From positions 73,836 to 108,858 of the forward strand of contig JAFWJN010000050.1 in the NCBI GenBank assembly GCA_017514685.1: a stretch of DNA of 35,023 nucleotides, read 5' to 3'. Numbering within the stretch: the stretch's first letter is position 1; each line of letters begins with the position of its first letter. Positions 1 to 35,023 of this stretch are shown one piece after another. A program made the translations under genes and the position numbers. The stretch comes from Clostridia bacterium (GTDB lineage: Bacteria; Bacillota; Clostridia; Christensenellales; CAG-138). Under the pieces are notes generated by a model that was given only the letters and a program-made list of their open reading frames with translations, had not been told where the DNA came from and ran no database searches.

Positions 1-753
1 GTTCTTTGCCTGGGGGCAATTGCCTGTTCGGCGCCTGCAGCTGCTAAGGATAAAATCATTCTCGGGACATCTGCGGACTATCCCCCGTTCGAATTCATCG
101 TTCTGGATGAAAAGGGACAGCAGCAATATGTAGGAATCGATATTTCGCTGGCGCAGGCAATTGCAGAAGACCAGAACAAAGAGCTGTCGGTTATGAACAT
201 GGACTTTGACAGTCTGATGGCAGCCCTTCAGAAAGGCGATGTGGATATTGTCATTGCAGCGATTGAAGAAACTCCGGAGAGACTGGAAGCTGCAGACTTC
301 TCCAATCCGTATTATACGGATTACCCCCCGATGATTCTGGTCAAAGCAGAAAAGACATCTGAATATACAAGCGTTGAAAGCTTTTCTGGGAAATCCGTTG
401 GTGCACAGACCGGAACGACCAAGGCAGACCTCGTAACAAGCGATCTTCCGGGAGCAAACCTGGTAGCATTGACATCGGTAAATGATCTGGTCAATCAGCT
501 TGTATATGACAAGGTTGATGCAATTCTTCTGGATGGCGCGGTAGCTCTGCAGTACGCGGAGAGCAACAGTGATCTGGTTGTCTCAGATGTCAGCCTTGGG
601 GACGCATATCCTTATTGTGTAGCAGTACAAAAAGGTGATCCGAAAGGATTGCTGAATTCAATCAATGCAACGATTGCAAAGCTGTTGGAAGCAAATCAGA
701 TTCAGGCATTTTCTGAAGCTGCAGACGCGCTTTCCGATCAGGCGATTGAATAA
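1..753 (+). CDS. Amino acid ABC transporter substrate-binding protein (5' end missing)
   Basis: The reading frame is open from base 1 and ends at a TAA at 751-753, so 250 residues are visible and the true start lies outside the window. The first residues (LCLGAIACSAPAAAKDK) look like the end of a signal peptide; the Cys after AIA could be a lipobox cysteine, although it is not a textbook one. The rest is the SBP_bac_3 fold: a first strand with GTSADYPPFEF, then GIDISLAQAIA, the RLEAADFSNPYY segment, the second-lobe hinge VGAQTGTTKADLV and the C-terminal YPYCVAVQKGD. Such proteins catch a polar amino acid outside the membrane and hand it to the permease. The permease gene follows after 5 nt and the ATPase after that, forming a complete importer cassette. 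The substrate cannot be told from these motifs; polar or basic amino acids are usual for the family. Confidence 0.92.
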   Translation, partial: VLCLGAIACSAPAAAKDKIILGTSADYPPFEFIVLDEKGQQQYVGIDISLAQAIAEDQNKELSVMNMDFDSLMAALQKGDVDIVIAAIEETPERLEAADFSNPYYTDYPPMILVKAEKTSEYTSVESFSGKSVGAQTGTTKADLVTSDLPGANLVALTSVNDLVNQLVYDKVDAILLDGAVALQYAESNSDLVVSDVSLGDAYPYCVAVQKGDPKGLLNSINATIAKLLEANQIQAFSEAADALSDQAIE

Positions 754-758
754 AAGCC

Positions 759-1487
759 ATGCTGTACGGTCTGTTTGACGGAATGTCACCGTCTAACTTC
801 TTTAATTTCTCATTTTTACCGAAGTATTTGTCATTCTTTGTGCAGGGTGTGGAATACACCCTGCTCCTTTCAGTCGTATCCGTTGCGATGGCAGTTCTTC
901 CGGCACTGTTGCTTGCCTTGATGCGTCTGAGCAAATGGAAACCGGTAAAATGGTTATCCGGGGCATATATAGCTGTGTTCCGTTCCACTCCGCTGATGGT
1001 GCAGCTTTATATTATTTATTACGGTCTTTTCTCTGTTATAAAAATCCAGCCTTATACAATTTTCGGATTTATCGATATTTCCCGTTTTATTCCGGGTGTT
1101 GTTGCGCTGGCTCTGAATAGTTCGGCGTATGTCGCTGAGATTTTCCGCGCAGGTATTCTGGCAGTGGATGCCGGACAGATGGAAGCGGCAAGATCTCTTG
1201 GGTTATCCAAGTTTCAGGGAATGAAGCTGATTGTGTTGCCGCAGGCGATTAAGAATATTCTTCCTGCGCTAGCCAATGAATTGGTCACGATGGTGAAGGA
1301 ATCTTCTATCTGCTCGATTCTGGGAATGGCAGAGCTGATTTGGGGCGCAAAAACGGTTGCAACGACAACTTACAAAACACTTTCACCGTATGTTCTGGCT
1401 GCGTTTATCTATTTTCTGATCAACTTCCCGGCATCCAAGGGAATTGAGGCAATTGAAAGGAGGATGCGTCGTGGAGATCGGGCATGA
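759..1487 (+). CDS. Amino acid ABC transporter permease, His/Glu/Gln/Arg type
   Basis: The 242-residue product is a hydrophobic inner-membrane protein of the HisMQ/GlnP type, the usual length for this family. Visible features are the first helix region ([31 protein letters not shown]), the [17 protein letters not shown] segment typical of amino acid permeases, and the EAA loop, [22 protein letters not shown], that docks on the ATPase. It would form the membrane channel of the importer. The start used is the ATG at 759, which has no strong ribosome binding site and is probably translated by coupling to the upstream gene that ends 5 nt earlier; an in-frame ATG at 783 is possible. The gene overlaps the ATPase start by 17 nt. 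Confidence 0.93.
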
Positions 1488-2214
1488 GATAATCTGTGCA
1501 AAAAACCTCGGAAAAGTATTTGACGGGAATGTAAAAGCGTTGACAGATTGCGACTTGTCAATCAAAGCCGGTGAAGTAGTGGCGATTATCGGACCGAGCG
1601 GCAGTGGAAAATCCACACTTCTAAGATGTCTCAATCTCATGGAAATACCGACTTCGGGAACGATTCTGTTCAATGGCGTAGAATTAACGGGGAAAAAAGT
1701 CAATATTGATGAACAGCGGCAGAAGATGGGAATGGTATTCCAGCATTTCAATCTGTTCCCGCATAAGACCGTGCTTCAGAATATCATGCTGGCACCGGTG
1801 ACACTGAAAAAACGCACCAAGGCTGAAGCAAAGAAAAAAGCTCTGGAACTGCTTGAGAGAATTGGGCTTTCCGATAAAGCGGACACCTATCCCAATATGC
1901 TTTCAGGCGGTCAGAAACAGAGGATCGCGATTATTCGTGCATTGGCAATGGAACCGGAAGTCATGCTGTTCGATGAACCGACTTCTGCCCTGGATCCGGA
2001 GATGGTCGGGGAGGTGCTTGATCTTATGCGGAGGCTGGCAGATCTTGGCATGACAATGGTTGTAGTCACGCATGAAATGGGGTTTGCCAGAGAAGTTGCC
2101 GACAGGGTAATCTTTATGGATGAAGGTAAAATGATAGAGGAAAATACGCCGAAAGAGTTGTTCGAACATCCTAAAAATCCAAGAACGCAGCTTTTTCTCT
2201 CAAAAGTACTGTAA
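1471..2214 (+). CDS. Amino acid ABC transporter ATP-binding protein
   Basis: This 247-residue protein is the ATPase that powers the importer. It shows Walker [10 protein letters not shown], the Q-loop [11 protein letters not shown], the ABC signature LSGGQKQR, Walker [14 protein letters not shown] and the switch histidine in [22 protein letters not shown], all typical of GlnQ/HisP-type polar amino acid ATPases. The start is taken at the GTG at 1471 because an AAAGGAGG ribosome binding site lies at 1456-1463, 7 nt upstream. A longer frame opens at a TTG at 1444, but that has no binding site and would read through the Shine-Dalgarno. The gene begins inside the end of the permease gene, which points to coupled translation. 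A terminator follows at 2265-2294. Confidence 0.95.
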
Positions 2215-2264
2215 GAAAGAGACAGGAGATAAACAGTAAAGTAATATTCCCTAAAACAATTCAA

Positions 2265-2294
2265 AGAGAGCTTGAAACCAAGCCCTCTTTTTTT
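2265..2294 (+). terminator. Intrinsic terminator of the ABC importer operon
   Basis: A 10-bp stem with one mismatch (AGAGAGCTTG / CAAGCCCTCT, loop AAAC) is followed by seven T residues. It lies 51 nt after the ATPase stop. Read on the other strand it has only a broken T tract, but it could also stop the convergent glycine operon, for which no better terminator is visible. Confidence 0.8.
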
Positions 2295-2368
2295 GCAAAG
2301 AATGGAGTGCGGTGGAAAAGACACCCCGCAATCAATTCCACGGTCTGAAATATTATGTCAGAAAACCA

Positions 2369-3757
2369 TTAAGAATCCGGGTCAAGTTTGTAACAAAGAT
2401 CGCTCAGGGCAGCACTTAATGCTTCTTCATAGGAAGGATGCGGACGTATGATTCGAAGGAGATCTATTGGAGTATGACCACATGCAATTGCTTCCGAAAG
2501 CTGAGAAATGATGTCGGAAGCGTTCGTGCACATGAGCTGGGCTCCCAGAAGGTGCTTTGTTTCAGCGTGAGCAACCAGTTTCATAAATCCACGGTCGCCG
2601 TTGATGATAACAGTGCGGCCGTTTGATGACATAATTGCTTTTCCTGTTTTGACGGGGATTTCCAGTGCTTTTGCTTCTGCTTCCGTAAGGCCGACAGTAG
2701 CGATCTCCGGACGGGTATACACGCATCCGGGAATGAGAGAAAGACGGAAATCACTTCGTTTTCCAATCATTTCATTAACGGCAAAAATACCTTGCGCGGT
2801 GGCGACATGAGCAAGCTGCACGGGAGAAGAAACATCCCCGATTGCCCAGATGCCCGGGAGACTGGTCTCAAACCGTTCGTTTACTCTGATCCTACGACCG
2901 TCCATTTCGGGAAGCATATCATTCTGAAACAATTCATCTGTATACGGGCGGCGACCGATGGCGCAGAGTACTTTCTCGCCGACAACACTGACCGGCTTGC
3001 CTTTGCATTCAAAGTTCACTTGAAGACCGGACTCAGCTTTTTCCAGATTTTTTACTATAGCCCCGGTGTAAATTGTTGCACCGCGCTTTTTCATAATCAT
3101 TGTAAGATTCTGTCCCAGTTCACGGTCCATGGCAGGAAGAAGACGATCCAAACCCTCTATGACGGTAACATTGATACCAAGATCGGTAAAGAAAGTGGCA
3201 AATTCCATGCCGATGACCCCGCCTCCGATGATGATAACCGATTGGAAGTCACCGGAAATGCCGTCAAGCAGTTCATCGGAAGTCATAACTCCGTCAAGTT
3301 CCAGCCCGGGGATAGGAGGCCTTGCGGGAATGGAGCCTGTGGCAAGAAGAATGTTCTGAGCTGTATAGACTCCTTCGCTTTCCCCCGAAACGGCAACTGT
3401 ATGAGGCGCTGTCACAGTACCGGTTCCCCGTAGAAGAGCTGTTTTTGTGCTTTTCAGAAGGCTTTCTACACCGGAACGGAGCTTCTCCACAACCTGCTGT
3501 TTATAGGCATACATAGAAGGAAGGTCATAGGAAAGTCCGTCGGCTGATATCCCTATGGAAGCTCCTTCCTTTGCTTCCTCAAATACTGCGGAGGCATGGA
3601 GCAGGGCTTTGGTGGGAATACAGCCACGGTTAAGACAGGTGCCTCCAACTTCGCGGCGCTCTACCACGGCAGTTTTCAGACCGGCTTTTGAGGCATGGAG
3701 GGCAGCTTCATAGCCGCCGGGACCTGCGCCGATAACAATAAGATCGTAATCAAACAT
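2369..3757 (-). CDS. lpdA: Dihydrolipoyl dehydrogenase (glycine cleavage L protein)
   Basis: This 462-residue flavoprotein reoxidises the dihydrolipoyl arm, here most likely that of GcvH, and passes electrons to NAD+. The N-terminal FAD-binding motif GAGPGG is at residues 10-15, and the redox disulfide is CLNRGC with C41 and C46. A second Rossmann motif, IIIGGGVIGMEFA, binds NAD. The ATG-type FAD motif is seen in IWAIGDV, and the C-terminal interface carries the catalytic His440-Glu445 pair in HPSYEEA. All catalytic residues are present and the length is normal. It has no N-terminal lipoyl domain. It is the last gene of the glycine operon and starts 2 nt after the lipoate ligase stop. Since it sits inside this operon rather than beside pyruvate dehydrogenase genes, it is probably the L protein of glycine cleavage, although it could serve other complexes. 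Confidence 0.96.
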   Translation of the reverse strand: MFDYDLIVIGAGPGGYEAALHASKAGLKTAVVERREVGGTCLNRGCIPTKALLHASAVFEEAKEGASIGISADGLSYDLPSMYAYKQQVVEKLRSGVESLLKSTKTALLRGTGTVTAPHTVAVSGESEGVYTAQNILLATGSIPARPPIPGLELDGVMTSDELLDGISGDFQSVIIIGGGVIGMEFATFFTDLGINVTVIEGLDRLLPAMDRELGQNLTMIMKKRGATIYTGAIVKNLEKAESGLQVNFECKGKPVSVVGEKVLCAIGRRPYTDELFQNDMLPEMDGRRIRVNERFETSLPGIWAIGDVSSPVQLAHVATAQGIFAVNEMIGKRSDFRLSLIPGCVYTRPEIATVGLTEAEAKALEIPVKTGKAIMSSNGRTVIINGDRGFMKLVAHAETKHLLGAQLMCTNASDIISQLSEAIACGHTPIDLLRIIRPHPSYEEALSAALSDLCYKLDPDS

Positions 3758-3759
3758 GT

Positions 3760-4740
3760 TTATATCTCCTGTTGCTGTAATAGAGTACAGATATCTTCAG
3801 AGTGAATAATACCAGCCTGCTGTACGCGGGATGAAAGAACGGAAGAGGAAAATGGGCAGCCTTCGAGAACTTTTTCCAGAGCCGGAGGAAAAGAGGAATC
3901 CATATCATCTGAATAGATCCGGGCTTGCCGGACAATCCCGCTTTCTACCAGCAGCTGCAGTTCGATATTCCCCCAGGGAAACCGTTTCTCGCATCGGAAA
4001 GTGAAAGGAAGCCGGATTCCGCAGCACCATGCCCGGCTCATATAAAAAGTCCTTAATTCATCGATCTTTTTTTGATCTTCTTCCGACAAAACCAATGGAT
4101 GGCTTTTCAGAGCATAGACCTGCTCGAAAGCATTTGTCAAAGATGCTTTCAACGCATCGATCGTGATTGCCGGACAGAGTTCTTTCAGATTTACGACCCG
4201 GGAACAGACAGAGGAAACGCTTTTCGATTCCAGCTTTGCTTTTCCCGGCGTGAGGTAACGGGAAAGCTTGTTTCCATCCACATCGACCAACAGTGTTCCG
4301 TGGTGGTAGGAACGGTTTCCGCTTCTATAGAATGCGTTTCCGGAAAACTTGCGTCCGCCGACGGTCAGATCGTTCCTCCCGGACAGTTCGGCAGAGATAC
4401 CGAACTGCCGGCATGCGGTCAGAAGAACCCGCTGCTGCTTTTCAAGATCGTAGTCTGAGGTCTGGACTAAAAAAGTGAAATTCAGATTTCCATGATCATG
4501 AAATACGGCACCGCCTCCGGAAAGACGCCGGACAAGGTGGCCTCCTTCCTCTTCCAGAAGAGAGACGCGGCATTCTGCCCAGGGATTCTGATTCCGTCCG
4601 ATGACCACAGTATTTTCATTCTGCCACAGATACAAAAGGCAGCACCCGCCTTCGACGGTTTCCAGCAGGTGCTGCTCCACAGCTAAGTTGAAATAAGGAT
4701 CGAATGATCCGCTTTCATAGGTTTTAAGCGTTTCGATCAT
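3760..4740 (-). CDS. lplA: Lipoate-protein ligase A
   Basis: The 326-residue product belongs to the LplA class of lipoate ligases, which activate free lipoate with ATP and attach it to a lysine of lipoyl-domain proteins. The signature RRLSGGGAVFHD is at residues 71-82, and the lipoyl-adenylate-binding lysine is K131 in GGRKFSGNA. A C-terminal accessory domain (about residue 240 onward) is present, as in full-length LplA, so no separate LplB is needed for activation. The gene overlaps gcvPB by 4 nt and ends 2 nt before lpdA. Its position in the operon implies that its substrate is the GcvH encoded upstream and that the cell scavenges lipoate. No lipA or lipB is seen nearby. Confidence 0.95.
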   Translation of the reverse strand: MIETLKTYESGSFDPYFNLAVEQHLLETVEGGCCLLYLWQNENTVVIGRNQNPWAECRVSLLEEEGGHLVRRLSGGGAVFHDHGNLNFTFLVQTSDYDLEKQQRVLLTACRQFGISAELSGRNDLTVGGRKFSGNAFYRSGNRSYHHGTLLVDVDGNKLSRYLTPGKAKLESKSVSSVCSRVVNLKELCPAITIDALKASLTNAFEQVYALKSHPLVLSEEDQKKIDELRTFYMSRAWCCGIRLPFTFRCEKRFPWGNIELQLLVESGIVRQARIYSDDMDSSFPPALEKVLEGCPFSSSVLSSRVQQAGIIHSEDICTLLQQQEI

Positions 4741-6140
4741 GAACGGGTGTATCGGAGAACAGGAGTTCTGGCAGCTTTTACTTCGTCTGGCCTGCCGATC
4801 TGAGCAGCGTGAGGCGCTTCGTGCATGTATCCGGGATCCTTGTAACCGAGTTCATAAAGAGTACGGAAGACCTCTGCCGCCCAGTCCAGCGTTTCTTTGC
4901 TTTCCGTTTCCGTTGGTTCCAGCATAAGCGCTTCATGAACGATGAGCGGGAAATACATTGTCGGAGGATGCATGCCGTAGTCGATAAGCGATTTGGCAAC
5001 ATCCAGAGCGGATACGCCAGTCGCTTTTTTATATTCGGACAGATCCAGAACAAATTCGTGCATGCAGATCCGGTCAAAAGCAGGAGTGAAGGTGCCTTTG
5101 ATCCGAGCCATCAGATAATTGGCGTTCAGGACGGCGTTTTTAGCTGCTTCCGAAATTCCTTCTCTTCCAAGCGTCAGCAGATATGTCAAGGCGCGAACGA
5201 CCACTAAAAAGTTTCCCATAAAACTGCGGACCTGAAGATGCCCTTCCTCTTCCATTAAGGCAGAGTGAGGCAAAAACGGAACGAGGAACGATTTGCAGCC
5301 GACTGCTCCCGCCCCCGGACCTCCGCCGCCATGCGGAGTCGCAAAAGTCTTATGCAGATTAAGATGGACGCAGTCAAAGCCCATATCTCCGGGACGTACG
5401 ACACCCATGACCGCATTCAGATTGGCTCCGTCATAGTAACAAAGTCCGCCGGCTTCATGAACGAGCCGTGTGATTTCCGGAATGTTCTCATCAAAGATGC
5501 CGACTGTGTTCGGATTGGTGAGCATAAGACCTGCCGTATCCTCGCCGAGGACCGCTCTTAAGGCATTCAGATCAACACATCCGTCAGGCGCAGAAGGAAT
5601 ATTCACCACCTGATAACCGCACATGGCCGCCGTGGCGGGATTGGTACCATGAGCGGAGTCAGGTACAATGATCTTGGTGCGTTTTTGATCGCCTCTGCTG
5701 TCGTGATACTGCTTGATGAGCAAAACACCGGTGAATTCTCCGTGCGCACCTGCTGCAGGCTGGAAAGTCATGCCGTCCATACCGGTGATTTCGCAAAGAT
5801 ATTTTTTTGCGGTTTCAAGAACTTCAATGCAACCGGCAACAGATGACTCGGGAGCCAGAGGATGGATTGAAGTAAAACCGGGGAGGGAAGCCATTTCCTC
5901 ATCAATGCGGGGATTGTACTTCATGGTGCAGGAACCCAAAGGATAGAAACCGCAATTAACGCCATGCACATGTTTGCAGAGCTCCGTATAATGGCGGGAA
6001 ACATCGGTTTCACTCATTTGCGGAAGCATGGGAGCTGTTTCTCTTTTCAGAGAAGAAGGCATTTCGGTCGGAGGAACATCACAGGTAGGAAGGATCGAAC
6101 AACGGCGGCCTTGCACGCTCTTTTCAAAAATCAGCTTCAT
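4737..6140 (-). CDS. gcvPB: Glycine dehydrogenase (decarboxylating) subunit 2
   Basis: This 467-residue protein is the PLP-binding half of the split P protein. With GcvPA it decarboxylates glycine and loads the aminomethyl group on lipoyl-GcvH. The PLP lysine is K264 within NLHKTFATPHGGGGPG, the glycine-rich segment typical of P proteins, and the other hallmark DSAHGTNPAT is at residues 161-170. Length and start fit GcvPB; the N-terminal LIFEKSVQGRR segment is also typical. It overlaps gcvPA by 4 nt and lplA by 4 nt, which indicates translational coupling and matched dosage of the two P subunits. Confidence 0.97.
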   Translation of the reverse strand: MKLIFEKSVQGRRCSILPTCDVPPTEMPSSLKRETAPMLPQMSETDVSRHYTELCKHVHGVNCGFYPLGSCTMKYNPRIDEEMASLPGFTSIHPLAPESSVAGCIEVLETAKKYLCEITGMDGMTFQPAAGAHGEFTGVLLIKQYHDSRGDQKRTKIIVPDSAHGTNPATAAMCGYQVVNIPSAPDGCVDLNALRAVLGEDTAGLMLTNPNTVGIFDENIPEITRLVHEAGGLCYYDGANLNAVMGVVRPGDMGFDCVHLNLHKTFATPHGGGGPGAGAVGCKSFLVPFLPHSALMEEEGHLQVRSFMGNFLVVVRALTYLLTLGREGISEAAKNAVLNANYLMARIKGTFTPAFDRICMHEFVLDLSEYKKATGVSALDVAKSLIDYGMHPPTMYFPLIVHEALMLEPTETESKETLDWAAEVFRTLYELGYKDPGYMHEAPHAAQIGRPDEVKAARTPVLRYTRS

Positions 6141-7450
6141 GCAATCGCCTCCTTTACGATAGAAACAACTTCATCCAGCGTTTCCTTCGAAACTTTTTCC
6201 GTCACACACCAAAGGACTCCGTCCGCATATGGGAGACCGCCTAAAATATTTTTTTCGTCCAGGGCGGCCAGGACTTTGTCAGGCTTTGGCATATCGAGGA
6301 GAAATTCATGGAAGAATTCTCCTTCAAAACGGCGGCTGATCCCCGGAAGGCTGCAAAGCTGTTCGCAGAGATAATGTGCTTTTGCCATCGATGAACTTGC
6401 GGCCTCCGCCAGTCCGTCCGGACCCATAACGGCAAGGTAGACACTTGCGGTCAGGGCGCAGAGCGCTTCGTTGGAACAGATGTTGCTGCCGGCCTTTTCT
6501 CTGCGGATATGCTGTTCCCGCGCCTGCAGGGATAAGACATAGGCCCGATTTCCCGCATTGTCCGTTGTTTCACCCACGATCCGGCCGGGGAGTCTGCGCA
6601 TGTATTTCTGCGTAGTAGCCATAAAGCCAAGATAAGGACCGCCGAACCCGATTGGAAGCCCGAGTGGCTGACCTTCGCCAACAGCAATGTCCGCGCCCAG
6701 ATCCCGGGGTGTTTTCATAATGCCGAGAGCGATCGGGTTGCAGCCCAGAATGAACAGGGCTCCCGATTCGTGGACAGCGTCGGAAAGAGCATCTGCGTCT
6801 TCAAACAGACCGAAGAAATTCGGCTGCTGGACATAAACCGAAGCTACTTCCGGCCCGAGGAGGGCTTTCATTGCCTCCAAATCGGTTTTACCGTTCTTCG
6901 TTGGAATGATCTTTACTTCGTCGTTGGTACCGTAACTGTAGGTACGGATGGTATTGATTACATCCGGATGTGTGGAAGCGGAAACAAGGGTGATCCTGCG
7001 CTTCCGGTCCCTCGCCATTGCAGCGGCTTCCGCTGCCGCGGTAGCGCCGTCATAGACGGATGCATTGGAGACATCCATGCCGGTGAGTTCACAGATTTCT
7101 GTCTGATACTCAAAAATGGACTGCAGAACGCCCTGACTGATCTCAGCCTGATAAGGAGTGTATGCGGTGAGGAACTCTTCCTTGGCGGGAATCTGCTTTA
7201 CGATGCTGGGGATATAGTGGTCGTATGCGCCGGCTCCGCGCAGAACAGTATCATAAACTCTGTTCTTTTTGGCCATTGCTGCAAGAGCTCGGCTGACTTC
7301 CAATTCGCTTTTTCCTTCCGGCAGATCGAGAAGATGATCAAGATACATGCCTGCCGGCACGTCTTTATACAGTTCCCGATAGTCCGAAAGCCCGATCGAC
7401 TGAAGCATCTCCCGTCGCTGTTCCTCAGTGGAAGGAACGTAGCTTCCCAT
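6137..7450 (-). CDS. gcvPA: Glycine dehydrogenase (decarboxylating) subunit 1
   Basis: This 437-residue subunit pairs with GcvPB to form the heterotetrameric P protein found in Firmicutes, archaea and Thermus-type bacteria. It carries the characteristic GAGAYDHYIPSIV segment, followed by AYTPYQAEISQGVLQSIFEYQT and NASVYDGATAAAEAA. Near the C terminus RFEGEFFHEFLL is also typical. Both GcvPA and GcvPB are folded like type I PLP enzymes but only GcvPB holds the PLP lysine. The gene starts 3 nt after gcvH ends and overlaps the gcvPB start by 4 nt. Confidence 0.97.
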   Translation of the reverse strand: MGSYVPSTEEQRREMLQSIGLSDYRELYKDVPAGMYLDHLLDLPEGKSELEVSRALAAMAKKNRVYDTVLRGAGAYDHYIPSIVKQIPAKEEFLTAYTPYQAEISQGVLQSIFEYQTEICELTGMDVSNASVYDGATAAAEAAAMARDRKRRITLVSASTHPDVINTIRTYSYGTNDEVKIIPTKNGKTDLEAMKALLGPEVASVYVQQPNFFGLFEDADALSDAVHESGALFILGCNPIALGIMKTPRDLGADIAVGEGQPLGLPIGFGGPYLGFMATTQKYMRRLPGRIVGETTDNAGNRAYVLSLQAREQHIRREKAGSNICSNEALCALTASVYLAVMGPDGLAEAASSSMAKAHYLCEQLCSLPGISRRFEGEFFHEFLLDMPKPDKVLAALDEKNILGGLPYADGVLWCVTEKVSKETLDEVVSIVKEAIA

Positions 7451-7453
7451 GGC

Positions 7454-7831
7454 TTATGCCTCCGAAGCGCAGTGTTCTTCGTATGCGGCAGGATCAAGCA
7501 GGTCCTCGGCACCGTCAATGTTGTTGACTTTGATGATCCAGGCGCCGTACGGATCGTTATTCAGCATTTCAGGAGCGTCCAGAAGTTCTTCGTTGATTTC
7601 ACAGACTGTTCCGGTAACGGGGCTGATAAGATCTGATACCGCTTTTACGGATTCAACATCGCCGAATGATTCACCGGCAGTTACATTGTCTCCGATTTCG
7701 GGCAGATTGACAAACACGAGGTCTCCCAGAGCATCCTGGGCAAAATCAGAAATACCGATAACGGCAATATCGCCGTCCATACGGATCCATTCATGGGACT
7801 TGGTATACTGAAGATCTGGGTTGATAGTCAT
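7454..7831 (-). CDS. gcvH: Glycine cleavage system H protein
   Basis: GcvH (125 residues) is the shuttle that carries the aminomethyl group on a lipoyl lysine between P, T and L proteins. The lipoylation site is K63 in ESVKAVSDL, with the family features YTKSHEWIR near the N terminus, GISDFAQDALGDLVFVNLP, and SPVTGTVCEIN on the far side of the lipoyl hairpin. It is preceded by an AGGAGG ribosome binding site 8 nt from the ATG. It lies 33 nt after the GcvT-SHMT fusion gene and 3 nt before gcvPA. The lipoate ligase three genes downstream is its likely modifying enzyme. Confidence 0.97.
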   Translation of the reverse strand: MTINPDLQYTKSHEWIRMDGDIAVIGISDFAQDALGDLVFVNLPEIGDNVTAGESFGDVESVKAVSDLISPVTGTVCEINEELLDAPEMLNNDPYGAWIIKVNNIDGAEDLLDPAAYEEHCASEA

Positions 7832-7864
7832 AATGAATTCCTCCTGATAAGTATTGGTATGGTT

Positions 7865-10522
7865 TTATTTTTCGATGAGCGCGGAAAGTTTGGAAAGAGC
7901 CTGATCGAATTCAGCACCGCTGAAGCAGTACTTCATGTCAAGATGTTCACCGCGGAGAGCACAGACCTCCTTGCTGATATCTTTGTTTTCCAGGATACAG
8001 GCAGCCATCAGCTCTGCCAGCCTGTCAAACTCTGCGTCGCCGAAGCCGAAGCGGGTCATTTCACTCATGCCCATGCGCAGTGCGCCGGATGCTGTGAACC
8101 CTTCCTCGTCCGGTATTGCCTGGTAATTGACGATGATATTGTTCTTTTCCAGACGTTCGGCAATTTCCGGTCCGGCACCGTAACCGACGCCTACAATGAC
8201 CTGATGGGTTTCGGTATAGTCGATAGAAGGATCGCCCTTTACATCCAGCCCCTGCGCCTTGAGCGCTTTGGCAAAATGCTTTGCGTTATGGATGATTGCC
8301 TTCTGGTATTCGTCCTTGAACTGATTCATTTCGTAGGCCGCCATGAGAAGACCGAGCTGAGTACCAAGATGATGGTTGGAAACGCTTCCGGGGAAGGCAC
8401 GCGTCTCAATGGTGTTCCACAGGCCGTATTTCAGGTCATCTTTTGTCCAGTTGGTACCGATAACGCCTCTCTGCGGACCGAAAAATGTCTTATGCGTCGA
8501 TCCGGTAACGATTTCCGCGCCTTCTTCGAAAGGCTTCTGGAAGGAATCGCCAATCAGGCCGAGAACGTGAGCCATGTCATACATGATCGTGGTCGGAATG
8601 GCCTGCTCGTCTACAAATTTACGGATTTCGGCAACCGGTTCCTTGTGCAGGACCATGCTCTTACCGAAAATGATCAGTTCCGGACGGTACTCGGCAATCA
8701 CCTTTTTCGTCTCTTCCACGTCAATTTTGAACATATTGTCTTTGCAGACGGGGAAATTGACTACGGCGCTGCGCTCCGTAACGGGATCGACTGCGATATA
8801 GTCGTGAAGGGCGCCCATAGGCTGGGCCGACAGATGCCCGCCTTTGATAATATGGTTGTTCAGGACATATCCGAGACGTGCGGGGGTATTCTTCCGGTCA
8901 AGACGGTTTTTCCAGTCCATCAGAGCGGAAAATACTGCCATGTTGGACATCTGGCCTGAGATCACCCTGGTTTCAACTTCCGTGCAGCCAAAGTAACGCC
9001 GCATCTCCTGAACAAGAAGCTGTTCCACGCGGTCAATGAATTTGGTTCCCTGATAATAGAACACATCCGCATCATAGAAGGATTTGATCTTCTTGTGCTC
9101 CGCATAGCGGAAAGAAGGATCGCTTGCGCAAAGTAGCTGCACGGCTTTGCTGGGCGTGTTTTCCGATGGAATCAGATTGATGCAGCAGCGCTGCCTCCAA
9201 AGATGGTTTTCAACGGCGGCAAACAGCAGAGAGACTGCTTTTCCGCTGTTGTCCCCCTCAGACTTTGCCGGCTCCGCTACTGCGAGCTTGTCGTACAGAA
9301 TGGGCCGCGCAAAAGGAGGAGCGTCCACACGCATATGATAGGGCGGAATTCCGGCTTTCACCCGCTTGCCGCGGATATCTACCATGACCTCGTCAAAGTC
9401 CAGCAGATCGCTGTCAAGATACGCCATGCCGATGGCTCGCTTGCCGGTGGTTTCCAGAATTTCCGTGGAGAGGCCTTCGCCTTCTGTTACATAATAAGGC
9501 ACCATGGTTCCGGAAGTGACAAAACCAACCAGTTTTTCTCCTTTGTATACAGGCATGCCGGCGCGCATGACGCCACGATCGAGCAGAGTGATGGGACGGA
9601 TGCGTCGGGGCAGGGCGGAAAGAGCGTCGGGGGCAAAGTCCCGGTTCAGAATGCGCCGGTTGGCGGCAGCCTGCTTTTCCAGAGGTTTCCGTCCGATATA
9701 GTTTCCTTTGTTTTCCGAGAAAGAAACGGCAAACCGCGCAAGGGACACGGCGAAGATCGGCATGGGCTTTCCTTCGGCATCGAGTCCCATTTCATGACCG
9801 TAAAGGGGCATTCCAGCTTCAAGGCGCAGAGTATCTCTGGCCCCGAGGCCGGCAGGCTTTGCTCCGAGTTCAAGCAGCCTGTCCCACAGCCAGCGCGCAT
9901 CTTCGGCTTTGATGAATACTTCATATCCGAGCGGTTCCCCAGTGTAGCCGGTCTTGGCAATCCATGCTTCATGCCCTTCCAGAGGAAGGATGTTCAGAGC
10001 GTTTTTGACAGGCTCGGTGACTGCTTCCCCTCCGGAAAGAATCGTAAGCAGATCACGGCTTTTCGGTCCCTGGACAGCGATGGAAGCATAATCTGCGCTG
10101 ATATTGGTGATCTTGACATCAAATGCCTTTGAGATGGGAAGAAGATGGGCAAGATCCTTTTCCGTATTGGCAGCGTTGACGACCAGAAGATACCAGTCCT
10201 GATAGAACCGGTACAGATAAGCATCGTCAACGGCGCTTCCGTCCTCCGCAGGGATGATACAGTACTGTGCCTGATTCAGATCCAGCGCCAGAACGTTGCT
10301 TGTGAGAACATGCTGCAGGAAAGCTACCGCGTCAGGCCCTTCCACGCGAAGTCTGCCCATGTGACTGACGTCAAACAAACTGCAGCTGTGCCGGGTGAAC
10401 AGATGTTCGGCAACAATCCCTTCCGGATACTGGATTGGCATTTCCCAACCGCCGAAATCTACCATGGTGGCACCTGCCGTCAGATGGGCATCATATAGTT
10501 GCGTCCTCTTAAGTTCGTTCAT
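7865..10522 (-). CDS. GcvT aminomethyltransferase fused to serine hydroxymethyltransferase
   Basis: A single open frame of 885 residues contains two complete enzymes. Residues 1 to about 410 are glycine cleavage T protein: VDFGGWEMPIQY, the substrate-site Asp pair 99-100 in GSAVDDAYLY, VVNAANTEKD, KTGYTGEPLGYEVF, and GLGARDTLRLEAGMPLYGHE at 225-244. After a short linker rich in Ala, Glu and Ser (about 411-430), residues 431-885 are a serine hydroxymethyltransferase: INLIPSEN at 448-455, GGHLSAQ at 561-567, the cofactor-ring Asp and His of YDMAH (D649, H652) and the PLP lysine K678 in STHKTF. T protein releases 5,10-methylene-THF and SHMT combines it with glycine to form serine, so the fusion would couple successive reactions. 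The SHMT half is divergent from E. coli GlyA in sequence. AAGGAGG lies 6 nt before the ATG, and the gene is first after the glycine riboswitch. Confidence 0.95.
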   Translation of the reverse strand: MNELKRTQLYDAHLTAGATMVDFGGWEMPIQYPEGIVAEHLFTRHSCSLFDVSHMGRLRVEGPDAVAFLQHVLTSNVLALDLNQAQYCIIPAEDGSAVDDAYLYRFYQDWYLLVVNAANTEKDLAHLLPISKAFDVKITNISADYASIAVQGPKSRDLLTILSGGEAVTEPVKNALNILPLEGHEAWIAKTGYTGEPLGYEVFIKAEDARWLWDRLLELGAKPAGLGARDTLRLEAGMPLYGHEMGLDAEGKPMPIFAVSLARFAVSFSENKGNYIGRKPLEKQAAANRRILNRDFAPDALSALPRRIRPITLLDRGVMRAGMPVYKGEKLVGFVTSGTMVPYYVTEGEGLSTEILETTGKRAIGMAYLDSDLLDFDEVMVDIRGKRVKAGIPPYHMRVDAPPFARPILYDKLAVAEPAKSEGDNSGKAVSLLFAAVENHLWRQRCCINLIPSENTPSKAVQLLCASDPSFRYAEHKKIKSFYDADVFYYQGTKFIDRVEQLLVQEMRRYFGCTEVETRVISGQMSNMAVFSALMDWKNRLDRKNTPARLGYVLNNHIIKGGHLSAQPMGALHDYIAVDPVTERSAVVNFPVCKDNMFKIDVEETKKVIAEYRPELIIFGKSMVLHKEPVAEIRKFVDEQAIPTTIMYDMAHVLGLIGDSFQKPFEEGAEIVTGSTHKTFFGPQRGVIGTNWTKDDLKYGLWNTIETRAFPGSVSNHHLGTQLGLLMAAYEMNQFKDEYQKAIIHNAKHFAKALKAQGLDVKGDPSIDYTETHQVIVGVGYGAGPEIAERLEKNNIIVNYQAIPDEEGFTASGALRMGMSEMTRFGFGDAEFDRLAELMAACILENKDISKEVCALRGEHLDMKYCFSGAEFDQALSKLSALIEK

Positions 10523-10563
10523 GAAAAACCTCCTTTATGCTTCAATTGTCATATAGAATACAG

Positions 10564-10603
10564 AAAAAGGCGCTAACTGCCCCTGTGAGCATGCCGCGCC
10601 TCC
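10564..10603 (-). terminator. Riboswitch-controlled terminator before the glycine operon
   Basis: On the minus strand GGAGGCGC (plus 10603-10596) can pair with GCGCCTTT (10573-10566), using two G-U pairs, and the 3' arm runs into a T tract. The upper stem is long and irregular. The first bases of the 5' arm also form the closing helix of the second glycine aptamer, so the two structures exclude each other. This is the layout expected of a transcriptional ON switch. Confidence 0.65.
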
Positions 10604-10785
10604 GTTCTTTGCCTGAGAGATTCCCAAAGACAGGATCCGTTCCTGCCCGGTTGCACCTTCGGCACGGGAAAACTCCCGTTTTCCGGAGCTTCGTACTGGC
10701 CCGATCCTTTTGCCTGAGAGTTTGTTGCTTATCCCCTTCGGCTCCGCTGCAAAGCGGTCTCTCCCGGGGCCGATCTTCCGAAGCT
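10585..10785 (-). promoter_or_regulatory. Tandem glycine riboswitch
   Basis: Two glycine aptamers lie head to tail in the leader of the glycine operon. On the minus strand each has the conserved CTCTCAGGCAAA (plus positions 10611-10619 and 10712-10720, 101 nt apart) and an upstream GCCGAAGG (10656-10663 and 10735-10742). Aptamer 1 starts with GGGAGAG and is closed by GGCCC/GGGCC; aptamer 2 is closed by CTCCG (10684-10688) pairing with CGGAG (10600-10604). The operon starts 62 nt downstream. Known glycine riboswitches before gcvT operons turn expression on when glycine is abundant, and the terminator overlap seen here agrees with that. Confidence 0.95.
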
Positions 10786-10807
10786 TGTGAACTTTTTCCT
10801 ATTCATT

Positions 10808-10837
10808 ACGCTACCACGCAAAAGGCGGTTTTGTCAA
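10808..10837 (-). promoter_or_regulatory. Probable promoter of the glycine riboswitch-gcv operon
   Basis: A perfect -35 TTGACA (10837-10832) is followed after 18 nt by TAGCGT (10813-10808), a weak -10 helped by an upstream TG (TGGTAGCGT). The start of transcription would fall about 15-20 nt before the first riboswitch helix. The -10 match is poor, so the exact position is uncertain. Confidence 0.5.
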
Positions 10838-10976
10838 GAAATTCTCATCAAAACAAAGGACTTTTTCTCGTGCGGAAAACATCTGTAGCCGGAATGCAAC
10901 AAAAAAGCATATTTTTTGAAAACACCGAAAAAACAAGGTTTCCAAATCCCCTTTTTTCTGCTATCATATACCGTGT

Positions 10977-10982
10977 TATAAT
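10977..10982 (+). promoter_or_regulatory. Extended -10 promoter of the PBP-murG operon
   Basis: TGTTATAAT gives a perfect -10 hexamer with an extended TG one base upstream. The -35 region (around 10954-10959) is only a T-rich stretch. It lies 85 nt before the start of the penicillin-binding protein gene and is divergent from the glycine operon promoter; the stretch between the two (10838-10976) shows nothing else I can name. Confidence 0.55.
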
Positions 10983-11066
10983 TTACATATCTATGGCCAT
11001 TGCTCCGTGGAGGGAATCGGACGGAATAATATCGTTCCCGCGGAGAGGCTGCTTTGGGAGAAAAGA

Positions 11067-13361
11067 TTGAAAAAACTGCTCTGCATCTGCATATGCCTTC
11101 TTACCCTTGCCGGGAGCGTGCTCCAGTACGGCTGTTCCGGCGCGCACCGGGGAGGAACGGAGATGTGCGTCAAATTCCTGGAATACGTCAACGAAGGTGC
11201 CTACGGAGCGGCATTTGATCTGATTTCAGACTCGCTGAAAAACAAAACCGGAGAAGCGACACAAGGCGCTGCGGCAATGATCTCCTATCAGGAATTTGTG
11301 GAAAAATACAACTCGATTTTCGACGCGGTCGGTGTTGACGGGATCTCGTACGAGATCACTTCTTCCGCGGAAGGTTCCGTAACTGCGGCAGTCGGATATG
11401 TCCTGACTTATCACACGGAAAAGGCGGGCGATCTGACCAATGAATATACGATCAATGCCAGATATGAAAACAAGAAATGGGGAGTGCAGTGGTCGCCTGC
11501 TCTGATCTTCCCTCAGCTGCAGTGGGGCGATAAACTTCTTCTGGGTGTCAATTATCCAAAGCGTGGGGAAATCTTTGATGCTCAAGGCGAACTGCTGGTC
11601 AAAAATATCGATCCGGTAGCAATTTTCTGCGTACCGAGCAGCATAAAGTCTCCGCAAACCTTTATGGAACAGGTTCTGGCAATTTCCGAACTGCAGCCCC
11701 GCGGCTCTCTTTATCAGGACTGGTACGGCATCGTGCAAAACGCGTCCACCAGCAAAAACTCGTCTGTTGTTCTGACGAGATTGTATCCGGACCAGCTGGA
11801 TGAACAGCTGGAAAACCGGATTCTTGCAGTGGAAGGGCTCGGTATCGACCGAAGCGGAAGTTTGACAAGTACCCGGTTCCGGGCGTATCCATTCGGAAGA
11901 TCGGCTTCTCATGTTTTAGGTTTTGCATCTGTCATTTGGAAAGAAGACCTGGAAAAGTTTGAAGAAGAAGGCAATGAACTGTATGACGGCGACAGCTGGC
12001 TGGGATACTCCGGACTGGAACAGCAGTATGAAGAGATTCTAAGAGGAACGAAGGGCAGTTACGCCTATATTCAAGGCGCGGACGGAACGAACCGCATGAC
12101 TCTTTATAATATCCCTGCTGTCGACGGAGAGGACCTCCATCTGACGCTGGACATGCGGCTGCAGAAACGCGTTGAGAAAGTTGTGGAAACCGTTGTATAT
12201 GATCCAAGTGTATCCGGAACGGTTATCATGATGGAGCCGAGAACCGGTGCGGTTCAGGCAATGTATTCTTTCCCCGATTATGATGCGGAATCATTCAGCA
12301 GAGGTACCGTCGGATCCGTGGAATGGGCCAGAATGGAAAAAGACCCTCAGACGCCGATGTTGAACCGCGCCATACAGGGCTTGTACGCACCCGGGTCGAC
12401 GTTTAAAACCCTGACTGCGCTAGCATCGCTGGAAACCGGAACGCTGACAAAAGACGATGAATTCCCAAGCACCGAATATATTAAGCTGGGAGCGGAAAGG
12501 GGATCCAGCGGAGATCTTAAGGACAGCTGGTATGTCACAAGGGGAGAATGGGCCTGGACGGGAGTGGAGAAAGTCAACCGGACAGGTAATTCCAATCGTC
12601 ACACTCCGATGAATATGACCTCGAGTATCATTGATTCGGACAATATATTCTTCTCCTGGGCAGCGATGAAAATGGGATGGAGCAAATTCAAATCCTATTT
12701 GTCCTATGTAGGAATCGGAGAAACGGTTCCGTTTGACATTATTACGGACAGTAAGTCGCAGATCAAAAAAGAAGACAGTGATGAAACATGGGATCTGCTG
12801 GCAATGTCAGGCTATGGTCAGGGAGAAATTCTGGTAACTCCGCTGCAAATGGCAACTTATATCGCGGGGATTCACAATGACGGACAGGCCATGATTCCTT
12901 ATATCGTGGATTCCACCTGGCAGGCAAAAGGAACTTCATATATCAAGACCAGTCAGCATGAGGTTGGCGTCTGGAAGACGATCTGTTCCAAGAAGAACGC
13001 GGATGATCTGGAACTTATGATGCAGGGTGTATGCGCGTTGCCGGAAGAAAAGGGCGGCACAGCAAAATATCTGGGCGTCCGGAGAACGTACCGGATTGCG
13101 GGGAAGACCGGAACGGCGGAAATCGGAACGGACAAAAGCAAGGAACTCGCGTGGTTTATCGGATTCCGGTCCTGCTATAAAGACACCGGGGAAGATGTAA
13201 AAGAGGAAGAACAGAGACTGGTGCTGGTCATGCTGGAGATCGACATGAAGAATCAGCCGGATGAATATACTCTGATGAAATTCAAGATTGCGAGAGAACT
13301 TTTAAAGGATGATAATCTGACAAAACCGGGACTTACGGAGTCATCGATCACTTCCGGCTGA
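11067..13361 (+). CDS. Penicillin-binding transpeptidase, MecA/PBP3-like (class B)
   Basis: This 764-residue protein cross-links peptidoglycan outside the membrane. It has a short hydrophobic N terminus (KKLLCICICLLTLAGSVLQYGC) that may be a lipoprotein signal with Cys23, although QYGC is a poor lipobox. Next comes an NTF2-like MecA N domain (about 30-145), then a PBP dimerisation region (RGEIFDAQGE near 166) and the transpeptidase with serine in STFK (444-447), SDN (524-526) and KTGT (680-683). All three active-site motifs are intact. The start is set at TTG 11067 because GGGAG lies 6 nt upstream and it places the signal sequence at the terminus; a GTG at 11007 has no ribosome binding site. 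The family includes low-affinity PBPs such as MecA and B. subtilis PBP3, but resistance cannot be inferred from this sequence. murG follows after 88 nt. Confidence 0.92.
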   Translation: MKKLLCICICLLTLAGSVLQYGCSGAHRGGTEMCVKFLEYVNEGAYGAAFDLISDSLKNKTGEATQGAAAMISYQEFVEKYNSIFDAVGVDGISYEITSSAEGSVTAAVGYVLTYHTEKAGDLTNEYTINARYENKKWGVQWSPALIFPQLQWGDKLLLGVNYPKRGEIFDAQGELLVKNIDPVAIFCVPSSIKSPQTFMEQVLAISELQPRGSLYQDWYGIVQNASTSKNSSVVLTRLYPDQLDEQLENRILAVEGLGIDRSGSLTSTRFRAYPFGRSASHVLGFASVIWKEDLEKFEEEGNELYDGDSWLGYSGLEQQYEEILRGTKGSYAYIQGADGTNRMTLYNIPAVDGEDLHLTLDMRLQKRVEKVVETVVYDPSVSGTVIMMEPRTGAVQAMYSFPDYDAESFSRGTVGSVEWARMEKDPQTPMLNRAIQGLYAPGSTFKTLTALASLETGTLTKDDEFPSTEYIKLGAERGSSGDLKDSWYVTRGEWAWTGVEKVNRTGNSNRHTPMNMTSSIIDSDNIFFSWAAMKMGWSKFKSYLSYVGIGETVPFDIITDSKSQIKKEDSDETWDLLAMSGYGQGEILVTPLQMATYIAGIHNDGQAMIPYIVDSTWQAKGTSYIKTSQHEVGVWKTICSKKNADDLELMMQGVCALPEEKGGTAKYLGVRRTYRIAGKTGTAEIGTDKSKELAWFIGFRSCYKDTGEDVKEEEQRLVLVMLEIDMKNQPDEYTLMKFKIARELLKDDNLTKPGLTESSITSG

Positions 13362-13398
13362 ATCCGGACCGTCAATGGAGTTTAAGACTGCTTTTCGG

Positions 13399-13426
13399 GC
13401 ACACAGCATATTTTGATGCTGTGTGC
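13399..13426 (+). other. Strong hairpin between the PBP gene and murG
   Basis: An 11-bp perfect stem, GCACACAGCAT / ATGCTGTGTGC, with a 6-nt loop ATTTTG lies 37 nt after the PBP stop and ends 23 nt before the murG ATG. No T tract follows, so it is not an ordinary terminator. It may be a processing or stability element that sets different levels of the two proteins; that is inference. Confidence 0.7.
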
Positions 13427-13449
13427 GCAGAATGTATGGGGGAGAAAAA

Positions 13450-14514
13450 ATGAAAAAAATCGTATTTACCGGAGGAGGAACGGCGGGACATGCCACTCCG
13501 AACATCGCCCTGATGGAAAAATTGGACCGGAATGAATGGGAAGTGCATTATATCGGAACGGCGGACGGCGTGGAGAAGCAGATCGTCGGCAGCCGGGATG
13601 ATGTGATCTACCATGAAATCGCATGGGGAAAGCTCCGCCGTTATTTCGACTGGCGGAATTTTACGGATCCCTTCCGAGTGATCAAAGGGTATTTTCAGTC
13701 CAGAAAGATTCTGAAAGAGCTCAAGCCTGCAGTTTTGTTTTCCAAAGGCGGTTTTGTATCTGTTCCGGTTGTTGCTGCGGCAAAGGGGAAATGTCCGGTA
13801 ATCGCGCATGAATCGGATTATACGCCGGGACTTGCGAATCGGCTGGCAGCCGGCTTTGCGACAAAGATATGCGTTTCTTTTTCAGACACCGTAAAATATG
13901 TGCCGAAAGGAAAGGGCGTTCATACCGGAACGCCGATCCGTCCGGAACTGTATCGGGGGAGCAGAGAAAAAGGACTCGCTTTTACGGGCTTTTCAGGAGA
14001 AAAACCTGTTCTTCTCATGATGGGCGGAAGCCTCGGTGCGCAGGCGGTCAACGATGCGCTTCGTGAAGCGCTGCCTGTTTTATTGCCGGTTTTTGACATC
14101 GTTCATCTTTGCGGAAAAGGCAAGATGGAAAAGGAACTGGATCTGAAAGGCTATGTGCAGTACGAATATATCAATGAAGAACTGCCGGACCTGCTGGCAA
14201 TGGCTGACATTATCCTGTCGCGTGCGGGCGCAAACGCTGTCTTTGAACTGCTTGCGTTAAGAAAACCGATGCTTCTGGTTCCTCTGACGGCAAAGTCTAC
14301 AAGAGGCGACCAGCTTTTGAACGCAGAATATTTCGAGAGGAACGGATATGCAAAGATTCTGCTTCAGCAGAATCTTACGCCGGTTACATTGTCCGAGGCA
14401 TTGAATGATCTGTATAAGGACAGGGAAAAATATCAAAGGGCTATGGAAACCGCGGAGAATGTCGACGGTACACAGCCGATTTTAAATATCATACTGCAGG
14501 CGGCCGGCGAATGA
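13450..14514 (+). CDS. murG: UDP-GlcNAc:lipid I GlcNAc transferase MurG
   Basis: MurG (354 residues) adds GlcNAc to lipid I on the inner face of the membrane to make lipid II, the substrate used by penicillin-binding proteins. The N-terminal motif GGGTAGHATPNIAL replaces the more usual GGGTGGH form, as in one clade of Firmicute MurG proteins. The acceptor-side EKQIV and HESDYTPGLANRLA segments, MMGGSLGAQAVN in the second domain, and the donor-binding LSRAGANAVFELLALRKPMLLVPL are all present. The start is the ATG at 13450, 6 nt after GGGGGAG; an upstream in-frame GTG at 13423 lies inside the hairpin. The gene is not in a classical dcw cluster but follows a transpeptidase gene. Its end overlaps the next gene by 4 nt. 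Confidence 0.93.
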   Translation: MKKIVFTGGGTAGHATPNIALMEKLDRNEWEVHYIGTADGVEKQIVGSRDDVIYHEIAWGKLRRYFDWRNFTDPFRVIKGYFQSRKILKELKPAVLFSKGGFVSVPVVAAAKGKCPVIAHESDYTPGLANRLAAGFATKICVSFSDTVKYVPKGKGVHTGTPIRPELYRGSREKGLAFTGFSGEKPVLLMMGGSLGAQAVNDALREALPVLLPVFDIVHLCGKGKMEKELDLKGYVQYEYINEELPDLLAMADIILSRAGANAVFELLALRKPMLLVPLTAKSTRGDQLLNAEYFERNGYAKILLQQNLTPVTLSEALNDLYKDREKYQRAMETAENVDGTQPILNIILQAAGE

Positions 14515-15917
14515 TCAGAGAGCTTGTCCGCGATCTGCTGGAAGAATCTCCGGGAGAAGCGCTGTCTGCGCTTTGCTCTCTGGCTAAGACGAAACAAGGG
14601 AAAGCCGAGATCGAAAAAGAACTCGGAGGGAGAGAACCCTTGTATCGTCTTCTGAAAAGTGATTCAGCAAAGGTCCGAAAAAATACATACCGGCTTCTTG
14701 GAGCGTTGGGAGATCAAAACGATATCTCAGCGCTATCGGAAGCATTGCAAACGGAGGAAACGCTGTTCGCCGTTCCGAGTCTGCTGCTTGCTCTCGGAAG
14801 TCTTCAGACGGAAGAGACGCTCCGATCTTATCAGATTCCGGTCTCGGAGAATGCGGAACAGGATAAGCATATTGCATCGATTACCGCTGCATATGAAAAA
14901 GCAATGGGACAGTTTTCTTCCGAAACAAAACGCTGCAGAGAGCGCCTGGAAGCAAAAAGGGAGATCCTGTGCTTTGCGCCAAAGGGCTTTTTGCAGGTTT
15001 TGAAAAACGAACTGGAAGAACTCGGATTCTCTGCTTCCATTCGAAAGAATGCCGTGAGTGTTGTTACGGATGATATTGCCGGAATCTATCGCGCAGATTG
15101 CATGACGGAAGCGCTGTTGCCTTTGGCGGAGGAAGTGCCTTTAAACGCGGCATCGATTGCCAGTGCAGCCGGTAATTGCATCGGATCGAGATACCGGATT
15201 GAACTGAGAGGTTATTTGAAAGACCGCGCAAAGTTTATTGAGCAGCTGAAGATTCGTCTCGGCGGAACGAACAGTACATCCAACTATGACTGCGAGCTGA
15301 GAATCGAATGTCGGAATACCACGGCAGATCTTTACTGGAAATTATGGGATGTTCCGGACGCACGATATCCGTGGAGAAGCGGAACAATACCGGCGTCGAT
15401 CCATCCGGCGACAGCGTCGGCAATCGCACGATATGCAGAACAGTATACATCAGGGAAAGAGATACGGTGCATGGATCCGTTCTGCGGAAGCGGTTCACTG
15501 CTGTTTTGCATTGAAAAAGTTTGCCGGTGCAAAAGCCTTATCGGCGTTGACAAAAGCGGGAAAGCTGTCGAAATTGCCCGCAAAAATGCGAAAACAGGGG
15601 AAAGCCGGGTAAGGTTTGTTTGCAGGGATATTCTTCAGTTTACGGCAAAACAGGGCGCGAATCTGATCGTTTCGAACATGCCTTTCGGAAACAGAGTCGG
15701 GAGTCACAGCGGAAATGAAAAACTGTACGCTGCTTTTGTCAGAAAACTGCCCTACCTGCTTGCAGATAACGGAACGGCTGTTCTGTACACGGCGGAAGGC
15801 AAACTGCTTGAGCGGCTGATTCGCTCAGACAATCGCCTGAAACTGCTGGAATCTTTCCGGACGGAAGCCGGAGGACTCAGCCCATGGGTGTTTGCAGTAA
15901 AGAACACGGCAGACTGA
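14511..15917 (+). CDS. HEAT-like repeat / RNA methyltransferase-like protein
   Basis: The 468-residue product looks like a two-part protein. About residues 40-105 form helical HEAT-type units (PLYRLLKSDSAKVRKNTYRLLGALG, then LSEALQTEETLFAVPSLLLALGSL). The C-terminal half resembles the UPF0020/RlmL/TrmN type of SAM-dependent methyltransferases: the linker RSGTIPASIHPATASAIARYA, motif I MDPFCGSGSL at 321-330, an acidic GVDKS after motif I, and a motif IV SNMPFG at 388-393 in place of the commoner NPPYG. That family modifies guanine or adenine in rRNA or tRNA. The middle (about 150-280) may act as an RNA-binding module but I cannot call it THUMP by eye. It starts in an ATGA overlap with murG. 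The target is unknown. Confidence 0.75.
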   Translation: MIRELVRDLLEESPGEALSALCSLAKTKQGKAEIEKELGGREPLYRLLKSDSAKVRKNTYRLLGALGDQNDISALSEALQTEETLFAVPSLLLALGSLQTEETLRSYQIPVSENAEQDKHIASITAAYEKAMGQFSSETKRCRERLEAKREILCFAPKGFLQVLKNELEELGFSASIRKNAVSVVTDDIAGIYRADCMTEALLPLAEEVPLNAASIASAAGNCIGSRYRIELRGYLKDRAKFIEQLKIRLGGTNSTSNYDCELRIECRNTTADLYWKLWDVPDARYPWRSGTIPASIHPATASAIARYAEQYTSGKEIRCMDPFCGSGSLLFCIEKVCRCKSLIGVDKSGKAVEIARKNAKTGESRVRFVCRDILQFTAKQGANLIVSNMPFGNRVGSHSGNEKLYAAFVRKLPYLLADNGTAVLYTAEGKLLERLIRSDNRLKLLESFRTEAGGLSPWVFAVKNTAD

Positions 15918-15963
15918 CAGAAGGTAAAACAAAGCGGAAAGAATAGAACCAAAGAGACACGCC

Positions 15964-15992
15964 TTTTCAGGGGCTGATGGTTATGCTATACT
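15964..15992 (+). promoter_or_regulatory. Promoter of the DUF4003-metG-tatD operon
   Basis: TTTTCA (15964-15969), a 17-nt spacer and TATACT (15987-15992) with an extended TG (TGCTATACT) precede the DUF4003 gene by 40 nt. The 115-nt gap from the upstream methyltransferase gene shows no convincing terminator, so read-through may also occur. Confidence 0.6.
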
Positions 15993-16032
15993 ATAAAAAA
16001 CATTTTCACTGATTTGTTGAGGAGTAAAAACA

Positions 16033-17028
16033 ATGAAAGAATCTCTTAAAACTGCCTGTGAGACGATGATCCGGAACCGCGACCTGCTGAAAAAGCAATT
16101 TCGGTGGGAAAGCGATTATTTGTATCCTGTCTGCGCCAACATCTTTCTTACAGAAGGTGCTTCTCCGGATTCCGAGCGTCTTGCGGATTGCAACCGGATG
16201 ATCAAGGAATCAGTCGGGATCTTTTCGAATTTCCGCGGGAATGTAAGACTGCCCCTGATTTGCTCACTGGCATGTGATCAGAATCCGCAGGCCAGGTGGG
16301 AACGCGCCCAGGGGTTCTATCAGATTTTTAAAGAGCATTTTTTCCGGTCGGAGTTTCTCGCGCTTGGAGCTGCTATGCTGGCAGGATCATCGAAAATCGA
16401 TGCCGAAACGCTTGCCAGCCGTGCGCGGATCCTCTACAAGCGAATGAAAAAGGAGCATCCGCTTCTGACCGGATGGGAGGACAGCGTTTCCGCGCTATTG
16501 CTGGCGCAAAGCACGCGGGATGACGACATGCTGATTGAAGATGTGGAGCAATGCTATCAGTTGCTGAGGGAACGAATGCCGATCAGCGACGGACTTCAGA
16601 CATCAGCACATGTATTGGCTATGTCGGAAGAAGCACCGGAACAGAAGTGTGCAAGAATGCTGGAAATCTATGACGCTGTATCAAGCCGCTGCAAGAAGTA
16701 TGGAAGATCTTACGAGCTTCCGATGATCGCAGTACTCAGTTTTCTGGATCTTCCCGTGGAAACACTGGCGGAAGAAGTGGCGGAAGCCGAGCAGTATCTG
16801 CATGCGCAGAAAGGTTACCGGACTATCTTCGGATTTGACCGCAGAACGCGCCTGATGCATGCGGCGATGCTTGTTTCGACAGTAAATGCCACAGGTACAG
16901 CGGGAGAGTTAAACGGAATCGTTGCGCAGCAGGCTTCCGTGATCATGGCGGTCATCCAGCAGGCGATTATGTGCGCAGTGGCAAGTTCCAGTGCAGCATC
17001 TGCGGCAGCCGCTTCAAGCGCACACTGA
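16033..17028 (+). CDS. DUF4003 family protein of unknown function
   Basis: The 331-residue protein is soluble and mostly helical. It matches the pattern I associate with DUF4003: MIRNRDLLKKQFRWESDYLYPVCANIFL at the N terminus, then IKESVGIFSNFRGNVRLPLICSLA, a helical middle, and a C-terminal segment very rich in Ala and Ser (AVASSSAASAAAASSAH). The family is known from Firmicutes and has no assigned biochemical role. A TGAGGAG ribosome binding site lies 9 nt before the ATG. metG begins 32 nt downstream, so the protein is probably made along with methionyl-tRNA synthetase, but this does not show a functional link. Confidence 0.78.
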   Translation: MKESLKTACETMIRNRDLLKKQFRWESDYLYPVCANIFLTEGASPDSERLADCNRMIKESVGIFSNFRGNVRLPLICSLACDQNPQARWERAQGFYQIFKEHFFRSEFLALGAAMLAGSSKIDAETLASRARILYKRMKKEHPLLTGWEDSVSALLLAQSTRDDDMLIEDVEQCYQLLRERMPISDGLQTSAHVLAMSEEAPEQKCARMLEIYDAVSSRCKKYGRSYELPMIAVLSFLDLPVETLAEEVAEAEQYLHAQKGYRTIFGFDRRTRLMHAAMLVSTVNATGTAGELNGIVAQQASVIMAVIQQAIMCAVASSSAASAAAASSAH

Positions 17029-17060
17029 GATTAATTGGATTGATATAGAGGAGTATGTGA

Positions 17061-19013
17061 ATGAGAAAGAAGTATTATATTACAACGGCTATTGCCTACA
17101 CGTCCGGGAAACCGCATATCGGGAACACGTATGAAGCAGTTCTTGCAGATGCAATCGCGCGCTATAAGCGGTACGAAGGCTATGATGTATTTCTGCAGAC
17201 CGGAACCGATGAGCACGGGCAGAAGATTGAAGACAAGGCAAAAGCGGCAGGCATCACGCCGAAAGAATATGTGGATCAGGTAGCGGGTGAGATTAGAAAG
17301 ATCTGGGACCTCGTCGGGACTAGTTATGATAAATTTATCCGTACCACCGATGCCGATCATGAAGCTCAGGTCAAAAAGATCTTTAAGCGACTGTACGATC
17401 AGGGAGATATTTATAAAGGATACTACGAGGGGCTTTACTGTGTGCCCTGTGAGTCCTTCTTTACAAGCTCTCAGCTGGTCGATGGGAAATGTCCGGACTG
17501 CGGAAGAGAGGTCAAACCTGCAAAAGAGGAAGCATACTTTTTCAAGATGAGCAAGTACGCTCCCCGTCTGATTGAATATATCAATGAACATCCGGAGTTT
17601 ATTCAGCCGGTCGCCAGAAAGAACGAAATGATGAACAACTTCCTTCTGCCGGGGCTGCAGGATCTGTGCGTTTCCCGTACGACGTTCAAGTGGGGCGTAC
17701 AGGTCGATTTCGATCCGAAGCACGTTGTTTATGTCTGGCTGGATGCGCTGGTCAACTATATCACGGGAATCGGATACGACTGCGGAGGAAATTCAAGTGA
17801 ACAGTTCAAAAAACTGTGGCCGGCGGATCTGCATCTGATTGGAAAAGACATCATTCGTTTCCATACGATTTACTGGCCGATTTTCCTCATGGCGCTTGAT
17901 CTTCCGCTTCCAAAGCAGGTGTTCGGACATCCGTGGCTGCTGCAGGGCAATGGGAAAATGAGCAAGTCCAAAGGGAATGTTCTGTATGCGGACGATTTGG
18001 CAGACCTGTTCGGAGTTGACGCGGTCCGGTACTTTGTTCTCCATGAGATGCCGTTCGAAAATGACGGTGTTATTACCTGGGACCTGATGATCGAGCGGTT
18101 GAATGCAGATCTGGCGAATACACTCGGCAATCTTGTAAACCGTACCGTCTCGATGTCGAACAAATACTTCGGAGGCATCGTTAGATCGACCGGCGCGGAG
18201 GAAGAGGTCGATGAAGATCTGAAAGCAGTCGTTACAGGAACCGCTGCAAAGGTTACGGCGGATATGGATGCGCTTCGGGTGGCAGATGCGCTGACGGAAA
18301 TCTTCGGACTGTTCCGCAGATGCAACAAATATATCGACGAGACTGCTCCGTGGGTGCTTGCGAAAGATCCCGAAAAAGCAGATCGTCTCAGTGAAGTATT
18401 GTATAATCTGACGGAAAGCATTTCGATCGGTGCGAATCTGCTGGCACCTTTCCTGCCGGACACTGCGAAAAAAGTGCTTGCCCAGCTGAATGCGCCCGAG
18501 AGAGAACTTGACAGCCTTGGGTCGTTCGGAGCTTATGTCTCCGGAACAAAGGTGACGGAAAAGCCCGAGATTCTGTTTGCCCGTATTGATGCTAAAGAGA
18601 TTCAGGGAAAGATCGAGGCGATCGAAGCAGCACAGCGAGCTGCGGCCGCTCCCAAGGAAGAGCCGAAGTTTGCTCCGCAAAAACCGGAAATCGAATTCTC
18701 TGATTTTGAGAAGCTGGATTTACGGCTTGCGAAAGTGAAAGCATGTGAAGAAGTAAAGCGTGCAAAAAAGCTTCTGAAGCTGACACTGTCTGTCGGAACA
18801 GAGGAGCGGACAGTCGTTTCCGGAATCAAGAACTGGTACAAGCCGGAAGATTTGATCGGAAAGACGGTTGTCCTGGTCGCAAATCTGAAACCGGTCACAC
18901 TGTGCGGCGTTGAAAGCCACGGCATGATTCTGTGCGCATCCGATCCGGAGGATAAGGAACTGGCGTTTGTTACGCCGGAAAAAGCACTGGAAGCAGGCTA
19001 TGTGGTGCGCTGA
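17061..19013 (+). CDS. metG: Methionyl-tRNA synthetase
   Basis: This 650-residue class I synthetase charges tRNA-Met. The HIGH-type motif is HIGN in GKPHIGNTYEAVLADA, the KMSKS loop is present as GKMSKSKGN, and the Zn-type knuckle CVPCESFF...CPDC is seen in the connective region (about residues 128-155). The helical anticodon-binding domain follows the KMSKS loop. Residues from about 545 to the end form the C-terminal Trbp111/EMAP-like tRNA-binding domain (FEKLDLRLAKVKACEEV, then KPVTLCGVESHGMILCA), which dimerises and aids tRNA binding. A basic/Ala-rich linker separates the two. GAGGAG lies just before the ATG. The stop overlaps the tatD start in TGATG. Confidence 0.98.
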   Translation: MRKKYYITTAIAYTSGKPHIGNTYEAVLADAIARYKRYEGYDVFLQTGTDEHGQKIEDKAKAAGITPKEYVDQVAGEIRKIWDLVGTSYDKFIRTTDADHEAQVKKIFKRLYDQGDIYKGYYEGLYCVPCESFFTSSQLVDGKCPDCGREVKPAKEEAYFFKMSKYAPRLIEYINEHPEFIQPVARKNEMMNNFLLPGLQDLCVSRTTFKWGVQVDFDPKHVVYVWLDALVNYITGIGYDCGGNSSEQFKKLWPADLHLIGKDIIRFHTIYWPIFLMALDLPLPKQVFGHPWLLQGNGKMSKSKGNVLYADDLADLFGVDAVRYFVLHEMPFENDGVITWDLMIERLNADLANTLGNLVNRTVSMSNKYFGGIVRSTGAEEEVDEDLKAVVTGTAAKVTADMDALRVADALTEIFGLFRRCNKYIDETAPWVLAKDPEKADRLSEVLYNLTESISIGANLLAPFLPDTAKKVLAQLNAPERELDSLGSFGAYVSGTKVTEKPEILFARIDAKEIQGKIEAIEAAQRAAAAPKEEPKFAPQKPEIEFSDFEKLDLRLAKVKACEEVKRAKKLLKLTLSVGTEERTVVSGIKNWYKPEDLIGKTVVLVANLKPVTLCGVESHGMILCASDPEDKELAFVTPEKALEAGYVVR

Positions 19014-19789
19014 TGAGAGTCTTTGATACACACGCGCATCTTCTGGATGAAGCGTTCGATGAAGACCGCTTTGAACTGATCGGCTCCCTTCCGGAAAAGG
19101 GCATTACCTGCGTAATGGAAGCCTGCTGTGATGAAAAAGGGATTGATCGCGTAATCGATCTGGTTGCGCGCGTTCCTTTCTTCTACGGAAGCGCGGGAGT
19201 TCATCCGCATTCAGCTGACGAATGGAACAACGGGACGGCGGATCATATCCGGAACGCATTGAAACAGGAGAAAATGCTTGCCGTCGGAGAGATCGGGCTG
19301 GACTATCATTATGACTTTTCTCCGAGGGATATACAGAAAAAAGTTCTGGACGAGCAGCTCTCGATTGCCGGCGAATTAGGCGTTCCCGTGATTCTGCACG
19401 ATCGGGAAGCGCATGGCGACATGATGGATCTGCTGAGAGCACACAAGAACGGTCTGAAGGGAATCATGCATTGCTTTTCCGGAAGCTATGAGATCGCAAG
19501 GGAATGTCTGGATCTGGGTTTGTACATTGCTTTCGGCGGCGCTCTGACTTTTAAAAACGCGGTGCGTCCGATTGAAGTGGTGCAGAAGCTGCCTTCCGAT
19601 CGTCTGTTGATTGAGACTGACTGTCCTTATATGACACCGGTTCCTTACCGCGGAAAAAGAAATGATCCTTCCTTCATATTACTGACGCTGAAAAAAATGG
19701 CAGAGGTAAGAGAAGAGGACGAGGAAGAACTCGCAGAGAAGCTTTACCGGAATGCACTTGATGTCTATGGAATCCCGAAAGACAGATAA
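19013..19789 (+). CDS. tatD: TatD family metal-dependent DNase
   Basis: The 258-residue TIM-barrel hydrolase has the full TatD metal set: DTHAHLLD near the N terminus, VGEIGLDYHYD, VILHDREAHGD, IMHCFSGS and LIETDCPYMTPVPYRG. TatD proteins are 3'-5' exonucleases or related deoxyribonucleases active on damaged DNA. In many Firmicutes this gene lies directly after metG, as it does here with a 1-nt overlap, so the two are made from one message. Length is normal and no residue is missing. Confidence 0.96.
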   Translation: MRVFDTHAHLLDEAFDEDRFELIGSLPEKGITCVMEACCDEKGIDRVIDLVARVPFFYGSAGVHPHSADEWNNGTADHIRNALKQEKMLAVGEIGLDYHYDFSPRDIQKKVLDEQLSIAGELGVPVILHDREAHGDMMDLLRAHKNGLKGIMHCFSGSYEIARECLDLGLYIAFGGALTFKNAVRPIEVVQKLPSDRLLIETDCPYMTPVPYRGKRNDPSFILLTLKKMAEVREEDEEELAEKLYRNALDVYGIPKDR

Positions 19790-19807
19790 CCCGATTTTTC
19801 GGATTTT
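19771..19807 (+). terminator. Possible weak terminator after tatD
   Basis: AATCCCGAAA at the end of tatD can pair with TTTCGGATT (one bulge) just after the stop, and the 3' arm runs into TTTTT. A smaller CCGA/TCGG hairpin is nested within. The stem overlaps the stop codon, so the call is tentative. Confidence 0.35.
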
Positions 19808-19842
19808 TACCTATAAGTCTGGTTTTTTTCCAAAAATACTGC

Positions 19843-19871
19843 TTGACAGCGGTACCGTGACCCGCTATAAT
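19843..19871 (+). promoter_or_regulatory. Consensus promoter of rplJL
   Basis: TTGACA (19843-19848), exactly 17 nt, then TATAAT (19866-19871): both hexamers are perfect, as expected of a strong ribosomal protein promoter. Transcription would start near 19878, giving a leader of about 150 nt. Confidence 0.9.
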
Positions 19872-19877
19872 ATTTCA

Positions 19878-20010
19878 CGGTAAAGTTCGTCGCCATAGAC
19901 AGCCGGTAGCGCGAAAGCGTGTAAATCCTGCCGAGGTGGGAATGGAACAAATTACAGTTATGTTTATTTGTCTGTCCTCTCGTCATGCGGCGAGAGGACT
20001 TTTATCTTTA
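19878..20010 (+). promoter_or_regulatory. Ribosomal protein L10 leader
   Basis: The untranslated leader contains the L10-leader core: GACAGCCGG, a small GCGCGAAAGCG hairpin and CCTGCCGAGGTGGGAA. It ends in the terminator hairpin at 19974-19999. In Firmicutes such leaders bind the L10-L12 complex, and in B. subtilis rplJL is autoregulated by transcription attenuation; the promoter, leader and terminator order here fits the same mode. Confidence 0.85.
19974..20005 (+). terminator. Attenuator terminator in the L10 leader
   Basis: A 9-bp perfect stem GTCCTCTCG / CGAGAGGAC (19974-19982, 19991-19999) with an 8-nt loop is followed by TTTT. It lies 20 nt before the rplJ start and before its AGGAGG site, so termination here would prevent rplJL expression. 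Confidence 0.8.
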
Positions 20011-20025
20011 TAGGAGGTGTAAACC

Positions 20026-20544
20026 ATGGCAAATGCAAAGATTATCGAAAGCAAAGCAGCGCAAGTTGCAGAACTGGCTGAGAAGATCAAAAAAGCTAAG
20101 TCTGTGATCCTGTTTGACTATCGTGGTCTGACCGTTGCAGAGGTAACCGATCTCCGTAATGAAATGCGTAAAGAGAACGTTGAGTATGTCGTTCTGAAGA
20201 ATCACGCGGTCAAGCGTGCCTGCGAATCCGTAGGAATCGATTCTTCGATTGAAGAGATGCTCCATGGCCCGAGCGCATTTGCATTCGGTTATGAGGATGC
20301 GGTAACGCCGGCTCGTGTTCTGAAGGGCTTCGTTAAGAAAGTCAAGAAGTGCGAGATCAAAGGCGGCATCGTCGAGGGGAAGGTCTCCAATGCAAGTGAA
20401 GTCGATGCAATCGCAGATCTGCCGAGCAGAGAAGTACTCATCGCCCGTTTGCTGGGCAGCATGATGTCCCCGATTTCCGGTCTCGCTATCGTGCTCGATC
20501 AGATTGCAAAGAAACTGGATCCTGCTGCTGGGCAGGAAGCGTAA
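20026..20544 (+). CDS. rplJ: 50S ribosomal protein L10
   Basis: L10 (172 residues) is the base of the ribosomal stalk; it binds 23S rRNA and carries L7/L12 dimers on its C-terminal helix. The typical sequence runs through VILFDYRGLTVAEVTDLRNEMR, YVVLKNHAVKRA, LHGPSAFAFGYEDAVTPARVLKGF and LPSREVLIARLLGSMMSPISGL. The C terminus continues into the L12-binding helix. TAGGAGGTG lies 5-6 nt before the ATG. rplL follows after 66 nt. The gene is downstream of tatD rather than after rplK-rplA. Confidence 0.98.
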   Translation: MANAKIIESKAAQVAELAEKIKKAKSVILFDYRGLTVAEVTDLRNEMRKENVEYVVLKNHAVKRACESVGIDSSIEEMLHGPSAFAFGYEDAVTPARVLKGFVKKVKKCEIKGGIVEGKVSNASEVDAIADLPSREVLIARLLGSMMSPISGLAIVLDQIAKKLDPAAGQEA

Positions 20545-20610
20545 CAGGTGGGCAGTTCCGCCGCAAACAACAAAATTTTTATTAAATCAAATTTTTAAGG
20601 AGAAAACACA

Positions 20611-20982
20611 ATGAATAAAGAACAACTGATTGCAGACATTAAGGCAATGTCCGTTCTGGAGCTTTCTGAGCTCGTAAAAGCACTTGAAGCAGAGTTTGGC
20701 GTAAGCGCAGCAGCTACCGCAGTTGCAGTTGCAGGTCCCGCAGCAGCCGTCGTAGAAGAAGTAGAAGAGAAGACCGAGTTCGACGTTATCCTCAAGGAAG
20801 TCGGCCCCGAGAAGATCAAGGTCATCAAAGTTGTCCGCGAGCAGACTGGTCTCGGCCTCAAGGAAGCAAAAGCTGTCGTCGACGAAGCTCCGAAGCCCGT
20901 CAAGGAAGGCATCTCCAAGGAAGACGCAGAAAAGCTCGTCGAAGCTTTCAAAGCAGTTGGCGCAACCTGCGAAATCAAATAA
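20611..20982 (+). CDS. rplL: 50S ribosomal protein L7/L12
   Basis: This 123-residue stalk protein recruits translation GTPases. It has the dimerising N domain ([26 protein letters not shown]), an Ala/Val-rich flexible hinge at about 32-50, and the conserved globular C domain ([39 protein letters not shown], ending [12 protein letters not shown]). TAAGGAG precedes the ATG by 8 nt. The gene is followed directly by a terminator and then a convergent gene, so rpoB is not next to it as it is in most bacteria. Confidence 0.99.
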
Positions 20983-21001
20983 GGTTTCAAAACCGAATTT
21001 C

Positions 21002-21033
21002 AAGCTCCGCTTCTATGCGGGGCTTTTCTTTTT
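21002..21033 (+). terminator. Terminator of rplJL
   Basis: AAGCTCCGC / GCGGGGCTT forms a 9-bp stem with one T-G pair and a 6-nt loop, followed by TTCTTTTT. It begins 20 nt after the rplL stop. Confidence 0.88.
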
Positions 21034-21037
21034 GTAC

Positions 21038-21068
21038 AAAAAAGCAGGATGATCGTCGATCATCCTGC
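21038..21068 (-). terminator. Terminator of the 882-residue surface protein gene
   Basis: On the minus strand GCAGGATGATC / GATCATCCTGC forms a perfect 11-bp stem with loop GAC, followed by TTTTTT. It lies 27 nt after the stop and back to back with the rplL terminator. Confidence 0.9.
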
Positions 21069-21095
21069 GTCAGATGTGAGAATGGGAATAATTAG

Positions 21096-23744
21096 TTACT
21101 GATTGTCATAATGATATCCGGTATGTACGGTATGTTCCCTCTCTGATGGAATCTGTTCGCTGTAACCGAATAGGATGGAGTCCGACCAGGGACGCTGAGG
21201 ATCGTTGGTGGAAGGAGAGAAGTGCTGGTTTAAAGCTTCTCCCATGAAGACCATCGCCGCAGAGGCTCCTCCGTCCATATTGAACGCAACGGTGCATCCT
21301 TCATCGATAAACATTTTTGCGAAGTCCTTGAGATAAATACTCAAAGAGTAACCGTTTTGTCTTCCGTCAGTGACAATCGCAACCCAGTGACCGGGCTCGA
21401 CCATGCCGATTCCGCAGCGGGGATTCGGATGATCAACGCGGGTATACTTCATATCGTCGTCGATCTTGCCGTTTTCAACCAGTGTAGGACCGAAACTGAA
21501 AGAATCACGCACTCCGTTGTCAGTCAGTTGCCGGGAGGTGAAAGATTTCTTTGGAAGAATCCGCATGCTCATTCCTTCAATGGCAAGTGTATCTGCTCCC
21601 TGGAAATCACTGCGGAAGATACCCTTTCGGATCAGACATCCCTTCAGCTGTTTTTCCGCAAGGTCCATATTGTCACCTGTTATACCAAGAACAGCTTTTT
21701 CCATTCTGCAGTACTTATAAGGGGCGACAAAACTCCTGACAGCGGTGCGGAAACTGGAATACTCCCGCATATAGATATGGGCTACATAATAAACCAGCGG
21801 GCCTCTCTTCTGGTATGTGGTTTTCACACGGTTGATTTCGATGCCCAGGACGTTGTTTTTATACCACCAGTACCCTGCATCAAAGTCCAGATTGTATTCT
21901 TCTCCTTCGCCATCCAAGAAGTGAACGGCATTCGGATCCGGTGTCGGAGACGGGGTAGGAACAGGAGTTGGAACTTCCGTAGGTTCAGGCGTAGGAGTTG
22001 GTTCCGGCGTCGGTATCGGAGTTGAAGTGGGTTCAGAAGTCGCAACAGGGTTCGCAGTAAAGTTGGCGGTCAATACAGAAGTTTCTTCCGGAACTTCAGC
22101 TTCAAGAGACGCGTTGGCCGGTGCTTTTACGGAAACAGTTCCAAAGAGGATACCGAGAGCTGCCAGCGCACTGAGCACCACCCCGGCAAGGAACGGCAGA
22201 ATAGCCAGGACTTTCTTTACGGTTCCCGCTTTGAAGACAAACAGCAGGATCAGAATTACAATGGAGATTGCAGCACCGGCAGCAGCAAAGACCCACCATA
22301 GATGGAACGGTTCGATAACGTACTCCGGCTCTTTCTCTTTTGAAGCTTGCTGTCCAGGCTCTTTTACAGAAGGCTGTGTGTCGGGTTTAGCACTTTTCTC
22401 TGCAGCAGGATCGTCTGCATCGACCTGCTTTTCCTCCGGGACAGGAGAGAAGTCGGTCTCGGGCTCGGGAGTCGGTTCCTCGGTCGGTTCGGGGGTCGGT
22501 TCCTCGGTCGGTTCTTCCGTCGGTTCTTCCGTCGGTTCGGGAGTCGGGGTTGAAGTTGGAACCGGGGTACGATACCCGCTGAACTGACTAGTGTTGAGAT
22601 GCTCCAAAAGGTCTGAACATTCTTCATCTTCTCCCACAGCCGTATTAGCAAGCGCAAAATGCACGGAAGACGGCATGGAACGACGGAATACTCGCTGCTC
22701 CTGATAGCAATTATATGCAGTTTGAGAAGCCGCCAGAGCAGTAGTTTGATTCAGAACATCTAGAGAGACATCCAGATTGATTTCAGTAGAGCCGTTTTCG
22801 GAAAGGGTATATACTTTGGATACGGAGAAAGCTTTCATTTCGGGGTACCGTTTGCTTTCTCTCGCATATCTGGCGGCTTTGATTACAGTACGGGCAATTA
22901 CACCGTCGGCGAAACGCGCCGGCCGGTCAGAAGCATCCAGCGTCAGGATCAACGAAGGCGTTAACGTGCGAATAAGTGTTACATATTGCTTTAATAGCGC
23001 GCTCTCACCTTTAAACGTACTGAACACGGATTTCTCCGTATCAGAAGTGGTGCTCTTTGCATTACCGAATATGGGCATACGGGTGATGCCCATCAACTGC
23101 AGGACCTGCATGCACTGATGAACCTCATAGCCGTCTGTTTTTGTCATATAGACGATCTGAGCGGAAAGACCGCGTTCCAGACAGAGTTCAAACAGAAGAC
23201 CGCCGTATAATTCCAGCTCGTCTTTGGGTCTGTTCAGAATGACAAGCAGATCGGCATGGGAAGAAGAATCGGAGAACGGGGAGACGAAACCGTCCGAATA
23301 GACGGTGATATCGCTGATCACGGTTTCACCGTTTCCGGACATGACGGAAATGGAAGCGACACCTTCCACATTGATGGGATAATCGACCAGATAATCGGTA
23401 TCTTTCAAAACCTCGTGAGAAAGGACGGCGCCTTTTGCATTAAAAAGTTTGATATCGACAGCCAGTGCGCGCTCATAGAAATCAAAGAAAACACCTTTGA
23501 CAGCTGCATTATCAGGCAGATTGAAAACAACCGCCTCGTTACGTTTCAGGGTGACCTTGGTATATGGATCATCGTCCGTCAGGTTGCTAAGATAAGAGCT
23601 GACTTCTTCCGGTCCTTTGATTGTGCAGGGAATACGAAAAGAACCGGCAGAGGACTCCGATGATTCAGCGGCAGAAGTCGGAAGAGTGGAAGTAAGTATT
23701 AAAATTGAAAGCAGAACTGCAAGAATGATATTTCTCAGTTTCAT
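21096..23744 (-). CDS. Membrane-anchored phosphodiester glycosidase (NAGPA) domain protein with PIG-L-like region
   Basis: This 882-residue exported protein starts with a signal peptide (1-25). Residues about 45-150 resemble a beta-sandwich of the discoidin type (YLSNLTDDDPYTKVTL). Residues about 160-300 recall the PIG-L/LmbE deacetylase fold (ELYGGLLFELCLERGLSAQIVYMTK, LIRTLTPSLILTLDASD), but the HPDDE metal site is replaced by NRPKDE, so activity is unlikely. A Pro/Thr/Glu linker (394-430), two membrane helices (481-505, 511-537) and a second Pro/Thr linker (570-604) follow. Residues about 650-862 are a NAGPA domain with NMDGGASAAMVFMG at 822-835, a fold that cleaves sugar phosphodiesters such as GlcNAc-1-phosphodiester caps. 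Both halves should face outside, joined by a membrane hairpin. It may act on teichoic acid, glycan or exopolysaccharide; that is inference. No good Shine-Dalgarno is seen before the ATG. Confidence 0.8.
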   Translation of the reverse strand: MKLRNIILAVLLSILILTSTLPTSAAESSESSAGSFRIPCTIKGPEEVSSYLSNLTDDDPYTKVTLKRNEAVVFNLPDNAAVKGVFFDFYERALAVDIKLFNAKGAVLSHEVLKDTDYLVDYPINVEGVASISVMSGNGETVISDITVYSDGFVSPFSDSSSHADLLVILNRPKDELELYGGLLFELCLERGLSAQIVYMTKTDGYEVHQCMQVLQLMGITRMPIFGNAKSTTSDTEKSVFSTFKGESALLKQYVTLIRTLTPSLILTLDASDRPARFADGVIARTVIKAARYARESKRYPEMKAFSVSKVYTLSENGSTEINLDVSLDVLNQTTALAASQTAYNCYQEQRVFRRSMPSSVHFALANTAVGEDEECSDLLEHLNTSQFSGYRTPVPTSTPTPEPTEEPTEEPTEEPTPEPTEEPTPEPETDFSPVPEEKQVDADDPAAEKSAKPDTQPSVKEPGQQASKEKEPEYVIEPFHLWWVFAAAGAAISIVILILLFVFKAGTVKKVLAILPFLAGVVLSALAALGILFGTVSVKAPANASLEAEVPEETSVLTANFTANPVATSEPTSTPIPTPEPTPTPEPTEVPTPVPTPSPTPDPNAVHFLDGEGEEYNLDFDAGYWWYKNNVLGIEINRVKTTYQKRGPLVYYVAHIYMREYSSFRTAVRSFVAPYKYCRMEKAVLGITGDNMDLAEKQLKGCLIRKGIFRSDFQGADTLAIEGMSMRILPKKSFTSRQLTDNGVRDSFSFGPTLVENGKIDDDMKYTRVDHPNPRCGIGMVEPGHWVAIVTDGRQNGYSLSIYLKDFAKMFIDEGCTVAFNMDGGASAAMVFMGEALNQHFSPSTNDPQRPWSDSILFGYSEQIPSEREHTVHTGYHYDNQ
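21930..22037 (-). repeat. Pro/Thr-rich linker-coding repeat 2
   Basis: Degenerate 6- and 12-nt units encode alternating TP/EP dipeptides (residues 570-604 of the surface protein). They form an extended spacer between the membrane helices and the NAGPA domain. Confidence 0.75.
22455..22559 (-). repeat. PTEE/PTPE tandem repeat in the surface protein gene
   Basis: Near-identical 12-nt units code for PTEE or PTPE over residues 396-430. Some neighbouring copies are exact at the DNA level, so copy number could vary by slippage without a frame change. Confidence 0.85.
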
Positions 23745-23818
23745 GAAAATATTCCAGGCAAAAGATTCAAAAGGAGTTGGGAATCAAAAAAAGCATAGTT
23801 GATCAGAACTCCGAATGT

Positions 23819-23848
23819 TCTATAACTGTATCATAAACTGCTTGTCAA
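23819..23848 (-). promoter_or_regulatory. Probable promoter of the surface protein gene
   Basis: On the minus strand TTGACA (23848-23843), 18 nt and TATAGA (23824-23819) lie about 75 nt upstream of the ATG. An overlapping TTGACT-17-TACAGT alternative exists. The rest of the 301-nt intergenic stretch up to 24045 holds only the DUF4867 promoter; I see no small gene in it. Confidence 0.45.
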
Positions 23849-23988
23849 GTCAAACATCAGAGGGCTTTTCCATCATATATTTTTACAAAAAAGCAAATAG
23901 TTAGTGTCAGTTCTGAAGCGGAATGTGTGACGGAAATGTAGTTGGCTTTTCTCATTGTATGCCGAGACGATTGAGAAAGCGGTTCCTC

Positions 23989-24017
23989 TTGCAAATGAAG
24001 GTCAAGTTATGTATACT
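23989..24017 (+). promoter_or_regulatory. Promoter of the DUF4867-rpiB operon
   Basis: TTGCAA (23989-23994), a 17-nt spacer and TATACT (24012-24017) lie 28 nt before the DUF4867 start. Four of six -35 positions and five of six -10 positions match consensus. Confidence 0.6.
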
Positions 24018-24045
24018 GAACTAGGAAATAAAAAATGGAGGAGAT

Positions 24046-24696
24046 ATGAGGATGCAACTGTACTCGGTCTATGATCCCTTATTTATCAAATATGGCAAGA
24101 TTTTGAGCGGCTATGATACAGAAGAACTGCTATCTGTTCTTCGAAACGAAACACCGATTCCGGGAGACGGAAAAACGATCTATGTCGCCAGTGATCCCAA
24201 ACTCGAAGTGCTTTCCGTCGAGAAGGACTTCAGACTCCGTGCATATGGCGGAATGCCGATTCAGATTGGTTATTGCAACGGAACCAACACAAAGATGAAT
24301 TGCCTGGAGTATCATCGCGACAGCGAGCTGAATCTTGGGACAGAGGATTTTGTACTGCTTCTCGCAAAACGGGAGGAACTGGAAAACGGCCGCTTGAACA
24401 GTGAAAAAGTGGTTGGATTCGTTGTCCCGAAAGGGGTCCTGGTGGAAGTATATGCCACGACACTGCATTACGCTCCGTGCATGGCAAAGGCGGGCGTCGG
24501 CGTACAGGTCCTGGTTGTTCTTCCCAGAGGAACAAACGGAGAAAAACCGGAAATCCGGATTCAGAATGAGGAAGATGAAATGCTGAGGGCATGCAATAAA
24601 TGGTTGCTTGCCCATGCGGAATCCAAAGAAGCAGCATCCGGCGCAAAAGTGCTGATCGATGGAAAAAACATTGATATCAGCGATCTGATTAAGTAA
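24046..24696 (+). CDS. DUF4867 family cupin-like protein
   Basis: I assign this 216-residue protein to DUF4867 from its overall pattern (GYCNGTNTKMNCLEYHRDSELNLGTEDFVLLLA, then VVGFVVPKGVLVEVYATTLHYAPCMA). The H90-x3-E94 pair and the later E134 and H141 sit where a cupin barrel would hold a metal, so an isomerase- or lyase-like role on a small sugar acid or sugar is possible, but no reaction is established. The next gene, 30 nt downstream, is rpiB, which favours a carbohydrate role. Start: ATG 24046 lies only 4 nt after GGAGG; ATG 24052 in the same frame would have a 10-nt spacing and is an alternative. There is no signal peptide or membrane helix. Confidence 0.7.
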   Translation: MRMQLYSVYDPLFIKYGKILSGYDTEELLSVLRNETPIPGDGKTIYVASDPKLEVLSVEKDFRLRAYGGMPIQIGYCNGTNTKMNCLEYHRDSELNLGTEDFVLLLAKREELENGRLNSEKVVGFVVPKGVLVEVYATTLHYAPCMAKAGVGVQVLVVLPRGTNGEKPEIRIQNEEDEMLRACNKWLLAHAESKEAASGAKVLIDGKNIDISDLIK

Positions 24697-24726
24697 AGTC
24701 AGAAAACAGAAGGAGGGGTATCGAAC

Positions 24727-25182
24727 ATGAAAATCGGTATCGGAAACGATCATTCCGCTTTGGATCTGAAGAAGGTTGTGGTTGAGCACTTGCAAAGTGA
24801 AGGATACGAAGTAGTCGACTACGGAACATATACCAAGGAAAGCTGCAATTATCCGGAATTCGGTGAAAAAGTAGCGCGGGCAATCGTTGCAGGAGAAGTG
24901 GACTTGGGCGTGCTGATCTGCGGGACAGGAGTCGGGATTTCGTTGGCCGCAAACAAAGTGAAGGGAATCCGTGCAGCAGTCTGTTCGGAACCATATACGG
25001 CTCAAATGGTCCGCAGGCATAACAATGCACAAATCATCGCATTCGGTGCGCGCGTTGTCGGAGATGAGATGGCAAAAATGATTGTGGATTCTTTCCTGAA
25101 TGCGGAGTTTGAAGGCGGAGGACGTCATCAGAAACGCGTTGACATGATCATGGACATCGAACGGCGCGAACAATCTTGCTGA
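24727..25182 (+). CDS. rpiB: RpiB/LacA/LacB family sugar-phosphate isomerase
   Basis: The 151-residue product has the RpiB fold: KIGIGNDHSALDLKK at the N terminus (D8, H9), the catalytic Cys65 in CGTGVGISLAANK, and H98 in RRHNNAQIIAFGARVVG. Ribose-5-phosphate isomerase B interconverts ribose 5-phosphate and ribulose 5-phosphate; relatives act on allose 6-phosphate or galactose 6-phosphate, and these cannot be told apart by eye here. AAGGAGG lies before the ATG. The preceding DUF4867 gene suggests a specific sugar pathway instead of, or as well as, the pentose phosphate pathway. A bidirectional terminator follows at 25219. Confidence 0.93.
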   Translation: MKIGIGNDHSALDLKKVVVEHLQSEGYEVVDYGTYTKESCNYPEFGEKVARAIVAGEVDLGVLICGTGVGISLAANKVKGIRAAVCSEPYTAQMVRRHNNAQIIAFGARVVGDEMAKMIVDSFLNAEFEGGGRHQKRVDMIMDIERREQSC

Positions 25183-25218
25183 CTGATAAACAACAGAGCT
25201 AAAGTAAGCAGAATAATG

Positions 25219-25244
25219 AAAAGACCGGCTGGCGCCGGTCTTTA
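25219..25244. terminator. Bidirectional terminator between rpiB and the convergent small ORF
   Basis: AAAGACCGGC / GCCGGTCTTT gives a 10-bp stem with a TGGC loop. Short T tracts flank it on both strands (CTTTATT on plus, CTTTT on minus), so it can end both operons. Confidence 0.75.
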
Positions 25245-25261
25245 TTCAACTATATTGTCGT

Positions 25262-25360
25262 TCAGGCATACCCGATGACCGAGAACAGTGCGGCGATGAC
25301 GCCGAGGAGCATCATGACAGCCAGTATGATGCAGATGACACGAATTACTGTCTTACTCAT
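25262..25360 (-). CDS. Small single-helix membrane peptide (32 residues)
   Basis: An ATG at 25360 opens a frame of 32 codons that ends at TGA 25264-25262. The product starts MSKTVIRVICI, has a basic N terminus (K3, R7) and then an unbroken hydrophobic stretch of about 22 residues ending VIGYA, so it should be one membrane helix with the N terminus inside. It begins 5 nt after the stop of the SurA-like gene, suggesting coupled translation, and is closed by the terminator at 25219-25244. I do not recognise a family. The ribosome binding site is weak (GCAGAG), and coding status rests on position, hydrophobicity and the terminator that follows. Confidence 0.6.
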   Translation of the reverse strand: MSKTVIRVICIILAVMMLLGVIAALFSVIGYA

Positions 25361-25365
25361 AAGGC

Positions 25366-26577
25366 TTACTCTGCAGGATACGAATGGACCGCGTCCGTAA
25401 GATCCAGGTTGGTGAGCCAGGTTTCTGTGAGTTCTTCAAACTTGTGATCTTCAAAATCGGACTTGATGCTGTCGCGCAGGCCATAGTAATCGATATCTAC
25501 GACACCGGAGGCAGCTCCGTTTTCACAGATTGCGCCTTCAACACGCTTGACAACAAGGACGGTATAAGCAGGAGCATCTTCTGCCGCATCTGTATTGGAA
25601 ATGACAAAAGTTTTCATTTCACCGATTTCCATAGCGGCCGCGGCATCGTATGTTTCCTGAGAATCCAGAATATAGAACCAGTCATTAGGTCCGACCGCAT
25701 AAGGAGCGGGTAGGAAATCATGCTGGGACATCACACCGGATTCGGTAGCGATCGCATCGAAATCTCCGCTTTCGTTTACTTTCTCAACAAAAGCATTCGC
25801 TTCTTCCTCAGTATCCGCACTGAAGGAAAGGACATCAACATAGAAGAAACCTTCCGGCACATACAGATAAGGAGTGGAACTGTATCCAAGCATATAATAA
25901 TACATTTGCATGGCATAATTTCCATCAACATAGTTGTCACCGTAATTCTCGGATGTATGCTCGTGATAGAAAGCAAGCAGATCTTCATCGGTATACTCGG
26001 AAAGGCTGTCAGCGTAGTAGTCCTCAAGCTTCTTCAGAGAAAGAGAGGCTTTTTCCTGCGACTCGATGTATGCCTTATACTGCGACTTGTTCATGCCAAG
26101 CTGGCGGGTGAAATATTCGTTGATCTGTGTCTGAAGATTCGCATTGGAGAAGTTTCCGCTGGTGGAAAGCTGTTTACCGATAGTCTCTTCCAAGGTGGCA
26201 AGCTGATCGGAAGCAGTTTTTTTACAGGTAGCAATTTCTTCTGCGGTCAGGCCGATTCCAAGCTCTGTGGCTTTGGAAGCATAAATTTTCTGAAGCAGAA
26301 GATCCTTTGCAACATTTTCCTGCAGCTGCTTCAGTTCGTCGCCGGTATAAGTTGTATTGTAATACTGCTGATAATAATTGATGGAATTATCAAGGCCCAT
26401 GGCGAGTTCGCCCATTGTGATACTTTGACCACCACCGGTTGCAACGACTTTACTGCGGTCGAAAGCGTTCATGCCCCTGCCATCCTTACGGAGAAGCGAA
26501 GCGAAAACAGCAGCGGCGATGACAACGATTGCCACGGCAATAACGATTAAAAGTACTTTCAGATTCTTTTTCTTCAT
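25366..26577 (-). CDS. SurA/PrsA-like membrane-anchored foldase-type protein
   Basis: This 403-residue protein has an N-terminal membrane anchor (about residues 7-28, after KKKNLK) with no lipobox, so it is fixed to the outer face by a helix rather than a lipid. About residues 50-230 are the helical SurA/PrsA N-type chaperone region (VAKDLLLQKIYASKATELGIGLTAEEIA, then LSEYTDEDLLAFYHEH). Residues about 235-360 lie where a parvulin PPIase domain would be (VDVLSFSADTEEEANAFVEKVNESGDFDAIA, later WFYILDSQETYDAAAAMEIGEMKTFVI), but the match is loose and prolyl isomerase activity is doubtful. It probably helps exported proteins fold. A strong promoter and a palindrome precede it, and a small membrane peptide gene follows 5 nt after. 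Confidence 0.75.
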   Translation of the reverse strand: MKKKNLKVLLIVIAVAIVVIAAAVFASLLRKDGRGMNAFDRSKVVATGGGQSITMGELAMGLDNSINYYQQYYNTTYTGDELKQLQENVAKDLLLQKIYASKATELGIGLTAEEIATCKKTASDQLATLEETIGKQLSTSGNFSNANLQTQINEYFTRQLGMNKSQYKAYIESQEKASLSLKKLEDYYADSLSEYTDEDLLAFYHEHTSENYGDNYVDGNYAMQMYYYMLGYSSTPYLYVPEGFFYVDVLSFSADTEEEANAFVEKVNESGDFDAIATESGVMSQHDFLPAPYAVGPNDWFYILDSQETYDAAAAMEIGEMKTFVISNTDAAEDAPAYTVLVVKRVEGAICENGAASGVVDIDYYGLRDSIKSDFEDHKFEELTETWLTNLDLTDAVHSYPAE

Positions 26578-26600
26578 GATGTGAGTTAACTCCTTGGTAT

Positions 26601-26619
26601 TTCGGATGAATCATCCGAA
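26601..26619. promoter_or_regulatory. Perfect 19-bp palindrome in the leader of the SurA-like gene
   Basis: TTCGGATGA-A-TCATCCGAA is a perfect inverted repeat with 9-bp arms. It sits between the -10 (26634) and the start codon (26577), near or just after the transcription start. It could be an operator for a dimeric repressor or a small hairpin near the 5' end of the message. Confidence 0.6.
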
Positions 26620-26633
26620 AAGAAATCTTTTGA

Positions 26634-26662
26634 ATTGTACACTTTTTAGAGTGGTTTGTCAA
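26634..26662 (-). promoter_or_regulatory. Promoter of the SurA-like gene
   Basis: On the minus strand a perfect TTGACA (26662-26657) is spaced 17 nt from TACAAT (26639-26634). Transcription would start near 26627, leaving a leader of about 50 nt that includes the palindrome. Confidence 0.8.
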
Positions 26663-26679
26663 TTAAAACAGGAACCTTT

Positions 26680-27537
26680 TCACCTGCTGTTCAAGATTCT
26701 CAAATAGGCCGCCATTCCGCCGGTACGTCCTTTTTCACGCCGGTAGGAGAACAGCCGGTCATCTTCCATTGTGCATACGCCCATCAGTTCAATATGATCG
26801 GGACTAATTCCGCTCTCAACAAACTGGCAGACGGCTACCTGCCACAGGTCGATGGTGGCTTTTCCGACCCTGTTGATTCCACGGAGAGGACAGGATGGGA
26901 AGTCCTGCTCGAATGCTTCTGCAACATCATCACCGACTTCAAAGCAACGAGGACAGATTGACGGACCGACACCGCAAAGAATGTCTTCCGGACGGCTGCC
27001 ATAACAGGAGAAAAGCATCCGGATGACTTCAGATCCGATACGGGCTTTTGCTCCGCGCCAGCCTGCATGGCAGAGCCCGATTGCATTTTTCACTGGATCG
27101 AAGAAGAAAAACGCCATGCAGTCAGCATGCCCTGTGATCAACGTAACAGAGGGATCGTCTGTTACAAGTCCGTCGCAGGGAGGAAGAGGATCATATAGAT
27201 ATCCCTTTCCGCAATCATCGTGATCAACACGCAGAATTGTGGTACCGTGCTCGTAGGAATCCATAATCATACTGTCCCAGGGGATTCCCGCAGATGAAGA
27301 AAACCGCCGGTAGTTTTCCATGACGTGCTCCCTTTGCTCCGGCCGTGTGAAACTGAGATTTAAGGAAGAAAAGACCCCTGTTGAAACTCCGCCCGTACGT
27401 GCAGAAAAGCCATGATCAATAGAGACGCACGCATCAAAGGTCGGTAAACGGTAAACACCGATACCGCCCCCCAGTTCTCTGTAAATATATCCGCGGGATA
27501 CGGAACGATACAAGTTAAGGAAGGTTTCCTTGTTCAT
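26680..27537 (-). CDS. pgeF: PgeF/YfiH family protein (laccase domain, purine nucleoside phosphorylase type)
   Basis: The 285-residue protein belongs to the DUF152/YfiH family, also called PgeF. It has the three metal-site residues H97 (SYEHGTTI), C140 (GHADC) and H157 (CHAGWRG), followed by GVGPSICPRCFEVGDDV. Members have been reported as purine nucleoside phosphorylase/adenosine deaminase enzymes and, in E. coli, as an enzyme correcting mis-incorporated L-Ser in peptidoglycan precursors; which role applies cannot be seen here. It lies 5 nt after nrdR and is co-transcribed with it. A weak hairpin (CAGG/CCTG then TTTT) after the stop may end the transcript before the next promoter. Confidence 0.9.
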   Translation of the reverse strand: MNKETFLNLYRSVSRGYIYRELGGGIGVYRLPTFDACVSIDHGFSARTGGVSTGVFSSLNLSFTRPEQREHVMENYRRFSSSAGIPWDSMIMDSYEHGTTILRVDHDDCGKGYLYDPLPPCDGLVTDDPSVTLITGHADCMAFFFFDPVKNAIGLCHAGWRGAKARIGSEVIRMLFSCYGSRPEDILCGVGPSICPRCFEVGDDVAEAFEQDFPSCPLRGINRVGKATIDLWQVAVCQFVESGISPDHIELMGVCTMEDDRLFSYRREKGRTGGMAAYLRILNSR

Positions 27538-27542
27538 TCTTT

Positions 27543-27998
27543 TTATTGCTCGTTCAAAAGCCGCTGGAGTTCTTCCATAAAGGTCTGAGTATCTTTAAAT
27601 TCCCGATAAACAGAAGCAAATCTTACATATGCGACCTCGTCAACACTGCGCAGGTTTTTCATGACAATTTCGCCGACCATGCTTGTCGGTATTTCAGACT
27701 CGTTGGATTGATAGACTTCACGGCAGATTTCATCCAGAAGCTGATTCTGCTCATCTGCAGAAATCGGACGTTTTTCACAAGCTTTCCGGATACCGGCGGC
27801 AACTTTTTCCCGGTCGAAGGGCTCGCGGCGTCCATCACGTTTCACGACCATAATCGGGTTTTCTTCAATTCGTTCAAATGTTGTGAAACGGTGTCCGCAG
27901 GCATTGCACTCGCGGCGGCGCCGGATCGAAAGACCGTCATCGCTCGGACGAGAATCGACTACACGGCTGTCAATGCTTCCACAATAGCGGCATTTCAT
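27543..27998 (-). CDS. nrdR: Transcriptional repressor NrdR
   Basis: NrdR (151 residues from ATG 27998) is the nucleotide-sensing repressor of ribonucleotide reductase genes. It opens with the zinc ribbon MKCRYCGSIDSRVVDSR...RRRECNACGHRFTTFERIE, with four Cys in CxxC pairs, and continues as an ATP-cone domain (VVKRDGRREPFDREKVAAGIRKACEKRPI) that reads ATP/dATP, ending in VDEVAYVRFASVYREFKD. The start is set at 27998 because AGGAGG lies 7 nt upstream and the zinc ribbon begins right after; an in-frame codon at 28022 would place the ribosome binding site inside the gene. No nrd target gene is in the window. Confidence 0.97.
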   Translation of the reverse strand: MKCRYCGSIDSRVVDSRPSDDGLSIRRRRECNACGHRFTTFERIEENPIMVVKRDGRREPFDREKVAAGIRKACEKRPISADEQNQLLDEICREVYQSNESEIPTSMVGEIVMKNLRSVDEVAYVRFASVYREFKDTQTFMEELQRLLNEQ

Positions 27999-28054
27999 GG
28001 GGGTTCCTCCTATCTGCTGCACCGAACCAATCGGCGCATAAATCTGTAAATATT

Positions 28055-28060
28055 ATTATA
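28055..28060 (-). promoter_or_regulatory. Extended -10 promoter of nrdR-pgeF
   Basis: TGATATAAT on the minus strand gives a perfect -10 (28060-28055) with an extended TG. No -35 hexamer is found at the normal distance; a TTGAAA lies too close (12 nt). It is about 57 nt before the nrdR start. Confidence 0.5.
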
Positions 28061-28134
28061 TCATGAGCGTTTTTTCAATTCCATATAAACTGATAGTTCT
28101 TTAAAGAAATTTCATTGTTTTCAGATTCCGGAAG

Positions 28135-28168
28135 AAAAAAACGTCCTCTGTCATGAAGACAGAGGACG
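28135..28168 (-). terminator. Terminator of pckA
   Basis: CGTCCTCTGTC / GACAGAGGACG is a perfect 11-bp stem with a 5-nt loop, followed on the minus strand by seven T residues. It begins 49 nt after the pckA stop. Confidence 0.93.
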
Positions 28169-28216
28169 ATAACAGAATCGTGTTTGATGTGCCGCAACTG
28201 TTATACGGCATAGAAA

Positions 28217-29830
28217 TTAAAGCTGCGGACCCGCGGGGACAAGCGCCTTGCCGGCTTCATTGCCTTCATATTTCTTGAAGTTTTTAATGAACCGTCCTGC
28301 AAGGTCAATAGCCTTCTCTTCCCAGACGGAAGAATCAGCATAGGTGTCGCGAGGATCAAGGATCTTCGAATCAACGCCGGGCAGTTCGGTCGGAACTTCC
28401 AGATTGAAATGCGGAATCACTTTGGTCGGCGCGTTCAGGATATCACCATTCAGAATCGCATCGATGATGCCGCGGGTATCTTTGATGGAGATGCGCTTGC
28501 CTGTACCATTCCATCCGGTATTGACGAGGTAGGCTTTAGCACCGCATTTTTCCATCTTCTTGACCAGTTCTTCAGCGTATTTCGTCGGATGGAGTTCCAG
28601 GAACGCCTGACCGAAGCATGCCGAGAAGGTCGGAGTGGGTTCCGTAATGCCACGTTCTGTTCCGGCCAGTTTGGCTGTGAAACCGGACAGGAAGTAGTAT
28701 TTTGTCTGATCGGGAGTCAGAATGGAAACCGGGGGCAACACACCGAACGCGTCAGCGGAGAGGAAGATGACATTCTTCGCATCCGGGCCGGAAGAAATCG
28801 GACGGACTTTCTTGACGATGTTCTCGATGTGCTCGATCGGATAAGAAACACGCGTGTTTTCGGTAACGCTCTTATCTGCAAAATCGATCTTTCCATTTTC
28901 ATCCAGAGTTACATTTTCCAAAAGCGCGTCACGGCGGATCGCATTGTAAATGTCAGGCTCGGAATCCTTATCCAGATTAATGACTTTTGCATAGCAGCCA
29001 CCTTCAAAGTTGAAGACGCCATTGTCATCCCAGCCATGTTCGTCATCGCCGATGAGCAAACGTTTCGGATCGGTGGAAAGGGTGGTTTTGCCGGTGCCGG
29101 AAAGACCGAAGAAGATCGCGGTGTTCTCGCCGTTCATATCGGTATTTGCAGAGCAGTGCATCGAGGCGATTCCCTGAAGAGGCAGATAGTAGTTCATCAT
29201 GGAGAACATGCCCTTCTTCATCTCACCGCCGTACCAGGTGTTCAGAATGACCTGCTCGCGGCTGGTAATGTTGAACATAACTGCGGTTTCAGAATTCAGA
29301 CCGAGCTCTTTGTAGTTGTCAACCTTGGCAAGGGAAGCGGTATAGACGACAAAGTTCGGTTCAAAGGTTTCGATCTCTTCATCTGTCGGCTTGATAAACA
29401 TATTGCGAACGAAGTGGGCCTGCCAGGCAACTTCCATGATGAAACGGACAGCCATGCGGGTATCTTTGTTTGCTCCGCAGTATGCATCGACAACATACAG
29501 TTTTTTATTGGAAAGCTCTTTGAGAGCAATCTTTTTGACTTCTTTCCAGGTTTCTTCGGATGCGGGATGGTTGTCATTCTTATATTCGTCAGTGGTCCAC
29601 CAGACAGTGTTTTTGGAGTTTTCGTCAACTACCAGGAATTTGTCTTTCGGCGAGCGTCCGGTATAGATACCTGTCATGACGTTCACGGCATCCAGTTCAG
29701 AAAGCTGACCTTTCTCATAGCCGGTCAGAGACGGATCCATTTCGTCTTTGAACAGAAGTTCATAGGACGGATTGTAGATGATTTCTTTGGTGCCGGTAAT
29801 TCCATACTTTGTTAAATCCGGAGTTTTCAT
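28217..29830 (-). CDS. pckA: Phosphoenolpyruvate carboxykinase (ATP)
   Basis: PckA (537 residues, full length) interconverts oxaloacetate and PEP with ATP/ADP. It shows the substrate-binding TGRSPKDKF near residue 56, the metal-binding [21 protein letters not shown] region, the kinase P-loop [11 protein letters not shown] and the second metal site LIGDDEHGW, with the adenine-binding region [13 protein letters not shown] toward the C terminus. These match the ATP-type enzyme and not the GTP type. In anaerobes it can run toward oxaloacetate, for succinate or propionate formation, or toward PEP for gluconeogenesis. The gene is alone between its own promoter and terminator. A cre-like site just upstream of the -35 suggests carbon catabolite control. 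Confidence 0.98.
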
Positions 29831-29904
29831 AGCAATAATCCTTTCTTTTCCGATTTAAGTTTCCATAAGCGACATCATGTGAAATGTCAACTTTTACCAC
29901 CTAC

Positions 29905-29934
29905 AATATAACACGCGGAGACAAGCGATGTCAA
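29905..29934 (-). promoter_or_regulatory. Promoter of pckA
   Basis: On the minus strand TTGACA (29934-29929), an 18-nt spacer and TATATT (29910-29905) with an extended TG (TGTTATATT) lie about 75 nt before the pckA ATG. A second TTGACA at 29890-29885 lacks a convincing -10. Confidence 0.75.
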
Positions 29935-29938
29935 TTGA

Positions 29939-29954
29939 ACGCAAACGCTTGCAC
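29939..29954. promoter_or_regulatory. Cre-like / LacI-family operator upstream of pckA
   Basis: ACGCAAACGCTTGCAC is a near-perfect palindrome around a central CG, the mark of LacI-family regulators. Read on the minus strand, TGCAAGCGTTTGCG fits the CcpA cre consensus at all but two positions. It ends 5 bp upstream of the pckA -35. Which regulator binds is inference. Confidence 0.6.
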
Positions 29955-30030
29955 TTAAATTTTATCAGAGGTTAGAACACCGTTGGAGTAATATATTAGA
30001 TAGGAATAAGCTGCTTTTTTCGCAAGAAAG

Positions 30031-30059
30031 TTGACATCAAGAAAGAGGATTGTTATATT
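30031..30059 (+). promoter_or_regulatory. Promoter of the phosphoribosyltransferase-like gene
   Basis: A perfect TTGACA (30031-30036), 17 nt, then TATATT (30054-30059) with an extended TG. Transcription would start near 30066, which rules out a translation start there and supports the ATG at 30096. It is divergent from the pckA promoter, about 100 bp away. Confidence 0.8.
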
Positions 30060-30095
30060 ATTTACATGAAATTCACATGCAAGGAGATAGGAGCT

Positions 30096-30737
30096 ATGTC
30101 GGTTCAGATTTTTCAATACCCGACCCGGAGAGGAACACTTCCGCTGCGGGTAGCAAGAGGACACTTTGCAACCAGTCACAGTCATATAAATTATTATATC
30201 GATCTGACGCTGACAAAGCATAATCTCTCGGAAGCGAGAGAAGCGGCGATTCAGCTTGCGTCCAAATTCAAATCGTCGATGGTGATCGATACGATTCTCT
30301 GCCTGGACGGAATGGAAGTAATCGGAGCATGTATGGCGAGTGAACTGACAAAGGTCGGTTTTAACAGTGTGAATCAAAACAGATCCATTTATGTTGTTAC
30401 GCCTGAGCACACGACAGGAAGCCAGCTGCTCTTCCGTGATAATGTTTCCCCAATGATCAGAGGAAAAAGAATTCTGATTTTAGCAGCATCTGTGACAACC
30501 GGATACACTGCGCAGGCGGCGTTTGAGGCGATTCAATACTATGGAGGGCAAGCGGTTGGAATCTGCGCGATCTTCAGTATGCTGTCGTCCTGCTTCGGAT
30601 ATCCGGTAAACTCCATTTTCCATACAGAAGACATGATGCCGGATTATATCAGTACACAGTCTTATGAGTGCCCGCTCTGCAAAGAGGGCGTTAAACTTGA
30701 CGCGATGGTAAATACATACGGTATGTCTGAATTCTAA
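30096..30737 (+). CDS. Phosphoribosyltransferase-like protein with altered PRPP motif
   Basis: The 213-residue product has the layout of a type I phosphoribosyltransferase of the orotate type: an N-terminal helical part (NLSEAREAAIQLASKFKSSMVIDTILCLDGMEVIGACMASEL) and, at 124-140, the segment KRILILAASVTTGYTAQ in the place of the PRPP-binding loop. In active enzymes that loop carries two adjacent acidic residues before the TTG (DDV-TTG); here they are Ala-Ala-Ser, so normal PRPP chemistry is doubtful. A CPLC pair at 192-195 near the C terminus resembles a metal knuckle or a conserved tail. The ATG at 30096 follows AAGGAG by 11 nt. It is a single gene with its own promoter and terminator, so context gives little help. 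It may be a regulatory or nucleotide-binding relative. Confidence 0.75.
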   Translation: MSVQIFQYPTRRGTLPLRVARGHFATSHSHINYYIDLTLTKHNLSEAREAAIQLASKFKSSMVIDTILCLDGMEVIGACMASELTKVGFNSVNQNRSIYVVTPEHTTGSQLLFRDNVSPMIRGKRILILAASVTTGYTAQAAFEAIQYYGGQAVGICAIFSMLSSCFGYPVNSIFHTEDMMPDYISTQSYECPLCKEGVKLDAMVNTYGMSEF

Positions 30738-30751
30738 AGAATGCTCAAGTG

Positions 30752-30774
30752 ACCCCGCCTTCCGGCGGGGTTTT
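30752..30774 (+). terminator. Terminator of the phosphoribosyltransferase-like gene
   Basis: ACCCCGCC / GGCGGGGT with loop TTCC and a short TTTT tail, 14 nt after the stop codon. Confidence 0.85.
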
Positions 30775-30837
30775 GCTGTATTATCATCGAAAAAACGTAA
30801 AAAAAGCGAAAAAGCCGAGTGTTTTAGGGGGATTTGC

Positions 30838-30866
30838 TTGCAAGGAAAAAAAGCGCGGTGTATAAT
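30838..30866 (+). promoter_or_regulatory. Promoter of typA
   Basis: TTGCAA (30838-30843), 17 nt, then a perfect TATAAT (30861-30866), 38 nt before the typA ATG. Confidence 0.75.
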
Positions 30867-30904
30867 ATGGAGACTCAATTTACGGGTAAAGAGGCAAAAT
30901 AGTA

Positions 30905-32737
30905 ATGAATATTCGCAATGTAGCTATCATAGCACACGTTGATCACGGCAAGACAACGCTTGTTGATCAGCTTTTAAAAGATGCGGGAGCACTGCGCAGG
31001 AACGAGCAGGGAACCGACAGAATCATGGATTCCGGAGATCTGGAACGGGAGCGCGGTATTACCATCTTATCCAAAAATACGGCTGTGCTGTATGGCGATA
31101 CACGTATTAATATCGTTGACACGCCGGGTCACGCGGACTTTGGCGGAGAAGTGGAGCGAATCCTGCAGATGGTGGATGGCGTCCTTCTATTGATTGATGC
31201 TTTTGAGGGATGTATGCCGCAGACGAGATTTGTTCTCCGGAAAGCACTTGAACTGAACAAAAAGTGTGTTGTGGTTGTCAACAAGGTCGACCGTCCGGAA
31301 GCGCGTCCTTATGAAGTCGTGGACGAAGCGCTGGAACTGTTTATCGAACTCGGCGCCAGTGACGAGCAGCTGGATTTCCCAATCGTATATGCGTCTGCAC
31401 GGAACGGACAGTCCGGATATGAGCCGGATGAAATGGAAAACAACATGCAGGCTGTTTTTGATACGATTCTGAAAGAAATTCCCGCACCGGGACAGGAGAC
31501 AGAAGAGCCGCTTCAGATTCTGTTCTCGACGATTGACTATGATGAGTATGTAGGAAAGATTGGAATCGGAAGGATCGAACGCGGAACAGCGTACCGCGGT
31601 CAACCGATCGTGCTTTGCGGCGGACAGGAAAACAGGACAAGGGAAACAAAAATAACGCGGCTGTACAATTTTGAAGGTTTGCAGCGCGTTGAAGTGGAAA
31701 AAGCATATGCCGGCGATATCGTGTGCGTAGCAGGCGTTGAGGATCTGAACGTCGGCGAGACAGCCTGCGATCCACTGAAAGTTGAACCCATGCCGTTTGT
31801 CAAGATCGATGAACCGACAGTGAGCATGCTGTTTTTAGTTAACGACAGTCCGTTTGCAGGGAAGGAAGGAAAATACGTAACGAGCCGTAACCTCCGCGAC
31901 CGGTTGTTTACAGAAGTTAAGACAAATGTAAGCATGCGCGTTGAAGAAACGGAAACAACGGATACATTCCGCGTCAGCGGAAGAGGCGAGCTGCATCTCT
32001 CCATCCTGATCGAGCAGATGCGCCGGCAGGGGTATGAATTTGCCGTATCAAGACCGAAAGTTATTCTGCACCGGGACGAACAGGGCAGAATCACGGAGCC
32101 TATGGAAGAGCTGACGATCGATGTTCCGCAGGAATATGTCGGTTCCGTTATGGAAAAACTCGGTCAGCGTAAAGCGGAAATGACGGACATGACGTCGATC
32201 GGTGATACCGGAACCCGCCTGAAATTCATCATTCCGGCAAGAGGATTGATGGGTTACCGCTCCGAACTGATGACCGACACCCGAGGAAACGGCGTAATGA
32301 ACCATCTTTTCGCCGGGTATGAACCGTTCAAAGGTGAGATTATGGAACGGAAGACCGGAAGCCTTGTCGCGCATGAAACCGGAGATACCAGTTCCTATGG
32401 ACTGTTCTATGCGCAGGACCGCGGCCGCTTGTTTGTCGGTCCGGGTGTTCCGGTATATGAAGGGCAGATCGTTGGGGAGAACGCGCGAGCAGAAGATATC
32501 GTTGTCAATGTCTGCAAGAAAAAGCATGTCACAAATATGCGTGCGGCAGGAAGTGATGAAGCGCTCCGTTTAACGCCTCCAACCTACTTTACATTGGAAC
32601 AGTGTCTGGAATTCATCGCGGATGATGAACTTGTGGAGATCACGCCGAAAAACATCCGCATGCGGAAGAGAATGCTCAGCAAAGAGCAGCGAATGAAACA
32701 GGCAGCGAAGAAAATTCGCGAAGACGAATTGTATTAA
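30905..32737 (+). CDS. typA: Translational GTPase TypA/BipA
   Basis: TypA (610 residues) is a ribosome-associated GTPase of the EF-G family involved in 50S assembly and stress growth, notably at low temperature. Visible are the G1 loop AHVDHGKTT at residues 10-18, the switch I region RERGITILSKNTAV, G3 DTPGHADFGGEV, and G4 NKVDR, followed by EF-G-like domains. The TypA-specific C-terminal domain contains RGLMGYRSELMTDTRGNGVMNHLF and ends with the basic helix RMRKRMLSKEQRMKQAAKK. Length is normal. The ribosome binding site is weak (AAAGAGG, 11 nt before the ATG). It is a single-gene unit between its own promoter and a bidirectional terminator. Confidence 0.97.
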   Translation: MNIRNVAIIAHVDHGKTTLVDQLLKDAGALRRNEQGTDRIMDSGDLERERGITILSKNTAVLYGDTRINIVDTPGHADFGGEVERILQMVDGVLLLIDAFEGCMPQTRFVLRKALELNKKCVVVVNKVDRPEARPYEVVDEALELFIELGASDEQLDFPIVYASARNGQSGYEPDEMENNMQAVFDTILKEIPAPGQETEEPLQILFSTIDYDEYVGKIGIGRIERGTAYRGQPIVLCGGQENRTRETKITRLYNFEGLQRVEVEKAYAGDIVCVAGVEDLNVGETACDPLKVEPMPFVKIDEPTVSMLFLVNDSPFAGKEGKYVTSRNLRDRLFTEVKTNVSMRVEETETTDTFRVSGRGELHLSILIEQMRRQGYEFAVSRPKVILHRDEQGRITEPMEELTIDVPQEYVGSVMEKLGQRKAEMTDMTSIGDTGTRLKFIIPARGLMGYRSELMTDTRGNGVMNHLFAGYEPFKGEIMERKTGSLVAHETGDTSSYGLFYAQDRGRLFVGPGVPVYEGQIVGENARAEDIVVNVCKKKHVTNMRAAGSDEALRLTPPTYFTLEQCLEFIADDELVEITPKNIRMRKRMLSKEQRMKQAAKKIREDELY

Positions 32738-32748
32738 GATCAACAAAT

Positions 32749-32775
32749 AAAGGCGGAGCAAAATGCTCCGCCTTT
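32749..32775. terminator. Bidirectional terminator between typA and the acyltransferase gene
   Basis: AAAGGCGGAGC / GCTCCGCCTTT forms an 11-bp stem with an A-rich loop. It lies 11 nt after typA and 21 nt after the end of the convergent acyltransferase gene, with short T tracts on both strands. Confidence 0.85.
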
Positions 32776-32796
32776 ATCACAATATAATGACAGTAC

Positions 32797-33579
32797 CTAA
32801 TGCTGTACGTAGTCAATAACGGTATAGGTGCTGTATGACTTTGCCGTCTGTTCCATGTAAGAATAAACTTCGTCACGCAATTTTTGCTGCGCTTCCTTAT
32901 AAGGCAGGGACATATCCGGATAGATTGGGTCCGACAGATAGATTCGTATCTTTGTTTTCCGATGCAGCAGGCGGTCGATGGTACCCGGCTCTGAGTATGC
33001 TGTAAAGAAGGCAATCACCGGAGCATTCATCCTGACCGGATATGAGAAAGAGGTCGAAGAAAAAGGACGAACGCCTGTATAATACGGCCAGATATGCGCT
33101 TCCGGGAAAATCGCAATATCGCGCCCATGGTTGAATTCATCTGATACGGCTTCCATAAAGTGCTTCATTCCGCTGATACGGTTCGGGACCGCAATCGCAC
33201 CGAGCATCTGGACGAGCGTGCGGATTCCCTTGATTGAAAACGCATCCGCACCGGCGAGAATTGCCGCTCTTCGCGGACAGGACAGAAGAGCAGGAGTATA
33301 CGCGTCAAAGATTCCGGTATGATTGCCATATAAAAAACAAGGGCCTTTGATTTTTTTACGCGATTTTCGATTGATGAAGCGGATGCCTCCAACCACGCGA
33401 TGCAGCAGCCAAACAAGTGGAAGCGCAATCGGATAATACAGAACATTTGCCATCCAATGCCACGCTTTGCTGTGCGCATACCGGTATTCGTCATCGATTA
33501 TGTTCGTTTCAATATGCGTTCCGGCGAAATCATCGTGAATCGGATCATGATAATAAACCGTTTTTTTCTTAGCCTGCAT
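32797..33579 (-). CDS. PlsC-like 1-acylglycerol-phosphate acyltransferase family protein
   Basis: This 260-residue protein carries the acyltransferase motif NHTGIFDAY with the catalytic H87-x4-D92 pair, and a second block at 158-160 (FPE in IAIFPEAHIWPYYTGVRPF) that contacts the phosphate of the acceptor; the usual FPEG is FPEA here. A hydrophobic stretch at about 43-60 (MANVLYYPIALPLVWLLH) would anchor it to the inner membrane. The N-terminal 40 residues are polar and rich in Asp and His. Such enzymes esterify lysophosphatidic acid or related lipids. It overlaps the upstream glycosyltransferase gene by 11 nt, which suggests both act on membrane lipids. The exact acceptor is unknown. Confidence 0.85.
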   Translation of the reverse strand: MQAKKKTVYYHDPIHDDFAGTHIETNIIDDEYRYAHSKAWHWMANVLYYPIALPLVWLLHRVVGGIRFINRKSRKKIKGPCFLYGNHTGIFDAYTPALLSCPRRAAILAGADAFSIKGIRTLVQMLGAIAVPNRISGMKHFMEAVSDEFNHGRDIAIFPEAHIWPYYTGVRPFSSTSFSYPVRMNAPVIAFFTAYSEPGTIDRLLHRKTKIRIYLSDPIYPDMSLPYKEAQQKLRDEVYSYMEQTAKSYSTYTVIDYVQH

Positions 33580-34702
33580 TTACCACCTCATAGAACATCT
33601 TTTCCATGCGATCCATGCAATAATCCTGATCAAACGCGTATGAACTATCGAGATACTTCTGCTCGTATTCATTTTTTTGATTCGGGTGATCGATCCAATA
33701 ATCAATGACACGGGCGAGCTGCTTCGGATTTCCATGCGGAAAGATACAACTTTGATCGATTGCAAAATTGCGAGTTGCTGAAAGCGGAGAATCGGAAACG
33801 ATTGTCAGCTTACCGCATTTAATCGCCTCAAGGCATGCGATGCCTTCAAGTTCCATGTTTGCCGTATGAACATATAAATCACAGCTGTTCAACACGTCAA
33901 CAATTTCTTGACGAGTATAGAAACGAAACACGGGAGGGTTCGGAAGCTTCCGCGCCAACATACGGTAATACATTTCCCGTACTCCCTGCCCTGCCAGAAC
34001 CAGCTGGATCTTTTCTTTATGCTTTGAATGGTGCACTGCTCGCAGCAAAACATCCTGAGCTTTTTCTCTTGAATAACGGCCCGTCGTCAGAATCACAATC
34101 CGTTCTTCCCATTCAGAAATCTTTTTCGCTTCCCGTTTCATCACATACGGGTTCACCCCGTTCGAAATGACATAACCCTTCGTCTTTTTTTGAATCCGGC
34201 TTTCAAAAATATCACGGATAAATGAAGACGGATAGTGGATGGCATCTACTTTTCGATAGAAGATTCTATACAGTAGGAAATAGATAAAACGGCTGATCAG
34301 ATCGATTCTTTCCATCCCAAGATATGCGGTGATGTTTTCTGCCTGACAATGAAAACCAGCTGTGACCGGAAGATGATTCTTTTTTGCGATTTTTAACGCA
34401 GCGTTGCCGAGTGAGAAGGGAATCATGATGTGAACAATATCTGCTCCGTCAAGAGCTTGCTCTATGACATGACGATCCGGCTTTGCAAGTGTGACACCAA
34501 CTTTTTCTACATATTTATTGAAAGGCCAGAGATTCAGAGTCGGTACAATATAATAGTCTTTTTCATTTTTGCGATTTTGGTCGGCACAAAGAACGCGTAC
34601 ATTATGTCCTTTGTTTTTAAGTGAACGGATCAGATTCATCGCGGCAATTGTTGTTCCGTTGTTTTCTTCGCCGAGAACGTCGCATACAATGGTTATGGTC
34701 AT
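33569..34702 (-). CDS. GT4 family glycosyltransferase, possibly diacylglycerol glucosyltransferase
   Basis: The 377-residue product is a GT-B retaining glycosyltransferase. The N-terminal acceptor domain has NNGTTIAAMNLIRSLKNKGHNVRVL and DIVHIMIPFSLGNAAL; the C-terminal domain has VILTTGRYSREKAQDVLLRAV, the donor-site LVLAGQG and the E284-x7-E292 motif in ELEGIACLEAIKCG. The layout recalls enzymes that add glucose to diacylglycerol for glycolipid and lipoteichoic acid anchors, but substrate cannot be fixed by eye. AAGGAG lies 6 nt before the ATG. The acyltransferase gene follows with an 11-nt overlap. A strong promoter and a 5' leader hairpin precede the gene. Confidence 0.88.
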   Translation of the reverse strand: MTITIVCDVLGEENNGTTIAAMNLIRSLKNKGHNVRVLCADQNRKNEKDYYIVPTLNLWPFNKYVEKVGVTLAKPDRHVIEQALDGADIVHIMIPFSLGNAALKIAKKNHLPVTAGFHCQAENITAYLGMERIDLISRFIYFLLYRIFYRKVDAIHYPSSFIRDIFESRIQKKTKGYVISNGVNPYVMKREAKKISEWEERIVILTTGRYSREKAQDVLLRAVHHSKHKEKIQLVLAGQGVREMYYRMLARKLPNPPVFRFYTRQEIVDVLNSCDLYVHTANMELEGIACLEAIKCGKLTIVSDSPLSATRNFAIDQSCIFPHGNPKQLARVIDYWIDHPNQKNEYEQKYLDSSYAFDQDYCMDRMEKMFYEVVNAG

Positions 34703-34725
34703 TCTGCACTCCTTGAAACTGGCTA

Positions 34726-34746
34726 CGGCGTGCTTTTTGCACGCCG
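34726..34746 (-). other. Hairpin at the start of the glycosyltransferase leader
   Basis: CGGCGTGC / GCACGCCG is a perfect 8-bp stem with a 5-A loop on the minus strand. It lies a few bases after the predicted transcription start and before the ribosome binding site. It has no following T tract and may stabilise the message. Confidence 0.65.
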
Positions 34747-34757
34747 CGAATATTGGT

Positions 34758-34786
34758 ATTATACAATGTACCGTTTAAGAAAGCAA
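34758..34786 (-). promoter_or_regulatory. Promoter of the glycosyltransferase-acyltransferase operon
   Basis: On the minus strand TTGCTT (34786-34781), 17 nt and a perfect TATAAT (34763-34758), about 55 nt before the ATG. Confidence 0.7.
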
Positions 34787-34823
34787 GAATAAACATAAAA
34801 GCAATGATAGAGTCAGTGTAGGT

Positions 34824-35002
34824 GTTACAATGATGTGTAACAGACAGCCATGGAAACCATGGAAAACACCAAAGGGTTTCCTACGGTTTCCACAGCACTG
34901 CTACTGCTGCTGAAATCATAAAGATAGCGAACGAAGGACGATTGTGCTAATGTAATAGTCGCCAAACAAATCTACAGAAAGGCAATCATCCTCGTTCGCT
35001 AT
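34824..35002. repeat. Repeat-rich non-coding stretch with inverted repeats
   Basis: No gene is visible from 34787 to the window end. The stretch holds a hairpin GTTACA/TGTAAC (34824-34841), a CCATGG-AAA-CCATGG repeat (34848-34862), GGAAACC (34852-34858) that can pair with either of two GGTTTCC copies (34875-34881, 34885-34891), and a long imperfect inverted repeat of about 20 bp (34924-34944 with 34983-35002, arms beginning ATAGCGAACGA, 38-nt spacer). This could be the edge of a mobile element, a structured RNA or a regulatory region for a gene beyond the window. I cannot assign it. Confidence 0.55.
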
Positions 35003-35023
35003 GACCAGTATAACACAGATCGC

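Follow-up and report, generated by a model that had tools for sequence, protein, structure and literature searches.

Does a single bacterial gene encode two enzymes that meet at 5,10-methylene-tetrahydrofolate (methylene-THF), and what would such a protein do? T protein (GcvT) and serine hydroxymethyltransferase (SHMT) are a textbook pair that share methylene-THF, both in anaerobic glycine metabolism and in photorespiration, and direct passage of methylene-THF between the two is an open question. We analyzed a 35,023-nucleotide stretch of a contig from a Clostridia bacterium of the gut (GenBank JAFWJN010000050.1), hereafter the window, in which an initial annotation had read GcvT and SHMT as one fused protein at positions 7865-10522. 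A T-protein/SHMT fusion is unnamed in titles and the beginnings of abstracts among the matches listed from the open-access literature; one Plasmodium SHMT paper among them contains the words 'fused to SHMT'. A natural, recurrent fusion, together with natural splits in related species, offers matched enzymes for testing folate transfer. It also accounts for genomes that seem to have no SHMT, and it may serve one-carbon engineering in which glycine cleavage is coupled to serine. It bears on annotation as well: in the one annotated record inspected, that of an 881-residue Vescimonas homologue, the fusion is named GcvT only.

Methods

Related loci were the best 78 from a similarity scan of named genome contigs (at least 78 exist). 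The 61 full-length proteins compared below are those of 59 of the 70 loci in which one frame spans the junction, of the window and of L081; the 11 other junction-spanning loci are cut by contig ends, incomplete or frame-broken, and the stand-alone GcvT loci (L073-L080) were left out. The SHMT tree was built on a chosen subset of rows (34 fused and two unfused clade members), and the T trees on chosen subsets with 26 and 24 fused T rows. In a first SHMT tree, the partial 7k34 sequence fell among the fused rows on a very long branch, with support of 63/79 for the fused group; the tree was rebuilt without 7k34. Formate-THF ligase (Fhs, PF01268) was scored in 11 chosen genomes. Genomes G074 and G077, with GlyA fragments only, were counted as having GlyA. 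G021, a Desulfobacula genome, carries the fusion, and its phylum was sampled for that reason.

Results

The minus strand of positions 7865-10522 is a single open reading frame of 885 codons with an ATG start and an AGGAGG ahead of it; the plus strand read from 7865 contains stops. The coordinates first given for the gene are thus correct, with the frame on the minus strand. Pfam places GCV_T at residues 9-246 (9e-76), GCV_T_C at 360-391 and SHMT at 433-838 (5e-42), which divides the protein into a T half (residues 1-404; 9311-10522), a linker (residues about 405-432; 9227-9310) and an SHMT half (residues 433-885; 7868-9226). The reading frame, the Pfam domains and the site residues together bear out the claim of a full T protein and a full SHMT in one uninterrupted frame. 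The PLP lysine K678 (codon at 8489-8491) and residues D649 and H652 lie where they had been placed, correspond by alignment to K229, D200 and H203 of Escherichia coli GlyA and are invariant in all 61 full-length proteins. A stop or frameshift near residues 405-430, which the initial annotation had named as a possible refutation on resequencing, can be dismissed: one frame crosses the junction in 70 of the best 78 loci, the other eight being stand-alone GcvT genes, so an assembly or frameshift artefact is ruled out. The T-protein/SHMT fusion is real and conserved. In L063, one of the 70, the frame breaks within the T half, around residues 306-319, away from the junction.

By Pfam GCV_T and by the NCBIfam cut-offs (NF001567, 323 bits against 300; TIGR00528, 253 against 235.85), the T half is a member of the GcvT family. 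Residues D99, D100, E196, R229 and R320, which we take to be the catalytic aspartate and folate-site residues of GcvT, are invariant in 61/61 full-length proteins. The best PDB match is an aminomethyltransferase, 1yx2 (5e-61), presumably the Bacillus subtilis enzyme. Compared with E. coli GcvT, the T half is some 40 residues longer up to the linker and then runs on into SHMT. It is a predicted aminomethyltransferase that would act from H protein to THF.

The SHMT half is more divergent. With 144.5 bits against a Pfam SHMT cut-off of 27, and with its PLP lysine, aspartate and histidine, it belongs to the SHMT superfamily, and it shares the common Pfam family, the PLP lysine and most catalytic residues with canonical GlyA; it scores 264.7 bits on the NCBIfam SHMT/GlyA model NF000586, below the cut-off of 335. 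Residues Y473, E475, Y489, Y490, H563, S622, D649, H652, K678 and R816 are conserved in 61/61 proteins and S453 in 60/61, and the equivalents of E. coli E57, Y55, Y64, Y65, H126, S175 and R363 are all retained. Among the positions E57, Y64, Y65, L127, K346 and N347, presumably those that contact folate in E. coli GlyA, the first four are retained and the last two are changed (K346 to Tyr, N347 to Gln), each in 61/61 proteins. Because the NCBIfam cut-off is missed and K346 and N347 are changed clade-wide, THF binding by the SHMT half is uncertain; from the residues retained, we infer a THF-dependent serine/glycine enzyme.

Identity to E. coli GlyA is 28%, with four inserts and a C-terminal extension in the SHMT half and clade-wide changes of R235 to Q and G263 to N besides those at 346 and 347. 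The best PDB match is the Methanocaldococcus jannaschii SHMT (4uqv/4bhd, 1e-56), which uses tetrahydromethanopterin (PMC3697235). This enzyme and stand-alone SHMTs of anaerobic bacteria, the latter 38-44% identical to the window SHMT, share Q at R235 and N at G263 but not Y346 or Q347, and they are not fused to GcvT. The inserts, at residues 482-488, 540-551, 578-585 and 698-701, are missing from GlyA and from the archaeal-type and stand-alone SHMTs examined, and three of the four flank folate-site loops, as judged by sequence. They need not stem from the fusion, since the unfused clade member L099 carries most of them. In the tree, the 36 clade SHMT rows (34 fused, two unfused) form one group with 100/100 support on a stem branch of 3.08 changes per column; eight stand-alone SHMTs of anaerobic bacteria and M. 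jannaschii SHMT fall outside it. Five canonical GlyA rows form a separate group (100/100), so that the SHMT half does not group with GlyA. The earlier suspicion that the C-terminal half might be a distinct clade is confirmed by this tree, in which archaeal-type SHMTs are closer to the half than GlyA is.

A search for homologues with the same domain pair, which had been proposed as a check, recovered the fusion patchily in several phyla. By record title, the loci include members of Oscillospiraceae and other Clostridia, of Desulfobacterota and of Spirochaetales, as well as Candidatus Erginobacter and an actinomycetote; Oscillibacter ruminantium and Vescimonas fastidiosa are cultured carriers. 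Locus L006 is Candidatus Cacconaster by title and Bacteroidota at NCBI, and its protein groups among those of Oscillospiraceae in the trees; its placement could reflect transfer, mis-filing or an assembly of mixed origin. At E <= 1e-90, the SHMT clade was found in 2/398 sampled genomes of the window's phylum and 2/200 of its order, the window's own genome included in both counts. The sample of the window's family yielded 13 of 61 genomes, twelve with fusion-length frames (in G094 a contig end truncates the frame) and one, G095, with the SHMT alone. In the phylum of G021, the SHMT profile hits 43/297 genomes at E <= 1e-50. Of these, 25 match along its whole length, in frames of 744-1112 residues, two match in part (frames of 663 and 790 residues), one has an unfused clade member (G757), and 15 have only the stand-alone SHMT type (scores of 324-366 bits in 14, and a match broken into pieces in the last). 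Both halves are covered in all 12 of the 25 proteins that were fetched (L087-L098); the fusion was assigned by frame length in the other 13.

The initial annotation had also suggested looking for a separate glyA, and neither glyA nor any other clear SHMT was found in the window's genome, which is 82.6% complete; a second, weak SHMT match there reaches 32 bits. Within genera g1 and g13, six genomes (G000, G981, G082, G089, G979 and G095) have the clade SHMT without GlyA and eight (G037, G063, G078, G086, G092, G980, G049 and G070) have GlyA without the clade, the GlyA of G092 being in two pieces (Fisher 3.3e-4, which ignores relatedness). The unfused clade SHMT of G095 is the only SHMT found in that genome. 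Of the 61 genomes in the first family sample, the five without a canonical GlyA match all carry the clade SHMT. The association is weaker among 52 relatives at least 90% complete, where ten have the clade SHMT, six lack GlyA and four do both (p 0.009, again ignoring relatedness); no SHMT at all was found in two of these six GlyA-less genomes. Among 34 fusion genomes reached through the loci, seven have no other SHMT, namely the Bacillota-titled L003, L005, L009, L020, L026 and L038, plus L006. The other 27 keep one (a fragment in G026, of archaeal type in G019), among them all 17 from Desulfobacterota, Spirochaetales, Actinomycetota, Erginobacter and an uncultured bacterium (L045-L055, L057-L060, L062 and L066). 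The clade SHMT has probably replaced GlyA in some Oscillospiraceae; since 27/34 fusion genomes keep another SHMT, such replacement is not general and looks local, the fusion being an additional SHMT elsewhere.

The fusion is the first gene of a complete gcv operon behind a tandem glycine riboswitch. Downstream of it on the minus strand, by Pfam and NCBIfam, lie gcvH (7454-7831), gcvPA (6137-7450), gcvPB (4737-6140), the lipoate-protein ligase gene lplA (3760-4740) and the dihydrolipoyl dehydrogenase gene lpd (2369-3757). Upstream on the same strand are aptamer 1 (10692-10776, 53.9 bits) and aptamer 2 (10600-10688, 41.1 bits). Between aptamer 2 and the start codon, a hairpin search returned a terminator-like hairpin (10566-10584, minus strand), which by itself is not above chance (one found against 0.8 expected from shuffles). 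Glycine riboswitches before gcv genes are glycine-induced switches. One lies upstream in 8/16 other loci scanned, comprising seven of the eight Bacillota-titled loci (the exception being L043) and L006, and none reached the gathering score in the seven scanned loci of Desulfobacterota, Spirochaetales and Erginobacter. In many Desulfobacterota loci, the fusion lies away from the gcv genes.

In the T-half trees, stand-alone GcvT genes of other Oscillospiraceae nest inside the fused T halves; one of them, L074, belongs to the window's own genus (genome G035, with the same GlyA coordinates as G037). An AU test against the fused T halves as one clade gave p 1e-105, a value to be read with the post hoc choice of the group and the long branches in mind. 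The nested stand-alone genes and the single SHMT clade suggest one fusion followed by several splits as the simplest history; repeated fusion is an alternative for which the trees leave room. In the tree, the SHMT-only gene of G095 is placed beside those of the window and L003; a search of this 75% complete genome for a T half found none. In G757, T and SHMT genes of the fusion's clades are separate; the T gene groups among fused ones (87/87), and the SHMT branches immediately beyond the fused group (91/82).

The operon most resembles that of genus g13, with identities to L003 of 90% for T-SHMT, 89% for GcvPB, 72% for LplA and 78% for Lpd, and the window T half is only 68% identical to that of the congener G981. 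Within the fetched flanks, nucleotide similarity to L003 is confined to positions 2484-10784, and the GC content of the operon is 51.6% against 47.9% in the rest of the window. These features suggest transfer of the operon and its riboswitch as a cassette, and they go no further than suggesting it because nucleotide similarity to the congener locus L074, whose gcv operon likewise has other surroundings, is limited in roughly the same way (2508-10839, within the fetched flanks). A chimeric or mis-binned contig was considered and rejected: the closest matches to MetG, which the contig also encodes, are in the congener G078 (85%) and in G041 of genus g5 (85%), with 76% to g13, so the contig is consistent with its genome.

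In 59/61 proteins the linker has a length of 22-25 residues (35 and 38 in the other two) and its sequence varies, properties that would suit tethering; the near-constant length leaves a fixed arrangement of the halves possible. For five pairs with measurable dS, dN/dS is 0.03-0.15 in both halves and 0.15-0.32 in the linker, approximate values, since dS reaches about 1 or higher for some of the pairs. For the SHMT half of the window/L003 pair, dN is 0.055 and dS is saturated. Both halves thus look to be under purifying selection, and the linker appears loosely selected.

Discussion

We consider it probable, from sequence comparison, that the protein is a bifunctional enzyme that would make serine from two glycines, with THF cycling between tethered sites, and that would stand in for GlyA in some Oscillospiraceae. 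The T half would take the aminomethyl group from lipoyl-GcvH to give NH3 and 5,10-methylene-THF, and the SHMT half would join the one-carbon unit to a second glycine, yielding serine and returning THF. Since the one half would load THF and the other unload it, THF would only cycle and would be needed in catalytic amounts. The tether would hold the two folate sites close, so that less methylene-THF might escape or decay to formaldehyde. In vitro, the glycine cleavage system measurably loses methylene-THF by breakdown to formaldehyde (PMC7227101), and a smaller loss is a plausible gain from a nearby SHMT. For the whole operon, the reaction would be 2 Gly + NAD+ -> Ser + CO2 + NH3 + NADH, and the serine could pass to pyruvate by serine dehydratase, for whose alpha component the window's genome has two matches. 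The initial annotation had proposed such a two-glycine-to-serine operon. Its parts are all there, as the complete gcv operon implies, and the riboswitch lies upstream; the direction of flux is inferred.

That direction is where a rival reading enters. Both halves could be active with the system reversed, as in the reductive glycine pathway, formate and CO2 being turned into glycine and then serine with both halves drawing methylene-THF. PMC12674515 describes glycine cleavage as a reversible system. All nine fusion-bearing genomes that were tested, five of them in g1/g13, have Fhs, and the two GlyA-type congeners, each 97% complete, lack it (5/5 against 0/2 in g1/g13; Fisher 0.048, ignoring relatedness). 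This pattern would agree with the general folate pool having to be charged from formate, or with the reductive direction. Yet a tandem glycine riboswitch heads the operon, and in reverse no THF would cycle between the halves, so the tether would presumably gain little; we regard reversal as decidedly unlikely. It is very improbable that the C-terminal half is an aldolase or transaldolase of the ObiH/fluorothreonine-transaldolase kind that became fused to GcvT by chance. The second PDB family in the profile search is 7k34 (deposited as threonine aldolase, 5.8e-39), which we take to be ObiH, the fluorothreonine transaldolase model TIGR04506 gives 153.8 bits, far below its cut-off of 650, and K346 and N347 of the folate site are changed. 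However, M. jannaschii SHMT is the better PDB match, the equivalents of E57, Y55, Y64, Y65, H126, S175 and R363 are kept, and the clade excludes GlyA in the g1/g13 sample. 7k34 aligns in part only, with the N-terminal folate-side positions E57, Y64 and Y65 outside the comparison, and at K346/N347 it too is unlike the fusion; the NCBIfam matches of the protein include no curated ObiH model.

The fusion might also serve to co-express two ordinary activities, which would share a chain with no proximity effect. The sequence-variable linker accords with this, as do the split forms in Oscillospiraceae and G757, whose existence means that covalent linkage is not essential. Against it stand the single frame, retained across phyla in 70 of the best 78 loci even where gcv genes are not adjacent, and the near-constant linker length (22-25 in 59/61); we find it possible but somewhat doubtful. 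A variant of the bifunctional, tethered reading, which we offer tentatively as rather unlikely, is that the T-SHMT cycle of THF cuts the main SHMT off from the general folate pool. Genomes in which GlyA had been exchanged for the fusion would then need Fhs to charge that pool from formate, and splitting would accompany GlyA and permit the loss of Fhs. This idea draws on the exclusion between GlyA and the clade in two genera, on the Fhs counts (5/5 against 0/2) and on fission in the T tree. For the phosphoserine route, PGDH matches fall under the family cut-off in 10/11 genomes tested.

The genes around the fusion vary. Corrinoid demethylation genes adjoin the Vescimonas gene and were considered as a general context; BLAST at half coverage found no relatives of these proteins in the other loci. 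Outside Bacillota, recurrent neighbours are an MFS transporter, a DsbD-like protein, DUF3786, a metallophosphatase and a pyridoxamine oxidase-like protein, with no clear link, and a search of the open literature for DUF1015 together with serine returned no paper. Both scanned neighbours in L050 are AMP-binding proteins. In keeping with the bifunctional reading, some neighbours belong to serine metabolism: in L066, a protein with an ACT+HAD make-up, presumably SerB-like, and in L046, a 2-hydroxyacid dehydrogenase and a class-V aminotransferase.

Formate-THF ligase and stand-alone SHMTs

Formate-THF ligase (PF01268) was present in all five of the fusion-type genomes tested from two genera (G000, G981, G979, G082 and G089, which carry the clade SHMT and lack GlyA), and it was not found in either of the two GlyA-type congeners tested (G037 and G070). 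In the phylum of G021, a fusion-carrying Desulfobacula genome, 15 matches to stand-alone archaeal-type SHMT were recovered at 321-366 bits. Five of these, in G889, G813, G974, G954 and G763, contain one in-frame stop of varying kind, which may merely be the end of the gene.

Fusion homologues and their gene neighborhoods

The fusion at locus L006 (L006:8001-10646) shares 77% identity with that of the window and was placed among Oscillospiraceae proteins in the tree. The L006 record, however, is titled Candidatus Cacconaster and filed by NCBI under Bacteroidota, a mismatch that may reflect transfer, mis-filing or a mixed assembly. The 881-aa homologue of Vescimonas fastidiosa (L081:8001-10646) is annotated in its record as GcvT only, and lies downstream of corrinoid-type genes encoding a homocysteine S-methyltransferase family protein, a DUF2284 protein and a cobalamin-dependent protein.

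A DUF1015 protein is encoded immediately after the fusion at two loci (L046:8400-9647 and L037:10698-11954). At L046 it is followed by a 2-hydroxyacid dehydrogenase, a class-V aminotransferase and an alanine-racemase-like gene, neighbors that hint at a serine-related role for DUF1015. Upstream of its fusion and gcv operon, L037 also has an additional GcvPA/GcvPB-like pair that is only distantly related, at 31-32% identity (GcvPB-like part at L037:2276-3847). In genome G006 (loci L009/L113), the fusion is directly followed by a stand-alone GcvT, then gcvH, gcvPA and gcvPB.

Other features of the window

Window positions 11007-13361 encode a penicillin-binding protein that contains a MecA_N (NTF2-like) domain; its scores against all 18 NCBIfam models matched were under the respective cut-offs. 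A ribosomal protein L10 leader occupies positions 19875-20013.
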